A DNA stretch of 64,000 nt. Origin: Streptomyces sp. Q6. GTDB lineage: Bacteria; Actinomycetota; Actinomycetes; Streptomycetales; Streptomycetaceae. Each line of letters begins with the position of its first letter. Position 1 is the stretch's first letter. Under the pieces are notes generated by a model that saw nothing but the letters and a program-made list of their open reading frames with translations, was not told the origin of the DNA and made no database searches. Both the position numbers and the translations under genes were made by a program. Below, in pieces: positions 1-64,000 of the stretch. The DNA is taken from NCBI RefSeq assembly GCF_036967205.1, contig NZ_CP146022.1:3906001-3970000 (forward strand), written 5' to 3'.

Positions 1-710
1 TTGTACTGCTCCAGGGCGCGCGTCAGGTTGGTGGCGCGGGCGACGGGCGTACGGGCGGCGGCGCCGGCGGACGTCTTCCAGGCACCGGCGGTCATGCCGG
101 CCGCGCGCCGCTCGGGCACGACGACGCCGTGGCCGCCGAAGGCGGAGACGGAGCGGACGACGGCGCCGAGGTTGCGCGGGTCCGTCACGCCGTCCAGGGC
201 GACGATCAGCGGGTCCTCACCGGCGTCGTACGCGGCGGCGGCGAGGTCCTCCGGGAACGCGTACTCGTACGGCGGGACCTGGAGGACGAGGCCCTGGTGG
301 TTGAGGCCGTTGGTCATGCGGTCGAGCTCGGGGCGGGGGGCCTCCATGAGGTGGATGCCGCCGCGCTCACCGGCGAGCTGGAGCGCTTCGCGCACCCGCT
401 CGTCGTTGTCGATGAACTGCTGCACGTACAGGGTCGTGGCGGGCACGCCCTCGCGCAGCGCCTCGACGACCGGGTTGCGGCCGACGACCATCTCGGAGGT
501 GGCCTTGCCGCGCGGGCCGCCGCTGCGGCTGGTGGGACGGCCCTGGGCGCGCTTGGCCTGGGCGGTGGCGATGCGGTTCTTCTTGTGCTTCTTGCGCATC
601 TCGGCGGGCGGCGTCGGACCGCGCCCTTCGAGACCCTTGCGCCGCTGGCCGCCACTGCCGACCTGCGCGCCCTTCTTGCCGGACATGCGGCGGTTGTTGT
701 TGGCGGCCAT
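1..710 (-). CDS. rlmB: 23S rRNA 2'-O-methyltransferase RlmB/TrmH family (3' end outside window)
   Basis: This is a SpoU/TrmH-family enzyme predicted to 2'-O-methylate guanosine 2251 of 23S rRNA with SAM. The visible 236 residues begin with a long basic Gly/Lys/Arg-rich extension (residues 1-72), common in actinobacterial members. A SpoU substrate-binding domain follows (about 74-150, starting at the [11 protein letters not shown] motif), then the start of the knotted SPOUT domain with the [11 protein letters not shown] motif (Asn about 180). The catalytic C-terminus lies beyond the window edge. The start is ATG at 710; a second ATG at 686 (MSGKKG) would remove 8 residues. It lies 82 bp downstream of cysS in the same direction, a classic actinobacterial pairing, but a hairpin separates them. 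Confidence 0.93.
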
Positions 711-752
711 GACCTACCTGTCTCTTACGTGAATGTGTGTACGTCTATGAAG

Positions 753-780
753 TGTGCCGCCCGGACAGCCGGGCGGCACA
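753..780. terminator. Perfect hairpin between cysS and rlmB
   Basis: There is a 12-bp perfect stem (753-764 with 769-780) and a 4-nt loop (ACAG) directly after the cysS stop. No long T-run follows, so it could be an intrinsic terminator, an attenuator or an mRNA-stabilising hairpin between the two genes. Confidence 0.6.
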
Positions 781-792
781 TTTACCGAGGTG

Positions 793-2196
793 TCAGCGCG
801 GACCGAGCGTCCAGCGCGGACCGCTCGGGCTGTCCTCGATGACGAGCCCGGACTGGCCGAGCTGGTCGCGGATGGCGTCGGCGGTGGCCCAGTCCTTGCG
901 GGCACGGGCCGACTCGCGCTGGTCGAGCACGAGCCGTACGAGGCTGTCGACGACGCCGTGCAGGTCCTCGGTGCCGCTGTCGGCCGCTCCGGCCCAGTGC
1001 GGGTCGAGCGGGTCCAGACCGAGGACCCCGAGCATGGCACGCACCTCGGCGAGGCGGGCGACGGCGGCTTCCTTGTCGTCGGCGGCGAGGGCGGAGTTCC
1101 CCTGCCGGACGGCGGTGTGCACGATCGCGAGGGCCTGCGGGACCCCGAGGTCGTCGTCCATGGCCTCGGCGAACGCCGGGGGCACCTCGTCGGCCGGGGC
1201 GACGGTGCCGCCCGCCAGCTCGGTGACCCGCTGCACGAAGCCCTCGATCCGCGCGAACGCGGACTCAGCCTCGCGCAGCGCGGCCTCGCTGTACTCGATG
1301 GTGGAGCGGTAGTGCGGGGTGCCGAGGTAGTAGCGGAGCACGATCGGCCGCCAGTGCTTGACCATCTCGCTCACGAGGACCGAGTTGCCCAGCGACTTCG
1401 ACATCTTCTCGCCGCTCATGGTGACCCACGAGTTGTGCACCCAGTACCGGGCGAAGTCGTCGCCGTAGGCCTTGGCTTGCGCGATCTCGTTGTCGTGGTG
1501 CGGGAAGATCAGGTCGATCCCGCCCCCGTGGATGTCGAAGGCGGAGCCCAGGTACTTGTGGGCCATGGCCGAGCACTCCAGGTGCCAGCCGGGACGGCCG
1601 CGTCCCCACGGCGTCTCCCAGTTGGGCTCGCCGGGCTTCGCGGCCTTCCACATGGCGAAGTCCCGCGGGTCGCGCTTGCCGGTCTCGCCCTCGCCGGACG
1701 GCTGGAGCAGGTTGTCCAGCTCCTGGTTCGACAGTTCGAGGTACCCGGGGAAGGACCGCACGTCGAAGTAGACGTTCCCGTCGGCCTCGTACGCGTGCCC
1801 GCGCTCGATGAGGCCGCGCATCATCTCGACCATCTCGGTGACGTGCCCGGTCGCCCGCGGCTCGTACGTGGGCGGCAGGCAACCGAGCGCGCTGTAGGCG
1901 TCGTTGAACGCCCGCTCGTTCTCGTACCCGATCGACCACCAGGGCCGGTTCTGCTCGGCGGACTTCTTGATGATCTTGTCGTCGATGTCCGTCACGTTCC
2001 GCACGAACGTGACGTCGTAGCCGCGGTACGTGAACCAGCGGCGCATGATGTCGAAGTTCAGCCCCGACCGGATGTGCCCGATGTGCGGGGCCGCCTGGAC
2101 GGTAGCGCCACACAGGTAGATCGAGACGCAGCCCGGCATGAGGGGCTCGAAGTCACGAATCTGCCGGGCGCTGGTGTCGTACAGGCGAATAGTCAC
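793..2196 (-). CDS. cysS: Cysteinyl-tRNA synthetase
   Basis: This class I aminoacyl-tRNA synthetase charges tRNA-Cys in the cytoplasm. The predicted 467 residues match the usual family length. The zinc-binding Cys29 is in YLCG, the HIGH signature (PHIGH) is at about 38-41, a conserved Cys/His zinc environment lies near WHLECSAM, and the KMSKS loop (EKMSKSLGN) is near residue 265. The GTG start at 2196 gives the N-terminus MTIRLYDT, conserved in Streptomyces. An upstream in-frame ATG would add a non-conserved Arg/Gly-rich extension. GGAGG sits very close to this GTG, so spacing is unusually tight. rlmB follows downstream. Confidence 0.97.
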
Positions 2197-2242
2197 CCCT
2201 CCAGGGTAGTGGGCCCGGAGGAGTGCCATGGGCCGATGCCCC

Positions 2243-2647
2243 TCAGATCCGCCCGACCACCTTGCGCGCCCGCACCCGCACCACCACACGCTCGGCGTCC
2301 TGCCCCGACGCGGGGTTGAAGTCCGCGTACTTCTTGCCGGTGTACTTCACGGACAGTTCGTCGATGAGTTCCTGGCCGCCCTCCGTCGTGATCTCGGCGT
2401 TGCCGCGGATCTCGGCGTAGGCGTACGGGTTGTCGGCGGGCTGGACCAGGACCGTCACGCGCGGGTCGCGGCTCAGGTTCTTCTCCTTCTGGCGGCCCAC
2501 GGTCGTGGAGAACAGGACGTCCTCGCCGTCGCGCTTGACCCACACCGGGGAGACCTGGGGGCTCCCGTCGGGCTGGATCGTGGCGACCGCGATGAAGACG
2601 GTGCTGTCGAGCAGCGCCTTGAGCTCGTCGGACAGCTGGGCGGACAT
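2243..2647 (-). CDS. PPOX-class F420-dependent oxidoreductase-like protein
   Basis: This 134-residue split-barrel flavin/F420-binding protein belongs to the pyridoxamine 5'-phosphate oxidase superfamily. The beta-barrel core is visible as FIAVATIQPDGSPQVSPVW (about 17-35), followed by the DGEDVLFSTT strand and the RDPRVTVLV segment. Small actinobacterial members of this type are usually assigned to the F420H2-dependent reductase (FDOR-B) group, but substrates cannot be inferred. It lies about 45 bp upstream of cysS, co-directional, after the ABC transporter operon. A second PPOX protein is at 42461-42910; the two share only the fold. Confidence 0.85.
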   Translation of the reverse strand: MSAQLSDELKALLDSTVFIAVATIQPDGSPQVSPVWVKRDGEDVLFSTTVGRQKEKNLSRDPRVTVLVQPADNPYAYAEIRGNAEITTEGGQELIDELSVKYTGKKYADFNPASGQDAERVVVRVRARKVVGRI

Positions 2648-2782
2648 GGCCTCACTCCTTTGCGCAGGACTTCACGGGTGAACTTCACAGGGGGGACTTC
2701 ACGTGCGTCGGTTGACGCGTACCCGATCCTGCGGGAAGACATCGGCCCGTGCCCGTATTTCGGCCTCCGCTTCACACGGGTG

Positions 2783-4479
2783 TCACCGGCCGCGCCGGGC
2801 CGGGGCCGACCCGGCCAGCACCACCACCGCACCCACCGCCGCCAGCGCCGCCGCGGGTACGAGGACGGACCACGGCGCCCGCTCCGCGTACGGCAGGTTC
2901 TCCATCAGGAGCCGCCCCCACTCGGGTTCGGGCGGCTGCGTGCCCAGGCCCAGGAAGCTCAGCGAGGCCAGCGCCAGCGTCGTCGGCGCGAGCCGCAGCG
3001 CCGCGTGCCGCGCGACCGGGGGCAGCACCCCGCCCAGCACGTGGTGGCGCAGGACGTGCCACCGTCCGGCCCCGTGCACGAGCGCGGCCTCCACATGCCC
3101 CGAGGCCCGCTCGGTCTCGGCCAGCGCGGCGGTGTGCGCGGCGAGCGGCGCCCACCCGACCGCGGCGACGGCCACGGCGGCGCCCGCCGTGCCCGCGCCG
3201 AACAACCCGGTGACCAGCAGTCCGGCCAGGATCGCGGGCAGCGCGTTGGCGACCTCGGTGACGCCCGTCGCCCAGCGGGTGAGCCCGAGCGCGACCCCGG
3301 CGACGAAGCAGCCCGCGCAGACCGCGGCGGCCACGGCGAGCGTGCGCAGCGCCCCGTGCCCGAGCCGCGCGAGCACATCGCGTCCGAGCGCGTCGGTGCC
3401 GAAGGGATGCGTCCAGGACGGTGCGGCGAGCCGGGCCCCGAGGTCGACGGAGAGCGGGTCCCGGGTGAGCCCCCACACCACGATCGCCAGGAGCACCGCG
3501 GCCGTCGCCCCCGCCGCGTACAGCCGGGCGGGCCCGCCCCGCGCGCCCGCGCGAGCCCCGGCAGCGCGCCCGCCTTCAGGGCGGGGCCCAGCAGCCGTCG
3601 CCGTACCAGAGCGACGACCACGGCGGCCGCCGCTCCCAGGGCGAGCAGGACGAGGAGGCAGCCCTGGAGCAGCGGCAGGTCCAGGTCGAGCGCCGCGGCG
3701 ACCGCCGTTCCGCCGAGGCCCGGGATCGCGAAGACCGCTTCGACGGCGGCCGCGGCCCCGGTGAGACCGACCACGGTGAGGCCCGCCTGCGGCAGCACCG
3801 CGGGCAGCGCGCGCCGCGCCGCGTGCCGGGCGACGCGGGAGCGGGGCATGCCGTTGGCCCGCCAGGTCCGTACCCAGGGTTCGGCGAAGGCGGCGGGCAG
3901 CGCGTCCTGGCCGAGCCGCCCGAGGACGGCACCGGCCGGGATGCCGAGCGCGAGCGCGGGCAGCACGGCGGAGGCGGGCGAGGCCCAGCCCTGGGCCGGG
4001 AACCAGCCGGCCCGCGCGGCGAACACCGTCGCGAGGACCGAGGCGAGGAGGAACTCGGGCAGCGCCGCGAGCACCCCGGCGCCCGCCCCGGCCACCGGCT
4101 CGGGCCGGGCCCGGCGCAGCGTCGGCACGCACAGCGCGACGGCCACGAGGACCGCGACGACCATCGCGTACGTCATGAGCGAGAGGGACACCCCGAACGC
4201 GGCCGCGACGTCCGGGCCGACGTCGGCGCCCGTCACCCAGGACGTGCCCGGGTCACCGTGCGCGATCCCCCGCACCCATTGCCCGAGGAACGTGAAGGGG
4301 CCCTCGGCCAGACCGAGCTGCGCCCGCACCTCGGCGAGCTGTCCGGGTGTCGTGGGCGCGTCGCCGTACCGCGCGTGCAGCACGGTGAGCGCCGGATCGG
4401 TCCTGGTCAGCCAGGGCAGCAGCGCCGTCACTACGAGGAGTCCGCCGGCCGCGAGCAGCCGCCCGCACACCACCTTCAT
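2783..4479 (-). pseudogene. ABC importer permease, two permease modules, apparent 1-nt frameshift
   Basis: Two binding-protein-dependent (Dpp/Opp-type) permease modules lie end to end. Module 1 starts at ATG 4479 and runs through a first TM helix, an extracytoplasmic region and the conserved permease loop (GMPRSRVARHAARRALPAV). Module 2 reads on in another frame from about 3540, beginning ARLYAAG, with its own permease loop (GRWHVLRHHVLGGVLPP) and a stop at 2783. Module 2 has no plausible start codon. Adding one G to the GGGG run at 3537-3540 joins the two frames exactly, so the ancestral product is probably one fused double permease of about 565 aa. As written, frame 1 runs on without homology to 2959. 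The start overlaps the solute-binding gene's stop as TGATG, indicating coupling. No ATPase gene is nearby. It could be a genuine pseudogene or a homopolymer sequencing error. Confidence 0.7.
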
Positions 4480-5941
4480 CAGCCGCGTGTCTCCAGACCG
4501 ACGAACTGTCGCTCGTAGGGGTCGAGGACGACCCCGCGCACCCCGGCGCCGACGCCCTGCACATGCTCCTCGTGGACGATCGGGACGGCCGCGTCGGTGC
4601 GCAGGATCGCGGCCTCGGCGACGAGCACGGCCCGCCGCCGCGCGGCCCCTCCCGTCCGGCGGCGTCGCGCACGGCGGCGTCCACGTCCCGGTCGGCCAGC
4701 TGCGCGATGTTGAAACTGCCGCCGCTCGTGAAGTCGGAGGCCAGGTAGGAGACGGGGTCGCCGGTGTCGAGCGCCGTCGAGCGCGACATCAGGAACGCGT
4801 CGTACTCCCCGTCGAGCGCCCCCGCTTCGAGCCGCGCGTAGTCCTTGACGACGAGCCGCACGTCGAACCCGGCCTTCGCCAGCTGCTGCTGGAGCGCGGC
4901 GGCGACCTCGGGCAGCTCGGCCCGGTTGCCGTAGGTGGCGAGCGTGATCCGCCGCCCGCGCGGCTTCGACGCCGACGCCCTTCCCCGGACCGGCGGCCGG
5001 GCGCCGCCGGCCCACGCGAACCCGGGCCCGAGCAGTCCGGTGGCGTGCTCGGCGTACCCCTCGTACACGCTGCGCGCGAGGGCGCTCGCGTCGATGCCCT
5101 CGCGGACCGCGGCCCGCAGCCCGGCGTCCGCGAGCGGCCCGGCGCCGGTGTTCAGGTACAGCGTCGTGGTCCGTACGGTGGCGACCTTGCGGGCCCGCTC
5201 CCCGAGGATCAGCGCCTGGGCGGCGGGCACGAACTCGGCGAGCCCGATCTGGCCCGAACGCAGGGCGTTGGCGCGGGCGTTGTTGTCGGCGACGAACGTC
5301 ACGTCGACGCCGCGCGCCGCGGCCCGCCCGCGCCAGTGCCCGTCGAACCGGTCGAGCGTCGCGGACACCGCCCCGTTCAGCCGCGTGAGCGCGAAGGGCC
5401 CGGTGGCGGTGCCGACCGGGTCGACGGCGCCGTCCTTCCCGTACGCCCTCGGGGAGAAGACGGCGAGGGACGGGTTCGCGAGCCGCGCGGGCAGCAGCGG
5501 ATCGGCGGCGCCGGTCACGATCCGCACCCGTCGCTCCCCGAGCGCCTCGACACCGAGCTCCACGTCGCTGAGCACGCGCGGGGTCACCTCGGCCCGCCCG
5601 GCCCGCCGCAGCGCGTGGACGACGGCGGCGGCGGTGACGTCCCCGCCGTCCTGGAACCGCGCGTCCCGCAGCGTGAACTCCCAGGTGGTGGCGTTCGTAC
5701 GGGACCAGGTCGTGGCCAGCGCCGGGTGGATGCCGCCGTCGGTGTCCATGCGGGTGAGGCCGTCGACGACGGCGAGCCGGCTGAGCAGCAGCCCGTCGTC
5801 GCCGTACGGGGACAGGCCCTGGGTGGGGGCGAAGGCGAGGTCGACGGCGATCCGGCCGCCGCCCGACGTCCCGGTGAACGAGCCGCACGCGCTGGTGAGC
5901 CCGATCCCGGCCGCCGCCAGCAGGAAGCCGCGGCGGCGCAT
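4479..5941 (-). pseudogene. ABC transporter solute-binding lipoprotein (peptide/SBP_bac_5 type), apparent frameshift
   Basis: The product is a lipoprotein of about 487 aa beginning MRRRGFLLAAAG with lipobox LTSAC. It has the SBP_bac_5 layout of oligopeptide/nickel binding proteins: a segment GLSPYGDDGLLLSRLAVVDG, then ATTWEFTLRDARFQDGGDVTA (the W-x-F-L-R-x-x-x-F-x-D-G family signature), then the long ligand-domain core. At the GGGG run 4646-4649 the frame is lost. Inserting one G restores the C-terminus (ILRTDAAVPIVHEEHV to LETRG) and places the stop on the permease start (TGATG at 4479-4481). The upstream GNAT stop also overlaps this start as TGATG at 5941, so the three genes are one tightly coupled operon. 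The gene is either inactivated or carries a single-base assembly error. Confidence 0.75.
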
Positions 5942-6504
5942 CAGGCGACGGACGCGGGAACCGGTGCGGGCAGCGGCAGTTCGAAGTGGACGATGCCCTG
6001 TCCGCCGCCGGGCAGCTCCCGCTCGTCGCAGACCTCGTGGGCGATCGACCGCCAGAACGGCTCGGCCCCGGGCACGGCCGGATCGGTGTGCAGGTACAGC
6101 ACCTCGTACCCGCCGACGCGGGCCGCGAAGTCGGTCAACTCCCGTACGAGCGCCCGCGCGAGGCCGTGCCTGCGGTGTGCGGGCCGTACGTAGATCCGGC
6201 ACAGCTGGGCGGTGCTGCCGGACGGGAAGCGGTCGGCGACCCACCGCGGGTTGGGCGGGGCGGCGGGACCCCGGTCGCGCACGCCGCCGGTCGCGACGAT
6301 CTCGCCGCTCGCGCGGTGCTCGGCGACGAGCAGGGTGCGGCGCTCGGGGCGCAGGTAGTGGGCGGCCGGGTCGATGATGTCGGCGTGCCAGCGCGGCACG
6401 TACCCCGACCGCAGGTCGCCGTAGACGGTGTCCAGCATGACGGCGCGGGCCCCGTCCACGTCGCCGTCACCGGCCACGCGGATCTCGTACTCACCGACCA
6501 CCAT
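5941..6504 (-). CDS. GNAT family N-acetyltransferase
   Basis: This 187-residue GCN5-related acetyltransferase has strands beta-1/2 at EYEIRVAGDGDVDGARAV, the motif-A acetyl-CoA pyrophosphate loop RPAHRRHGLARALV (about 108-122), preceded by AQLCRIYV, and a late EVLYLHTDP strand. The acceptor is unknown. Its TGA overlaps the ATG of the solute-binding gene (TGATG), so it heads the ABC importer operon and may modify an imported substrate; that is inference. Confidence 0.85.
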   Translation of the reverse strand: MVVGEYEIRVAGDGDVDGARAVMLDTVYGDLRSGYVPRWHADIIDPAAHYLRPERRTLLVAEHRASGEIVATGGVRDRGPAAPPNPRWVADRFPSGSTAQLCRIYVRPAHRRHGLARALVRELTDFAARVGGYEVLYLHTDPAVPGAEPFWRSIAHEVCDERELPGGGQGIVHFELPLPAPVPASVA

Positions 6505-6657
6505 CAGCTGCCGCCGCCTTCACCACCACCGGACACGTGCCTGCCCATGCTAACTGCAAGCCATGTGCAATAAGCCGGGAGGCCGGTCCGCGCCCCAGGT
6601 CAGCCGCCCTGAAGCGGCTGCCTGGTCAGCGCCTGGTCAGCGTCAGGTCAGCGCCGG

Positions 6658-7155
6658 TCAGCCGTCCGTCCGCACGACCAGCGCGGTCGCGATCGCCATC
6701 AGGCCCTCGTCGCGCCCGGGGAACCCGAGCCCGTCGGTCGTGGCGCCCGAGACCGACACCGGGGCTCCGGCGGCCTCCGACAGGACCTTCTGCGCCTCGT
6801 CCCGCCGCTTGCCGATCTTGGGCCGGGGGCCCACGACCTGCACGGCCACGTTGCCGATCTCGAACCCGGCGTCGCGCACGATCCGCGCGGCCTCGGTGAG
6901 CAGCGTCAGCCCGCTCGCCCCCGACCACTCGGGCCGCCCGGTACCGAAGTGCTGCCCGAGGTCACCGAGCCCGGCGGCGGAGAACAGGGCGTTGCACGCC
7001 GCGTGGGCGACGACATCGGCGTCGGAGTGCCCGGCGAGCCCGGGGCCCTGGCCCTCCCACTTGAGCCCGGCGCACCACAGCTCGCGCCCGTCCTCGAAGG
7101 CATGGATGTCGGTCCCGATGCCGACCTGCGGCAACGGCATGCGGTCAGAACCCAT
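6658..7155 (-). CDS. ispF: 2-C-methyl-D-erythritol 2,4-cyclodiphosphate synthase
   Basis: This enzyme cyclises CDP-ME 2-phosphate to MEcPP in the non-mevalonate isoprenoid pathway. At 165 residues it has the expected length. The divalent-metal residues are in GTDIHAF (Asp and His, about 13-19) and [12 protein letters not shown] (His about 46). The C-terminal part contains the [13 protein letters not shown] loop. ATG 7155 is preceded by AGGAGG at good spacing and overlaps the end of ispD by 11 nt, so translation is probably coupled. The alternative MPLPQV start at 7140 lacks a good ribosome site. Confidence 0.97.
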
Positions 7156-7894
7156 CGTTGGCCCTCCTGCGGGCGAGCACGGCCTCGGCGAGCACCAGGT
7201 CGAGCGGCCGGGTCACCTTGAACGCCTCTTCGTGACCGGGCACGAGGACGACCTGGAGCCCCAGCTTCTCGACCATGCTCGCGTCGTCGGTCACGTCGTC
7301 GGTGACGGCCTCGTGGGCCCGCACCAGCGTCGCGCGGTCGAAGCCCTGCGGCGTCTGCACGGCGCGCAGCCGGGCCCGCGAGGGCGTCGCGACGACGGGC
7401 TCCGGCGAGCCGTCGGTGCTCGGCACGACCTCCTTGACCGTGTCGGCGAGCGGCAGCGCCGGCACCACGGCCACAGCCCCGTCCCGGACGGCCTCGATGA
7501 CCGCGTCGACCGTGTCGACCGGCACCAGCGGGCGGGCGGCGTCGTGCACGAGCACGATGTCGATCCCGTCCGGCACCGCGTCGAGCCCGATCTTCACGGA
7601 CTCCTGGCGGGACTCGCCGCCGGGCACGACGACGAAGTCGGTGCGCTCGGGCAGCGCGTGATCGGCGAGCAGGCTCTTCACCTCGGCGGCCCCTTCGGGC
7701 GGTGCGACGACCACCACGAGGGAGACGGAGCGGGAGGCGGCCATCGCACGGACGGCGTGGACCAGCATCGGAATGCCGCTGAGCGCACGGAGCGCTTTGG
7801 GGGCGCCGGGGCCGAGCCGCACGCCCCGTCCGGCGGCCGGGATCACGGCCGCGGTGCGTGCGCCACCGGCAACGGGACGCGTTTCGTCAGACAT
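7145..7894 (-). CDS. ispD: 2-C-methyl-D-erythritol 4-phosphate cytidylyltransferase
   Basis: IspD joins CTP and MEP to give CDP-ME. The 249-residue protein has the nucleotidyltransferase P-loop [16 protein letters not shown] (about 20-36), the [17 protein letters not shown] segment, the DAARPLVP motif (substrate and metal binding) and a late TDDASMVEK segment, all diagnostic. In Streptomyces ispD and ispF lie downstream of carD, as here. The ispF start is inside its 3' end. Confidence 0.97.
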
Positions 7895-8127
7895 CGGTTC
7901 CGTTCAGGTTTGTACGCTCGGGAAGGGTGGGTATGGCCACATCGTGCCGGGCGCGACGCCTTGACCGGACCCTTCCGTGACACCGGTCGAGCCAGCTGCC
8001 CGGGCCCGGCACGCCAAGTACCGGGGATGTTCGTGTGTACGGGTACGAAACATGCCGCAGCGCCCGGCGACACCATCAGGGGTCATCGGGCACCACGGCA
8101 TTTATTCATGTTGCGCGGCAGCGCGTA

Positions 8128-8610
8128 TCAGGACGCGAGAACCTCGTCGAGCAGGGCCTCGGCCTTGTCCTCGTTCGTGTTCTCCGCGAGAGCGAGCTCG
8201 CTCACCAGGATCTGGCGAGCCTTGGCGAGCATGCGCTTCTCACCCGCGGACAGTCCGCGCTCGCGCTCCCGACGCCACAGGTCACGTACGACTTCCGCGA
8301 CCTTGATGACATCGCCGGAGGCGAGCTTCTCCAGGTTTGCCTTGTAACGGCGCGACCAGTTCGTGGGCTCCTCGGCGTACGGCGCGCGCAGTACCTCGAA
8401 GACCCGGTCCAGCCCGTCCTGACCGACCACATCACGCACGCCGACGAACTCCGCATTGTCCGCTGGCACACGTACCGTCAGATCGCCCTGGGCGACCTTC
8501 AGCACCAAGTAGGTCTTGTCCACGCCTTTGATCTGGCGAGTTTCGATAGCCTCGATCAGCGCGGCCCCGTGATGGGGATAGACCACGGTGTCGCCAACCT
8601 TGAACGTCAT
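8128..8610 (-). CDS. carD: CarD family RNA-polymerase-binding transcription regulator
   Basis: This 160-residue CarD_CdnL protein binds the RNAP beta subunit and stabilises open complexes at rRNA and other promoters. The N-terminal RNAP-interaction Tudor-like domain ([21 protein letters not shown], about 3-23) is followed by a helical C-terminal DNA-interacting domain with a conserved W ([15 protein letters not shown]). It lies upstream of ispD-ispF in the same direction, separated by 233 bp. Confidence 0.95.
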
Positions 8611-9234
8611 GTGACAGGTACCCCTTCCGTGGCTATCCAGGGTAACACGGAAACGGCGGGTTCTGAATGGCGTTTTCGCAGGTCAGGGCATATCTCGGGG
8701 CTTGACAACAACAACAGGAACGTGCTGCGGAGGGGTCGCGGAAGCGGGTATTCGCAGGTCGGAGCGGCTCTCCGGCGGGGCAGAAACGCGTACGTTACAG
8801 GCGTCTGAACAGCCGCCCAAGGGGTCGAACGTCCCGGTTTGGGCGGTTCGGAGCGAGGAACTTCCGCTGCTCCGTTCGAGGAACCGGAGACTCGTTCGGG
8901 TCGAATCCGGAATTGATCATCGCGAATCCCGGCCCCAGGTGATCGTTTTTCCGTACCGCCCCGCATTCCTTACCGGAAATCCGTACGGGGCGCTGGACAG
9001 CGGTTTTTTGAATGGTGAACGGGATGCCAATGGGGTCGTCGATGACGGTGCGCAGCGCGGGGTACGCGGGGTGTGTGCGACCGTGGCGAAGCGGCGGACC
9101 ACGCTCTAGGGGCGGGTCGGGTGCGGCGGCGCGGGAACGGCTCGGTAACCTAAGGCCGCTGACAGACCCTTAGGACGGCTTTACAACCCCGTGACGCCGT
9201 TCGCTCCGCCCACGTTCTAGGAGTTGCCGCCGCC
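8611..9234. other. 624-bp intergenic region, no supportable gene
   Basis: This region lies between the divergent carD and lipoprotein genes and must carry both promoters. One open frame (8702-9109, plus) has no ribosome site and no recognisable composition or motif, so it is not called. The middle (about 8880-9020) is more AT-rich than the flanking genes. No hairpin or repeat stands out. Confidence 0.5.
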
Positions 9235-9963
9235 GTGAGCAGCAGCCTTCGACGCGGCGCCCTCGCCGCCGCCGCCATCGCGTTCTCGATCGCCTCGCTC
9301 GCCGCGTGCGGTGCCGGCAACAACGCCCAGACACTCGAGGTCAAGCCGGACAACGCCGCGACCTCCGTCGGTGACATCAAGATCCAGAACGCCACCGTCA
9401 TCACCCAGCCCGACCGCACGTCCAAGGGCCCGGCCGTGGTCACCGCGACGCTCTTCAACAACGGCACCGAGGCCCAGACCCTGGACTCGATCACCGTCGA
9501 CGGGGTCGGCAAGACCGCGGAGCTCTCGGACGCCAAGGGCGGCTCGACCATCTCGGTCCCGGCCGGTGGCTCGATCGTCCTGGGCGGCAAAGGCAACGCC
9601 TCCGCCGAGCTGCCGAACAGCCGCACCGCGGTCCTGGACGGCAACGCCCAGGCGATCACCTTCTCGTTCAGCAAGGCCGGCGACGTCAAGATGAAGGCGT
9701 TCGTCGTCCCCGCCGAGAGCTACTTCGAGAAGTGGGGCCCGAGCGAGATGCCGGCCACGCCGAGCGCCTCGGCCTCGGCCACCTCGTCCTCGTCGGCCTC
9801 TCCGTCGGAGTCGGCCGACGGCGCCGCGGGCACGGAGGCCTCCGGCTCGGCCACGCCGGACGCCGACGCGTCGGCGTCGCACTCGGCCGCGGGCACGGAG
9901 GCCTCCGGCTCGGCCACGCCGGACGCCGACGCGTCGGCGTCGCACTCGGCCGCGGGCCACTGA
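9235..9963 (+). CDS. Ser/Ala-rich lipoprotein of unknown function
   Basis: The 242-residue product starts at GTG 9235. It has a basic n-region, an Ala-rich hydrophobic segment and lipobox LAAC (lipidated Cys about 25), so it is probably membrane-anchored and exposed outside. Residues about 35-165 look like a single beta-rich domain (VTATLFNNGTEAQTLDSITVDG). The C-terminal 80 residues are a Ser/Ala/Thr linker containing a perfect 21-residue tandem duplication encoded by a 63-bp direct repeat. It sits between carD and phoP and is convergent with phoP across a strong terminator. A copper-chaperone (PCuAC) origin was considered, but the expected H-x-M metal motif is not seen. Confidence 0.85.
   Translation: MSSSLRRGALAAAAIAFSIASLAACGAGNNAQTLEVKPDNAATSVGDIKIQNATVITQPDRTSKGPAVVTATLFNNGTEAQTLDSITVDGVGKTAELSDAKGGSTISVPAGGSIVLGGKGNASAELPNSRTAVLDGNAQAITFSFSKAGDVKMKAFVVPAESYFEKWGPSEMPATPSASASATSSSSASPSESADGAAGTEASGSATPDADASASHSAAGTEASGSATPDADASASHSAAGH
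9823..9948 (+). repeat. 63-bp tandem duplication inside lipoprotein gene
   Basis: Two in-frame copies (9823-9885 and 9886-9948) encode a unit of 21 residues beginning AAGTEASG and ending ASASHS. They appear nearly identical at the DNA level, pointing to a recent slippage or unequal-crossover duplication. A partial third unit (AAGH) closes the protein. Confidence 0.9.
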
Positions 9964-10003
9964 GCGACGCCCCGTACGAGCTCGTAACGGCCTCGTCAGT
10001 CGT

Positions 10004-10055
10004 GCAACGCCTGAGGGCGGCCTCCCCGGTCGGGGAGGCCGCCCTCAGGCGTTGC
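10004..10055. terminator. 24-bp perfect-stem bidirectional terminator
   Basis: The stem 10004-10027 pairs perfectly with 10032-10055 around a GGTC tetraloop. It lies between the convergent lipoprotein gene and phoP, 19 bp from the phoP stop, and fits bidirectional termination. Confidence 0.85.
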
Positions 10056-10074
10056 GGGAGACCGTGGGTCCGGC

Positions 10075-10755
10075 CTACGGCTCGAACTTGTAGCCCAGGC
10101 CGCGGACCGTCACCAGGTAGCGCGGCGCCCCCGGGTCCGGCTCGATCTTGGCGCGCAGGCGCTTCACGTGGACGTCGAGCGTCTTGGTGTCGCCCACGTA
10201 GTCGGCGCCCCAGACCCGGTCGATGAGCTGCATACGGGTCAGCACGCGGCCCGCGTTGCGCAGCAGCATCTCCAGCAGGTCGAACTCCTTCAGCGGGAGG
10301 TCGATCTTCGAGCCGGACACCGTCACCACGTGCCGGTCGACGTCCATCCGGACCGGGCCCGCCTCCAGGGCCTGCGGGGCGACCTCCTCGGGCTCCCCGC
10401 GACGGCGCAGGACGGCCCGGATGCGGGCCACCAGTTCGCGCGAGGAGAAGGGCTTGGTGACGTAGTCATCGGCTCCTATTTCGAGGCCGACGACCTTGTC
10501 GATCTCGCTGTCCTTCGCCGTCACCATGATCACGGGAACGTTGGAGCGGCCGCGCAGCTGGCGGCAGACCTCGGTGCCGGGCAGGCCCGGCAGCATCAGG
10601 TCGAGCAGGACGAGGTCGGCGCCGTTGCGCTCGAACTCGTCGAGGCCGTCCGGCCCGGTGGCCGCGATCGCGACCTCGAAGCCTTCCTTGCGGAGCATGT
10701 ACGACAGGGCGTCGGAGAAGGACTCTTCGTCCTCCACGACGAGCACTCGGGTCAC
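10075..10755 (-). CDS. phoP: Response regulator PhoP (phosphate control; RegX3-type)
   Basis: This 226-residue OmpR/PhoB-family regulator is the master phosphate-starvation activator and a repressor of antibiotic genes in Streptomyces. The receiver domain has the acidic pair ED at 8-9, phospho-acceptor Asp52 (VLLDLMLPG), Thr in MVTAKD and Lys in TKPFSSREL. The winged-helix domain follows (about 128-224; RVLTRMQLIDRVWG, then DVHVKRLRAKIE). The start is GTG 10755 with GGAGGT six bases upstream, overlapping the phoR stop. It is the ortholog of mycobacterial RegX3. Confidence 0.96.
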   Translation of the reverse strand: MTRVLVVEDEESFSDALSYMLRKEGFEVAIAATGPDGLDEFERNGADLVLLDLMLPGLPGTEVCRQLRGRSNVPVIMVTAKDSEIDKVVGLEIGADDYVTKPFSSRELVARIRAVLRRRGEPEEVAPQALEAGPVRMDVDRHVVTVSGSKIDLPLKEFDLLEMLLRNAGRVLTRMQLIDRVWGADYVGDTKTLDVHVKRLRAKIEPDPGAPRYLVTVRGLGYKFEP

Positions 10756-12080
10756 GGAAGGACCTCCGGGGCGGCAGGAATGGATGCGTATGCGGTTGTG
10801 TGGTCGGGCCCGTGTGCGTCGTCTTCGTCGCGTACGTTTCCGGAGCCTTCTGAGCTGTTGGTCTGAGGGGTGCCGCGGGGGGCGGCCGCCTCGGGCAGCC
10901 GCAGGGTGAACGTGGAGCCCTGTCCCTCCGAGCTCCACACGGTGACCTCCCCGCCGTGCGAGGCGGCCACGTGCTTGACGATGGCGAGGCCGAGGCCCGT
11001 GCCACCGGTGGCCCGCGAGCGGGCCGGGTCGACGCGGTAGAAGCGCTCGAAGATACGCTCCTTGTCCTTGTCGGAGATCCCGATGCCCTGGTCCGTGACG
11101 GCTATCTCCAGGAGGTCGCCGCCGGGTGCCGTGACCCGGCGGGCGGCTATCCCGACGCGGGTCCGGGCGGGTGAGTAGTTGACCGCGTTCTCGACGAGGT
11201 TGCCGAGGGCGGCGGCGAGCTGGCCGCGGTTGCCCCATACGTACAGGTCGGCGGTGCCGCCCGCCCGTCGCCCGCCACCATCCTGATCGGGCCCTGCGGG
11301 GGCCGCCACGCTCGTGGCCATGGTGATCTGCTTCGTCGCGGCGGGCTGGCGGCAGCGGTCGATGGCCTCGGCGACGAGTTCGTCGACGCGGACCGGCTCG
11401 GCGTCCTCCAGCGGGTCGTCGTTCTGCACCCGGGAGAGGTCGATGAGCTCCTGGACGAGGCTGGTCAGTCGGGTCGCCTCGATCTGCATGCGGCCGGCGA
11501 ACCGCTCGACGGCCTCGGGGTCGTCGGAGGCGTCCATGACAGCCTCGGAGAGCAGCGAGAGCGCGCCGACCGGGGTCTTGAGCTCATGGCTCACGTTCGC
11601 GACGAAGTCGCGTCGTACGGCCTCGATGCGCCGGGCCTCGGTGAGGTCCTCGACGAGGAGCAGCACGAGCCGGGAGCCCAGCGGGGCCACGCGCGCCGAC
11701 ACGGCGAGGGCGTCGCCCCGGCCGGTGCCGCGCCGCGGCAGGTCCAGCTCCACCTGGCGTATCTCGCCGTCGCGCCGGGTGTCGCGGGCCATCTGCAGCA
11801 TGGGTTCGACGGCGAGCTTCCCGCCGCGTACGAGTCCGAGGGCGTACGCCGCGGAGCTGGCCTTGACCACGCTGTCCGCCTCGTCGAGGACGACGGCGGA
11901 GGAGCGCAGCACGGACAGGACCGTGTCGACGCCGGGCGGCAGCACGGGGTCCGTGTGCAGAGAGGTGCGGGTGGGGCGTTTCTGGTCGCGTTCGCTCCAG
12001 CGAAACGCCAGCATGGCGATCACGCCGGTACACACTCCGGCGATCGCTGCCGCTGCGGCGACCGCCGCGTTCACGTCCAT
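10752..12080 (-). CDS. phoR: Sensor histidine kinase PhoR (SenX3-type)
   Basis: This 442-residue membrane sensor has one N-terminal TM segment (about 5-26), a PAS-like segment (about 50-150), HisKA with the phospho-acceptor in NVSHELKTP (His165), an N box (LGNLVENAVNYSP, about 290) and G boxes (DQGIGI and GTGLGLAIV). It phosphorylates PhoP. The stop overlaps the phoP start by 4 nt. Transcription diverges from phoU across a 196-bp region holding a PHO box, as in S. coelicolor, and PhoU is expected to modulate its activity. Confidence 0.96.
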   Translation of the reverse strand: MDVNAAVAAAAAIAGVCTGVIAMLAFRWSERDQKRPTRTSLHTDPVLPPGVDTVLSVLRSSAVVLDEADSVVKASSAAYALGLVRGGKLAVEPMLQMARDTRRDGEIRQVELDLPRRGTGRGDALAVSARVAPLGSRLVLLLVEDLTEARRIEAVRRDFVANVSHELKTPVGALSLLSEAVMDASDDPEAVERFAGRMQIEATRLTSLVQELIDLSRVQNDDPLEDAEPVRVDELVAEAIDRCRQPAATKQITMATSVAAPAGPDQDGGGRRAGGTADLYVWGNRGQLAAALGNLVENAVNYSPARTRVGIAARRVTAPGGDLLEIAVTDQGIGISDKDKERIFERFYRVDPARSRATGGTGLGLAIVKHVAASHGGEVTVWSSEGQGSTFTLRLPEAAAPRGTPQTNSSEGSGNVRDEDDAHGPDHTTAYASIPAAPEVLP

Positions 12081-12153
12081 GTCTTCAGGTTATGCGTGCG
12101 GAGCGGTTCCTCCACAGCCGTCCGGGTGGTCGCTCGAACACTCGTCGCCCAGA

Positions 12154-12186
12154 GTTCACCTTGGGTACGGTGCTGATTCACTTGGG
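12154..12186. promoter_or_regulatory. PHO box (PhoP direct-repeat operator) between phoR and phoU
   Basis: Three 11-bp units lie in register: GTTCACCTTGG (12154), a degenerate GTACGGTGCTG (12165) and ATTCACTTGGG (12176). GTTCACC-like cores 22 bp apart with 11-bp phasing match the PhoP operator known from the Streptomyces phoU-phoRP bidirectional promoter. This implies autoactivation of phoRP and phoU. Confidence 0.75.
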
Positions 12187-12276
12187 GTGCCGGAACCCGA
12201 CGCGTACAGGGCCGAACGTGGGACCGTGGGCGCAGCAGCGCCGCACCGGAAGACCCCGTACGAGAGGGAACGTCGT

Positions 12277-12960
12277 ATGCGTGACGCGTACCACGAGGAA
12301 CTGGACTCGATCGGCGAGGGCCTGGTCGAGATGGCCCGCCTTGTCGGGTCGGCGATCGGGCGCGCCACCACGGCCATGCTCGACGCCGACCTGAAGCTGG
12401 CCGAGACCGTGATCGCCGCCGACCAGCGGGTGGACGATCTTCAGCACGAACTGGAGGCGCGGGCCATAGCCCTGCTCGCCCGGCAGCAGCCGGTGGCGAC
12501 CGATCTGCGGATCGTCGTCACCTCGCTGCGGATGAGCGCGGACCTGGAGAGGAGCGGCGACCTCGCCCAGCACGTCGCCAAGCTGGCCCGGCTGCGGTTC
12601 CCCGAGCGGGCCGTGCCGCACGACCTGCACGCGACGATCCTGGAGATGGGCCAGCTCGCGCAGCGCCTGATGGCGAAGGCGGCGGAGGTCATCATCACCA
12701 AGGACGTCGATCTGGCGATGCAGCTGGAGCAGGACGACGACGAGATGGACCTGCTGCACCGCACGCTCTTCCAGCACCTGATGGACGAGAAGTGGAAGCA
12801 CGGCATCGAGACGGCGGTCGACGTGACGCTGCTCGGCCGCTACTACGAGCGCTTCGCCGACCACGCGGTCTCGGTCGCCAAGCGCGTCGTCTATCTGGTG
12901 ACGGGCGAGCACGCGGACGACGTACAGGCGTCGGCGGCCGCGGCCGCCGAGGGAGCCTGA
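12277..12960 (+). CDS. phoU: Phosphate signalling protein PhoU
   Basis: This 227-residue all-helical protein has two PhoU repeats (about 1-110 and 115-215) and conserved acidic metal-binding patches (SADLERSGDLAQHVA about 88-102; RYYERFADHAVSVAKR about 188-203). It links phosphate transporter state to PhoR. An Ala-rich tail (ASAAAAAEGA) ends the protein. ATG 12277 follows AGAGGGAAC. It is transcribed divergently from phoRP and followed by a perfect terminator hairpin. Confidence 0.95.
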   Translation: MRDAYHEELDSIGEGLVEMARLVGSAIGRATTAMLDADLKLAETVIAADQRVDDLQHELEARAIALLARQQPVATDLRIVVTSLRMSADLERSGDLAQHVAKLARLRFPERAVPHDLHATILEMGQLAQRLMAKAAEVIITKDVDLAMQLEQDDDEMDLLHRTLFQHLMDEKWKHGIETAVDVTLLGRYYERFADHAVSVAKRVVYLVTGEHADDVQASAAAAAEGA

Positions 12961-12973
12961 CACCCGCGCGTAC

Positions 12974-13012
12974 GCGAGGGCCCCGCACGGTCGCGCCGTG
13001 CGGGGCCCTCGC
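12974..13012. terminator. 17-bp perfect-stem terminator after phoU
   Basis: The stem 12974-12990 pairs with 12996-13012 around a 5-nt loop. It begins 14 bp after the phoU stop and 10 bp before the convergent Cys-rich gene's stop, so it can serve both. Confidence 0.85.
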
Positions 13013-13022
13013 GCGTCTCGCG

Positions 13023-13187
13023 TCAGCCGCAGCAGCCGCCGCACTGGCAGGGCGCGCCCGACTGGCAGCCGCAGCCACACCCCGAGCCGCATCCACAGGC
13101 TCCGAGCAGCACCAACTGCGGTATCTGACGGCTCACTTCAACGGGGGCTTCTGGCGTCTGGTCGGGCCTGGGGGACTCGGCAGCCAT
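13023..13187 (-). CDS. Tiny cysteine-rich, metallothionein-like protein
   Basis: A 54-residue protein. The first 30 residues are unremarkable and hydrophilic to amphipathic. The last 24 residues hold ten cysteines in CG, CGC and CC patterns (ACGCGSGCGCGC, then CQCGGCCG), a plausible soft-metal cluster or redox site. ATG 13187 has GGAGGG at good spacing, supporting real translation. It is convergent with phoU. The function is unknown; metallothionein-like describes composition, not demonstrated homology. A modified-peptide precursor is conceivable, but no maturation genes are adjacent. Confidence 0.75.
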   Translation of the reverse strand: MAAESPRPDQTPEAPVEVSRQIPQLVLLGACGCGSGCGCGCQSGAPCQCGGCCG

Positions 13188-13501
13188 CGGTTTTCCCTCC
13201 TCGGTGGCCTCCGCGATGGAGTACCTCTCCCATTTGATGCCCAGGGGGGTGGGCGCATCAACGGCGCACATGTGCGCGGGAGTCGGCGACCGCGCCCGCG
13301 GCCGCGCGTCCCGGCCGCGCGGCCACCGTCTCTCCCTGGTCACTCCCCTCCCTGGCAAACCCCCTCCCCATCAGGCAACTTCGTGCCTTACGCTGCGCGA
13401 TGGCAGCCGCGCCCCCGGGCCGTCGCAAGGCAACCGGGGCGTCGCGCGGCGCCCTCGTCTCCCGGCTGTCCGCCGGGATCTCTGTGTGGGGGTTCATACC
13501 T
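13188..13501. other. 314-bp intergenic region
   Basis: It separates the divergent Cys-rich gene and the secreted-protein gene. The open frame from 13400 is continuous with the downstream gene, so an upstream start there is possible. The 13502 GTG is preferred because it begins exactly at a signal peptide. No hairpin or repeat was identified. Confidence 0.4.
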
Positions 13502-15451
13502 GTGCGTAAGCGCAGCATTTCCACCGCGGCAGCGCTCGCGGTCCTTGTCGGTTCGGTGGCGTTGAGCGCCGCCGCGACCGGCTCCGCCTCGGCCGACATC
13601 GTGTCCGTCCGCTCGTCCGGCGGCATCGTCGTGAACGGGGCGCAGCGCCGGGTGTTCGTCGGCGACCGCGCGGACGGCCGGATCGTGGCCGCCGACTACG
13701 CGGGCAGCGTGGTCGACTCGGTGAGCGGTCTGCCGCTCGTCACGGACCTCGCGCTGTCCGACGACGGGGCGACGCTCTACGCCACGCTCCCCGGCGCCCA
13801 CGAGATCGTGGCGCTGTCCACGGCCACGCTGGACGTCACCGCCCGGTACCCGGTCGCGGCGGCCGCCGGTCCCGATCACGTCGCCTTCACCGCCGGAAAG
13901 CTGTGGTTCACGCACAGCGGCCGCCAGGGACCCACCATCGGGTCGCTGGACCCGGCTTCCGGGACGGTCGCCCTCGACCGGCTTCCGGCGGACGCCGCCC
14001 TGTTCGGTCAGCTGAAGATCGACGCCGACCCGGGCCGACCCGGGACGCTCGCCCTCAGCGTCGTGGGCAACGGGGCGCACCAGGCCGCCGTGGTCGATGT
14101 CTCCGGGGCCGTGCCCGAGTTCACCGCTCGCACCGACGCCCTGATGAGCGCGGACCTGTGGGACATCGACCTGATTCCCGGCGCTCCGCAGGTCCTCGCC
14201 AACGGGTACCAACGGGCCGACTACGCGAGCGGGTCCTTCACCGACGCCGGCGCCTTTCCGGCCGCCCGCGCCGCCGACGTCGCGCCGAACGGCCTCGTCG
14301 CCCAGGCCACCGGCGACCGGGTCGCCGTCTTCCGGCCCGGCTCGACGCAGGCGCTGCACACGTACGAGACCGGCTCCATCAACCCGCAGGACGACCTCGG
14401 CATCCCCGGCCGGGACGAACTCGCGTGGGCCCCGGACTCCTCCCGGATCTTCGCGCTGGTCCCTTCCGGCACCAACGTCCACACGCTCAAGGTCCTGACC
14501 GACCCCACGCTCAGCAATCCCACCCTCACGGTCAACGCCCCCTCGACCGCCACCCGCGGCAAGGAGATCACCGTGACCGGGACGGCCACCGCGAGCGTGC
14601 CGCTGCCGGCCGGCACCACGCTGAGCGTCACCCGTGTCGACGTGGAGAGCCCCGGCGGCAAGGCGCTCCCCTCCGCCACCGTCGGCGCCGACGGCTCGTA
14701 CCACTTCACCGATGTGCCGCCGGCCGGCGGCACGGTCACCTACCGGGTGGCGTACGCGGGCGACGCGGACCACCTTCCGGCCACCGCGTCCGACCAGGTC
14801 TCCATCGCGCGTACGACACCGTCCCTGTCGCTCAACAAGAACGGCAACGTCTACGCGTACGGCACGGACGTCTCCTTCACCGCGCACCTCGGCACGACGT
14901 ACAAGAACCGCACCGTGGAGATCTGGGCGAACCCGTACGGCGGCGACCGCCCGGACAAGCTCGTCAAGTCCGGGACGGTCAACTCCAGCGGGAACTTCTC
15001 CGCGACGGTCGACATGACCCGGGACACCGTCGTCACCGCGGTCTTCGCGGGTGACGGGCGCACCGCCTCGAAGTCCGTGAAGTCGACGGCGTACGCGCGC
15101 GTGAAGGTGTCCATGGCCGTCTCCAAGCACTACAGGACAGGCGCGATCGGGACGCACACGTACTACTGGTTCCACAAGGACACCAACCCGCTGCTCACCA
15201 CGAAGATGAGCTACTACCCGAAGCGGGACCAGTACTTCCAGCTCCAGGTCTACGTGGACCGCCACTGGGTGGGACGCAACTCTTCCTGGATCGAGCTGAA
15301 GTCCGACGGCACTTCGGTGGCACGAACCGGCGCCGCGGGCACGTCCGGTGTGAAGGCGCGGGTCCGCTCGTCGTACATCAACGCCTCGTCCGGCGACAAC
15401 GTCAACACGACGACGTACGGCTCGTGGAAGTACCTGTACTGGTCCAACTGA
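13502..15451 (+). CDS. Secreted protein: beta-propeller-like N-terminus plus Ig-like repeats
   Basis: The 649-residue product has a clear Sec signal peptide (VRKRSIST, hydrophobic stretch, cleavage after ATGSASA). Residues about 35-335 contain repeated YVTN/propeller-like units ([57 protein letters not shown]). Residues about 345-440 and 445-525 are Ig-like/bacterial Ig repeats ([34 protein letters not shown]). The last 120 residues are rich in Lys, Tyr and Trp and unlike the rest. It is probably a cell-surface or extracellular binding protein. The start is chosen at GTG because it abuts the signal peptide; an upstream ATG (13400) would add 34 residues. Confidence 0.85.
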
Positions 15452-15476
15452 CCCCACGGACGGTTACGTTGGCGCC

Positions 15477-15998
15477 ATGACTGACGTGATCGTCCTCAAC
15501 GGGGGTTCCAGCTCGGGCAAGTCGGGCATCGCCCGCTGCCTCCAGCATCTGCTGCTGCCGGAGTCATGGCTGACGCTCGGCGTCGACACGCTCGTCGACG
15601 CCCTGCCGGCGGCCGGGGGCGGGATCGACTTCGGGGCCGACGGATCCGTGTCCGTCGGCCCCGCTTTCCGTCGGGCGGAGGAGGCCTGGGCCGTGGGCGT
15701 CGCGGCGATGGCCGCGGCAGGGGCGAAGGTGATCGTCGACGAGGTGTTCCTGGGCGGCCCGCACTCACAGGCCCGCTGGTCCAAGGCGCTCGACGGACTC
15801 GACGTGCTCTGGGTCGGGGTGCGCTGCGACGCGCGGACGGCGGCGGGGCGCGAGGTGGCGCGCGGGAACCGGGTGCCCGGGATGGCCGCGTCGCAGGCCG
15901 AGTCGGTGCACCAGGGCGTCACGTACGACCTGGTCGTCGACACGACGCGGGCCGAATCCCTGGCGTGCGCCCGGGAGATCGCGGCCCGCGTGCGCTGA
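15477..15998 (+). CDS. Chloramphenicol phosphotransferase-like P-loop kinase
   Basis: This 173-residue small P-loop kinase has the Walker A GGSSSGKS (about 8-15), the [10 protein letters not shown] segment (Asp base as in CPT) and an EVFLGG element after VIVDE, in the layout of chloramphenicol 3-O-phosphotransferase of S. venezuelae. Many Streptomyces carry such paralogs of unknown substrate, so resistance is not proven. It starts 25 bp after the secreted-protein stop and is convergent with the deaminase gene (2-bp gap). Confidence 0.85.
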
Positions 15999-16000
15999 CC

Positions 16001-16432
16001 TCAGTCGGCGTCGAGCTGGTGGTCGGCCCAGACGTACGTCTCGGGCAGCAGCTCGGCGACGGGCACGGCACGCAGGGCGTCCGCCGGACCGACGATGACG
16101 TTGATGTGCGGGAAGTAGTCGAGCAGCGCCTGCCGGCACCGCCCGCACGGCGGAATCACCCCGCGCTCCCGGTCCCCCACGGCGACGATCGTCTCCAGCT
16201 CGTACGCGCCCTGCGCGGCGGCGGCCCCGATGACGACCAGCTCGGCGCAGGGCCCGCCGGTGAAGTGGTACGCGTTCACCCCGCTCACGATCCGCCCGTC
16301 CCGGTCCCGGGCGGCGGACGCGACGGTGTGGTTGTCACCGCGACACCGGGTCCGGGCGATGTCGGCGGCGACGTCGACGAGCTCGCGGTCGATGTCGTCG
16401 GTACGGGGCGGATGAGGCTGCTGAATCGTCAC
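16001..16432 (-). CDS. Cytidine deaminase-fold protein closely resembling blasticidin-S deaminase
   Basis: This 143-residue zinc deaminase has the catalytic signatures CAE (GGPCAELVV) and PCGRCRQ. The segments NAYHFTGGPCAELVVIG, PPCGRCRQALLD and ELLPETYVW resemble, from memory, fungal and bacterial blasticidin S deaminases (BSD, BSR) rather than housekeeping CDA. It is therefore likely to deaminate a cytosyl nucleoside antibiotic or cytidine. GTG 16432 (VTIQQPH) is chosen; an upstream ATG at 16501 would add a poorly conserved 23-residue leader. Nothing nearby suggests a nucleoside antibiotic cluster, so a stand-alone self-protection or salvage role is inferred. Confidence 0.85.
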   Translation of the reverse strand: MTIQQPHPPRTDDIDRELVDVAADIARTRCRGDNHTVASAARDRDGRIVSGVNAYHFTGGPCAELVVIGAAAAQGAYELETIVAVGDRERGVIPPCGRCRQALLDYFPHINVIVGPADALRAVPVAELLPETYVWADHQLDAD

Positions 16433-16500
16433 CCCCCGAAAATGCCATGCGCGGGGAGCTGCCGGGAAGGGGCGCCGGGTCGCGGCGTACGTCAGCGACA

Positions 16501-16537
16501 AGCCCCCTGCTCACGGACACTCCGCGAGCAGGGGGCT
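16501..16537. terminator. 12-bp stem terminator after gpmA
   Basis: AGCCCCCTGCTC (16501-16512) pairs perfectly with GAGCAGGGGGCT (16526-16537) around a 13-nt loop. It lies 14 bp downstream of the gpmA stop on the minus strand. Confidence 0.75.
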
Positions 16538-16550
16538 CAGAGCGTGGGGC

Positions 16551-17312
16551 TTACTTCTTCTTGCCCTGGTTCTTGACCGCCTCGATCGCCGCCGCGGCCG
16601 CGTCCGGGTCCAGGTACGTGCCGCCCGCCTTCAGCGGCTTGAAGTCGGCGTCCAGTTCGTACGAGAGCGGGATGCCGGTCGGGATGTTCAGGCCCGCGAT
16701 GTCGGCGTCCGAGATGCCGTCGAGGTGCTTGACCAGGGCGCGGAGGCTGTTGCCGTGGGCCGCGACCAGGACCGTCCTGCCCGTCAGGAGGTCGGGGACG
16801 ATGCCGTCGAACCAGTACGGGAGCATGCGGACGACGACGTCCTTCAGGCACTCCGTCTGGGGACGCAGCTCCGGCGGGAGCGTCGCGTAGCGCGGGTCGG
16901 AGAACTGCGAGTACTCGGCGTCGCGGTCCAGCGCCGGCGGCGGGGTGTCGTAGGAGCGGCGCCACAGCATGAACTGCTCCTCGCCGAACTCCGCGAGGGT
17001 CTGCGCCTTGTCCTTGCCCTGGAGGGCGCCGTAGTGGCGCTCGTTCAGGCGCCACGAGCGGTGCACGGGGATCCAGTGGCGGTCCGCGGACTCCAGAGCG
17101 AGCTGCGCGGTGCGGATCGCGCGCTTCTGGAGCGACGTGTGGACCACGTCGGGGAGCAGGCCGGCGTCCTTCAGCAGCTCACCGCCGCGGACCGCCTCCT
17201 TCTCGCCCTTCTCGTTCAGGTTGACGTCCACCCAGCCGGTGAACAGGTTCTTCGCGTTCCACTCGCTCTCGCCGTGACGGAGGAGGATCAGCTTGTACGG
17301 TGCGTCGGCCAT
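16551..17312 (-). CDS. gpmA: 2,3-bisphosphoglycerate-dependent phosphoglycerate mutase
   Basis: This glycolytic enzyme interconverts 3- and 2-phosphoglycerate. The 253 residues begin [19 protein letters not shown] with the phospho-histidine RHGE motif (about 12-15). [14 protein letters not shown] and the second catalytic His ([11 protein letters not shown], about 188) follow, with a Lys-rich tail (KNQGKKK). ATG 17312 is preferred over the upstream in-frame ATG. The mshA-YbjN-gpmA neighbourhood is shared with mycobacteria. Confidence 0.97.
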
Positions 17313-17447
17313 GGCCCCGAGCCTAATCCACGGCTCTCGTCCTCGCCGATTGACGGTGGTCGTCAATTGATTGGCGCGCACGATTACCCGGGTCGTAAGT
17401 TACGTAAACCTGCCGCACCACTTACACCACCCCCGGGGGATGCACCC

Positions 17448-18725
17448 ATGTCAGTCGCCTCGCTCAGACGTGCCGCCGAGGAGTCCGTCTCCGGGCTGCC
17501 GAGGGAGTTCTGGTGGCTGTGGACGAGCACCCTCGTGAACCGGCTGGGCGGCTTCGTCCTCACCTTCCTCGCGCTGTACCTGACCGCCGCGCGCGGCTTC
17601 TCGGCCGCGTACGCCGGTCTCGTCGCCTCGCTCATCGGGCTCGGCGGCGTCATCGCGTCGATGGTCGGCGGGGTGCTCGCCGACCGGGTCGGGCGGCGGC
17701 CCACGCTGCTCGGCGCGCAGCTGGCCACCGCCGCGACCGTCGCCGTCCTGGCCTTCGTGCGCGACCCGGTCTCGATCGCCGTCACCGGCTTCGCGCTCGG
17801 GCTCGCCTCGAACGCGTCGCGGCCCGCGATCCAGGCGATGATGGCCGACATCGTGCGCCCCGAGGACCGGGTGCGGGCCTTCTCGCTCAACTACTGGGCG
17901 ATCAACCTGGGGTTCGCGGTCTCGTCCGTGTACGCCGGTTTCCTCGTCGCCCAGAGCTACACGCTGGGCTTCCTCGTCGAGGCGGCCATGACCCTGGCGT
18001 GCGCCTGCGTCGTCTTCGTGAAGGTCAAGGAGTCGCGTCCGTCCGGCGGCGGGCCGGTTCCCGGGCAGCGATCGGCCGTCACCATGGGGACGGTGCTGCG
18101 CGACCGGCGCTTCATGCTCATGGTCGGCCTGTCGTTCCTGGTCGCCGTCGTCTTCACGCAGAGCTCGGTCGGGCTGCCGATCGTCATGGGCGAGAACGGG
18201 TTCTCCAGCGCGGACGTGGGGCTCGTCGCCGCCGTGAACGGTGTCGTGATCGTGGCGCTCCAGATCCCGTTGACCCGGTTCATCGAGCGCCGCGACCCCG
18301 GCCGGCTGCTCGCCGTCTCCTCGCTCCTCATCGGCTACGGATTCGCGCTCACCGCCTTCGCCGGATCGCTGGCCGCGTACGCCCTCACGGTGATCGTCTG
18401 GACGCTCGGCGAGATGGTCAACGCGCCGACCCAGTCCGGTCTCGTCGCCCGCCTCTCCCCCGCCGAGGGACGCGGCCGCTACCAGGGCGTCTACACGATG
18501 TCGTGGTCGGCGGCGGCGCTCGTCGCCCCGCTCGCGGGCGGCTGGGTCCTCGACTCGGCGGGCGCGGGCTGGCTGTGGGCGGGGTGCGCGGCGCTCGGCA
18601 CGGTGACCGCGGCCGGGTACCGGGTCCTGATGCGAGCACTGCCCGCGCAGGAGTCGAAGCCGTCGCAGCAGACCGCCGCCCCGGCGGACGCACCGACGGC
18701 CGCCGCGACGGGCCAGGCGGCCTGA
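17448..18725 (+). CDS. MFS transporter
   Basis: The 425-residue integral membrane protein has about 12 TM helices. MFS signatures include the cytoplasmic loop 2-3 motif GGVLADRVGRRPTLL (about 83-97) and a second-half loop FIERRDPGRLL. The GEMVNAPTQSGLVARLSPAEGRGRYQG segment is typical of the DHA1 drug/multidrug group. The substrate is unknown. It is divergent from gpmA; ATG 17448 lies in a short leader with no strong Shine-Dalgarno. Confidence 0.9.
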   Translation: MSVASLRRAAEESVSGLPREFWWLWTSTLVNRLGGFVLTFLALYLTAARGFSAAYAGLVASLIGLGGVIASMVGGVLADRVGRRPTLLGAQLATAATVAVLAFVRDPVSIAVTGFALGLASNASRPAIQAMMADIVRPEDRVRAFSLNYWAINLGFAVSSVYAGFLVAQSYTLGFLVEAAMTLACACVVFVKVKESRPSGGGPVPGQRSAVTMGTVLRDRRFMLMVGLSFLVAVVFTQSSVGLPIVMGENGFSSADVGLVAAVNGVVIVALQIPLTRFIERRDPGRLLAVSSLLIGYGFALTAFAGSLAAYALTVIVWTLGEMVNAPTQSGLVARLSPAEGRGRYQGVYTMSWSAAALVAPLAGGWVLDSAGAGWLWAGCAALGTVTAAGYRVLMRALPAQESKPSQQTAAPADAPTAAATGQAA

Positions 18726-18834
18726 CGACGTCCTCGTCGTCAGGCCTGTCGGCCCGGGTCCGCCGCCGGGCATCGCGAGCCCCGGCCCGAACCGCCCCGC
18801 GTGGGCGGGCAGTTCGGCGGGTACGGGACCATAC

Positions 18835-19110
18835 ATGCCCGAATCCCCGAGGAGCACGAGGACCGACGAGCCACCCAGAACGCTGGTGGGCGGGGTCGAG
18901 GTCGACGTGCCCAACAACATCCCGGCGATCCGTGCGGCGCTCGATCCGAAGCGCCGCACGGAGTTCGACAAGGCCATCAACGCCGCCGGGGTCGACCAGA
19001 TCCACGCCGTGATGCGGCACTGGATGCTGGAGGCCGTGCCCGACCCGGAGGCCGACGCGATCCTCGCCCGGCTCGCCCGCGACGAGGCGGAGAGGCGGGG
19101 CACGGCTTGA
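18835..19110 (+). CDS. Antitoxin-like small protein (DUF6247-like)
   Basis: A 91-residue acidic/helical protein with VPNNIPAIRAALDPKRRTEFDKAINAAG and HAVMRHWMLEAVPDPEADAILARL. It resembles small actinobacterial proteins encoded just before RelE/ParE-like toxins (DUF6247 by recall). The downstream gene overlaps its TGA as TTGA, giving a compact two-gene unit typical of type II toxin-antitoxin loci. Confidence 0.7.
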   Translation: MPESPRSTRTDEPPRTLVGGVEVDVPNNIPAIRAALDPKRRTEFDKAINAAGVDQIHAVMRHWMLEAVPDPEADAILARLARDEAERRGTA

Positions 19111-19370
19111 GCCGGCGCCGCAGGCGCAGCGCCTGCCGTATCGCGTACGCACCGCCCGCCGACGACACCCTGGCCAAGATGGCCCAACCGGACGCGTTCC
19201 GCGCCGAGATGAACCGCACCCTCGCCCACGATCCGTACGGGCACGGCTCCACCACGGTGGCCGGTGAACGCGACCGGCGCGAGGCCACCATCGGCGGGGC
19301 GATAGTCCTCTACTACGTCTCCGGTTCCGTGCTCACCGTGACCGTCGTGCGGATGGTCGCCCTCAACTAG
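19107..19370 (+). CDS. Putative RelE/ParE-like toxin partner
   Basis: An 87-residue basic protein from a TTG start at 19107 overlapping the upstream stop. The layout is an Arg-rich N-terminus, a helical region (DDTLAKMAQPDAFRAEMNRTL), the DPYGHGSTTVAGERDRREATI segment and terminal strands (GAIVLYYVSGSVLTVTVVRMV). The closing YYV..VLTV.VVR pattern is what RelE/ParE-superfamily toxins show. No catalytic assignment is possible by eye. Its TAG shares the palindromic CTAG with the convergent beta-helix gene's TAG. Confidence 0.65.
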   Translation: MSRRRRRSACRIAYAPPADDTLAKMAQPDAFRAEMNRTLAHDPYGHGSTTVAGERDRREATIGGAIVLYYVSGSVLTVTVVRMVALN

Positions 19371-21046
19371 CCCAGCCGAAGGTCTTGTTGGGCCTCGTAC
19401 AGGTTGCGTGGGCGCACCTCGTCCGTCGTTCCGTACAGCTCCAGACGGGAGTTGAGGTCGCCCGTGAAGTCCGGGACGTCGGTCTGGTCGAACTCGCGGA
19501 CCGTGTTGACGCCGACCGTCGCGCTGTACGGCGCGAGGCCGTCGATCTTCATCAGGCCCGCGCGCTCGTTGGTGACCCGGATGTTCCAGTGGGTGAAGCG
19601 CGCCCCGAACAGCGGCCCGGCGGAGGCGTCGCCGCCGTGCCGGCCGTTGTTGTTCACCGTGATGTCGGTGCGGACGTTCGCGAACGGCATGCCGCGGTGG
19701 GAGTCGAACGTGCCCATCTCCATGCGGCCGCGCGACCACACGTTGGAGGAGGAGAGGCCCTCCACGTTGATGCCGTGCAGCTGCGTGCCGGACGGCGCCG
19801 GGACCGTGCGCCCCTCGATCGCGAAGTCCTCGACCAGGTTGTCGTGCGAGCCCTCGCGGCAGAAGTACGGGTGGTGCGCGCCCCGACCGCCGACGCGGGT
19901 GCGGCGCAGCGTCGAGGCGGAGGCGGCGACGAACCCGAAGCCGTTGTCGACGTTCCACACCGTGACGTCGTCGATCAGGCAGTCGTACGTGCACTGGAGC
20001 GCGACGCCGTTGTAGCCCTTGTCCAGGAGGTGCGGGGACTGCGGGGTCTCGACCGCCTCCAGCGTCAGACCCTCCACGCCCGCGCCGGTCAGGGCCGTCA
20101 CGTGGGTGGTGAGGCGCGGGTCCCACTCCGGCCTGACGTCGAGCGGGAGCGGCCGCTCGAAGGTGACGCGGGTGCCGCGCACGGCCGCGATCCGCACCGG
20201 CCACTCGTAGGGCACGTACGAGGTGAGCTTGGTCTTGTCGTCCCAGAAGTACGCCTCGGGGCCGGGTCCGCCGCCCGCCATGTGCTCCAGGAGGGTGTGG
20301 TCGGCGTCGTCGGCGAGGCGCAGGAGGACGAGGTCGCCGGAGCGGAGCCCGTCGGCGTCCGCGACCGTGACCGACCAGGAACCGCGCCGGGCCGGGGCGA
20401 CGGTCGTCAGGGTCCGCCACTCGTCGCGCCGGTTGCCGGTCCAGCCCTCGAACGGCCAGGCCCGCGCGCGGATCGCGTCGGTGAGCGTACGGAAACGATC
20501 GGCCGGGCAGAGCCAGATCAGGCCGCCCGCCCAGGACCAGGAGGACTTGTCGCCGCCGTAGCGGGAGCCGTAGACGCCGATGAGTTCGGTGAGGTTCCTG
20601 GTGGCGTACAGCTTGGTGCGGGTGCTGCCCGCGCCCTTGAGGACGACGTCGTCGTGGCCGATGTGGATCAGGTCGTCGATGCGGTACGTGCCTTCGCCGA
20701 GGAGCACCGTGCCCCCGCCGGCCCTTCCGGCGGCGGCGAGGGCACGGTTGATCGCGGGGGCGCTGTCGGTGGTGGCGTCGGCGACGGCCCCGTAGGACTC
20801 GGCGCGCAGCACGCGCGAGGGACGGTCGGGGCGGGCGGCCCGGCGGGAGCCCGCGCGGCCGACGTACGGGATCTGCGGATGGGTGAAGGGGGCTTTCGCG
20901 AACTCGGTCCAGATGTCCGGCACATGGCCCGCCCGCGCGCTCGCGGGCCCCGCCCCGATCCCGGTCACCGCCGCGGCCGCCACGGCGACCGCCCCGCCCA
21001 ACATGCCGCGTCTGCTGAGATCCCGTACCGCTGCCACCCCTGCCAC
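19367..21046 (-). CDS. Tat-exported right-handed beta-helix (pectate-lyase-like) protein
   Basis: A 559-residue exported protein. The N-terminus holds a twin-arginine signal (LSRRGMLGGAVAVAAAAVTG, cleavage near ASARA). A pectate lyase/GH28-type beta-helix start follows (YGAVADATTDSAPAINRALAAAG, about 85-107), then long coil repeats (GVEGLTLEAVETP; NLVEDFAIEGRTV; FTHWNIRVTNERAG). It is probably a polysaccharide lyase or hydrolase or a phage-tail-spike-like surface protein. Catalytic residues cannot be fixed by eye. GTG 21046 is used; GTG 21037 is an alternative. The stop overlaps the toxin-like gene on CTAG. Confidence 0.85.
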   Translation of the reverse strand: MAGVAAVRDLSRRGMLGGAVAVAAAAVTGIGAGPASARAGHVPDIWTEFAKAPFTHPQIPYVGRAGSRRAARPDRPSRVLRAESYGAVADATTDSAPAINRALAAAGRAGGGTVLLGEGTYRIDDLIHIGHDDVVLKGAGSTRTKLYATRNLTELIGVYGSRYGGDKSSWSWAGGLIWLCPADRFRTLTDAIRARAWPFEGWTGNRRDEWRTLTTVAPARRGSWSVTVADADGLRSGDLVLLRLADDADHTLLEHMAGGGPGPEAYFWDDKTKLTSYVPYEWPVRIAAVRGTRVTFERPLPLDVRPEWDPRLTTHVTALTGAGVEGLTLEAVETPQSPHLLDKGYNGVALQCTYDCLIDDVTVWNVDNGFGFVAASASTLRRTRVGGRGAHHPYFCREGSHDNLVEDFAIEGRTVPAPSGTQLHGINVEGLSSSNVWSRGRMEMGTFDSHRGMPFANVRTDITVNNNGRHGGDASAGPLFGARFTHWNIRVTNERAGLMKIDGLAPYSATVGVNTVREFDQTDVPDFTGDLNSRLELYGTTDEVRPRNLYEAQQDLRLG

Positions 21047-21178
21047 CCTTCACCGACGGACAACCAGTCGACGTACAGATATATGAACGACGTTCATGTG
21101 AGTGCCGGGCGCGAGCATGCCACGGAGACCCCTGACACGGAAGGGGTCAGGCAGTCATCAGCCGGCGGAAGAGATCCG

Positions 21179-21679
21179 CTACTTGGAGGGGCGCTCGATC
21201 AGATGCGTGAACGCGTCGAGATTGCGCGTCGATTCGCCGCGCGACACCCGCCACGCGTACTCCTTGCGGATCGAGCTCGCGAACCCGAGCTCCAGGAGCG
21301 TGTTGAACGCGCCGTCCGCCGCCTCCAGGACCGAGCCGAGGAGCCGGTCGAGCTCGTCGGGCGTGACCGCGGAGAGCGGGAGCTTGCCGGCGAGGTAGAT
21401 GTCGCCGAGCTGGTCGACCGCGTAACTCACGCCGTACAGGCGCAGATTGCGCTCCAAGAGCCAGCGGTGGACCCCGGCCTCGTTCTCGTCCGGGTGGCGG
21501 ATCACGAAGGCGTTGAGCGACAGGCTGTGCCGGCCGACGCGCAGCGAGAGCGTGGTGGAGAGCTTGCGGGTGCCGGGGAGTGTGACCACGTACGAGCCCG
21601 GCTCCGGACTCTCCCACTCCAGCTCGGCGTCCTTGAGCACGGACTCGACGGTCGCCGCAGGGGTGAGGTGCTCAGCCAT
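21179..21679 (-). CDS. YbjN domain-containing protein
   Basis: A 166-residue cytosolic protein with a type III secretion chaperone-like YbjN fold ([39 protein letters not shown]). It starts 8 nt inside the 3' end of mshA and is probably co-translated with it. The same mshA-YbjN pair exists in mycobacteria (Rv0486-Rv0487). The function is unresolved; a link to mycothiol metabolism is inferred only from conserved adjacency. Confidence 0.9.
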
Positions 21680-23015
21680 GGTGCGAGGGTACGTGACGGC
21701 GGTGTTCCTGCATGGCGGCGGTGTAGACGTCCGCCGTGGCCGAGGCCGAGGTGTCCCAGCCGAAGGAGCGGGCGTGCCGGGCGGCCGCCGCGCCCATCGT
21801 GTCCACCAGGTGGGGATGGTCGGCGAACTCGCGCAGCACGCGCGCGTAGCGGGCGGGTTCGTGGCCGTCGACAAGGAAGCCGGTGGTTTCGTCGCGCACG
21901 GCTACCGGGAGGCCGCCCACGGACGCCGCGAGCACCGGCGTCCCCGCGGCCTGCGCCTCTATGGCGACGAGCCCGAAGGACTCGCTGTAGGACGGCATGA
22001 CGAGGACGGACGCGGCGCGGAACCAGTCCGCGAGCTGCTCCTGGCCGACCGGCGGCTGGAAGCGGACGACGTCGGCGACGCCGAGCCGCGCGGCGAGCTT
22101 CTGGAGGGCGGCGGGCTTGGCGAGGCCGCTGCCGCTGGGGCCGCCGACCACCGGCACGAGCAGCCGGGAGCGCAGTTCGGGGCGTTCGTCGAGCAGCACG
22201 GCGACGGCCTTGAGCAGGATGTCGGGCGCCTTCAGGGGCTGGATGCGGCCCGCGAAGAGCGGGATGAGCGCGTCCTGCGGCAGGCCCAGGCGGGCGCGCG
22301 CGGCGGCCCGGCCGTCGCCGACCTTGAACCGGTCCAGGTTGACGCCCGGGTGGACGACGGCGACCTTCCCGGGGTCGGCCTCGTAGTGGCGGACCAGTTC
22401 GTCGGCCTCTTCGGAGGTGTTCGCGACGAGCCGGTCGGCGGCGCGCACGATCTGCGTCTCACCGATGACGCGGGCGGCCGGTTCGGGGGTGTCGCCCTCG
22501 GCCAGCGCCGCGTTCTTGACCTTGGCCATGGTGTGCATGGCGTGCACGAGCGGCACGCCCCAGCGCTCGGCGGCCAGCCAGCCCACGTGCCCGGAGAGCC
22601 AGTAGTGCGAGTGGACCAGGTCGTAGTAGCCGGGCCGGTGCCCCGCCCACGCCTGCATGACGCCGTGCGTGAAGGCGCAGAGCTGCGCGGGGAGCTCCTC
22701 CTTGGCGAGACCCTCGTAGGGGCCCGCGTCCACGTGCCGGACGAGAACGCCGGGCGCGAGCTCGACCTCCGGCGGCAGGCCGCCTGTAGTGGCCCGCGTG
22801 AAGATCTCGACTTCTATGTTGATCGCGGCGAGACGCTTGGCCAGCTCCACGATGTAGACGTTCATGCCGCCCGCGTCGCCCGTACCGGGCTGGTGCAGCG
22901 GCGAGGTGTGGACGCTGAGCATCGCCACGCGGCGCGGGCGCCGGTGCGCCCCCGGGAAGCGGAGGCGGGCCGGGGCCGCCCCGGAACGGCGGAACCTGGT
23001 CACGTACTGACTCAC
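21672..23015 (-). CDS. mshA: D-inositol-3-phosphate glycosyltransferase
   Basis: This GT4-family enzyme performs the first step of mycothiol synthesis, transferring GlcNAc from UDP-GlcNAc to 1L-inositol-1-phosphate. At 447 residues it shows a Gly-rich N-terminal loop ([17 protein letters not shown], about 40-57), the HSHYWLSG segment, the GGPSGSG nucleotide loop and the C-terminal E-x7-E donor motif ([23 protein letters not shown]). GTG 23015 has GGAGGG about 8 nt upstream. The YbjN gene overlaps its 3' end. Confidence 0.96.
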
Positions 23016-23212
23016 GTGGCGGGCCCTCCTTGGTGGGGCATACAGCGGCGTACGACACATACGGGCGCCGTGCGGGCACGGCTGGGAGAGGGCAGAAGCC
23101 CCCGTCCAAGGGCGGCAACGCCGGAGCGAGGCCCTCCATTTCCACTTTGCCGAATCATTACCGTACGAGACTCAACCCGAGCCCCGTCTCCCGCACCGCA
23201 TACCCTTTTCCC

Positions 23213-24010
23213 ATGAGCCCGCGTACCCCTTCCCGCCCCGTGGGAACGGTGACGCGAGGAACGACCAACCCGAACCGGCTGCGCCGCATGGACCGCTGGA
23301 TCGCGGCCGCGCACGGCGCCGCCCTGCGCCGGGCGGCCGACCCGGTGGCCGTCGACCTCGGCTACGGAGCGGCGCCCTGGACCGCCGTCGAGCTTTTGGC
23401 GCGGCTGCGCGACACCGCGCCCCGCGCGCGCGTGGTCGGCATCGAGATCGAACCGGCGCGGGTCGCGGCCGCGAAACCGTACGAGCGCGAGGGCCTGGAA
23501 TTCCGCCACGGCGGCTTCGAACTGCCCCTCTCCGCTCCCCCGCTGCTGATCCGCGCGGCGAACGTGCTGCGCCAGTACGACGAGGACCAGGTCACCGGCG
23601 TCTGGGAGCGGCTGTGCGCGCGGCTCGCGCCCGACGGGCTCCTGGTGGAGGGCACCTGCGACGAGATCGGGCGGCGCCACGTGTGGGTGGCGCTGGGGCC
23701 CGAGGGCCCGCGGACGGTGACGTTCGCGACCCGGCTCGGCTCCCTGCACACCCCGTCCGACCTGGCCGAGCGGCTGCCCAAGGCGCTGATCCACCGCAAT
23801 GTGCCCGGCGAGCCGGTGCACGCGTTCCTGCGCGACTTCGACCGGGCGTGGGCGGCGGCCGCGCCCTACGCCTCGTACGGCGCGCGCCAGCGCTGGATCC
23901 GGGCGGTGCGCGATCTGACGGGCCACTGGCCGGTGGTGGACGGTCCCGCACGGTGGCGGCAGGGCGAAGTGACCGTGGACTGGGCGGCGTTGGCCCCCCG
24001 CGAGGGCTGA
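23213..24010 (+). CDS. Class I SAM-dependent methyltransferase-like protein
   Basis: A 265-residue Rossmann-fold protein with motif I VDLGYGAAPWTAVELLARL (about 46-64), acidic motif VVGIEIEPARVAAAK, and LIRAANVLRQYDEDQV at the post-motif III position. The substrate is unknown. It is conserved beside mshA in Streptomyces. It is divergent from mshA; no strong Shine-Dalgarno precedes ATG 23213. Confidence 0.85.
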   Translation: MSPRTPSRPVGTVTRGTTNPNRLRRMDRWIAAAHGAALRRAADPVAVDLGYGAAPWTAVELLARLRDTAPRARVVGIEIEPARVAAAKPYEREGLEFRHGGFELPLSAPPLLIRAANVLRQYDEDQVTGVWERLCARLAPDGLLVEGTCDEIGRRHVWVALGPEGPRTVTFATRLGSLHTPSDLAERLPKALIHRNVPGEPVHAFLRDFDRAWAAAAPYASYGARQRWIRAVRDLTGHWPVVDGPARWRQGEVTVDWAALAPREG

Positions 24011-24170
24011 GCGGACCGGGGGAACGATCTACGGGTCCCGTTCGTCACACCGTGCGGGGTCTGTCGTATTGGGCGTGCGCATGGCACCATCCCCGGAGCA
24101 CGCGGAAGTTACTGACGGTAAATCAGTTATGGCATGGCGTCAGGTGGTCTCGGCTGTGGGGGCGGAGCGG

Positions 24171-25232
24171 ATGAGCAAGCGGAGTACGACGACGATGGCG
24201 GCCGTGGCGTTGGTGTGCGCCCTGACCGTCCTGACGGCGCCGGGTGCGGCGTACGCGGCGCCGGCTCCCACACCCTCGCCCTCGACACCCGCCGGCGGCA
24301 CGGACCTCGAAGCCGTCCGCAAGAAGATCGACAAGCTCTACCACGACGCGGGCGTCGCGACCGACGAGTACAACGCGGCGGAGGAGAAGGCCGACCGGCA
24401 GTCCGTCGAGATCGTGAAGCTGGCGCAGAAGATCGCGGCGGGCCAGCAGAAGCTGGACCGGCTGAAGTCGAGCGCGGGCGCGACCGCGCGGGAGCAGTAC
24501 CGCACCGGCGGCGTGCCGCGCGAGGCCCGGTTCCTGCTCTCCGGCGACCCGCAGCAGTTCCTGGACAACGCGGGCCGGATGTACCAGGGCCAGCAGGCCA
24601 CCAAGAACCTGATGTCCCAGCTCACCAAGACGCAGAACGCGCTGGCGGGATACGCCGAGGACGCCTCCGACCAGTGGAAGCGGCTGGAAGAGGGCCGCAA
24701 GGAGAAGGCCGCCGCCAAGAAGCGGATCGAGAAGCAGATCAAGGCCGCTCAGGACCTTGAGGGCACGCTGGAGAAGAAGGAGCGCGACCGGCTGAAGAAG
24801 CTGGAGGAGGAGGCCGAGCAGAAGGCGCAGTCGGCCTGGCTCTCCTCGGGCGTCCTCAAGGAGATCAACGGCAGGGCGACGAAGGCCGGCGAGGCGGCCG
24901 TGCGGTACGCCGGCGCCCAGATAGGCAAGCCGTACGTCTGGGGCGCCGAGGGGCCGAAGTCGTTCGACTGCTCGGGGCTGACCTCCCAGGCGTGGGCGGC
25001 GGCGGGAAAGCCGATACCGCGCACCTCGCAGGAGCAGTGGAGGCAGCTCAAGCACATCGACATCAAGGACATGCGCCCCGGCGACCTGATCATCTACCAC
25101 GACGACGCCAGTCACGTCGGGATGTACATCGGCGACGGCGCGATCATCCACGCCCCCCGACCCGGGCGCACGGTGACGATCGCGGGTGCCGGATCCATGG
25201 CGATATTGGGTGTTGTACGGCCCGACGCCTGA
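24171..25232 (+). CDS. Secreted NlpC/P60 (C40) peptidoglycan endopeptidase
   Basis: This 353-residue exported hydrolase has a signal peptide (MSKRSTTTMAAVALVCALTVL, cleavage near AAYA) and a long Lys/Glu/Gln-rich coiled coil (about 45-225), as in RipA/CwlO-type cell wall hydrolases. The C-terminal NlpC/P60 domain has catalytic Cys in FDCSGLTSQAW, His in HVGMYIGDG and a third polar His in IIHAPRPG. It cleaves peptide stems of peptidoglycan outside the cell. ATG 24171 starts the signal peptide directly; in-frame ATG 24129 would add 14 residues. Confidence 0.92.
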   Translation: MSKRSTTTMAAVALVCALTVLTAPGAAYAAPAPTPSPSTPAGGTDLEAVRKKIDKLYHDAGVATDEYNAAEEKADRQSVEIVKLAQKIAAGQQKLDRLKSSAGATAREQYRTGGVPREARFLLSGDPQQFLDNAGRMYQGQQATKNLMSQLTKTQNALAGYAEDASDQWKRLEEGRKEKAAAKKRIEKQIKAAQDLEGTLEKKERDRLKKLEEEAEQKAQSAWLSSGVLKEINGRATKAGEAAVRYAGAQIGKPYVWGAEGPKSFDCSGLTSQAWAAAGKPIPRTSQEQWRQLKHIDIKDMRPGDLIIYHDDASHVGMYIGDGAIIHAPRPGRTVTIAGAGSMAILGVVRPDA

Positions 25233-25517
25233 TGTCGGCCCGTAGGCGCGCGGGTGTCCGGGACGCGTGACCCGTCCCATGTGACGCACCGCACTCACAG
25301 CGCTCCGGTTCCGGCGCCTCCACGTGATGTTCGTCATCCCGTACCGCCGGACGGAAGGCCGGAACCTGCCCAATTGCGGTACTGGTGACGGCATATGACG
25401 CTGGCCGTTTGCCGCTCACCATTCCGTTCGGGCGTCGGCTACCGCTAATGTCCCCGTCGGTGGTTCGAGGACCTTCGTCCCACCGCGCCCTCGGGGGGAG
25501 GGAAGGAAACCGAAGCG

Positions 25518-26891
25518 ATGCCCGTACCCGTACCGCGGCAGAGAGCAATCCCGGCCGTGGAAGGTGGTCAGGCTCACGCTGCGTCCGCGCCAGCGACTCT
25601 GCACTCCGCCGACCTGCCCCGGCAGGCGACCGACGACCACGACCACAGCACCGCCGCCGCACGCACCGCGCACGCCGCACGGGCCACGGACGCCACGGCG
25701 CCCGTGGACACCCCGGCGGCTCCGGCCGCCGGGCTGACCCTCCTGGTCATCGAGGACGACCCCACCGGGTCCCTCAGCATCCCGGAGATGCCCGACTCCT
25801 CGGGCGGACCGACCCGTGTGCGCACCGCCCGCAACCTCACCGAGGCCGCGCGGCTGCTCACGGACGACGTCAACTGCATCCTGCTCGACCTCGCACTGCC
25901 CGGAGCCAAGGCCCGTGCGGACGGGGACGAGCTGGAGACCCTGCGGCACATCCTGCGCCTCGCGCCCCGCCAGGCCGTCGTGGCGCTGACCACGTCCGGC
26001 GACGCCGAGCGCGGCGCCGAGGCGGTGCGCGTGGGCGCCCAGGACTACCTGTTCAGGGACGAGCTGGACTCGCGCCTGCTGGGCCGGGCCATCCGTTACG
26101 CGGTCGAGCGCAAGCGCGCCGACATCGCGCAGCGCGGCCTCACCGAGTCCCGGCTGCGCGCGCAGGAGAACGCCCGCCTGGAGCGTGGCCTGCTGCCGAC
26201 ACCGCTCCTGAACGGCTCACCGCTGCGCTTCGCCGCGGGGTACCGCCCCGGCCGCTCCCGGGCACTGCTCGGCGGCGACTTCTACGACACGGTGCGCACG
26301 CCCGACGGCACGGTCCACGCGATGATCGGCGACGTCTGCGGGCACGGCCCCGACGCGGCGGCGCTCGGCGTGCAACTACGCATCGCCTGGCGGGCGTTGA
26401 CGTTCGCGGGTCTGTGCGGCGACGAACTCCTCTCCACGCTCCAGCAGGTCCTGGAGCACGAGCGGGCCGACGACGAGATCTTCGCGACGCTGTGCACGGT
26501 GGACATATCGCCGGACGGACGGCGCGCCGGTCTGTGCCTGGCGGGCCACCCGTCGCCGCTGATCGCGAGCCCGGGACGCGCCGCGACGCTGCTGCCGTAC
26601 CAGAACAGCGGCCCGGCGCTCGGTCTGCTGCCGAAGGCGCGCTGGCCGCGTATGCAGGTGGAGTTGGGCGCGTCCTGGAGTCTGATGCTCTACACGGACG
26701 GCCTGATCGAGGGCCGGATCGGCGAGGGCAACCAGCGCCTGGGCCAGGAGGGCATGGTCGACCTGGTCCGCCGCCAGCGCGCGGCGGGTCTGACCGGCGA
26801 CGCGCTCCTGGAAGCGGCGATGAACGAGGTCCGCGACCTCAACGGCGGCGACCTGACGGACGACGTGGCGGTGCTGCTGCTCGACCGCTGA
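25518..26891 (+). CDS. Receiver-domain PP2C/SpoIIE-type serine phosphatase
   Basis: A 457-residue protein. After an Ala/Thr/His-rich disordered leader (about 1-72) comes a receiver domain (LLVIEDDPTGS; DVNCILLDLALPGA with acceptor Asp; DYLFRDELDSR where the Lys is replaced). A linker helix and a PPM/SpoIIE phosphatase domain follow, with metal motifs GGDFYDTV, GDVCGHG, YTDGLIEGR and DDVAVLLL. Such RsbU/RssB-like proteins dephosphorylate anti-sigma antagonists. The substrate is unknown; no STAS or kinase gene is adjacent. Confidence 0.92.
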   Translation: MPVPVPRQRAIPAVEGGQAHAASAPATLHSADLPRQATDDHDHSTAAARTAHAARATDATAPVDTPAAPAAGLTLLVIEDDPTGSLSIPEMPDSSGGPTRVRTARNLTEAARLLTDDVNCILLDLALPGAKARADGDELETLRHILRLAPRQAVVALTTSGDAERGAEAVRVGAQDYLFRDELDSRLLGRAIRYAVERKRADIAQRGLTESRLRAQENARLERGLLPTPLLNGSPLRFAAGYRPGRSRALLGGDFYDTVRTPDGTVHAMIGDVCGHGPDAAALGVQLRIAWRALTFAGLCGDELLSTLQQVLEHERADDEIFATLCTVDISPDGRRAGLCLAGHPSPLIASPGRAATLLPYQNSGPALGLLPKARWPRMQVELGASWSLMLYTDGLIEGRIGEGNQRLGQEGMVDLVRRQRAAGLTGDALLEAAMNEVRDLNGGDLTDDVAVLLLDR

Positions 26892-27034
26892 CCTCTGACA
26901 CGGAGGAACCGACGGTCGGCGCCGCTGAGACGGGGGGAACGGACGGTCGGCACCGCTGAGACGGAGGACCGGCAGTAGGACCCGTGGGACCGCTAGGACC
27001 GACCGCTGGGACCGCTCAGGGGTCGGCGGTCGGG

Positions 27035-27370
27035 TCAGCGCCCGCCGTTGTACGGCCCGTACGGGCCGTCGCTGCTGGAACCGCGGCCCTTGCGGCCCCC
27101 GCCGCCGGAGATCTGCCGGACGGCGGGCCGCACGTCCACCATGTACACGATGGTGGCGACGAGCCCGATGATCGGCAGGAACGACAGGATCGGGAACAGC
27201 AGGTTCACGACGAACGCGATGCCGAGGATGATCAGCCAGAACGGCTTGGTCTTCTTGTCGGCGGCGCGGTAGGCGTCCTCGCGCCGGGTGGCGGCGTCGA
27301 TGAACGCGAAGCCGCTGAAGACGATCAGCGCCAGGCTCAGCAGTGACATCACCGTGTTGAAACCCTGCAT
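27035..27370 (-). CDS. DUF2516 family membrane protein
   Basis: A 111-residue protein with two or three TM segments (MSLLSLALIVFSGFAFIDAA; FWLIILGIAFVVNLLF; FLPIIGLVATIVYMV), a VDVRPAVRQI motif and a Gly/Ser-rich tail. The family is conserved in actinobacteria next to the HbhA-like gene (Rv0475-Rv0476 in M. tuberculosis). The function is unknown. Confidence 0.9.
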   Translation of the reverse strand: MQGFNTVMSLLSLALIVFSGFAFIDAATRREDAYRAADKKTKPFWLIILGIAFVVNLLFPILSFLPIIGLVATIVYMVDVRPAVRQISGGGGRKGRGSSSDGPYGPYNGGR

Positions 27371-27462
27371 CAGCACAACGCCACCACCAGAATCGACTTC
27401 GACTGCCTGAACACTTCTGAAAGACCGGGCCTGCGGCCGCCGTGGCCACCGTACCCGGACAA

Positions 27463-27495
27463 CGGGCCGGACACTCCACAAGTGCCCGGCCCGTC
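27463..27495. terminator. Hairpin after HbhA-like gene
   Basis: ACGGGCCGG (27463-27471) pairs with CCGGCCCGT (27487-27495), with additional GTG/CAC pairing inside. It lies 11 bp downstream of the HbhA-like stop on the minus strand. Confidence 0.6.
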
Positions 27496-27506
27496 GACAC
27501 GCCCTG

Positions 27507-28121
27507 TTACTTGGCGGGCGGCGTGGAGCCGGAACCCGTCTTCTTCGCGGCGGGAGCGGTCTTCTTGGCCGGCGCCGTCTTCTTGGCGGCGGTCGTCTTC
27601 TTGGCGGCCGCGGTCTTGGCCTCGGCCTCGGACTTCTCCTCGGGCGTCGCCTCGGACTTCGGCTCGGCGTCCGGCTCGACGGCCACGGCGATCTCGTTGA
27701 TCTCCTCGGCGGCCTCGCCGCGCCACGCCTTCACGGCCTCCTCGCCGTGCTCGGCGACCTTCTCGTACGTCTCGCGCGCCTTCACGGCGGCCTCGGCGGC
27801 GAAGCCGACACCGCGCAGCGCGATCTCCTGAGCGGTCTCACCGATCTTCTTCAGGTCGGTGTCGAGCGTGGCGACGATCTCGTTCACCTTGGCGGTGACG
27901 GTCGCCTGAGCCTCCTTGGCCCGGGTCGCCGCCTTCTCCTGTACGTCCTTGGGGTCGGTGTTGCGTACGCTCTCGAAGCGCGCCGGCGCCTCGGCGCGCA
28001 GCTGCTCGACGAGTCCCGGCACCTTCTTGGCCTGCTGGAACGCCAACTCGGCGGTGCCGGCCGCGAAGTAGAGCGGCGTCGGGTCGGTGAGGGTCTTGCG
28101 CAGGTCGTCCTTGATGGCCAT
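27507..28121 (-). CDS. HbhA-like (heparin-binding hemagglutinin family) protein with Lys/Ala tail
   Basis: A 204-residue protein with a helical, coiled-coil N-terminal region (MAIKDDLRKTLTDPTPLYF, then long Ala/Glu/Lys helices to about 140) and a C-terminal Lys-Ala-Thr repeat tail (AAKKTTAAKKT, APAKKTAP). The architecture and neighbours (HTH gene upstream, DUF2516 downstream) match mycobacterial HbhA, an adhesin and intracellular-lipid-inclusion protein. In streptomycetes the role is unknown and may be DNA, polyanion or membrane binding. Confidence 0.88.
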   Translation of the reverse strand: MAIKDDLRKTLTDPTPLYFAAGTAELAFQQAKKVPGLVEQLRAEAPARFESVRNTDPKDVQEKAATRAKEAQATVTAKVNEIVATLDTDLKKIGETAQEIALRGVGFAAEAAVKARETYEKVAEHGEEAVKAWRGEAAEEINEIAVAVEPDAEPKSEATPEEKSEAEAKTAAAKKTTAAKKTAPAKKTAPAAKKTGSGSTPPAK

Positions 28122-28143
28122 GGCGTGGTCCTCCCGGATCACA

Positions 28144-28557
28144 TCAACTGCTGCTTGAGGGCTCGGCATCGCCGCCGGTCTCTTCGGCTGCCCCGCTGCC
28201 CGCGATCCCGAACCCGTTCTCCTTGCGGAAGGACTCGTAGATCTGCAACAGGACGTTCTTCTGTCGTTCGTCGAGCGAGGGGTCGGCGAGGATCACCGCA
28301 CGCGTCTCGACCTCGTCCCGCTCGCGCTCCGCATCGAGGATGCCGGCGCGTACGTACAGCGTCTCGGCCGAGATCCGCAGCGCCTTGGCGACTTGCTGCA
28401 GGACCTCCGCGCTCGGCTTGCGCAGTCCGCGCTCGATCTGGCTGAGATACGGGTTGGACACCCCGGCGGCCTCGGCGAGCTGACGGAGCGACAACTGCGC
28501 GTTGCGACGCTGCTCGCGCAGATATTCGCCGAGACTTCCGACGTTGAGCGATGCCAT
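28144..28557 (-). CDS. XRE/HTH_3 family transcriptional regulator
   Basis: A 137-residue protein with an N-terminal helix-turn-helix (LGEYLREQRRNAQLSLRQLAEAAGVSNPYLSQIERG, about 8-43), a helical middle and an acidic Ser-rich tail. It is orthologous in context to Rv0474, directly upstream of the HbhA-like gene (22-bp gap), so it likely controls that operon. A TTGCAAG-N6-CTTGCAA palindrome lies 31 bp upstream. Confidence 0.9.
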   Translation of the reverse strand: MASLNVGSLGEYLREQRRNAQLSLRQLAEAAGVSNPYLSQIERGLRKPSAEVLQQVAKALRISAETLYVRAGILDAERERDEVETRAVILADPSLDERQKNVLLQIYESFRKENGFGIAGSGAAEETGGDAEPSSSS

Positions 28558-28587
28558 ACGTTGATACTGCCGCACTCGCGCTAACAA

Positions 28588-28607
28588 TTGCAAGCGCCTG
28601 CTTGCAA
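28588..28607. promoter_or_regulatory. Candidate operator TTGCAAG-N6-CTTGCAA
   Basis: A perfect 7-bp inverted repeat with a 6-bp spacer upstream of the HTH gene. It fits autoregulation by the dimeric XRE protein; inference only. Confidence 0.6.
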
Positions 28608-28732
28608 AAGTGTCCCGCACCACGTGCGGCCCGGCTTGTGCCTCGCAGCGATAGGTGTCACTTCGCAGGGCTTATTGTCACCACCTTGATCAGATGGGTG
28701 GGCAGCCGCGAGCAGCGCTTCACCTGCCGGGG

Positions 28733-29537
28733 CTATTCCAGGGGGATCGTCACGTCGTCTCGGAGCCAGCCAGAAGGCGCCGACCACCGCAGCACCTGGG
28801 CACCATGCTCAGTGGGGACGGCGAGCCATACCCACGTGATCCGGTCATCATGCCCGCACCACGTCCCAGCGACTGGCTGGGTCGACCCAGAGGAAGAGAT
28901 GTCTGACTGAGACGCCAGAGCGGTCGAGCTTGGCAGCGTCCTTCTGATGACGCTCCAGGCCCAGCACCTGCGTCAACGCTCTGGAGACATGGCCGGGATC
29001 TCCCGCCGTCCGCGTAGGGACGGCAGAGACGTAGCTCAACGACACCAACCCGGCCGGGGGCCCCGAAACGACCCGCGCGATCATCACCCCGGCTTCGGCC
29101 AGTGCAGCTATCACCGGATGCGAATAGACGCGACGGGAGTCCCATCGGCCGGTCTCACGAATGCCCTCGGCCTCCAGGGATCGGAGCCATCCGGAGAGGT
29201 TCTTCGTGAGCGCGTCCGCGCGAAACTCCTGGTCGACCATGATGGTCCAGGCTGATGTGATGCCTTCCACCGTCGTGGAGTAGCCGGGCCCCCGCTTCTG
29301 CCAATGCGCCGAACGCGTCTTGGTGTCCTGCTCAGCAAACGTGGTGATCTCCAGCGCCTCTCGCTTCCCTCCGCGATGCAGCCAGAAGTCATGGGCACCC
29401 TGGCGGGGTGGCACGTCCCAGTGCTCGATCGTCACCGCACCGTTGTGATCGGCAGCGAGCAAAGCCGTGACCACCCTGGCCGCTGTCTCTTCGGCAGGCT
29501 TCACGCTTGAGTGTGTGCTGCCTTCCTTGTCACACAT
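28733..29537 (-). pseudogene. Hypothetical accessory protein, 3'-damaged
   Basis: A 229-codon frame (ATG 29537 to stop at 28848) encodes a soluble protein with the D...E-x-T pattern DFWLHRGGKREALEITT and a C-terminal HLFLWVDPASRWDVVRA. After two tandem stops, the expected tail is recognisable in another frame (ITWVWLAVPTEHGAQVLRW to DVTIPLE, stop at 28733). A deletion plus frameshift therefore cut the C-terminus. The D/E-x-T arrangement recalls PD-(D/E)XK nucleases but is not enough to assign one. It lies at the left edge of the accessory island. Confidence 0.6.
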
Positions 29538-29562
29538 GGACAAAAGCCTTTCGCTTGACGAT

Positions 29563-29970
29563 TCAGCTTGCGGCCCAGAGCCGGGTGATGTCACGGAGGT
29601 TTTTGAGGGCTCCCTGCCGCGTGCCGTTGTCACCACGGGCGTGGGCCCTGAGATCCCCCGCGCGCCGGTCGACGTGTAGCGCCGCGTGCAAGGACGGCGA
29701 GGTACCGCGGCGCATGGCGCGTAGGTAGTAACTCGCGGCCGGGTCGCGGTCAATCGATTGGTCCAGCCTCGCCTGGAGATCGCGGTATGCCTTGTGCCGG
29801 CGTTCGGCTTCCGCGTCGAGGGCCGATGCGAGGCTCTGGGTAGCCGCATAGGTGCGTCCAGCGGGCCAGGACGCAAAGATCAAGGCCATGAGCGTGCGCA
29901 GGTCCATGAAGTACTGGCTGGTGGAGACCAACGTTCCGACGCTGCGCGTGGCGCCGAGGTCCGGCGCCAT
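29563..29970 (-). pseudogene. TniQ-like transposition protein remnant, copy 1
   Basis: The 135-residue open frame contains SQYFMDLRTLMALIFASWPAGR, TYAATQSLASALDAEAERRHKAYRDLQAR and DPAASYYLRAMRRGTSPSLHAAL. It resembles the C-terminal end of TniQ-family proteins of Tn7/Tn5053-like transposons (recalled, not searched). No N-terminal zinc region or proper start remains. Relative to copy 2 it lacks an internal stretch of about 48 residues. It is one of two direct copies flanking the island cargo. Confidence 0.6.
29851..29963. repeat. Direct repeat, left copy (partner 38011-38123)
   Basis: Bases 29851-29957 and 38011-38117 appear identical except for about two transitions, in the same orientation. 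A second stretch (29632-29850) matches 36138-36493 except for about 144 bp missing from the left copy. The two copies bracket about 6-8 kb of cargo. Confidence 0.85.
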
Positions 29971-30142
29971 CAGGAGTGTGACGAATCAGGGCTGGACGCG
30001 AAGGAGTTCATTGTGCAACCGGTAGCGGACATCGGCAGATGAATCCGAGGTTCCAGCAGGGGAGCCGGATGAGAAGCGGCCCCGGCGACGCAGCGACGAC
30101 CGAGCGAACATTCCCAACGCGCTCGCCCACTAGGGTGACTGA

Positions 30143-31459
30143 GTGACATCTCTGAGTCGCTCTGCGCTGATCGAGTCGCTGACCTCTGGCCGTCCCGATG
30201 ACCTCCTCGGCGTGGCCGAGACCTCGTGGCTGGACTTCAAACGGTCTCCGTACAACCTGGCATCCGAGAAGGGCAAGTTCGAACTCTGCAAGGATGTGGC
30301 CGCCTTCGCCAACGCGCACGGTGGGCTGCTCGTGCTGGGTGTGACGGCGGAGAAGAAGAGCAATCAGGCGCTGGAGGTCGCCACCAGCTTTCACCCCTTC
30401 CCACAGGAACGCGCGGACGTCGTCCAGTACGTCGACACCCTGAACGAGTACCTACGCCCTCGCATAGAGATCAGCCACCACTGGTACCGCGACCCAGGCC
30501 GGAGCACCGCCGGAACCGATCTGTACTACCTGGTGCTCGAAGTGGAACCGCTCCCGGAGCTCTCGCGGTACGTCCTGGTCCGAAAGCTGATCAACGATAA
30601 GGACAAGCTCGCCGAGGGGCTCGCGATCTCCGTTCGCCACGGCGACCGGACGGTGTACATGCCCTCGGAGGACGTGTATCAGCTCATCAACGAGGGCCTG
30701 CGGGCGCGGGATACCGCCCCCACCGGTGTGCTGGTGCCCGCGCACGAACAGTGGCACGAAGAGCCCGACGAGGTCCTGGACGAGCTGGAGCAGCGGCAGG
30801 ACTGGGAGGAGACGCCGGTGCTGTTCTGGCAGAGCATCCCGGCCCAGCCACCGTCACAGATCCTGCCTGGACTCCACAGCCACGACGGGATCAAGGGCGC
30901 TCTGCGTAACCAGGACGTCCTGCGGGGCTCCGGATTCAACTTCGCCGACAACACCGGACGCCTACAGACTCTCAGCGGTGGCCTATTCATCGGCCGCCCG
31001 CGTAGCGCGGTGTGGGTGCGGCCCGACGGCCTGATGACCGCCGGCGCGGTGGCCAATCCCGACATGCTCTGCTGGGGCGCGCAGCAGTCGGCCCCGGTTG
31101 TGATGCGTATCAACGCTCACGTCGTGACGGAGATGACCCTCGAGTACTTCCGCCTCGCCGACAGGCTGGTCGTCCCACGCGTGCCCGGGCCATGGCGGCA
31201 CCGCATCGTCGTGCACCGCTTCGGAGGCGAGGAACCACGCTTCCTGGCCCCGGGGGGAGGCATGATGCAGAGCTTCCTCAGCGAAGCCGTCCCAGCCAGC
31301 GATGACACCTGGGACCGGTCCTGGGTGGCAAATGGTGATCCGGAACGGGACGCGTACGAAGCGCTTGAGCGCTTCTACACGCTGTTCGGTGTGGACGTGG
31401 CCACCAATCCCGACGTCGAAGGCAACCGGGTAGTCGAGGTACGGCTGCGGGCAAAGTGA
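30143..31459 (+). CDS. AlbA_2/Schlafen-type domain protein
   Basis: A 438-residue protein from GTG 30143. The N-terminal AlbA_2 (Schlafen AlbA-like) domain is visible: ETSWLDFKRSPYNL (the E-x-LDFK signature), FELCKDVAAFANAHGGLLVLGV (the N-x-x-GG-x-L-x-x-GV core, about 54-75) and HPFPQERADVVQYVDTL. Residues about 190-438 are unlike known domains. AlbA_2 proteins act as nucleic-acid-binding or nuclease modules and turn up in phage-defence and regulatory contexts. It is AT-richer than backbone genes. Its position between transposon remnants suggests mobile cargo. Confidence 0.85.
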   Translation: MTSLSRSALIESLTSGRPDDLLGVAETSWLDFKRSPYNLASEKGKFELCKDVAAFANAHGGLLVLGVTAEKKSNQALEVATSFHPFPQERADVVQYVDTLNEYLRPRIEISHHWYRDPGRSTAGTDLYYLVLEVEPLPELSRYVLVRKLINDKDKLAEGLAISVRHGDRTVYMPSEDVYQLINEGLRARDTAPTGVLVPAHEQWHEEPDEVLDELEQRQDWEETPVLFWQSIPAQPPSQILPGLHSHDGIKGALRNQDVLRGSGFNFADNTGRLQTLSGGLFIGRPRSAVWVRPDGLMTAGAVANPDMLCWGAQQSAPVVMRINAHVVTEMTLEYFRLADRLVVPRVPGPWRHRIVVHRFGGEEPRFLAPGGGMMQSFLSEAVPASDDTWDRSWVANGDPERDAYEALERFYTLFGVDVATNPDVEGNRVVEVRLRAK

Positions 31460-31560
31460 TCGCCCTTGCGCGGGGCCAGCCGGAGCACGGTAGGTACGTG
31501 CCGTTGAGGCAAGAGCCCGCAGGTCAACGGCTCGTGAGGTTGCATCGACCTGTCGTGCGA

Positions 31561-31606
31561 CCCTCCAGACTCCGCGTCCCGTAGATCTCGGGACGGGTCC
31601 GGAGGG
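31561..31606. terminator. Nested hairpin after AlbA_2 gene
   Basis: CGTCCCG (31575-31581) pairs with CGGGACG (31589-31595). An outer CCCTCC (31561-31566) pairs with GGAGGG (31601-31606). It lies about 100 bp downstream of the AlbA_2 stop. Confidence 0.5.
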
Positions 31607-31685
31607 CACCCAGATAACGGGCCTCGGGCCGCTCCTCATCTCCGTCACCGCAGAGGGCTGGAACGACCTCCGGCTTCTATAACCG

Positions 31686-32342
31686 TCAGTGTGGTGAACC
31701 CGCATGGATGTCGCTGGCCAACGCTTCTAGATCATCGAGGATTCCGCGCAGTCGATTCTGCCGCTTCAGCCACGATCCCGCGCTCGTCGGAGCTTTTGCC
31801 TTGGCGAAATCGGCGGCGTGTTGCTGGTTGGACTTCGGATTCTTGATCTTTTTTCGGGCGCAGAAGATAGTCGCGCGCACCTTTTCCTTGCTCTGCGGGC
31901 TCTCATGAGCGGCGTAATTTCTTAGGGAAAATAGGAGTTCAAGCGAGTGGTAGTACCTGTCCTTGCTGACCGCGGCAAGAAGGTAGTGAGGCTCACCGGA
32001 GATCTTCTTCATGTCGCCGAGCAAGGCTCCACGTCCCTTGAAGTCGAAGTAGCCGCCCCCAGTGATGAGGTACTGGCAGACCTTCTGGTTCAGGTGCTTC
32101 GGAAACGTGGTTCCGGTCGCTTCACTGAACGGCTGGGTGTTCTTGTTGAGTGCGACAATCAAACACTCCAGCATCAGCTTCTCGAACGCGACGCTCGTCT
32201 TGATCAGGGCGGACTCGTACGCCCAGGTCACGGCCTGATCTGTGAGACTAAAGCCGTCGATCTCATCAAGGTAGTCACGTATCCGCCGAGTGGTGACCCG
32301 GAACTGGTCGGCCGCGAGCTTGCCGCTCTTCTTCTTGCCCAT
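31686..32342 (-). CDS. HEPN-domain protein (RiboL-PSP-HEPN-like)
   Basis: A 218-residue helical protein. The R-x4-H ribonuclease motif of HEPN domains is present as LRNYAAHES (about 140-148), after a helix SALIKTSVAFEKLMLECLIVAL typical of the RiboL-PSP/MAE_28990-like HEPN group. The C-terminus is Lys/Arg-rich (CARKKIKNPKSNQQ). Codon usage and GC are clearly lower than flanking backbone, indicating horizontal transfer. HEPN proteins are RNases of toxin-antitoxin and abortive-infection systems. No MNT nucleotidyltransferase partner is adjacent. ATG 32342 is preferred over the listed upstream ATG at 32369. Confidence 0.8.
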   Translation of the reverse strand: MGKKKSGKLAADQFRVTTRRIRDYLDEIDGFSLTDQAVTWAYESALIKTSVAFEKLMLECLIVALNKNTQPFSEATGTTFPKHLNQKVCQYLITGGGYFDFKGRGALLGDMKKISGEPHYLLAAVSKDRYYHSLELLFSLRNYAAHESPQSKEKVRATIFCARKKIKNPKSNQQHAADFAKAKAPTSAGSWLKRQNRLRGILDDLEALASDIHAGSPH

Positions 32343-32489
32343 GGTGGCCAGGATATGGATTCGAGACACCGGCCGAAGACACGTCCGAGCGATCGCCCCG
32401 TGCCGGTCTACCCGTCGTTCCGCAGGTCGCGGCGGCTCATCTCATCGCTCCCAGTGGCTCGGACAGGGCCAGTCGCTGTCGGCATCCCG

Positions 32490-32740
32490 TTCTGGTAGGG
32501 GACGGCGTGATGTTGTCGCCGCCCAGGTCCATGTCGGAGCCCGCGTCGCGCAGGGCGCGGATCATCTCCTCCTTGGCCTTGGTCTCGATGAAGTCCTCGA
32601 TGTCCGGGTGGTCGACGTCGAGGATGACCATCTTGGCGGCGTGGCGGGTGGCCCCGCCCGAGTGATCGTTCCGGCGGAGGCATCGGCGCCGCGCATGAAG
32701 GAGACCGGGCCAGAGGCGTTGCCGCCGGAGATATCTCGGG
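32490..32740 (-). pseudogene. nrdJ: nrdJ fragment B (class II ribonucleotide reductase)
   Basis: The fragment translates to SGGNASGPVSFMRGADASAGTI, then (one frame step later) AAKMVILDVDHPDIEDFIETK and IRALRDAGSDMDLGGDNIT. These match the conserved middle of the B12-dependent ribonucleoside-diphosphate reductase NrdJ (about residues 190-270 of about 960). Both ends dissolve into unrelated sequence. It is the continuation of fragment A (34980-35475) after a 2.2-kb interruption. Confidence 0.85.
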
Positions 32741-32871
32741 TGAGATTCTCCAGCGGCGTATCGACTCCGGGCGAGCTGCTTGTGCTGGCCCGGGGCCGGT
32801 GGCGTTCAGCGGCGCTCGGCGAGGGCCTGCCGCCGGGGTCCTCCGGGGCCTCGACCCCGGGCAGCCGTGAT

Positions 32872-33543
32872 TCAGCGGTATTGCTCCGGAATTTCCATCT
32901 CGTCTGAGCCGTCGGAGATGTACTCCACCCCCGGGTTCTCGACCTCGGTAACGACGATCCAGGGTCTATGCCCCTCCACTTCGCAGACCGCGTGCAAGCG
33001 CAGTCTCGCCTCCCAGTACCCGTCCACCCAGTCTCCCGGGTCCTGGAACCAGCTCGGCGGCTCGGAGTTATCCATCTGCCGGTACACGAAGTTGCCGCGC
33101 TCCAGGCTCCGGATAATGCTCTGGCGGCCGGGCGCGGCAACCCCGTCGACCCCGGGGCTGAATCGGGCGGGCCCCCAGATCACCGACGGCAGCTCCGTAC
33201 GCATAGCTTCGTCGTAATGCGGTCTGGCTGAGTGATCCCGTCCGGCCTCGTCGCGCACTGTGAGGGTGATCGTGTCGAGGTGATCCAGGCCGACCGGGCC
33301 GGCGAGTGTGGTGGTGAGCCTCAGACGGCTGTGGCCCACGCGGATCAGGCTGAAGGTCAACTCAGGAGTCAGCTCGCGGTGCCAGCGGTCGCGTTCGATC
33401 TGCGCCACCTCTCGCGCGGTATCAGCCGAGTCCGCGGCGGCCGCCGCCGCTTTGCTGGTCGTCCAGTACGCCATGACCGCGGCGACCACCACCCCGACCG
33501 CAGCAACAATGACGCCGAACGCCGTCCAGTCGTCAGTGTTCAT
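32872..33543 (-). CDS. Membrane-anchored protein of unknown function
   Basis: The 223-residue protein has one N-terminal TM segment (TAFGVIVAAVGVVVAAVMAYW, about 6-26), a short coil (SKAAAAAADSADTAREVAQIERDRW) and a cytosolic beta-rich domain (ELTFSLIRVGHSRLRLTTTL; LDTITLTVRDEAG). It does not match a family I can name. It is one of two genes filling the gap between the two nrdJ fragments. ATG 33543 is preferred over 33570. Confidence 0.75.
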   Translation of the reverse strand: MNTDDWTAFGVIVAAVGVVVAAVMAYWTTSKAAAAAADSADTAREVAQIERDRWHRELTPELTFSLIRVGHSRLRLTTTLAGPVGLDHLDTITLTVRDEAGRDHSARPHYDEAMRTELPSVIWGPARFSPGVDGVAAPGRQSIIRSLERGNFVYRQMDNSEPPSWFQDPGDWVDGYWEARLRLHAVCEVEGHRPWIVVTEVENPGVEYISDGSDEMEIPEQYR

Positions 33544-33641
33544 GCCGGACCGTAGCAGCAGCGGCCGCACCCGGTGGAGTGTCCGGACCGGGACATGATC
33601 GGGGGCTGATAGGGGTCCCGTATCAGCTCAGAAACCAACCG

Positions 33642-34739
33642 TTACCCTGGTTCCTCGGCGTAGCCGTAATCCGTGGGGTCCTCCCGCCCGTAGCGGTCCT
33701 CCTCCACTGCGTCATCCCAGCAGCGTCCGCACAGGGTCTCCCCGCTGTCACCTGCATGGTCGACTGGCCTCGCGCACCGGTCGCAGGGCACGACGGAGGG
33801 AAAGGCGACGGAGCACGCGAAGCAGAAGGGCACGTCTTTCTCAGGGTCGCTAAGTACCCGGATGCCCCAACCTAGGGTCCACTCTCTGCACTGCGGGCAG
33901 GTGTTGAGCTCGCTGGTTTCGCCCCGGTCGTCCTCCAGGAAGCAGTACAGCAGTTCCTCCTGCTCCCATCGGATCATGCAGAACCGGCACGTGGCCCATG
34001 CTGTCTCACCGTCTGGACCTGCCGCCTCACCGAGCACGAGGGCCAGATGGTCGCACTCGGGGCATTTGATGGTCCGGTTCTCGGCGCCAGCTTTCGTCAC
34101 CTCGCCGCGGATGCGGTTGGTTCTCTTCCGGACGAAGGTGTTGATGCTGGCCAGGCCGCCGCGCAGTCGGCCCAACGTCTCCCCTACCTCGGTCTTCTCC
34201 TCGTGGTTGAGGCGAGGTAACAGTTCGTCGTCGACGAAGCGGATCAGGAAGTCGAGGACTTCGCCAGTCCGGGCCTCGATCACGGGGGCCGGGGCTGTCA
34301 TGGCGAAGTGCTGGAGCTTGTTGCGGTCCTTCGCCAGGTGCTTGAGCGCCGTCGCTTCTTTATCCGTGATGTCCACACCCGCGATGTTCCGTAGGCGAGT
34401 GACAGCATGTTCGGTCGAGACGCTGGAGAGCGTGGCTTCATCGAGTGCCTTACGCGTGGCCTCACCAGGATTGCTGAAGACGAGGCTCCAGTGCTCGACC
34501 AGCAGCCGGGCTTTGAGGAGCACCTCCACGGCCGCCTGGAGATGGAGCACGGCGTACTTCACATCCCGGGGCGTCACCAACGACTCATTCTCGTCAAGGT
34601 GGTTGACGACGCTTTCCAGGTAGTCCAGCCCGTTGCGCACGAGCGGAAAGTTGAGCTGGGGAGGAGCAGAGCGGGGCCGACGCGGGTGCCTCGGCCCCGC
34701 GCTCGTCCCGTTCTCATGGTGCTCTCCGTCCGGCGTCAT
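33642..34739 (-). CDS. HEPN-like protein with C-terminal zinc ribbons
   Basis: A 365-residue protein. The N-terminal helical region (about 28-190) includes DVKYAVLHLQAAVEVLLKARLL and DRNKLQHF, an R-x4-H HEPN motif. The C-terminal half has paired Cys knuckles: CPEC...CRFC (about 222-253), CPQC...CFAC (about 277-305) and CDRC...CGRC (about 311-332), plus an acidic tail. A nucleic-acid-binding zinc region fused to a HEPN-type RNase is plausible; function unproven. It lies inside the interrupted nrdJ and is co-directional with the TM protein gene 98 bp downstream. Confidence 0.78.
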   Translation of the reverse strand: MTPDGEHHENGTSAGPRHPRRPRSAPPQLNFPLVRNGLDYLESVVNHLDENESLVTPRDVKYAVLHLQAAVEVLLKARLLVEHWSLVFSNPGEATRKALDEATLSSVSTEHAVTRLRNIAGVDITDKEATALKHLAKDRNKLQHFAMTAPAPVIEARTGEVLDFLIRFVDDELLPRLNHEEKTEVGETLGRLRGGLASINTFVRKRTNRIRGEVTKAGAENRTIKCPECDHLALVLGEAAGPDGETAWATCRFCMIRWEQEELLYCFLEDDRGETSELNTCPQCREWTLGWGIRVLSDPEKDVPFCFACSVAFPSVVPCDRCARPVDHAGDSGETLCGRCWDDAVEEDRYGREDPTDYGYAEEPG

Positions 34740-34979
34740 CGCCCCATCACCCCTTCATCAGCCCACGGCGTCATAGTGTCCCCCTTGCCGGACGGGTTAC
34801 CCCGGCCGAGGGTGCGTGATGATTTCTGCAAGGACATCAACGGCGCCCAACTTCACCCCGGAGACCACCGTTCTTACCGGCACTCCAAGTCGCACTTGCC
34901 AAACCTGCCTGGCATCGGGGCATACGGTCTGGCCTGCGCATAGTGCCCTCTAGCGCTAGATAAAGGGAGGAGAGCAACT

Positions 34980-35475
34980 CATTGGAGGAGCGGATGCCGG
35001 AGGGGGTTCAGGCCGGTGTCGGAGTCGCCCTTGGAGATCATGCCCTCTTCCTTGTACCAGTCGAGGATCTACTCCATGGAGTCGTCGACGGACAGGATGA
35101 AGTGGGCGGAGACCTGCTGCGGCTGGGGGTGCCGACGTTGAACCACACCGGGGAGTTGAAGCTGAAGATCTGGTGCAGGAGGGCGTAGGCCAGCTCGTGC
35201 TCGAAGATCTCGGTGTCCGAGGGCGAGGCGAAGTAGCCGTAGTCCTCGCCGGCCTTGGTGTAGGTCTCCACGATCCGGTCGATGAGCTGCTTGAGACTGG
35301 TCTCGCGCTGCGGTGTACCGACGTCCCCGCGGAAGTACTTGCTGGTGACGATGTTGACCGCGTTCACCGACCAGAAGTCGGGGACTCGACGCCACGCTGC
35401 TCGAAGTTGATCGAGCCGTCGCGCCAGTTGGTCATGACGACGTCACGACGCTCCCAGAACATCTTGTCGAAGGCC
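34980..35475 (-). pseudogene. nrdJ: nrdJ fragment A (class II ribonucleotide reductase)
   Basis: The fragment translates through WERRDVVMTNWRDGSINFEQRG, DFWSVNAVNIVTSKYFRG, EIFEHELAYALLHQIFSFNS, PVWFNVGTPQ and ILSVDDSMEXILDWYKEEG, matching about residues 40-185 of actinobacterial NrdJ. Two or more frame steps and an in-frame stop (DSMEXI) show it is dead. It ends at the point equivalent to SSK just before the SGG where fragment B resumes, so foreign DNA split the gene there. Confidence 0.88.
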
Positions 35476-35486
35476 CCTCACGAAAT

Positions 35487-35517
35487 GAGGCCCGCCACCA
35501 GAAAGGTAACGGGCCTC
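35487..35517. terminator. Hairpin after small TM protein gene
   Basis: GAGGCCCG (35487-35494) pairs with CGGGCCTC (35510-35517) around a 15-nt loop, with a short T run after it on the minus strand. It lies 15 bp after the 66-residue ORF's stop. Confidence 0.6.
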
Positions 35518-35531
35518 GCAGTTCTGCCAGA

Positions 35532-35732
35532 TCAGAAGCGGCTCTGAACCCAAACGACGATCAGGCTCACCGCGCCGCTGCCCAGGGTGTACGCCGCCCC
35601 ATGAATGAACTGATGCTGGACATTCTGTCCATGCCTGGCCATCCATTTCCGCAGGTGGCGGGTGGTGGACACGCACCACCCGTCCAGGCGAGCGCTGTGC
35701 TTGATGCTGCGTTTCCGGCTACTCTGCTCCAT
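35532..35732 (-). CDS. Small basic protein with C-terminal membrane segment
   Basis: A 66-residue ORF with AAAGGA about 7 nt before ATG 35732 and a terminator hairpin 15 bp after its stop, so it looks expressed. The N-terminal 40 residues are basic and aromatic (RKRSIKHSARLDGWCVSTTRH). The C-terminus is hydrophobic (AAYTLGSGAVSLIVVWVQ). Codon bias is coding-like. The function is unknown; it is island cargo. Confidence 0.55.
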   Translation of the reverse strand: MEQSSRKRSIKHSARLDGWCVSTTRHLRKWMARHGQNVQHQFIHGAAYTLGSGAVSLIVVWVQSRF

Positions 35733-36094
35733 ACGGAGTTCCTTTCGTCATGCAGACGTGGTGGGACACCGCGCAAGGAGCCCTCCCGGTTCTGGCCTGA
35801 GAAACCACCGGGGATCAGGGCTCCTTTTGCGTCTCGGCAGAGTCTACTGACGCAGCGCGACAGCGACAGACCGATGACCACAAGTCGAAAGGGGCGACCA
35901 GGCCCCTTCCTCCTGCACAGCGCCACTGTATGTAGTCGCCCTTCTACTTTCTCCGAGGAAATTAGAAGGGACTGGACCCGAGCGACCCTGGCGGGTGCAC
36001 TCTGCATTCAGTGTGACCTGCCACACATGTGGTCACCGCAGGCAGGTCGTCATCACGGACGCGTAGCGCAGGTACCCGAGGACCCCGAGTTATG
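35733..36094. other. Non-coding island segment with long inverted repeat
   Basis: No supportable gene. AAGGAGCCCT (35775-35784) pairs with AGGGCTCCTT (35817-35826) followed by TT on the plus strand, a possible terminator. The rest is AT-richer and carries the promoter for the small ORF. Confidence 0.45.
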
Positions 36095-36493
36095 TCATCG
36101 TCGAGAGCCGGAGGCTCCCAGACTCGCGCTGTTGTCACCGCGGGCGTGGGCCCGGAGTTCGCCCTTGCGTCGGTCGACGTGCAGCGCCGCGTGCAAGGAC
36201 GGCGAGGTACCGCGGCGCATAGCGCGTAGGTAGTAACTCGCGGCCGGGTCGCGGTCAATCGATTGGAATACGAAGGGGAAGAAGCTCTCGGTGGCTGTGT
36301 CGTGGTCCTGGATTCTGAGGAGAGTCTCGGCGATGCCGAGAACTGCGCCGGTGATAACGGCGTCGTCGGGTGGAGCGGAGTAGGCCCGCGAGTGGTGGCG
36401 CTTGCCTGGCCTCGCCTGGAGATCGCGGTATGCCTTGTGCCGGCGTTCGGCTTCCGCGTCGAGGGCCGATGCGAGGCTCTGGGTAGCCGCATA
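36095..36493 (-). pseudogene. TniQ-like remnant, copy 2, 3' portion (IS-interrupted)
   Basis: Translation includes YAATQSLASALDAEAERRHK, AYSAPPDDAVITGAVLGIAE, QDHDTATESFFPFVFQSID and SYYLRAMRRGTSPSLHAAL, the fuller version of the remnant at 29563. The reading frame is cut by the IS630 element after the codon for Thr in RTY and continues at 38010. Only the C-terminal region of the presumed TniQ survives. Confidence 0.6.
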
Positions 36494-36558
36494 CTGACCT
36501 TCAATGGGCGATGTCGTAGAGGGCTGACAGGTCATAGTTCCAGCGGTACGTCTATGAC

Positions 36559-37631
36559 GTGAGGTATCCGCAAGGGGGTGGGCTGACCGCTGAGCGGCAG
36601 GCGTTCCGGGAGCAGATCCGGATGTCGGCGGCTGAGCGGTTCGCCGCTGGGGATGACACCGCGACCGTGGCGAAGGTGCTTCGGGTACATGTGCGTTCGG
36701 TGCAGCGCTGGCGGGCGGCCTGGGCAGCTGGTGGCGAAGCATCCCTGGTCTCCAAGGGTCCGCCGAGCCACCCACACCTGACGGACGAGCAGTTCGCGGT
36801 GCTCGAGATCGAGCTTGCCCGTGGTCCGACGACGCACGGCTGGCCAGATCAGACATGGACCCTGGCGCGGATCAAGACGCTGATTGGTCGGCGTTTCCAC
36901 AAGTCCTACACCGTGCAGGGTGTGCACTACCTGCTGCGGAGACATGGTTGGTCGGTGCAGGTACCGGCCCGTCGGGCAGTCGAGCGCGACGAAGCCGCGG
37001 TGGCCGGCTGGGTGAAGGAGACCTGGCCAAACGTGGAAGCACCCGGGCGGCGCTCGGAGCCTGGCTGATCTTCGAAGACGAGGCCGGGTTCACGATGACG
37101 CCGCCGACCGCCCGCACCTGGTCCAAGCAGGGACGCACACCCGTGGTCGTCGTCCGGGGCCGGTCCCGACGCCGACTGTCGGTGGCGGCGCTGGTCTGCT
37201 ACAAACCCGGCGAACGGTCCCGGCTGATCTACCGTCCTGCACCCGATCGACGTGCCGACGGACGCAAGAGCTTCGCCTGGACCGACTACCGCGATCTGCT
37301 GACTGTTGCCCACGCTCAGCTCGGTGGTCCGATCGTCCTAGTCTGGGACAACTTGAACACCCACCTGACCGGCGGGATGAAGCAGTTCATCGCCGACCGA
37401 TACTGGCTCACCGTGATCCAACTGCCTGCCTATGCTCCGCAGCTGAACCCGGTCGAAGGCATCTGGTCTCTGGTCCGTCGAGACCTGGCCAACACCGCGT
37501 TCGCCGACCCTGAGCACCTGTTTGCTGCTGTCCGTCGCAACCTGCGCGAGATCCAGTATCGGCCCGGACTCATCAACGGCGCACTGGCCGGCACCGGACT
37601 CGCGTCCATCACCGTGCTCGGCGGCAACTGA
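36559..37631 (+). CDS. IS630-family DDE transposase in two frames
   Basis: Frame 1 (GTG 36559 to TGA 37068) carries the HTH (AERFAAGDDTATVAKVLRVHVRSVQRWRAA) and a winged-helix-like second domain (YTVQGVHYLLRRHGWS). Frame 2 (open 36855-37631) carries the catalytic core: FEDEAGF, VWDNLNTHL and NPVEGIWS (D, D, E). The join needs a -1 shift somewhere between about 37030 and 37066. Frame-split transposases expressed by programmed frameshifting are known in this family, but no classical slippery heptamer is obvious, so a mutation is also possible. Confidence 0.9.
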
Positions 37632-37646
37632 CACACTGGCTCTGTG

Positions 37647-37937
37647 ATGAGCCCCTTGCTTAGTGGATGGACAGTAGAACGACTGCGCACAGTGTCGGGC
37701 GACGACACCGCCATCCCGCTGGAGCCCACCATGACCGTCACAGCCGACCTCCCTGGTCAGCCTGCCGACGCAAGCATCCTCACCCTTCAGCCAGAGATCG
37801 TCATCGCATGCCACCACCTATGCATTGTGAAGTGCATCGACGACGAGGACTGGTACATGGGGACGATCCACGACGACGGCTCGATCCTGTGCTGGGCCGC
37901 CTACCCCAACCTGGAGCAGGCACTCCGGGGCTTGTGA
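37647..37937 (+). CDS. Passenger ORF inside the IS630 element
   Basis: A 96-97-residue ORF (ATG 37647, GTG 37644 alternative) begins 15 bp after the transposase stop and ends 71 bp before the right inverted repeat. The product is acidic in its second half, with HHLCIVKCIDDEDWYMGTIHDDGSILCWAAYPNLEQALRG, which looks like a folded beta-rich domain (two Cys, three Trp). No Shine-Dalgarno is visible. No family is recognised. Passenger genes are unusual in IS630. Confidence 0.6.
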   Translation: MSPLLSGWTVERLRTVSGDDTAIPLEPTMTVTADLPGQPADASILTLQPEIVIACHHLCIVKCIDDEDWYMGTIHDDGSILCWAAYPNLEQALRGL

Positions 37938-38008
37938 ACGCCCCCGAATCAGGCTCGCCCGACCGCCCCGGCGTCGAATCCACTACGACATCACCGTTTG
38001 AAGGTCAG

Positions 38009-38350
38009 TAGGTGCGTCCAGCGGGCCAGGACGCAAAGATCAAGGCCATGAGCGTGCGCAGGTCCATGAAGTACTGGCTGGTGGAGACCAACGTTCCGAC
38101 GCTGCGCATGGCGCCGAAGTCCGAGGATCTTCACCCCGCGCCGGGCATCGATCTTCTGAACGTAGTAGACGGGCAGCAGCTCGTAGAACAGCTCCGGTGA
38201 CGGGATCTCCATGGCGAAGCCAGCCTGTGCGAACGAGGCCGCGAACAGCGAGTTGGGGCTGTGATCGCCGCCTGGGTCCCAGCTGGGTGCGTAGTCGCCG
38301 AGCTTACGTCGTTGCCAGATAGCAACGATCCAGGTGGCGATCACGTGCTC
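38009..38350 (-). pseudogene. TniA-like C-terminus joined to TniQ-like remnant
   Basis: Reading minus from about 38350: ATWIVAIWQRRKLGDYAPSW, FAQAGFAMEIPSPELFYELL and PVYYVQKIDARRGVKILG, typical of the C-terminal (Mu-transposase-type) region of TniA/TnsB transposases. At about 38120 this changes abruptly to the TniQ-like segment (GTLVSTSQYFMDLRTLMAL). A deletion has therefore removed the end of tniA, any tniB and the start of tniQ. The fusion is out of frame and then interrupted by IS630. Confidence 0.65.
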
Positions 38351-38380
38351 CATCTCGTCGATGGTCAATACCGCATCGCC

Positions 38381-38737
38381 TTCCGGATCGGCGCCGCGGA
38401 GTACTTCGCCAGCGTCGGCCGACGTCCCGGCATGTTCGTCGGCAAGCCCTCCTTCCACGCGCTGACCGCGTTCCTGACCGGTTATGACCAGCACGCTCTT
38501 CGGCACGGTGGGCCCGGTCTCACCGGCTGGCACGACTGGCTCGTCGCCCGTCGCGGACGCGACTGCAACCACGCCTGGCCGGGCCAGATCCTCCACCTCG
38601 TCCTCCCGAACGGCTGGGACGACTTGTGGAATCTTCCGCCTGAGGACGAACAGCGGGCGATCACGGTCCTGTTCGAGCTCCTCGACGAGTTCGCCGCCGA
38701 GCGCGAGGCGGCGCAGGACTCACAGACCTCGGGTTGA
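38381..38737 (+). pseudogene. 5'-truncated hypothetical gene at island right edge
   Basis: The frame encodes EYFASVGRRPGMFVGKPSFH, ALTAFLTGYDQHALRHGG, LPPEDEQRAITVLFELLDEF and a stop at 38737. The RRPGMFVG start resembles small Streptomyces proteins that open with a line like this a few residues after Met, but no start codon or ribosome site is present. The TniA-like remnant begins immediately upstream on the other strand. It was probably beheaded by transposon insertion. Confidence 0.55.
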
Positions 38738-38850
38738 GTGAGACGCCGCACCGAACAGCGTTTCAGCCACGATGAACCACTGCCGGCCAACACCTCGTCA
38801 TGGTTCACCTCGACCGAGACGGGACACCGGCCGAGGCTAGGATCGCCGGC

Positions 38851-39609
38851 ATGGCGCTGCGACCGGTTCACGTGATCCTCAAGGCAGTCGACGCCTCGGC
38901 GGTCGGCCGGTTCTGGGCGGAGGCGCTCGGCTGGAACGCGTACAGCCCCGGCGTCGTCACGTATGTCGGTCCCGCCGGTGGCGCGGACGGGAAGCCGGTC
39001 TGGCCGGACCCGGTCTTCCTGGGTATCGACGTGGTACCCGTGCCGGAGCCGAAGAACCCGGCGGTGAAGAACCGCGTGCACCTCGATCTGGCCACCACGT
39101 CCCCGGCCAATCAAGCGGAGTTGATCGCGCGGCTGACGGCGTTGGGCGCGTCGCCCGTCGACGTGGGGCAGGGCGACGACGTCCCGTGGACGGTCCTCGC
39201 CGACCCCGAGGGCAACGAGTTCTGCGTGCTGGAGCCCCGGGAGGTCTACCGGGACACCGGGCCGATCGCCGCCGTGGTGGTCGACTGCGCGGACCCGCGG
39301 GCGATGGCCCGGTTCTGGGGCGGGGCGATGGACTGGACCGCGCACCAAGTCACCGATGACCAGGCGGTGTTCCGCTCCGCCAAGGGCGTCGGCCCGTACC
39401 TCGAATTCCTGCGCACGCCCGGTACGCGGCCGGTGCCGGACCGCCTCCATGTCGACCTGCTGCCCTACCCCGGCGACGACAAGGCGGCGGAGGTCTCCCG
39501 CCTGCGCGCCCTCGGCGCCGCCGACCTCGACGTCGGCCAGGGCGATGTCCCGTGGACGTGCCTGACGGATCCGGAGGGCCACGAGTTCTGCGTACTGGCG
39601 CCGCATTGA
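38851..39609 (+). CDS. Double-domain VOC (glyoxalase/bleomycin-resistance fold) protein
   Basis: A 252-residue protein of two VOC modules: about 4-126 (HVILKAVDASAVGRFWAEAL to DPEGNEFCVLEP) and about 133-251 (AVVVDCADPRAMARFWGGAM to DPEGHEFCVLAPH). Each ends with the DPEG-x-EFCVL signature common in Streptomyces. Metal and substrate are unknown. It is the first backbone gene to the right of the island and convergent with argG across a terminator. Confidence 0.9.
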   Translation: MALRPVHVILKAVDASAVGRFWAEALGWNAYSPGVVTYVGPAGGADGKPVWPDPVFLGIDVVPVPEPKNPAVKNRVHLDLATTSPANQAELIARLTALGASPVDVGQGDDVPWTVLADPEGNEFCVLEPREVYRDTGPIAAVVVDCADPRAMARFWGGAMDWTAHQVTDDQAVFRSAKGVGPYLEFLRTPGTRPVPDRLHVDLLPYPGDDKAAEVSRLRALGAADLDVGQGDVPWTCLTDPEGHEFCVLAPH

Positions 39610-39642
39610 GGGACCGCGGGGCCGCCGCGCCGGGACGCGCAA

Positions 39643-39673
39643 GGGTCGGCTGACGCCGAGCGTCAGCCGACCC
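39643..39673. terminator. 13-bp perfect-stem terminator between VOC gene and argG
   Basis: GGGTCGGCTGACG (39643-39655) pairs with CGTCAGCCGACCC (39661-39673) around a 5-nt loop, placed between convergent genes. Confidence 0.8.
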
Positions 39674-39727
39674 TGGTGAGCACTGGCCGGTACGTACCGG
39701 TGATCGGCGTACCGGCGGTGGCCCGTA

Positions 39728-41805
<2,078 letters not shown>

Positions 41806-41816
41806 CGGGCGGGAGG

Positions 41817-42401
41817 TCAACTCGGCTTTCGGCCCAGTGACGTCGCGCTCTCCCACGCCACCCTCAGCTTCCTCGGTGAGCCGTTCAGCCACTCCGGGAC
41901 GCCGCCCGGTGGTGCGATCGGGGCCGTTTCGACCGTCGTGCCGCCCATCGCCGCGTAGAAGTGCCGCGCCGCGGTGTTCTGCTCCTGCACCCACAGGTAG
42001 AGGGGTGCCGGGCCGGAGCCGTTCGCGTGCTCCGTGACGATCTCGGCGGCGCGGGTCAGCAGCGCCGCCCCCACGCCCGTACGTCTGCGGTCGTGCGTGA
42101 CGTGCAGGTTGTCGACGAGGCTGCCCCAGCGGGCGTCGGCGTCGAGCACCACGTGCACGAACCCCGCGAACCCCGCGCCGTCCTCCGCGAGGACCGTCAC
42201 GCCGCCTCCCGCGGCCGCCCCGGCGAGCCGCTCCCGCCACACCCGCCGCCGGTCGGTGACCACGTCACCGTCGAGGAACGCGTCGGCGTACGCGCCCCGG
42301 TAGTGCCGCCGCCAGCTGTCGGCGTGCAGCAGGGCCACGCGTTCGGCGTCGTCGGGGCGGGAGGGGCGCAGGCGCAGGGGAACCGCGGGCTGAGTGGTCA
42401 T
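41817..42401 (-). CDS. GNAT family N-acetyltransferase
   Basis: A 194-residue acetyltransferase: LRLRPSRPDDAERVALL N-terminus, WGSLVDNLHVTHDRRRTGVGAALL acetyl-CoA motif A (about 95-118), and PLYLWVQEQNTAARHFYAAMGG motif B. It is co-directional with the HAD gene, which starts just after its stop. The acceptor is unknown. ATG 42401 is preferred; ATG 42410 is possible. Confidence 0.88.
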   Translation of the reverse strand: MTTQPAVPLRLRPSRPDDAERVALLHADSWRRHYRGAYADAFLDGDVVTDRRRVWRERLAGAAAGGGVTVLAEDGAGFAGFVHVVLDADARWGSLVDNLHVTHDRRRTGVGAALLTRAAEIVTEHANGSGPAPLYLWVQEQNTAARHFYAAMGGTTVETAPIAPPGGVPEWLNGSPRKLRVAWESATSLGRKPS

Positions 42402-42460
42402 GGGCGGCACCGTAGGGAGGGCGCCCTCCCCCGGTCCACCGCATTTCCGGGACGTGCGGC

Positions 42461-42910
42461 TCAGCCGATGTCGAGCGCGGTGCCGTAGAGGCGCGCCACC
42501 TTGATGCGTACGACCACACGCCGCTCGGCGACCACCTCCGCCAGGAACGCCTTCTCGTCCGCCTCGGAGGGGAAGTCCCCCGCCATGGCGAGCAGTTCGC
42601 GCCCCACCGCGTCGCCCGGCTCCGCCGTCGGATCGGTCACCTCGACCTCCCCCTCCGCGACGGCGAAGGCGAAGTCGTCGCGCCTGACGTGCAGCGCGGC
42701 GTGCGGATCGGCCCGGTAGTGGCGGGGCTTGAGGCGCCCCTCCGTCGTGGAGATCCGCAGCATGCGTTCCTCGGGGCTCCAGTGGTACAGGACCGTCGTC
42801 AGGTGCGGGTGCCCGGTGGCGCGCACACTGGCGAGCACACCGAAGTTCCCTTCTTCGAGGATCTGCTGAAGCTCGGACTCGGTGAGCGAACGGGGTGGGG
42901 CGCCGGCCAT
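42461..42910 (-). CDS. PPOX-class flavin/F420-binding protein
   Basis: A 149-residue split-barrel protein: ILEEGNFGVLASVRATGHPH (about 17-36), LRISTTEGRLKPRHYRADPH and FAFAVAEGEVEVTDPTAEPG. Small Streptomyces proteins of this type are often annotated as TIGR03618-family F420-dependent proteins. Substrate unknown. Confidence 0.85.
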   Translation of the reverse strand: MAGAPPRSLTESELQQILEEGNFGVLASVRATGHPHLTTVLYHWSPEERMLRISTTEGRLKPRHYRADPHAALHVRRDDFAFAVAEGEVEVTDPTAEPGDAVGRELLAMAGDFPSEADEKAFLAEVVAERRVVVRIKVARLYGTALDIG

Positions 42911-42975
42911 GAGAAGTCTCCTTCGGTGAGAACGATCGATCGGGGGTGCTGCGGTCAGGTCTACGTGTATGTCGA

Positions 42976-43180
42976 TCAGGGCGATCAGGGGTGTGTCGTC
43001 TCTACGTCCATCAGGACTGCGTCCATCGGGACTGCGTTCATCAAGACTGCGTTCATCAGGTCTAGGTTCATCAGGACTGCGTTCATCGGGACTGCGTTCA
43101 TCAGGTCTACGTCCATCAGGACTGCGTTGATCAGGTCTGCGTCCATCAGGTCTGCGTTCGTCAGGGCGCCCATCAGGACT
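42976..43180. repeat. 15-bp minisatellite
   Basis: About 12-13 tandem degenerate units of 15 bp resembling GTTCATCAGGACTGC. They are multiples of a codon pentad, so they keep open frames on both strands; on the minus strand they encode pentapeptide repeats. Confidence 0.9.
42985..43173 (-). CDS. Small pentapeptide-repeat ORF
   Basis: A 62-residue ORF whose centre is ten pentapeptide-like units: ADLMD, ADLIN, AVLMD, VDLMN, AVPMN and so on, with Leu/Pro at the central position as in A(D/N)LxX repeat proteins. It starts 12 nt after the MFS stop with GAGGGG about 9 nt upstream, so it may be the second gene of that transcript. It could be a real short Qnr-like quadrilateral helix or only a translated minisatellite. 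Confidence 0.45.
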   Translation of the reverse strand: MGALTNADLMDADLINAVLMDVDLMNAVPMNAVLMNLDLMNAVLMNAVPMDAVLMDVETTHP

Positions 43181-43187
43181 ACGCCCC

Positions 43188-44648
43188 TCAGGCCACCGGC
43201 ACCGGAGTCCCCGGCTCGGCCACCCGCTCCGCCGCCGGGCGCAGCACCACCAGCGCGACCACGATCGCCGCCCCGATCAGCCCGGCCCCGACCCCGAACG
43301 CGAGCCGGTATCCCTCGGTCAGCGCCACCGCCGCCGAACTGCCGTCCGCCGCGAGGGAGTCGGTGCGCGAGGCCGCCAGCGTCGACAGGACCGCGACACC
43401 CAGCGCCATACCGATCTGCTGGGTCGTATTGAACAGGCCCGAGGCCAGCCCCGCGTCCTCCTCGTTCGCCGCCGACATGCCGAGCCCGGCCAGCGCGGGC
43501 AGGACGAGGCCGCCGCCGGACACCAGCAGCATCACGGGCAGCAGATCAGGGACGTACGAGCCCTGCACGGGCACCCGGGACAGATACCCGAGCGCTCCGG
43601 CGAGGAGCACGAGCCCGGCCAGGAGCACCCGCCGCTCCCCGAAGCGCGCCGCGAGCCGCGCCGAGACGCCGAGCGAGACAGCTCCGATCGCGACGGCCGC
43701 CGGCAGCATCGCGAGGCCGGTCTTCGCGGCCCCGTAACCGAGGACCTTCTGCATGTAGAGCGCGGCGAGCACCTGGAAGGCGAACATGGCGGCGAGGGTG
43801 AGGATCTGGGTGACGTTGGCGCCGACGACGGTGCGGGAGCGCAGGACGCGCAGCGGCATGAGCGGCGTCCGGGTCCGCGCCTGCCGCACGACGAACGCCG
43901 CGACGAGCACGATCCCCGCCCCGATCAGACCGCCCCCGCGCACCGAACTCACGCCGTACGCATCGATGTTGACGACCCCCCAGATCGCCGCCATCAGACC
44001 GCCGGTGATCAGCAGCGCACCCCAGGCGTCGGCCCCGGCGCGCAGTCCGAGGCCCCGGTCGGCGGGGAGCGCGGACACGGCGAGGGCGAGGACGGCGGCG
44101 CCGATGGGCAGGTTGATGAAGAAGATCCAGTGCCAGTCGAGGGCGTCGGTGAGGACGCCGCCGAGCACCTGCCCGATGGAGGCGCCCGCGGCGCCGGTGA
44201 AGCTGAACACCCCGATGGCGCGGGCCCGTTCGCGCGGGTCGTCGAAGAGCGTGACGAGGATGCCCAGGCCGACGGCGGCCGCCATGGCGCTGCCGACCCC
44301 TTGCAGGAAGCGGGCCGCGAGCAGGATCGCGGGGCTGGTGGCGACCCCCGCGAGGAGGGAGGCCGCGGTGAAGACGCCGGTTCCCGCGAGGAACATCCGC
44401 TTGCGGCCGAGCAGATCGCCGAGCCGCCCGGCGAGCAGGAGCAGGCTGCCGAAGGCGATGAGGTAGGCGTTCACGACCCAGCTCAGGCCGGTCGGGCTGA
44501 AGTCGAGGTCGCTCTGGATGGCCGGCATCGCGACGGTGACGATCGAACCGTCGAGGATGATCATCAGGGTTCCGGCGGCGATGACGCCGAGGGCGAGCCA
44601 GCGGGACCGGCTTCCCGGGGACGCGGACGGGACGGGCGCTGCGGACAT
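43188..44648 (-). CDS. MFS drug:H+ antiporter, DHA2 (14-TM) family
   Basis: A 486-residue membrane protein starting MSAAPVPSASPG. The DHA2 signatures are LDGSIVTVAMPAIQSDL (motif D1, helix 1), LLLLAGRLGDLLGRKRMFL (motif A, about 71-89) and ARFLQGVGSAMAAA. It probably exports a toxic compound or metabolite. It is divergent from a marR gene with a palindromic operator in the shared 125-bp promoter region. Confidence 0.93.
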   Translation of the reverse strand: MSAAPVPSASPGSRSRWLALGVIAAGTLMIILDGSIVTVAMPAIQSDLDFSPTGLSWVVNAYLIAFGSLLLLAGRLGDLLGRKRMFLAGTGVFTAASLLAGVATSPAILLAARFLQGVGSAMAAAVGLGILVTLFDDPRERARAIGVFSFTGAAGASIGQVLGGVLTDALDWHWIFFINLPIGAAVLALAVSALPADRGLGLRAGADAWGALLITGGLMAAIWGVVNIDAYGVSSVRGGGLIGAGIVLVAAFVVRQARTRTPLMPLRVLRSRTVVGANVTQILTLAAMFAFQVLAALYMQKVLGYGAAKTGLAMLPAAVAIGAVSLGVSARLAARFGERRVLLAGLVLLAGALGYLSRVPVQGSYVPDLLPVMLLVSGGGLVLPALAGLGMSAANEEDAGLASGLFNTTQQIGMALGVAVLSTLAASRTDSLAADGSSAAVALTEGYRLAFGVGAGLIGAAIVVALVVLRPAAERVAEPGTPVPVA

Positions 44649-44719
44649 GGCGGACCCCTTCGGTCGGACGGTCGAGCCGCGCCCCTTCCGGGCTGCGGCG
44701 ACAACACGACCGTAACAGA

Positions 44720-44752
44720 TAGTTCCGTTGCAGACTATATTTCTCGGAACTA
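44720..44752. promoter_or_regulatory. Candidate MarR operator
   Basis: TAGTTCCG (44720-44727) and CGGAACTA (44745-44752) form perfect 8-bp inverted arms around a 17-bp AT-rich centre with TATATT, between the divergent MFS and marR genes. Confidence 0.65.
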
Positions 44753-44773
44753 GCCGTGGACTACCCTGGAGCC

Positions 44774-45265
44774 ATGACCGCCATGACGCCCGCACCCACC
44801 CGGACCAGGCCCGACCTCTCGTACCTCCTGGACCACACCAGTCACGTACTGCGTACGCAGATGGCGGCGGCGCTCGCCGACATCGGTCTGACGGCGCGCA
44901 TGCACTGCGTGCTCGTGCACGCCCTGGAGGAGGAGCGCACCCAGAACCAGCTCGCCGAGATCGGCGACATGGACAAGACGACGATGGTGGTGACCGTCGA
45001 CGCCCTGGAGAAGGCGGGCCTCGCGGAGCGCAGGCCGTCGTCGACGGACCGGCGGGCGCGGATCATCGCGGTGACGGAGGAGGGCGCGCGGGTCGCGGCG
45101 CGCAGTCAGGAGATCGTGGACGGGGTGCACGAGAAGGCCCTCGGGGCGTTCCCGCCCGAGGACCGCGAGACGTTCCTGCGCCTGCTGAACCACCTGGTGG
45201 ACGGGTATCTCAGCACCCCGTCACCGAGCCCGGCGACGGCCCGCCGGCCACGCCAGCGCGGCTGA
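44774..45265 (+). CDS. MarR family transcriptional regulator
   Basis: A 163-residue winged-helix regulator: NQLAEIGDMDKTTMVVTVDALEKAGLAERRPSSTDRRAR is the HTH/wing with the characteristic D-x-R-(A/S) wing tip. It likely represses itself and the divergent DHA2 exporter. ATG 44774 (MTAMTP) is preferred over the upstream ATG 44756. Confidence 0.93.
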   Translation: MTAMTPAPTRTRPDLSYLLDHTSHVLRTQMAAALADIGLTARMHCVLVHALEEERTQNQLAEIGDMDKTTMVVTVDALEKAGLAERRPSSTDRRARIIAVTEEGARVAARSQEIVDGVHEKALGAFPPEDRETFLRLLNHLVDGYLSTPSPSPATARRPRQRG

Positions 45266-45299
45266 GCAGCGGGCCCGGCACGGGCGGACGGGCATTCTT

Positions 45300-47348
45300 T
45301 CAGGCTCGGGCGAACGGCAACGCCCGCGCGTGCACCACGTCCAGCCGCGACACCGCCCTGGTCAGCACGACGTACAGCCGCTGGAGCCCGCGGGTACCCG
45401 CCTCGGCGATCGCGGCCGGCTCGACGGCGACGACATGGTCGTACTCAAGCCCCTTCGCGACGCCCGCGGCGAGCACGGTGACCCGGGCGCCCAGGTCGTC
45501 GGGCCCGGCCGCAGCGACACCCGCCGCGGCCAGCGCCTCGCGCACCGCGTCCACGTCGGCCTCGGCGGCGATCACCCCGATCGACCCCTCGTACGCGAGC
45601 GCCCGCCGCACGGCGTCGACGGCGCCCACGACCACGTCGCCCACCCGCTCGACCCTCAACTCCCCGTCCCCGCGCAGCGATCGGGCCGACGGCACGTCCA
45701 CGTCGATCTGGTCGAGGACCTGGTTGGCGAGGGCGACCACGGCGGCCGGGACCCGGAAACCGGTCGTCAGCGGTACCACCGCCGCCTCCGGCTTGCCGAG
45801 GTGTCCGAGGAGTTCGCGCCAACTCCGCGCCGCCCAGGGCGTGGTGCCCTGCGCCAGATCGCCGAGCACGGTCAGCGAACCGAACTCCGCACGCCGGGCG
45901 ATGGCCCGCGCCTGCATCGGTGACAGATCCTGCGCCTCGTCGACGACGATGTGCCCGTAGCTCTCGGGGTGTGCGAGCAGCCCGGCGACCTCGTCGAGGA
46001 GCACGAGGTCGGCGGCCGACCACTTGGCGGACTTGTACGAGCGTGGAGGCTTCGCCCAGAGCAGCGCCCGCCGCTCGCTCTCCTCCAGCACCCCCTCGGC
46101 GGCCACCCTCAACTCCCGCTCGTCCGACAGCAGTTGCGCCACGACTTCCTGCGGCCGCACACGCGGCCACACGGCGTCCACGAAGTCCTTCACGGACCGC
46201 GCCCGCCCGATCTTCTGCACCCAGGCGGCGTTCACGGGCCACGCGCGCCGCTCGGCCTGCACCTGGAGGTACGCCACGATCCGGCTGCGCACCCGCTCGC
46301 GCCCGACGGCGTACGGCAGCCCCTCGGCCCGTACGCCGTCGACGATCCGGCGCAGTTCACCGGCCGGGACCCGCCACCGGTACGCGCCCTCGGGCACCGC
46401 GACCGCGTCACCCGGGTCGACGGGGCCGGTCCGCACCCGCGCGTAGAGCGCCCGCCGCAGCACCTCGGCCATCCGGACGTCGTGCTTGACGGCGGCCGCG
46501 GCCTCGTCGTCGTACGCCCGCACCTCCCCGTGCGCCACGAGCTCCTCGACGGTCGACTGCCGCACCCCGGTCTCCCCGAGCGCGGGCAGCACGGCGGAGA
46601 TGTAGGAGAGGAAGGTCCGGTTGGGCCCGAGCACGAGCAGCCCTCCCCGCTGAACGCGCTGCGGGAACGTGTAGAGCAGGTACGCGGCCCGGTGCAGCCC
46701 GACGGCCGTCTTCCCGGTGCCGGGCGCGCCCTGGACGCACACGGACGCGGCGACCTCGGCCCGCACCAGGTCGTCCTGCTCGGGCTGGATGGTCGCGGCG
46801 ATGTCGCGCATGGGTCCGACGCGGGGCCGCTCGATCTCCCCGGCGAGGATCCGGCTGCCGCCACCCGCCTCCCCCGCACCGAGCCGCTCGTCCTCCAGGC
46901 TGGTCAGATCGGCCGAGTCGCCGACGCTGCCCGGCGCCCACCCGAAGCGCCGCCGTACGTCCACACCCTGGGGATCCGTGGCTCCGGCCTGGTAGAACGC
47001 CCGCGACACCGGTGCCCGCCAGTCGACGACGAGCGGGGGCGCGGCCGGATGCTCACTGATCCGCAGCCGCCCTACGTAGTAACGCTGCCCGGCGTGCTCC
47101 CCGCCCGCCCCGAAGTCGAGCCGCCCGAAGAACGACGGCGCCTGCGGCAGCTCCCGAAGTCCCTTGGCCCTGCTGCGCAGCTGATAGCCGAGCACTTCGG
47201 CGTCGGCGCCGGACGCGGAGGCGTTCTCCCCGATGACGACCTGTTCGTCGGCGCCGTCGACCATGGCGGCGAGGGCGGCGCGGCAGGCGTCGTGATAGCG
47301 GCGTTCGGCGTCGAGGGTGCCGGAGGTGGGGGCGGCGGCAGCGGTCAT
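45300..47348 (-). CDS. HelD-like UvrD/Rep superfamily ATPase
   Basis: A 682-residue SF1 ATPase: Walker A GAPGTGKTAVGLHR (about 203-216), HIVVDEAQDLSPMQ (Walker B, about 470), GDLAQGTTPW (motif III-like), VVPLTTGFRVP and a C-terminal RLYVVLTRAVSRLDVVHA. The N-terminal YHDACRAALAAMV helical arm and length fit the actinobacterial HelD family, which displaces RNA polymerase from DNA; the Streptomyces HelR member gives rifampicin tolerance. No rifamycin-associated element was recognised upstream; instead a GGTAACG-N6-CGTTACC palindrome and a tetR gene lie there. Confidence 0.85.
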   Translation of the reverse strand: MTAAAAPTSGTLDAERRYHDACRAALAAMVDGADEQVVIGENASASGADAEVLGYQLRSRAKGLRELPQAPSFFGRLDFGAGGEHAGQRYYVGRLRISEHPAAPPLVVDWRAPVSRAFYQAGATDPQGVDVRRRFGWAPGSVGDSADLTSLEDERLGAGEAGGGSRILAGEIERPRVGPMRDIAATIQPEQDDLVRAEVAASVCVQGAPGTGKTAVGLHRAAYLLYTFPQRVQRGGLLVLGPNRTFLSYISAVLPALGETGVRQSTVEELVAHGEVRAYDDEAAAAVKHDVRMAEVLRRALYARVRTGPVDPGDAVAVPEGAYRWRVPAGELRRIVDGVRAEGLPYAVGRERVRSRIVAYLQVQAERRAWPVNAAWVQKIGRARSVKDFVDAVWPRVRPQEVVAQLLSDERELRVAAEGVLEESERRALLWAKPPRSYKSAKWSAADLVLLDEVAGLLAHPESYGHIVVDEAQDLSPMQARAIARRAEFGSLTVLGDLAQGTTPWAARSWRELLGHLGKPEAAVVPLTTGFRVPAAVVALANQVLDQIDVDVPSARSLRGDGELRVERVGDVVVGAVDAVRRALAYEGSIGVIAAEADVDAVREALAAAGVAAAGPDDLGARVTVLAAGVAKGLEYDHVVAVEPAAIAEAGTRGLQRLYVVLTRAVSRLDVVHARALPFARA

Positions 47349-47356
47349 GGCTCCAC

Positions 47357-47376
47357 GGTAACGCAATAACGTTACC
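47357..47376. promoter_or_regulatory. Candidate TetR operator before the HelD-like gene
   Basis: GGTAACG (47357-47363) and CGTTACC (47370-47376) form a perfect inverted repeat with a 6-bp spacer in the 75-bp gap between tetR and the HelD-like gene. Confidence 0.6.
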
Positions 47377-47423
47377 GAGTTAAATCTTTTACCGTGTACC
47401 TCTTCTTTGCGCCGCCCCCCGCC

Positions 47424-48082
47424 CTAAGCGGGCCGCCCGGCGCCGGTGAGGTGGTCCGGCAACCCGTCCGCCAACTGCCGGAACCCCACCTCGGCGGCGC
47501 GCACCGCGTCCTCCTCGACGGCGTCGGCGGACTCCCCTGCCGCGATCCGCCGCCCGTTCTCCTCGGCGAGCACCCGCTGGACGGCCACGATCTGCCCGGC
47601 GGCGAGCCGCGCCTCGATCACGGGCCCGCCCAGCGCCCGCGCCAGCGCCTGCTCGGACCGCTCCCGGTACCCGTACAACCGCGCCACCAGCGACGGCGTC
47701 CCGAACAGCAGCCGCTGGTACGCCAGCACGGCGGGGTGATCGCACAGCCCCGTCACCGGATCCCGCCGCGCGAGCCCGTCCACGAACTGCCGCCGCAACG
47801 CCTCAAGGGCCGACACGCCCTCCGCCCGCCCCTCGACGACCCGCGCCGCCTCGTCCTCGTGATCGGCGAACCGGTGCAGGACGAGGTCCTCCTTGCTCGC
47901 GAAGTACCGGAACAGGGTCGGCTTCGACACCTCGGCCGCGGCGGCCACCTCGGCGACGGACACGTGGTCGTACCCCTTCTCCATGAACAGCCGGATCGCG
48001 GCTTCGGAGAGCGACGCGCGCGTCCGCTGCTTCTTGCGCTCCCGGAGGGAGGGGTGGGGGTGGGGGTGGGGCCTTGGGTCAT
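47424..48082 (-). CDS. TetR family regulator with start-proximal frame break
   Basis: A TetR protein of about 210 residues: RERKKQRTRASLSEAAIRLF, then DHVSVAEVAAAAEVSKPTLFRYFASKEDLV (HTH, about 30-58 of the mature frame), with an all-helical C-terminal ligand domain. The natural ATG at 48082 overlaps the pfkB stop as ATGA but is out of frame with the domain by one nucleotide. The break lies in three GGGGTG hexamers at 48051-48068. The frame that is open as written would have to start at ATG 48167, deep inside pfkB. A sequencing error or a repeat-number (phase-variation-like) switch would explain it. Confidence 0.8.
48051..48068. repeat. Hexanucleotide repeat (GGGGTG)x3 at tetR 5' end
   Basis: Three perfect tandem copies lie just inside the tetR coding start, coinciding with a loss of reading frame. 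Confidence 0.85.
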
Positions 48083-48984
48083 GGGGAGGAGGGTACGGCT
48101 CCGAGGAGCGCGTCCGTCGTCTCCCGGTCGGGGTATCCGCCCTGGGCGCCGAGGTGGCCGCACGCATGGGTGGCGGACACGACCGCGGCCCGCAGCGCCT
48201 CGCGCGGGTCCCGGCCGGAGAGCACGCGGGCGATGTAGACCCCGGCCAGACAGTCGCCGGCTCCGGTGGTGTCGACCATCCGGCCGGCCGGCGGGGGAAC
48301 GACGACCGTTTCCCGCGCTCCTGCCGTCAGTACCGCACCCCGTTCGCCCCGGGTGCACACGACAGCCTTGAGGTCGTGACGGGCGGCGAACGCCCGTACG
48401 TCACCGACCCGGGCCACCGTCTGCTCGTTGAGGAACACGACCTCGGCTCCGTGCAGAGCAGCGGCCAGGGCGGGAAGGCCCTCGCCGAGAGCGGCGGGCT
48501 CCAGGTCGATCGACAGCGGCGTGCCCGTAGCGCGTGCCCGCTCCGCCAGCACAGCGGCGGTCTCGGGGTGCAGGCATGAGGTGTGCACCCAGTCCACACC
48601 GCGCAGGTCGACGTCGCGCAGCCGCTCCACCGGCGGGTACTGGGAGACGGACGAGGTGTAGACGAGGTGCTTCTCACCGTCTTCGGCCAGCGTGCAGACC
48701 GAGACCGCGGTCGCTCCGGGGATCGCGGTGACGCCCGTGACGTCGACACCGCGCTTCGCCAGAAGGTCGACGGCGTAGGTCCCCAGCACATCGTCACCGA
48801 CCACGGCGAGGAGCGACGTGCGAACGCCCTGCCGGGCACAGGCGACCGCCGAGTTGGCGGCCACTCCGCCGGCGCTCAACAGATGCTCGTACGCGTGCGT
48901 CTTCTCGTCGGGAACGGGGTGGCGAGGCACCCTGAGCGCCACGTCGAACGCGATGTCTCCGCAGAACAGGGCCGTCGACGCCAT
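48079..48984 (-). CDS. PfkB family carbohydrate/nucleoside kinase
   Basis: A 301-residue ribokinase-fold enzyme: AGGVAANSAVACARQG (PfkB signature 1, about 38-53), LVYTSSVSQYPP, VDWVHTSCLHPE and the catalytic DTTGAGDCLAGVYIARVL (signature 2, anion hole and Asp base, about 239-256). The sugar substrate is unknown. It lies 45 bp after the tandem-APH gene and overlaps tetR by ATGA. Fructose-, ribo- or nucleoside kinase cannot be told apart by eye. Confidence 0.92.
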   Translation of the reverse strand: MASTALFCGDIAFDVALRVPRHPVPDEKTHAYEHLLSAGGVAANSAVACARQGVRTSLLAVVGDDVLGTYAVDLLAKRGVDVTGVTAIPGATAVSVCTLAEDGEKHLVYTSSVSQYPPVERLRDVDLRGVDWVHTSCLHPETAAVLAERARATGTPLSIDLEPAALGEGLPALAAALHGAEVVFLNEQTVARVGDVRAFAARHDLKAVVCTRGERGAVLTAGARETVVVPPPAGRMVDTTGAGDCLAGVYIARVLSGRDPREALRAAVVSATHACGHLGAQGGYPDRETTDALLGAVPSSP

Positions 48985-49029
48985 GCGGCTCCCTCGTAGT
49001 CACCTGGTGCTCCGGCACCCGGGCAGAGG

Positions 49030-51297
49030 TCAATCGTCCGCGTGCGGCAGGGCCAGGGCAAGGTAGGGATTGGCTGCCTGCGGTGTCGCCTGAGGCATTT
49101 CCAGCCAGTGAAGGGCCTTGCGGAGGGTCGTCTTGTAGGAGCCGACGGCCCGCCGGACATTGGGAGCGTCCAGGCCGGAGCCGGTGACGAGCCGGTCCAG
49201 GTCCACATAGGCCGAGCGGACCTGTTCGAGGCCGCGGTAGGCGGGGACGTCCCCCTCCCAGCCTCGGGTGAAGCGCTCGGGAAGACACCGCTCCCAGCGG
49301 GAGTACATCCGCTCCCTGATCTCCCTGGTCGTCGGCGTCAGATGGATGTGCCGCACGAGGTCATACAGCGGGTCACCCACCATCGCCATCTCCCAGTCGA
49401 TGAGCGCGAGACCGAAGCCGCGTTCCTGTCGCACCAGGTTCCAGGGATTCAAGTCACCGTGCAGCAGGCTGTAGTGACGATCCGTCACGTCATGACTGAG
49501 CAGCCTGAGCTCCAGCTCGACCTCGTCGGGCAGGCCCAGCATGGCGGCGAGATCCTTGGTCTTGCGCGAGAACTGCCGCACCATCAAAGCGAGTTGGGAG
49601 CACATCCACGCGTAGAAGCCGACGCCGCTCATGTCCTGGGTCAACGACCGGTTGTCGACCTGCGACAGTGCCACCAGCTGGTCCACCAGGTCGTGCGCCT
49701 CGCCGGGAAGCAGTCCGTGCACCGGGTGCACCGGGCTGCTCTGGATGTCGGAGGGCCCCACGTAGGACTGGATGGTGAACTGGTCCTCGACGTCGCTGAC
49801 CCCCAGCGCGAGGACCTTGGGCACGCTGACGGCCGCACCCGAGTCCTCGATCGCCCGGAGCACCGAGTGTTCCGAGAGCGACCGGGGCTCGATCGGGGTC
49901 GCGTTGCCCACCTTCCGGCGCACCATGACGGGCCCGTAGCCCGCGACGCGAACGACCGTGCCCAGGTGGGCGGTGCCTTTGAAGACCTGCCGGGCCGTGG
50001 CCGCGCCCTCCGCCCACAGCGCCTCCTCGACCTCCGAGGCGGTGAAGTGCTCACGCAACTGGACGCGTTCGTCCCGCTGCCAGTTGATGGAGGCCGAGAA
50101 CGTGCCGCGGTGGCGTGCGCCCCGGGCCACCCGCCAGCGGTAGAGCAGGGGCTCGATCGCCGCCGGTTCCAGGACATTGCGCAGCCTGAGCGGGCGGCGG
50201 GCGACGGTGAGCGCGCGGTGCACCTCCGCCGCCGCGCCCTCCAGATCGCTCTGGCTGAAGTTCTCGCCCAGCGAGCCGACCGCACGGATCACGTCCGGAT
50301 ACACGGACTGGGCGTGCTCGAAGTCGATGTAGTGCCGCAGATCGGCGTCGAGGCCGCGGGTCGCCTCGGGGCGGACCTGCCCCATCGCCTTCTCCCAGCA
50401 CCTGATCACCTCCGACTCCTGATCCGGCGGGTACTGCATCCGCACCAGGTGGACGGCGAGGTCGTGGAGCGGATCCCCGTACGTCGCCAACTCCCAGTCC
50501 ACACAGACCATCGGAGGCTCGCCGTCGTACGTGATGCCTCCGACCTCCCGGCCCGGACCGCTCTCGAGGAGCCGGAACGGCCGACGGCCCTCGTACGTGA
50601 CGATGACGTTGTCCCGGTGCAGGTCACCGTGGAGGAGTTGGAACGGACGGCGGGTGAGATTGGGCGCCCACACGTCCGACAACCGCAGGGCGTTCTCCGG
50701 GACGCCCAGCGCCACGAACAGTCCACCGAACTCGGCCCAGTTGGGCTGACGGATCTGCCCCTCCGCCTGGATCAGCAGGGTCCTCAGGAACCCTCGGCTG
50801 TCGCCGTCCCTCGGCCAATACTCGGGGCAGGCGGGCAGCGCGTGCGACGGCACCTTCGCCATGTCCGCCAGCAGCCCGGCGAAGGCCTCGATCAGCAGGG
50901 CGTCCACCGGCTTGCCGTTCCGGCAGATGCTGGAGAGTGGTGTGCCCTCCATGTAGCTGTGGATCGACGTGTCCCCGAAGCGCGCCAGGCACTGAGGCAC
51001 GTGCCGCAGGGTTCCGCCCATCGCGCCCAGGACCGCCTGCTCCTCGCGCCACGTCCGGATCACGACCGGAGCGATCCCGGGCTTCCGCCGCCTGACCATG
51101 ACACGGGTGTCGGCGGACAGCCCGAGACGAGCGGCCTCCTGGTCGGACAGCGTGACCACATGGTTCAGGTTGTGGTGCCCGCTCATCCCCTCGCCGTGAC
51201 GCTGCGCACGCGCCACGACGCCACGCCACACGTCGTCGACGTCCGCGTCGGCGATCTGGCCGGACGTACTGGCACTCGGGGCGATGACAGCGCCCAC
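49030..51297 (-). CDS. Tandem aminoglycoside-phosphotransferase-fold double kinase
   Basis: A 755-residue protein with two complete APH/choline-kinase-like domains. Domain 1 has HGDLHRDN (His about 223) and VCVDWELATYGDPLHD (about 264). Domain 2 has HGDLNPWN (about 605) and LIDWEMAMVGDPLYD (about 625). Each has the Brenner H-G-D-x4-N catalytic loop and D-W-E metal motif, so both look active. A shorter linker (about 390-440) joins them. GTG 51297 is used; MSGHHN at residue 38 is an alternative. It heads a co-directional set with pfkB, tetR and the HelD-like gene. The small-molecule acceptors are unknown. Confidence 0.85.
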   Translation of the reverse strand: MGAVIAPSASTSGQIADADVDDVWRGVVARAQRHGEGMSGHHNLNHVVTLSDQEAARLGLSADTRVMVRRRKPGIAPVVIRTWREEQAVLGAMGGTLRHVPQCLARFGDTSIHSYMEGTPLSSICRNGKPVDALLIEAFAGLLADMAKVPSHALPACPEYWPRDGDSRGFLRTLLIQAEGQIRQPNWAEFGGLFVALGVPENALRLSDVWAPNLTRRPFQLLHGDLHRDNVIVTYEGRRPFRLLESGPGREVGGITYDGEPPMVCVDWELATYGDPLHDLAVHLVRMQYPPDQESEVIRCWEKAMGQVRPEATRGLDADLRHYIDFEHAQSVYPDVIRAVGSLGENFSQSDLEGAAAEVHRALTVARRPLRLRNVLEPAAIEPLLYRWRVARGARHRGTFSASINWQRDERVQLREHFTASEVEEALWAEGAATARQVFKGTAHLGTVVRVAGYGPVMVRRKVGNATPIEPRSLSEHSVLRAIEDSGAAVSVPKVLALGVSDVEDQFTIQSYVGPSDIQSSPVHPVHGLLPGEAHDLVDQLVALSQVDNRSLTQDMSGVGFYAWMCSQLALMVRQFSRKTKDLAAMLGLPDEVELELRLLSHDVTDRHYSLLHGDLNPWNLVRQERGFGLALIDWEMAMVGDPLYDLVRHIHLTPTTREIRERMYSRWERCLPERFTRGWEGDVPAYRGLEQVRSAYVDLDRLVTGSGLDAPNVRRAVGSYKTTLRKALHWLEMPQATPQAANPYLALALPHADD

Positions 51298-51445
51298 AGG
51301 CCGCTCCTGGTTACTTATGCATCGGGCCGCAACAGGGCCACAGAGTAATGCCGTACCAGGGGCCCCACTACCGGAGTCCGAGAGTGTGCTGTATCGGCGA
51401 CGTAAAGAAACTCTCTCGGGTCTCAGCGTTCGACCGATGACCGAT

Positions 51446-52324
51446 TCAGTGCGCCAGGTTCGTCCACACCGAGTCGAACCACGCCTGCCAGGCCTTCATG
51501 AAGACCGATCCGCGCGAGTCCGGGTTGTTCTGGTCCACGGCGTAGTGGGTGAGCATCGCCCCGAGCCCCAGGACGTCCAGGGCGTCGACCTCGGTGTCCC
51601 CCAGGACGATCGGCCGCTCGATCACCTCGTACGGGCCGTGCAGCGCCTGCGTGCCGTTGATCAAGTACAGCTTGAAGGTCGGCGTGAGGTCCACATGCCG
51701 GATGTCGATGCGCGCGGACTCCACCAGCTTCTCGGCCTGGAGCTGGCGCAGCTCCGCCCGGATCGATCCACTGTGCCGCCGCGTGATCCCCAGCAACCGC
51801 TGCCGGAGCTGGGCGGTGAGTTCCCCGCCCGCGTCGTCCAGTGCCCGCGGATACGGCAATTCGAGTGACTCCGTCGGCAGCAACATACGAATGGAGATGC
51901 TGCGCGGCGCCGTCAGGCCCGACCTGATCCGGTCGATCTGCCCCTTCACCTGCGTATCGAGCGACTCCGACGTGAGCGTGCAGACGTCGAGGACGACGTC
52001 GGGCCCGGCGAACGCCTCGTCGAAGAACTCACGCAGCGTCACCCTGCCCTCTTTGGCCGCCCGCGCCGTGTACGACTGCACCTGCTGCGCCCTGATGACC
52101 CGCGTGCCGCTGCCCTGGCGCGCCTCGATCCAGCCCTCGCCGGCCAGCTGCTCCAGAGCGCGCTGCACGGTGTCCCGGGAGATGTGGAACTCGTCGGCCA
52201 GCTTGCGCTGCGCCGGGAGGAGGGAGCCGAGCGGGTAGTCGCCGCCGGCCATGCGGGCCCGCAGCTCCTCCACGACACGGAAGACCTCCCTGCCGCCACT
52301 CCCACCACTCCGGCCGTTCGTCAC
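51446..52324 (-). CDS. GntR family regulator, DevA-like group (unit 1)
   Basis: A 292-residue protein from GTG 52324: an N-terminal GntR wHTH (FRVVEELRARMAGGDYPLGSLLPAQRKLADEFHISRDTVQRALEQLAGEGWIEARQGSG, about 15-73) and a C-terminal domain shared with devA and two neighbours (SISIRMLLPTESLELPYPR; FKLYLINGTQALHGPYEVIER; FMKAWQAWFDSVWTNLAH). That domain is not a recognised UTRA or FCD. It is divergent from small membrane protein 1. Confidence 0.88.
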   Translation of the reverse strand: MTNGRSGGSGGREVFRVVEELRARMAGGDYPLGSLLPAQRKLADEFHISRDTVQRALEQLAGEGWIEARQGSGTRVIRAQQVQSYTARAAKEGRVTLREFFDEAFAGPDVVLDVCTLTSESLDTQVKGQIDRIRSGLTAPRSISIRMLLPTESLELPYPRALDDAGGELTAQLRQRLLGITRRHSGSIRAELRQLQAEKLVESARIDIRHVDLTPTFKLYLINGTQALHGPYEVIERPIVLGDTEVDALDVLGLGAMLTHYAVDQNNPDSRGSVFMKAWQAWFDSVWTNLAH

Positions 52325-52534
52325 AGGGGGAACGTACCGCTGTCAGCCCAACGGCACACCAGATTCAGTCAACTTTCGCACATTTATTGGGTGTTGAGTA
52401 ACGATCTCCCGGCCAGGGGAAACCCAATCCAAGTCAACCAGTCCAATCGGTCCAGTTGGCCGGTTGGTCCGACAGTTGACAGCGATTGTCCGTACGGCGA
52501 CCTCGCGCCGGCGATGACACAAGGGGTGGGAACC

Positions 52535-52729
52535 ATGATCCTGATACCCGAAGTACTGGCGACGCTCCTGGGCTACGGCCTCGAAGAGTTCGTCCGCTCC
52601 GAGTACGGGCTGCTCGGCCTCCTCGCCCTGACCGTCTGCACCCTCACCTGGTCCGCCGAGCGCAAGTCGGTACCGTGGGCCGCCGTCGGTGCCGTACTGG
52701 CGCTGCTGCTCCTCGCGCAGACGTCCTGA
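52535..52729 (+). CDS. Small two-TM membrane protein 1
   Basis: A 64-residue protein with a short N-terminal segment (ILIPEVLATLLG), LEEFVRSEYGLLGLLALTVC (TM 1) and VPWAAVGAVLALLLLAQ (TM 2). It aligns in pattern (EE/EQ-x-V-x5-YG-x2-G) with the small membrane proteins at 55728 and 57113, but is the most diverged. It is divergent from GntR unit 1. Function unknown. Confidence 0.7.
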   Translation: MILIPEVLATLLGYGLEEFVRSEYGLLGLLALTVCTLTWSAERKSVPWAAVGAVLALLLLAQTS

Positions 52730-52745
52730 GTCCGGGGCCCGCCCC

Positions 52746-53651
52746 TCAGGCGTGCCCCCGCGCCACATGGTCCCAGACCCCGTCGAACATGGCCTGCTCC
52801 GCGTCCACGAAGGTCGCCTCGCCCACGCCCCTCGACCGGTCGAAGACGAACATCGACGTGTCGAACCCCTCCACGTCGCACAGCTCCACCGGGCTCGGCC
52901 CCGCGTACTCGTCGACCTCGCGCAGGAAGCGGCCGGGGACGTAGTGGCCGATGAGCACCTCCTGCCGGTTCAGCAGGTACGCCTTACGGCTCGGGGTGCC
53001 GATCGTGTAGCGGAACTCGATCCGCGCGTCGATCCCGCTGCGCCGCAGTCCCGCGAAGTTGCTGCGCAGCACCGTGCTCTGGGCCTCCCGCTGGATGCGG
53101 GTGCGCTCCTTGACGGCCTTCTCCAGCTTCTCGTCGTGGCCCCAACCGGCCACCGGGGACGGGTAGTCGAGGTCCTGCTCCAGGCTGGGCAGCAGGACAC
53201 GCAGACAGACCGAGCGCGGCCGGCTCGCCCCCTCGTACACATGCCGCAGGGGCTCCCCGAGCGCCGTCATGAGGGTCTCCGCCGTCAGGCAGGCCACGTC
53301 CACCCGTACGTCCGGGTCCTCGAAGGCGGCCACCAGGCGCGGACCCAGGATGCTGCGGGCCGAGCGCGAGCCGATCGGTGGCTCCACGGCCGAGGGCGCG
53401 ACCTGCGGCGGACTCCCCTTGCTCACGTTCGTCAGCAGCCCGTCCGCCTGCAACCGCTGGAGCGCGTTGCGCACCGTCCCGCGCTCCACGCCGAACTCCT
53501 CCGCCAGCGCGGCCTGCGTGGGCAGCCGGTCGCCGGGGCGGAGGGTGCCGGCCTTGATGCGGGCGCGCAGTTCGTCGGCGATCTCCTCGGACGTGGCCCG
53601 CGACGGGGACCCGGGGGCGGATCCGGGGCGGGCGTTGCTCTTGTCGTTCAC
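52746..53651 (-). CDS. GntR family regulator, DevA-like group (unit 2)
   Basis: About 301 residues from GTG 53651 (VNDKSNARPG, AGGGGAG upstream); in-frame ATGs at 53675 and 53690 are alternatives. GntR wHTH EEIADELRARIKAGTLRPGDRLPTQAALAEEFGVERGTVRNALQRLQADGLL is followed by the group-specific C-terminal domain (VRVDVACLTAETLMTALGEPLRHV; RSVCLRVLLPSLEQDLDYP; RKAYLLNRQEVLIGHYVPG). No small membrane protein gene is directly divergent from it. A perfect AGTTGGC-T-GCCAACT palindrome lies 49 bp upstream. Confidence 0.88.
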   Translation of the reverse strand: MNDKSNARPGSAPGSPSRATSEEIADELRARIKAGTLRPGDRLPTQAALAEEFGVERGTVRNALQRLQADGLLTNVSKGSPPQVAPSAVEPPIGSRSARSILGPRLVAAFEDPDVRVDVACLTAETLMTALGEPLRHVYEGASRPRSVCLRVLLPSLEQDLDYPSPVAGWGHDEKLEKAVKERTRIQREAQSTVLRSNFAGLRRSGIDARIEFRYTIGTPSRKAYLLNRQEVLIGHYVPGRFLREVDEYAGPSPVELCDVEGFDTSMFVFDRSRGVGEATFVDAEQAMFDGVWDHVARGHA

Positions 53652-53699
53652 CGCGACCCACTCCCCTCGCGCCATGCCAAGTCCCGTCAACTCTACGTC

Positions 53700-53714
53700 A
53701 GTTGGCTGCCAACT
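53700..53714. promoter_or_regulatory. Palindrome AGTTGGCTGCCAACT, upstream of GntR unit 2
   Basis: A perfect 7+1+7 inverted repeat, the tightest member of the shared AGTTGG-N3-CCAACT family also at 55628 and 56976. It is a likely GntR operator. Confidence 0.7.
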
Positions 53715-53804
53715 CGCCCAGGCGTGCGTGCATACATGCGTGCGACTCCCTGAACGGGCAGGTGAAGGGCATGGACGGAGAGGGTCGGGCGGGGTCGGGC
53801 CGTG

Positions 53805-54638
53805 TCAGGTGCGCTTGATGAGGATGCCCAGGAGCGTCTGCAGTGAACCGATCACATGCCGTGCCCCCGCGTCCCGCAGCAGCCCGGCCTTGCGCTCGTT
53901 GCGGGCGTAACCGAGGAATCCGACGCCCGCGGCCCGCGCCGCCGCGAGGTCCGTGGGGGTGTCGCCGATCATCAGGGTCGCCGCGGGGGCCGCGCCCATC
54001 GCCTGGAGCGCGCGGTTGAGGCAGTACGGGTCCGGCTTCAGGAGTTTCAGGTCCTGGGTGCGGCCGTAGATGTGCGGCTCGAAGCACGCGGACAGGCCGC
54101 GGCCCTCGATGTAGCGGCGGGCCGCCTCGGGGGCGTTGTTCGTGGTGATGGCGAGGCGCGCGCCCACCGCGGTCCAGGTGCGGATGAGCGGATCCGCGTG
54201 TTCCGTGGGCCACGCGGAGCGGACGGCGCGCAGCTCCTGGTCGGTGAGACGTTTCTCCATCTCGACGACGAGGTCGCTGTCGGGGCGCTGGAGACCCAGG
54301 CTGCGCAGCGCGCTGTGCGGGTCCTCGTCGACGCGCTCGGCCGGGGTCAGCGCCTCGCCCAGGCCCTGTCCGTCCAGCCACTCCACCTGCGCGCGGGCGA
54401 TCATCGATGCCGGCCGGCCCGCGAAGAGCCGGCAGATCGGCCCGTCGAAGTCGAAGAGCACGTAGCGCGCGCCCTTGACCAACTCGGCCAGCTCCTCCGG
54501 CCCGGCGGCCGGCTCCGCCGTCTCCGCGCGCTCCACCGGACCGGCCCGCTCCACCGACTCGCTCAGCTCGCCCGGTTCCCGCTGAGGTTCCTTCTCGTCT
54601 GCCACCGGAACAGTCTGCTTCGTCGCATCTGAAGTCAC
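53805..54638 (-). CDS. devB: HAD superfamily hydrolase DevB
   Basis: A 277-residue HAD protein: LFDFDGPICRLFAG (motif I, Asp nucleophile and acid), TTNNAPEAARRYIEGRG (motif II-like), KPDPYCLNRALQAMG (motif III Lys) and LMIGDTPTDLAAARAAGVGFLG (motif IV), with a phosphoglycolate-phosphatase-like cap. The start GTG 54638 overlaps the devA TAG (TAGTG). In S. coelicolor devA and devB form an operon needed for aerial development (by recall). It has an acidic N-terminal extension of about 40 residues. Confidence 0.85.
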   Translation of the reverse strand: MTSDATKQTVPVADEKEPQREPGELSESVERAGPVERAETAEPAAGPEELAELVKGARYVLFDFDGPICRLFAGRPASMIARAQVEWLDGQGLGEALTPAERVDEDPHSALRSLGLQRPDSDLVVEMEKRLTDQELRAVRSAWPTEHADPLIRTWTAVGARLAITTNNAPEAARRYIEGRGLSACFEPHIYGRTQDLKLLKPDPYCLNRALQAMGAAPAATLMIGDTPTDLAAARAAGVGFLGYARNERKAGLLRDAGARHVIGSLQTLLGILIKRT

Positions 54639-55516
54639 TAGGAGAGTGTCAGGTCGGACGTGATGGTTTCCCAGAGGGCGGTGAACCACTTCTGCGACTC
54701 CTCCACGAACGCCCGGTCCCGGTGCCCCGCCCGCTTCTCGAACGAGAAGAGCAGCGCCTGCGTGCCCGTGGCGGCGTACATCTCCAGCTTGGTGCCGCTG
54801 TCGATCTCCTCCTCGCGGCGCGTGACCATGTAGTACGACAGGAGCGCCTCGGCGTCGTTGAGCAGATAGAGCTTGACCGGCGGGGTGAACGGCAGGGCGC
54901 GGAAGGTCACGTGGACGTCGATGCCGTGCGAGGAGCGCAGCGAGCGGAGGTTGTGGCGCAGCACCTGGCCCTGCGCGTTGCGCGTGGCGAGCCAGCGCCG
55001 GTGGACGGTCTCCTCGTCGGTCGCGCTCGATCCGTCGGCGACGGGGACGGGGAACGCGAGGTCGATGTCGCGGCTGGGCAGCAGGATGCGTACGTCGATG
55101 GACTCGGGGCGCATCCGGCCCTCGTGGATGAGGCGCAGCGGCTCGCCGAGCGCCAGCATCAGCGTCTCCGAGGTCATGCAGACCGCGTCGATGCGTACGT
55201 GCGGCGCGTCGAACGCCTCGACCAGGCGGGGGGCGAGGCCGACCATCGTGGGCTGCGGCTGGTCACCGCCGGGGGCCGAGGAGGCGATCCGGGGCGGGCT
55301 GCCCTTGCTGATGTTGCTCAACAGGCCGTCGGTCTGGAGGAGTTGGAGGGCCTGGCGGACCGTGCCGCGCTCCACGCCGAACTCCTCGGCGAGCATCGCC
55401 TGCGTGGGCAGCCGGTCGCCCGCCCTGAGCTCGCCGGCCCTGATGCGCTCGCGCAGGTCGTCGGCTATCTCCTGAGGTCCGCGCCTTCTGCTGCCGTTCA
55501 GTGTCGTGTCCGCCAT
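54638..55516 (-). CDS. devA: GntR family developmental regulator DevA
   Basis: A 292-residue protein from ATG 55516 (AGGAGAG upstream); GTG 55540 is an alternative and follows a promoter-like block also found before devE. GntR wHTH QEIADDLRERIRAGELRAGDRLPTQAMLAEEFGVERGTVRQALQLLQTDGLL is followed by the group C-terminal domain (RIDAVCMTSETLMLALGEPL; ESIDVRILLPSRDIDLAFPV; PPVKLYLLNDAEALLSYY; ALWETITSDLTLS). The symbol is assigned from overlap with a HAD gene and from conserved gene order with S. coelicolor devA-devB. Confidence 0.85.
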   Translation of the reverse strand: MADTTLNGSRRRGPQEIADDLRERIRAGELRAGDRLPTQAMLAEEFGVERGTVRQALQLLQTDGLLSNISKGSPPRIASSAPGGDQPQPTMVGLAPRLVEAFDAPHVRIDAVCMTSETLMLALGEPLRLIHEGRMRPESIDVRILLPSRDIDLAFPVPVADGSSATDEETVHRRWLATRNAQGQVLRHNLRSLRSSHGIDVHVTFRALPFTPPVKLYLLNDAEALLSYYMVTRREEEIDSGTKLEMYAATGTQALLFSFEKRAGHRDRAFVEESQKWFTALWETITSDLTLS

Positions 55517-55627
55517 GTCTGCCACGCTCTCCTGAGTCACAACCAAACGGTACAACTTCCCTTGATTTGGCGGGAGTTGTTGGCGACTTGTTTTAGTACC
55601 GCAACCAAGTGGGGACAACCTTCATAC

Positions 55628-55642
55628 AGTTGGTAGCCAACT
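55628..55642. promoter_or_regulatory. Palindrome AGTTGG-TAG-CCAACT between devA and small membrane gene 2
   Basis: A 6+3+6 inverted repeat midway in the divergent promoter region (112 bp upstream of devA ATG, 86 bp upstream of small membrane protein 2). Same family as 53700 and 56976. Confidence 0.7.
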
Positions 55643-55727
55643 TGGCGAAAGCTAGCCGGAGATGGCGAGCACCTAGACCAACCGTCACCACCGTACGAGT
55701 CCGAAGCCGATGCAGGAGGAAACCGTC

Positions 55728-55919
55728 ATGCCTCTCCTGAGCCTCCTCTCCGCGGTGTTCGTGATCACCTTCGAGCAGCTCGTCCAGTGGCACTACGGAC
55801 CGGCCGGCATCGCGGGTCTGCTTCTGCTGACCCTCGGCGTCAAGGCCCGCAACGCCACCTGCAGCTCCATCGGCGGCGTACTGCTCGCGATCATGGTGGC
55901 CGGCCCCGCGCTCCACTGA
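55728..55919 (+). CDS. Small two-TM membrane protein 2
   Basis: A 63-residue protein, ATG 55728 with AGGAGGA 7 nt upstream. It reads MPLLSLLSAVFVITFEQLVQ, then HYGPAGIAGLLLLTLGVKAR and a last hydrophobic stretch SSIGGVLLAIMVAGPAL. The FEQLVQWHYGPAGI core is nearly the same as in small membrane protein 3. It is divergent from devA. Confidence 0.85.
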   Translation: MPLLSLLSAVFVITFEQLVQWHYGPAGIAGLLLLTLGVKARNATCSSIGGVLLAIMVAGPALH

Positions 55920-55961
55920 TCCTCCCCACCGGGCGGGTCGACACAGCTGGGAACCCCGCAT

Positions 55962-56888
55962 CTAGGAACTGAGCGTCAGGTCCGAACTGATGGTGTTCCA
56001 GAGGCTGTTGAACCACAGGTGGGACTGCTCCACGAACGTCGTGTCGCGCAGTCCCGCCCCCTGTTCGAAGGCGAAGAGCATCTGCCGCACCCCCTGTGCG
56101 TCGTACACGTCCACCCGCTCGTGGTCGATCTGCGCGCCGCGCCGGGACAGCGTGTAGTACGCGAACAGCGCCTCGTTGCTGTTGAGCAGATAGAGCTTGA
56201 CCGGTGGCGTGAACGGCAGGGCCCGGAACTCCACCGACACGTCGATCCCGTGCGTCGCGCGCAGGGCCAGCAGGTTGTGCCTGAGCACCTGGCCCTGCGC
56301 GTTGCGCTGCGCCAGCCAGCTGCGCTGGAGCCGGCCGCCGACCACCGCGCCCGACCCGGAGCCCTCCTCGCCGTCGGCCGGGGCCGGGAAGGCGAGCTCG
56401 ATGTCGTTGCTGGGCAGCAGCACCCGTACGCGCACCTTGGCCGGTTTCATGCGGCCCGCGTGGATGTGGCGCAGCGGCTCCCCCATCGCGAGGGTGAGCG
56501 AGACCGCCGTCAGGCACAGGGCGTCGATCTCCACGTCGCGCTCCTGGAAGGCGGTCGCGATCCGCGGCGCGAGGGCCACCATCGTGGGCTGCGGCGGCGC
56601 GCCGGGGCCCAGGAAGGCCGACCTGGTGTTCTCGGCGACGGTGGCCGGGCTGCCCTTCGAGACATTGGCCAGCAGGTGCTCGGACTGGAGAACGCGCAGC
56701 GCCTGACGTACGGCGGACCGCTCCACACCGAACTCGTCCGCCAACTGCGCCTGCGTAGGCATGCGTTGGCCGGGACTCAGCAGCCCGGACCTGATCCGGG
56801 CGCGCAGCTCATCTGCCACCTCGCGGTACGACTGCTGCGCCCGCTGTGACGTGGGCCGTCCGTTGACGGCTGCATGCTCCGCACTCAC
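55962..56888 (-). CDS. devE: GntR family regulator DevE-like (unit 4)
   Basis: A 308-residue protein from GTG 56888: wHTH REVADELRARIRSGLLSPGQRMPTQAQLADEFGVERSAVRQALRVLQSEHLL, then the devA-type C-terminal domain (VEIDALCLTAVSLTLAMGEPLRHIH; PPVKLYLLNSNEALFAYY; SLWNTISSDLTLSS). It is closest to devA in this window (shared RHNL..LRATHGID and FRALPFTPPVKLYLLN). The symbol rests on the gene order devB-devA-small gene-devE recalled from S. coelicolor; treat as probable. No Shine-Dalgarno is visible; GTG may be leaderless. Confidence 0.75.
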   Translation of the reverse strand: MSAEHAAVNGRPTSQRAQQSYREVADELRARIRSGLLSPGQRMPTQAQLADEFGVERSAVRQALRVLQSEHLLANVSKGSPATVAENTRSAFLGPGAPPQPTMVALAPRIATAFQERDVEIDALCLTAVSLTLAMGEPLRHIHAGRMKPAKVRVRVLLPSNDIELAFPAPADGEEGSGSGAVVGGRLQRSWLAQRNAQGQVLRHNLLALRATHGIDVSVEFRALPFTPPVKLYLLNSNEALFAYYTLSRRGAQIDHERVDVYDAQGVRQMLFAFEQGAGLRDTTFVEQSHLWFNSLWNTISSDLTLSS

Positions 56889-56975
56889 AACCAAACACTA
56901 CAACTTCCCGCCATCTTTGGGGAGTTGAGAAGAAGGTGGTTATGAGTCGTGCTTCAGCGGAGATAAGTACCTGTG

Positions 56976-56990
56976 AGTTGGTGACCAACT
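56976..56990. promoter_or_regulatory. Palindrome AGTTGG-TGA-CCAACT between devE and small membrane gene 3
   Basis: A 6+3+6 inverted repeat. A second, imperfect copy AGTTGG-TCA-CCACT lies at 57067, 33 bp before the small membrane gene 3 ATG. Confidence 0.7.
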
Positions 56991-57112
56991 TGAGCGACCT
57001 GGTCGGACAACCTCGGGGGTTGGCGTCGGTCACACAGGTTGGTCTACGTCACCGCTATGTCGGGAGAGTTGGTCACCACTCGGACCCATAGGTCCCGAAG
57101 GAGGTAAGTCCC

Positions 57113-57298
57113 ATGCCGGTCTTCGCCATCCTCATCGCCGCGCTCGCCATCGGATTCGAGCAGCTCATCCAGTGGAAGTACGGGCCGATGGGCATCATCG
57201 CGTTCATCGTGCTTTCCATCGGACTCAAAGCCAAGAACACCATGATCAGCGGCATCGGGGCGGTCGTCCTCGTCATGCTGCTGGCTCAGAGCGGCTGA
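57113..57298 (+). CDS. Small two-TM membrane protein 3
   Basis: A 61-residue protein, ATG 57113 with an excellent AAGGAGGT. It reads MPVFAILIAALAIGFEQLIQ, then KYGPMGIIAFIVLSIGLKAK and a closing IGAVVLVMLLAQSG. Paralog of small membrane protein 2 (FEQLxQWxYGPxGI, GxKAxN) and divergent from devE. It probably inserts in the cytoplasmic membrane with a Lys/Asn-containing inter-helix loop. Confidence 0.85.
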   Translation: MPVFAILIAALAIGFEQLIQWKYGPMGIIAFIVLSIGLKAKNTMISGIGAVVLVMLLAQSG

Positions 57299-57333
57299 CC
57301 GGGCTCCCTTCCGGAGGGGAGCCGGGAGCCCGG
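57299..57333. terminator. Terminator after small membrane gene 3
   Basis: CCGGGCTCCC (57299-57308) pairs with GGGAGCCCGG (57324-57333), with an alternative inner pairing GGCTCCC/GGGAGCC. It starts at the stop codon and also faces the convergent Eis-like gene. Confidence 0.65.
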
Positions 57334-57367
57334 TCGGTCTTGAGCCCCAGCGGGGCTCACCGGGCCG

Positions 57368-58648
57368 TCAGAAGACGTCGGGGCACCACGGTCGCCGCGG
57401 CGTACGGAACAGGGCGTCGGCGACGACGGCGGCGCCCGTCTCCTCCTCCACCACCCGGCCCAGGGCGGCGAGCCGCACCGCGGACGCGTCACCCAGCCAC
57501 AACGCCCCCAACTCACCTACGTCGAGCGTGAGCTGGGGTGCCGCGGCGCTCGGCTCACAGACCGCTCCGTCGGGCGCCGCCGCCAACCTGAACCGTCCCC
57601 CGGCGAGCCCGGCCCGGTCGCGCACCTCGATCACCAGCTCACCGCTCGCGTCGTACGACCGCGCCTCCAGGGCCCGTACGACGTCCAGGATCCGCACCCA
57701 CAGGAAGTCGGCCTGCGTCACGACGCGGGCGGCCCGGGGGTCGGGCAGCAGGTGCGGCAGCAGGTCGTCGGGGGCGCGCAGGCCGCTGCGCACGGTCGTC
57801 ACCCAGTCGATCGCGCACAGGTAGTGCCACAGGGCACGCTCGGCGGCCGGCGTGACACCGGTCAGGCTCAGCACCTTCGCCGTGTTCCGCGGCTGCTTGG
57901 CGTCGCCCCAGCGGTCGTCCACCCGGTAGGTGACCAGGCCCTCCACCTCGCCGCGCGCGCTGCGGTACACGGCGCAGAAGGGCTCGTTCCACGGGTCCTC
58001 GGGGGTCGGCCACAGGCCGGTGTTGTACTGCCACCAGAAGTCGTCGCGCGAGATCACGCCCGCGATCCGCCCGCGTTGCAGCCGCTCGTGCAGTTCGGGC
58101 CCGACCTTGCGCAGCTCGGCCATGTCCGCGAGGTCGATCCGGCCGCCGTCGTCGGGGCCCGACCAGCGCGGGTCGAGCCCGGTCCGGGCGACGTCGATCT
58201 CCCAGGCCGTGGCCGTGGTCGCCTGCCCGAACCCGTACCGCCCGTAGATCGGGTACTCGGCGGCGATCAGCGTGGCCGCGACGTCGCCGCGCGCCTTCGC
58301 GTCGGTCAGGGCGTCGGCCATCATGCGGCTGAGCAGACCGCGGCGGCGGTGCGTGGAGCTGACCGTGACGTTGCTGATCGCGTCGGTGGGGACGCGGGCG
58401 CCGCCGGGGACGGTGAGCCGCTGCGCGAAGGAGCGGAACGTGCCGACCTGCCGGACGTCACCGGACCCGTCCGGCGCGAAGGCGGCCCGGGTGCGGGTGA
58501 GGTCGAAGTGGGCGCGCACCTTGGCGAGGCGCTCCGCCGAGGCGGTCGGGGTGAGCAGGAATCCGGTGTTCAGGGAGCGCAGCCACGCGGGCAGCTCGTC
58601 ATCGGTGATCGTCCGTACGTCTGCGCCCTCGGCGGTGCGGGTGGTCAT
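57368..58648 (-). CDS. Eis-like GNAT (enhanced intracellular survival family) acetyltransferase
   Basis: A 426-residue protein of the Eis layout: two GNAT modules and a C-terminal sterol-carrier-like domain. Motif A is [18 protein letters not shown] (about 98-115), with [15 protein letters not shown] after it, [18 protein letters not shown] starting the SCP2-like region, and a C-terminal Phe (CPDVF) whose carboxylate acts as general base in Eis. Eis-type enzymes acetylate aminoglycosides or protein lysines; the specific acceptor is unknown here. Confidence 0.9.
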
Positions 58649-58719
58649 GACCTCACGCTAGGTCGGCGGCCGGGCCGGTGTCGCGGGGATTTCCCGGCGC
58701 CGCCCCGGCTGCCCGGGTG

Positions 58720-59349
58720 CTACCCGCCGAGCAGGTCGTCGACCTGTGCCTCCCCGTCCCGGTAGCGCCGCGCGATCTCCGCGCTGCATCCGTCCGCCGT
58801 GCGCTGCAACTGCTGCCGGCGCCGGGAGACCTGCTGCTCGTAGCGGACCAGGCGCCCCATCGCGGTGTGCAGCTCGTCGTCGGTCCGCGCGTCCAGGTCG
58901 GACAGCTCGACCTCCGAGAGCATGTCGGCGGCCAGCCGCCGGAACTCCTCGCTGTGCGGCGTACCCAGCGTGACGTGCCGGGCCGAGGAGCGCTGTCGCG
59001 TCGGCTGGTCCCGCAGGATCTCCGAGAGCCGGTCCACCACCGGGCTCTCCGGATCGCGCCGGCGCGCCAACTCGGCCCGCAGGATGTCGATCCGCCCCTG
59101 GAGCAGACGCCGTACGTAACTGAGGTCCGCCTCGTCCTGCTGCGAGTCGCGGCGCAGCGTCCGCAGCTCGGGCAGGCGCAGGTCCGACAGTTCGGGCGTG
59201 GGTGCGGGCGGCAGCTCCGGGCTGCCGATGCGCTGGACAGGTGGCCGGGCGAGCGCCGCGCCCCGGCCCCCGTGCGTCAGCGACACGGGTGCCCCGGGCG
59301 GAGCGGGCAGCCCCGAACTAGTGGTGTGGCTCATGGCATTGGCATCCAT
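58720..59349 (-). CDS. rsiG: c-di-GMP-dependent anti-sigma factor RsiG
   Basis: About 209 residues with a Pro/Ala-rich disordered leader (about 1-60) and a long antiparallel helical pair. The c-di-GMP signature E-x3-S-x2-R-x3-Q-x3-D is exact in EADLSYVRRLLQGRID. RsiG, armed with c-di-GMP, sequesters the sporulation sigma factor WhiG in Streptomyces. A second helical half (LSDLDARTDDELHTAMGRLVRYEQQVSRRRQQL) fits the partner helix. ATG 59349 is chosen; ATG 59334 is an alternative. Confidence 0.88.
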   Translation of the reverse strand: MDANAMSHTTSSGLPAPPGAPVSLTHGGRGAALARPPVQRIGSPELPPAPTPELSDLRLPELRTLRRDSQQDEADLSYVRRLLQGRIDILRAELARRRDPESPVVDRLSEILRDQPTRQRSSARHVTLGTPHSEEFRRLAADMLSEVELSDLDARTDDELHTAMGRLVRYEQQVSRRRQQLQRTADGCSAEIARRYRDGEAQVDDLLGG

Positions 59350-59533
59350 GGCGTGCTTACCGTCCCCTCGACCGGACTGACGCGGCGCGCCATCGGCGCA
59401 CCACGTGTGAGCATGGTGCCACTCCTGATGGCCGCTAAGTGCGCGAGTGCCCCATATCCGCCCCGGATGGGGGGTTCGGGAGCACGCAGGAGTGCGGGAC
59501 GAGGGCGCCGCGAGGGCACGGCATGATGGCCGT

Positions 59534-59959
59534 ATGCGTGCAGTGGTGCAGAGAGTGGACGGCGCGAGCGTCGTCGTGGACGAGGACGTCGTGGGCGAGA
59601 TCAAGGGCGAGGGCCTGTGCGTCCTCGTCGGGGTCACCCACGAGGACACCAAGGAGAAGGCGGCCCAACTGGCCCGCAAACTCTGGTCGATCCGGATGCT
59701 CGCCGACGAGAGGTCGTGCAGCGACATCGACGCGCCGCTCCTGGTCATCAGCCAGTTCACGCTCTACGGCGACGCCCGCAAGGGCCGCCGTCCCACGTGG
59801 AACGCGGCGGCGCCCGGCGAGGTCGCCGAGCCGCTGGTCGAGGAGGTCGTGGCGCAGCTGCGGGCGCTCGGCGCGACCGTGGCGACGGGCCGGTTCGGGG
59901 CGCAGATGCGGGTGTCCCTGACGAACGACGGCCCGTTCACGGTCCTGCTCGAGATGTAG
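59534..59959 (+). CDS. dtd: D-aminoacyl-tRNA deacylase
   Basis: The 141-residue enzyme hydrolyses D-aminoacyl-tRNAs. Family motifs: [16 protein letters not shown] start, [17 protein letters not shown] (with the SQFTL catalytic segment, about 73-90) and the C-terminal [13 protein letters not shown] Gly-cisPro/NxGP region. The stop is adjacent to the convergent ygfZ stop. Confidence 0.96.
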
Positions 59960-60940
59960 CTACGGCTCGACGACGACTTCCTGGGCGGCCGCGGTGGTCT
60001 CGGCCATCAGCTCCGCGTCGACCGCCACGTTCCGCTTCACCAGGGCGAGCGCGATCGGGCCGAGCTCGTGATGGCGTACGGACGTGGTGACGAAGCCGAT
60101 CTTGCGGCCCTCGGGGCCGTCCGCCGCGAGCCGCACCTCGGCGCCGTGCGGCGGCAGGTGCACCTCGCTGCCGTCCAGGTGCAGGAAGACGAGGCGGCGC
60201 GGCGGCTTGCCGAGGTTCTGCACGCGGGCGACCGTCTCCTGCCCGCGGTAGCAGCCCTTCTGGAGGTGCACGGCCGAGCCGATCCAACCCAGCTCGTGCG
60301 GGATCGTGCGGTGGTCGGTCTCGAACCCGAGCCGCGGCCGGTGCTGCTCGACGCGCAGCGCCTCGTAGGCGAGCAGGCCGATCGCGGGCCCGTGGGCGGC
60401 GGCGTACGACTCCAGGTCGGCGCGCGGCAGGAAGAGATCACGCCCGTACGGCGTCTCGCGCACGGCCACCCCGTCGGGGACCGGCGCGATGGAACCGGCC
60501 GGCAGGTGCACGACCGCGAACTCGCCCGTGCGGTCGCCGACCTCGACCCGGTAGAAGAACTTCATGGACTCCAGGTACGCGAGGAGCGCCTCCTGGGTCC
60601 CGGGCTCGACGTGCGCCCAGGTCGTCGTGCCGTCGTCGACGAGGTACAGGGCGTGCTCGATGTGCCCGTTGGCGGAGAGGATCAGCGCCTCGGTGGCCTG
60701 GTTCGGCGGCAGGTCGCTGACGTGCTGGCTGAGCAGCAGGTGCAGCCAGCTCAGCCGGTCGTCGCCGGTGACGGCGATGACGCCGCGGTGCGAGAGGTCG
60801 ACGACGCCCGTGCCGTCGGCGAGGGAACGCTGCTCGCGGAACAGGTCGCCGTAGTGCGCGGCGACGCCTTCGTCGACGCCTTCGCCGGGGACGGCGCCGG
60901 GCAGGGTCAGCAGGGGGCTGTTCGTCGCGTGTCGCTGCAT
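59960..60940 (-). CDS. ygfZ: Folate-binding protein YgfZ (tRNA-modifying/Fe-S assembly)
   Basis: A 326-residue GcvT-related protein. The YgfZ signature K-G-C-Y-x-G-Q-E is present (LQKGCYRGQETVAR, about 228-241), along with DLSHRGVIAVTGDDRLSWLH near the N-terminus. It supports repair or assembly of certain Fe-S enzymes. ATG 60940 is preferred; GTG 60952 is possible. It is upstream of nothing in its strand other than nur, 34 bp away and co-directional. Confidence 0.94.
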   Translation of the reverse strand: MQRHATNSPLLTLPGAVPGEGVDEGVAAHYGDLFREQRSLADGTGVVDLSHRGVIAVTGDDRLSWLHLLLSQHVSDLPPNQATEALILSANGHIEHALYLVDDGTTTWAHVEPGTQEALLAYLESMKFFYRVEVGDRTGEFAVVHLPAGSIAPVPDGVAVRETPYGRDLFLPRADLESYAAAHGPAIGLLAYEALRVEQHRPRLGFETDHRTIPHELGWIGSAVHLQKGCYRGQETVARVQNLGKPPRRLVFLHLDGSEVHLPPHGAEVRLAADGPEGRKIGFVTTSVRHHELGPIALALVKRNVAVDAELMAETTAAAQEVVVEP

Positions 60941-60974
60941 GGTCACACACACTACGACGAGCGGACGGACGCGC

Positions 60975-61433
60975 TTATTCCTGGACGGCCCGCGGAACGG
61001 CTTCCCGGTTCTCGGAGCAGTCGGCGCACCGGCCGAAGATCGCGAAGTGCTTCAGATCGGTGTCGAAGCCGAACTCGGAGCGCAGCTTGTCGGTGAACTC
61101 CTTGGCCACGTCGACATCGGCCTCGATCACGTTCGTGCAGTCGCGGCAGACCAGGTGGATGTGGTGGTGCCGGTCGGCGAGGTGGTACGTGGGGGCGCCG
61201 TGCCCCAGGTGCGCGTGCGAGACGAGCCCGAGCTCCTCCAGGAGCTCCAGGGTCCGGTAGACCGTGGAGATGTTGATCCCCGACGCCGTCTTGCGCACTT
61301 CGCACAGGATGTCGTCGGGGGTCGCGTGCTCCAGGGTGTCCACGGCTTCGAGAACGAGCTGGCGCTGCGGCGTCAGCCGGTAGCCGCGCTGCCGCAGATC
61401 ACTCTTCCAGTCGAGTCCTTCGGTGCTCACCAC
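60975..61433 (-). CDS. nur: Nickel-responsive Fur family regulator Nur
   Basis: A 152-residue Fur-family repressor: wHTH (LRQRGYRLTPQRQLVLEAVDTL, ISTVYRTLELLEELGLV), a Ni/metal site His cluster (SHAHLGHG) and HHHIHLVCRDC, plus the CADC structural zinc pair near the C-terminus. The sequence closely recalls S. coelicolor Nur, which controls sodF/sodN and nickel uptake. GTG-GTG tandem start; 61433 used. Confidence 0.9.
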   Translation of the reverse strand: MVSTEGLDWKSDLRQRGYRLTPQRQLVLEAVDTLEHATPDDILCEVRKTASGINISTVYRTLELLEELGLVSHAHLGHGAPTYHLADRHHHIHLVCRDCTNVIEADVDVAKEFTDKLRSEFGFDTDLKHFAIFGRCADCSENREAVPRAVQE

Positions 61434-61463
61434 ACCACCGAGTCTAACGACCGGGTCCGGGGA

Positions 61464-62036
61464 CTACTTGAAGAAGGCGATGCCGTCGTCGGGCATGTCC
61501 GGGAGGTTGCGCGCCATCTCGGCGACCTCCTCCGGGGTGACGACCTTCTTGAGCTGGGCCGACATGTAGGGGCGCAGCGGGACCTCGGGGGTCTGCTTCT
61601 CGCCGACCCACATGAGGTCGCTCTTCACGTAGCCGTACAGACGCTTGCCGCCGGTGTACGGGCCGGAGGCCGCGGTGCGGGCCACGGCGTCCGTCGCCAG
61701 GTCGATCTGCGGCTTCTTGTCGGCCAGCTCGCCGTACCAGACCTCGACGACACCGTCGTCGCGGACCATGACGACCTCGACCTTGCGGTCCTTGTCGACG
61801 CGCCAGTAGCCGGACTCCGACTCGAGCGGCCGCACCTTGTTGCCCTCGGCGTCGAGGATCCACGTGTGCGAGTGGTACTCGAGGAAGTCCCGCCCGTCGT
61901 GGGTGAAGGAGACCTCCTGGCCGAAGTTGGCCTTCTCGGCGCCGGGGAAGTCGGTGACGCCCGCACCCTCCCAGTTGCCCAGCAGGAACACCAGCGGGAC
62001 GAGGTCGGGGTGCAGGTCGGACGGGATCTGGATCAT
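61464..62036 (-). CDS. Nitrobindin-like heme-binding beta-barrel (FABP-like) protein
   Basis: A 190-residue protein: LVFLLGNWEGAGVTDFPG (the G-x-W-x-G-x-G signature), DFLEYHSHTW, PLESESGYWRV and VEVWYGELADKK. These are features of the DUF1794/nitrobindin family, whose distal C-terminal His in related proteins coordinates heme. The typical near-C-terminal proximal His is not evident here (last stretch PDMPDDGIAFFK), so heme binding is uncertain. It lies 30 bp upstream of nur. Confidence 0.85.
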   Translation of the reverse strand: MIQIPSDLHPDLVPLVFLLGNWEGAGVTDFPGAEKANFGQEVSFTHDGRDFLEYHSHTWILDAEGNKVRPLESESGYWRVDKDRKVEVVMVRDDGVVEVWYGELADKKPQIDLATDAVARTAASGPYTGGKRLYGYVKSDLMWVGEKQTPEVPLRPYMSAQLKKVVTPEEVAEMARNLPDMPDDGIAFFK

Positions 62037-62058
62037 GGGGAGCTCAATCAGTGGGGAG

Positions 62059-62157
62059 TCAGCGCTGGCCCTGGTACAGCTTCTTCACGGTCAGACCGGC
62101 GAAGGCGAGAACGCCGACGCAGACCAGGACAAGAAGGGCTTCGAAGAAGACGGTCAC
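62059..62157 (-). CDS. 32-residue single-TM membrane peptide
   Basis: GTG 62157 is preceded by GAGGAG with 8-nt spacing. It encodes VTVFFEALLVLVCVGVLAFA, then GLTVKKLYQGQR: one TM helix followed by a basic tail, stopping 22 bp upstream of the nitrobindin-like gene. Short single-TM ORFs with this shape are easily missed. Function unknown. Confidence 0.7.
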   Translation of the reverse strand: MTVFFEALLVLVCVGVLAFAGLTVKKLYQGQR

Positions 62158-62252
62158 AGCGGATGCTCCTCGGTGAGCGGGATGCGGACAACAGAGCCGG
62201 ACCCCACTCTAGTCGGGTGGGGCCCGGACCTCTCGGCGAGGTCGCCTCCCGC

Positions 62253-63167
62253 TCAGCCCAGGAGCTGGTTCTGGAGGGCGACGGTCTGCTGGAAGGGGAT
62301 CTTCGGCGTGGTCCCCGCGCCGGACTGCACGACGAGGCCGATCACGTCACCGGCCTGGATGTAGGCCTGGCGCAGCTGTTCCTTGCCGTAGGGCTTCTGC
62401 TCGTCGTAGACGTGCAGGGAGGTGAACGGCACCTTGCTGCCCTTGGCCGACCACCCGTAGCTCTCCTCCACGTCCGCCGCGCCCAGCAGGGTGGCGCCGT
62501 TGTCCGTGATGGCGTTCAGGTGCTCGCGGGCGAACGCCGAGGTGTTGAAGCGCAGCAGGTAGATACGGGTCCGCGTGCCGTCGGGCATGGTCCAGCCGCG
62601 CGCGGCGATCTGCCGCAGGCCGCCTTCCTTCAGGGACGTACGCAGATCTCCGCGGGAGTCCTTGTCGTACGTGTCCACGTAGGTGGCGCCGGGCAGCCAG
62701 CCGTCGTCCCCGGCGAGCTTCTTGTCCGCCGTGGCGCCCTTGGGCGCGGGCAGCACGAGCGCGCGGAGGTCGGCGAAGTGCTCCTCGCGGGTGTTCTCCT
62801 CGGCGAAGGGATCCGGGGCGCCGGAGGGCAGCGGCGGCCGCTCGATCGTCGGGTACTCCCACCGCCCGTCGCTCTCGGTGGCGAGGCCCGGCAGGTCGCC
62901 GCGCTTCTGCTCGGTGACGCCGTACGCGACACCGGCCCCGACCACGCCGAACACGACGACGGCCGCGGTCCAGCGCAGCACGGCCCGCAGCACCCGCCGG
63001 TCCTTCTTCACGGGGACGGGAACGACGAGGCCGGGCGGCTGCTGGCCGTAGGCGGGCGGATACGGGTACGGAGCCGGCTGTGGCGGCACGACACCGAGCT
63101 GCATGGTCGACTCGGGCGCCGTCTCGGGGATCGTCCCCGGAGCCGTCTCGGGCTGCTGCTGGGTCAT
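62253..63167 (-). CDS. Membrane-anchored protein of unknown function (pair member B)
   Basis: A 304-residue protein: a Pro/Gln-rich cytosolic leader (about 1-52), one TM helix (AVLRWTAAVVVFGVVGAGVAYG, about 61-82) and an outside domain of alternating strands and helices (KKLAGDDGWLPGATYVDTYD; SAFAREHLNAITDNGATLLG; GDVIGLVVQSGAG). It overlaps the upstream gene's stop by 4 nt and appears to be a diverged paralog of it in layout. No named family. Confidence 0.8.
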   Translation of the reverse strand: MTQQQPETAPGTIPETAPESTMQLGVVPPQPAPYPYPPAYGQQPPGLVVPVPVKKDRRVLRAVLRWTAAVVVFGVVGAGVAYGVTEQKRGDLPGLATESDGRWEYPTIERPPLPSGAPDPFAEENTREEHFADLRALVLPAPKGATADKKLAGDDGWLPGATYVDTYDKDSRGDLRTSLKEGGLRQIAARGWTMPDGTRTRIYLLRFNTSAFAREHLNAITDNGATLLGAADVEESYGWSAKGSKVPFTSLHVYDEQKPYGKEQLRQAYIQAGDVIGLVVQSGAGTTPKIPFQQTVALQNQLLG

Positions 63168-63934
63168 ACCGCTTCCCCCCGCGACGTGATGTGGTTGAGC
63201 TGCTGGGCGAGGAGGTCGGCGACGGCCTTGCTGTCGAGCGCCTTGGGGCCGGTGGCGGTGACGGACACCAGGAGGTCGTCCTCGTACGCGCTGCAGATCA
63301 GCAGGTCGAGCTTGGTGTCCTTGTCCCGGGGGCCCAGGAAGCAGTCCGCGTTGCGGTGCCCCTTGATCTTCGGGCCCTTGGTGAGGACGCCGAGCGAGCG
63401 CAGGAACTCCGACTGGAACGCCTTGAGGTCGCGGCCCGCCTGCCGGTTCTGGAGCTGGGCGAGCTGGATCTCGACGACGAGATCGGTGTCCTCGGCGGAG
63501 TAGCTGCGCATCGCCAGGCCCTTGAGCTTGAGCTTGTCGATGGAGCGGCGCTGGGCCTCGCGCTGGCGGGCCGGGAGGTCGTCGCTGCTCTTCTTGAAAC
63601 GGGCCACGGCCTCCTTGCTGCCGATGGCCTTGTCGTTGCCGAACTCGTCGATGTCAGGGCCCGGGACGTAGCCGTCGGGCATCGGCAGCAGCCGCGAGCG
63701 CAGGTCGGACCGGCTCGCGCTGCCGCCCGCGTGCTGCTTCGGCGTCTTCGGCTTGCCCCACACCGAGGTGGAGACCGTGCGGTCGGCGTCCTTCACCTTC
63801 GTGACGGTGACGGCGGCGGCGCCCGCGACGGCGAGCACGACCGCGCAGGCCATGACGACGGCGGGCCAGCGCCGGGGCCGTCGCGGAGCCGTTTCGGGCG
63901 CGACGGCGGGCGGGGGCGGGAACTGGTCGCTCAC
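63164..63934 (-). CDS. Membrane-anchored protein of unknown function (pair member A)
   Basis: A 256-residue protein from GTG 63934: a Pro/Arg-rich leader, one TM helix (AVVMACAVVLAVAGAAAVTV, about 25-44), a linker (KTPKQHAGGSASRSD) and an outside domain ending DLLICSAYEDDLLVSVTATG and a QQLNHITSRG tail. The start overlaps the preceding gene's stop as GTGA; pair member B overlaps its end. All three genes are translationally coupled. Confidence 0.8.
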   Translation of the reverse strand: MSDQFPPPPAVAPETAPRRPRRWPAVVMACAVVLAVAGAAAVTVTKVKDADRTVSTSVWGKPKTPKQHAGGSASRSDLRSRLLPMPDGYVPGPDIDEFGNDKAIGSKEAVARFKKSSDDLPARQREAQRRSIDKLKLKGLAMRSYSAEDTDLVVEIQLAQLQNRQAGRDLKAFQSEFLRSLGVLTKGPKIKGHRNADCFLGPRDKDTKLDLLICSAYEDDLLVSVTATGPKALDSKAVADLLAQQLNHITSRGEAV

Positions 63935-64000
63935 AGGCGCTCCAACTGCCGCTTGGCGAGATCCATCGCGGTCTTCTTCGGGATGGGCTTGGTGTCGTAG
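63931..64000 (-). CDS. 3' end of a gene continuing outside the window
   Basis: Only the last 22 codons are visible (YDTKPIPKKTAMDLAKRQLE to RL, TGA at 63931). The stop overlaps the next gene's GTG (GTGA). The overlap suggests this is the first of a three-gene coupled set; its identity cannot be read. Confidence 0.6.
   Translation of the reverse strand, partial: YDTKPIPKKTAMDLAKRQLERL

What the first reader, a model, noticed from the sequence alone, without database searches (positions are those of the whole stretch)
51446..57298. Array of DevA-like GntR regulators, tiny two-TM proteins and a HAD hydrolase
Four GntR proteins share not only the HTH but an unusual common C-terminal domain (VRxLLPSxDxDxxFP ... 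KxYLLNxxEAL ... WxxxWxxxxxxL) that is neither obvious UTRA nor FCD. Three are divergently paired with a roughly 60-residue membrane protein, two of which share the FEQLxQWxYGPxGI core. devB sits behind devA. Units at 51.4, 55.5 and 56.9 kb have the regulator plus small membrane protein layout, and the one at 53.7 kb has lost it. This looks like a repeatedly duplicated regulator/membrane-peptide module, possibly a signalling pair in which the membrane peptide gates the GntR or is its product. Only devA, devB and devE have a known developmental link (recall); the small proteins appear undescribed.
Basis: partly seen in the sequence, partly recalled or inferred. Interest (0 to 1): 0.85.

Follow-up and report, generated by a model that had tools for sequence, protein, structure and literature searches.

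The report
Self-contained Streptomyces developmental switch array
In a spore-forming soil bacterium, four duplicated gene switches sit side by side, each with a sensor part predicted to be shaped like a dead phospholipase D and three of them paired with a tiny membrane protein, and their probable DNA-binding sites point back almost only at this cluster, so the little-studied tiny proteins and a phosphatase are the likely outputs of this sporulation control point.

Summary
In detail: four GntR genes share one C-terminal domain; three are divergently paired with ~60-residue membrane proteins of one family. The array is not new: devA, devB, devC (the small protein), devE and S. sviceus devF/devG are named in PMC3187754. 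New here: (1) AlphaFold models of two divergent members give that domain a phospholipase-D-like fold; the HKD histidine is absent in 23 of 23 sequences, so it is probably a dead-enzyme sensor. (2) The palindrome AGTTGGYNRCCAACT occurs exactly three times in the 9-Mb genome, each time upstream of an array regulator; a second motif marks the 51-kb group in relatives. The circuits look closed. (3) Beside devA, the operator lies 12 nt (11 in a few relatives) behind a SigB-type devC promoter; the S. coelicolor counterpart SCO4189p is SigF/H/N-dependent in print. (4) Of 296 genomes drawn, 18 Streptomyces have DevC, each with the regulator; 14 more have the regulator without DevC, and all 10 full-length copies examined outside Streptomyces have the HAD gene instead. 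So DevC is more likely a repressed output than the regulator's gate. Binding, ligand and DevC function remain inferred.

The parts
51446..52324 (-). GntR regulator with PLD-like C-terminal domain, most divergent of the four
   Evidence: PF00392 70 bits; C-domain model pLDDT 95.2, PLD-like fold
52438..52450 (.). degenerate form of the second motif (AACCAGTCCAATTGG in relatives)
   Evidence: intact motif in 18 of 150 genomes, 18 of 18 beside such regulators
52535..52729 (+). DevC-family small membrane protein, 64 aa, divergent from the 51.4-kb regulator
   Evidence: left-out HMM E 9e-6; whole-genome hit E 2e-14 with a model that includes it
52746..53690 (-). GntR regulator with the shared C-domain, no small partner; HTH 73% identical to DevA; start codon uncertain
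53700..53714 (.). operator AGTTGGCTGCCAACT upstream of the 52.7-53.7 kb regulator
53805..54689 (-). devB: HAD-family (phosphoglycolate-phosphatase-like) hydrolase behind devA; start codon uncertain
   Evidence: PF00702 66 bits; NCBIfam PGP_bact 49.9 bits, below its cut-off of 180
54638..55516 (-). devA: GntR regulator with PLD-like sensor domain
   Evidence: AlphaFold pLDDT 90.6; fold searches; named by context, see full report
55590..55616 (+). SigB-type promoter of devC, GTTTTA-15-GGGGAC; S. coelicolor counterpart SCO4189p is SigF/H/N-dependent in print
55628..55642 (.). operator AGTTGGTAGCCAACT; its GTTGG core begins 12 nt behind the devC promoter
55728..55919 (+). devC, 63-aa membrane protein divergent from devA (the mechanical ORF starts at 55710)
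   Evidence: ribosome-binding site AGGAGG read directly
55962..56894 (-). devE-type GntR regulator with PLD-like sensor domain; start codon uncertain
56976..56990 (.). operator AGTTGGTGACCAACT between devE and its small partner
57113..57298 (+). second DevC-family membrane protein, 61 aa, divergent from devE; probable counterpart of SCO4187 (inferred from gene order and size)
   Evidence: SCO4187 listed as a 6268-Da putative membrane protein in PMC2000904

Best explanation
The array is a set of duplicated, self-contained repressor circuits. Each regulator has a GntR winged-helix domain and a sensor domain with the fold of phospholipase D that has lost the catalytic histidine. The regulator is inferred to bind a private palindrome in the divergent gap, repressing its own gene (with devB behind devA) and the gene of a two-helix membrane protein, DevC. 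The devC gene beside devA is read by a SigB-family sigma factor of differentiation and stress, so DevC is made only when that sigma factor is active and a small ligand has released the regulator. The regulator-HAD pair is the older core, so the ligand is probably phosphorylated and DevB probably removes or remakes it, closing a feedback loop; DevC was added in Streptomyces as a membrane output. Shown by sequence: domain, duplication, confinement of the palindromes in this genome, DevC family, fixed promoter/palindrome geometry. Predicted: fold. In print for S. coelicolor: autorepression, control of devB, SigF/H/N dependence of SCO4189p in E. coli, developmental phenotypes of devA, devB and devE. 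Inferred: which protein binds which palindrome, ligand, loss of catalysis, DevC as output, its action at the membrane.
Against: No sequence match to any PLD family: no Pfam PLD row at E<=1, no PLD chain in the PDB sequence search up to E 10, hhalign probability only 7. The fold rests on predicted models with middling Z; for the C-domain alone only one Foldseek row has E under 0.001. No binding data for either palindrome. The control for operator 1 (motif read backwards) also matches, 28 sites in 24 of 150 genomes by my count of the table, against about 150 sites for the motif, so a fair share of its sites in relatives, mainly those off the array, may be chance; 2 of 30 loci had no array gene, and sites not given loci were not examined. 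Window palindromes 1 were seen at three regulators, not at the 51-kb one. The devE-side and 51-kb-side devC genes of the window have no recognisable SigB-type promoter. The 51-kb pair does not co-vary as one unit: its regulator and small protein point to different modules in 15 of 16 comparisons.
Confidence: 0.6

Rival explanations
1. DevC gates the regulator: the membrane protein binds the PLD-like domain and tethers or inactivates the repressor at the membrane, so the pair is a signalling unit.
For: Tight divergent linkage (56 of 58; 183 of 189); in 17 loci with two or more modules the regulator's and the small protein's best matches pick the same module in 540 of 656 comparisons against 284 by chance; conserved EQLxQWxYG and KAK/KAR segments in most members.
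Against: The regulator exists without DevC in 14 of 32 genomes, among them all 10 outside Streptomyces; the array's second copy has no DevC; co-inheritance of neighbours gives the same agreement without contact; the 51-kb pair disagrees.
Confidence: 0.22
2. DevC is a membrane-active, toxin-like or holin-like peptide whose dose stops hyphal growth, and the repressors hold it back; duplication keeps dosage under separate developmental control.
For: Small two-helix membrane protein beside a dedicated regulator, with a SigB-type promoter at the devA-side copy.
Against: No Pfam or NCBIfam row over its cut-off for any of the three, and no toxin or holin among the weak rows; absent from many genomes that keep the regulator.
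Confidence: 0.12
3. Ordinary metabolite-responsive GntR regulators with a usual effector domain; the small ORFs are chance or unrelated.
For: All four have normal GntR heads.
Against: No UTRA or FCD row, PLD-like models, small ORFs with coding signature and strict linkage.
Confidence: 0.03

Closest known systems
DevA subfamily of GntR regulators (devA-devB, devC, devE; devF/devG in S. sviceus; PMC3187754)
   Same: Same layout: devA with a HAD gene behind it, divergent small devC, adjacent duplicate devE; S. sviceus has four copies.
   Different: Here the effector domain is given a predicted fold, probable operators and their confinement are described, the small proteins are shown to be one family including the 51-kb copy, and the devC promoter is tied to the operator. 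The published statement that a devE-side devC is kept only in S. sviceus and S. coelicolor (few genomes then) is too narrow.
TrmB family of archaeal sugar regulators
   Different: Another DNA-binding head and an extra domain (recalled); no TrmB sensor match by sequence.
Pseudo-PLD domains of MITD1 and FAM83
   Same: PLD fold without catalysis, used for binding (recalled); structural hits.
   Different: Eukaryotic, not regulators of transcription (recalled).
SigB-family regulon of Streptomyces (SigF, SigH, SigN)
   Same: SCO4189p, the S. coelicolor devC promoter, is recognised by SigF, SigH and SigN in an E. coli two-plasmid test (PMC8346170, table row and passages).
   Different: A repressor operator behind that promoter is not mentioned in the passages I saw.

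Membership tests
GntR regulators | GntR winged helix-turn-helix (PF00392) above cut-off | tested here: met
   61-73 bits against 27 in all four
GntR, HutC (UTRA) or FadR (FCD) subfamilies | UTRA or FCD effector domain | tested here: not met
   No UTRA or FCD row at E<=1 for any of the four
Phospholipase D superfamily, fold | PLD alpha/beta fold | tested here: met
Phospholipase D superfamily, sequence | match to a PLD family profile | tested here: not met
   No Pfam PLD row at E<=1; hhalign probability 7 against 20 PLDc_2 domains
Phospholipase D superfamily, active enzyme | HxKxxxxD motif with the nucleophilic histidine | tested here: not met
   Histidine in 0 of 23, K in 23 of 23, N for D in 23 of 23; register from a weak hhalign alignment
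DevA subfamily (Clark and Hoskisson 2011) | devA with co-directional HAD devB and divergent small devC, duplicate devE alongside | tested here: met
   Layout in the window and relatives; promoter of the small gene matches SCO4189p
DevA subfamily (Clark and Hoskisson 2011) | negative autoregulation and developmental phenotype | not testable with these tools
   Published for S. coelicolor only (PMC3187754)
SigB-type promoter regulon | GTT at -35 and GGGxA at -10 with 13-15 nt spacing | tested here: met
   devA-side devC in the window; 35 of 56 divergent gaps against a mean of 0.5 in shuffles, with a pattern drawn partly from these gaps; not seen at the other two window devC genes
Toxin-antitoxin system | growth arrest by one partner, relief by the other | not testable with these tools
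   No family match over cut-off; needs an experiment

The most novel reading that the evidence does not exclude
A class of bacterial transcription repressors that uses a dead phospholipase-D fold to read a phosphorylated or lipid-headgroup signal, acts only on its own locus, and so turns one membrane peptide on at a set stage of hyphal development; the whole switch is copied as a cassette and each copy drifts to its own operator and timing.
Probability: 0.3. Interest if true: 0.75.

Novelty: new variant of a known kind. Interest (0 to 1): 0.55.

Why it matters
Loss of DevA or DevE spoils sporulation in S. coelicolor, yet the 2011 paper calls knowledge of their regulons and ligands early-stage, with devB the one known target. 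If their operators occur only at their own locus, the phenotypes must run through devB and the small membrane proteins, which makes those the things to delete and express. A pseudo-phospholipase sensor on a GntR head would also add an effector type to a very large regulator family and suggest a ligand class to screen.

Tried and rejected
Sequence-level proof of the PLD relation failed. Pfam gave HTH families for the regulators and one PadR fragment under its cut-off; the NCBIfam rows shown (25 of 29-34 for each regulator) matched only their N-terminal part; a profile search of PDB sequences up to E 10 gave one row, unrelated. hhalign against 20 PLDc_2 domains (22 of the 30 loci fetched were translated, two with stops dropped) gave probability 7, though it put the conserved PVKLYLLN on HAKIITVD. 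The VIA list for whole DevA is mostly GntR heads, so the C-domain of the most divergent copy was modelled alone.

Weak DUF3309 resemblance of the two FEQL proteins (E 0.26 and 0.29) and a Nucleos_tra2_N fragment in the 51-kb protein (18.7 bits, cut-off 27) were set aside as below cut-off. That regulator and small protein co-evolve by contact was tested by cross-matching modules in 17 loci; agreement is above chance, but linkage alone explains it and the 51-kb pair disagrees in 15 of 16. The shuffles are first-order Markov resamples, not exact dinucleotide shuffles, and its promoter pattern was drawn after seeing SCO4189p and these gaps. In one search five short or split C-domain hits were left out: 111 counted of 116. 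The 6 of 189 DevC hits without a counted partner: two lie at a contig end (L179, L230), one faces a regulator cut by the locus end (L164), two face regulators split in the match (L176, L204), one (L214) has only HAD genes beside it. The 57-locus and 80-locus sets share some genomes, so their counts are not independent.

In the held library the term sets tried found no paper for a PLD-like GntR domain (none) and none on DevC as a membrane protein beyond those cited (listings capped). The 2006 devA paper is not held, so whether it proposed an operator is unknown to me.
Full report
WHAT IS THERE. The window lies in a Streptomyces-type chromosome of about 9 Mb; its 57.1-kb small protein is 100% identical, over the query, to one in S. 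longispororuber strain PBR1. Four reverse-strand GntR genes stand between 51.4 and 56.9 kb, with one HAD gene behind the third and small forward ORFs facing three of them. I call them devA, devB, devC and devE from layout: in S. coelicolor devA is SCO4190 and devE SCO4188, devB is co-transcribed with devA, and a small devC diverges from devA (PMC3187754; parts 1-4 of 6 read). I did not compare the window proteins with the S. coelicolor sequences themselves.

THE SMALL PROTEINS. An HMM seeded with the two FEQL proteins and iterated over 57 loci (the window from 45 kb on, and 56 stretches of 3-19 kb from relatives) gave 58 members. Re-built from 44 strong members only, it still found the other 14, the 51-kb one at E 9e-6, the weakest at 9e-4. 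In the own genome the family HMM finds three genes, all in the array. In 296 actinobacterial genomes drawn evenly, DevC is in 18, all Streptomyces and all with the regulator; a 19th row is a 37-column hit (E 2.7e-5) in a 1.4-Mb genome of another genus. The regulator domain is in 32 of the same 296: 22 of 28 Streptomyces and 10 of 268 others. So DevC goes with the regulator, but the regulator does not need DevC. In the 57 loci, 56 of 101 full-length regulator domains in Streptomyces face a DevC and 0 of 10 outside it do, while those 10 all have the HAD gene behind them. Twenty-three of 57 loci have the regulator and no DevC; 20 of these have the HAD gene.

THE OPERATORS. Palindromes upstream of the regulators were counted without a preset motif: GTTGG-3-CCAAC stands out in 54 of 116 upstream stretches. 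The core AGTTGGYNRCCAACT occurs three times in the own genome, at 53700, 55628 and 56976 of the window. A 17-bp form with two mismatches allowed finds these three and five other places, each with two mismatches, while the reversed control finds seven, so the five look like chance. In 150 Streptomyces genomes 86 have the exact core, most with one or two sites; the reversed control matches in 24 of the 150, 28 sites against about 150 by my count of the table. One locus was fetched for each of 30 of the 86 genomes; 28 contain array genes within 1.5 kb. The other sites were not examined. The 51-kb group, whose HTH is 33-36% identical to the others, lacks this operator in the window; its gaps in relatives hold AACCAGTCCAATTGG, which is in 18 of 150 genomes, once each, control zero, within 1.5 kb of such regulators in 18 of 18 and of a DevC in 15 of 18. 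The window's own copy is degenerate (52438-52450).

THE PROMOTER. A SigB-type promoter (GTT[AT]NN, 13-15 nt, GGG[GCA]A[ACT]) is in 35 of 56 divergent gaps against a mean of 0.5 (most 2) in resampled sequences; the pattern was drawn partly from these gaps. Where promoter and operator 1 are both found, the operator core begins 12 nt behind the -10 element in 24 of 25 gaps and in 58 of 62 of the named set (183 gaps, 88 with the promoter, 142 with the operator); the others have 11. In PMC8346170 (a table row and passages seen) SCO4189p has -35 GTTTAT and -10 GGGGAC and is listed as SigF/H/N-dependent in an E. coli two-plasmid test. That promoter is the devC one: the upstream half of the devA-deletion oligonucleotide printed in PMC3187754, read in reverse, overlaps the start of SCO4189p by 14 nt, and SCO4189p and the window both carry CCAAGTGGGGACAAC. 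A repressor bound at the operator would block transcription of devC. The devE-side devC of the window has the operator but no such promoter; its probable counterpart SCO4187 is marked down in a table of a bldA-mutant study (PMC2000904, one passage).

MECHANISM AND LIMITS. [quoted passage not shown] Confined operators add a prediction: the array's phenotypes run through devB and devC. The HAD partner and a PLD-type pocket both suggest a phosphorylated ligand. None of binding, ligand, loss of catalysis or DevC action has been tested here, and the fold is predicted. The duplication itself, and devF/devG in S. sviceus, are published. The window's 52.7-kb copy, with an HTH 73% identical to DevA's and the same operator, looks like a closer duplicate of devA than the S. 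sviceus extras, which are 31-33% identical to DevA in print.

Noticed in passing
58720-59760 (-): An RsiG gene (PF22802, 125 bits), by its name the c-di-GMP-responsive anti-sigma factor of WhiG (listing), lies about 1.4 kb beyond the array: two sporulation controls side by side.
   Followed up: partly
49030-51297 (-): A 755-residue protein with APH phosphotransferase matches in three stretches, apparently a tandem fusion of kinase-like domains, beside the 51-kb regulator.
   Followed up: no
57368-58648 (-): An Eis-like (recalled) GNAT acetyltransferase with two acetyltransferase domains and an SCP2-like domain.
   Followed up: no
L135 and L156: Two of 30 fetched exact operator-1 sites in relatives have no array gene within 1.5 kb: chance, or rare extra targets.
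   Followed up: no
window 52535-52729: The 51-kb small protein and its regulator point to different modules in 15 of 16 other loci: partner replacement or old divergence.
   Followed up: partly
L119 and L120: In two relatives DevC lies on the HAD gene's side and faces that gene, not the regulator.
   Followed up: no
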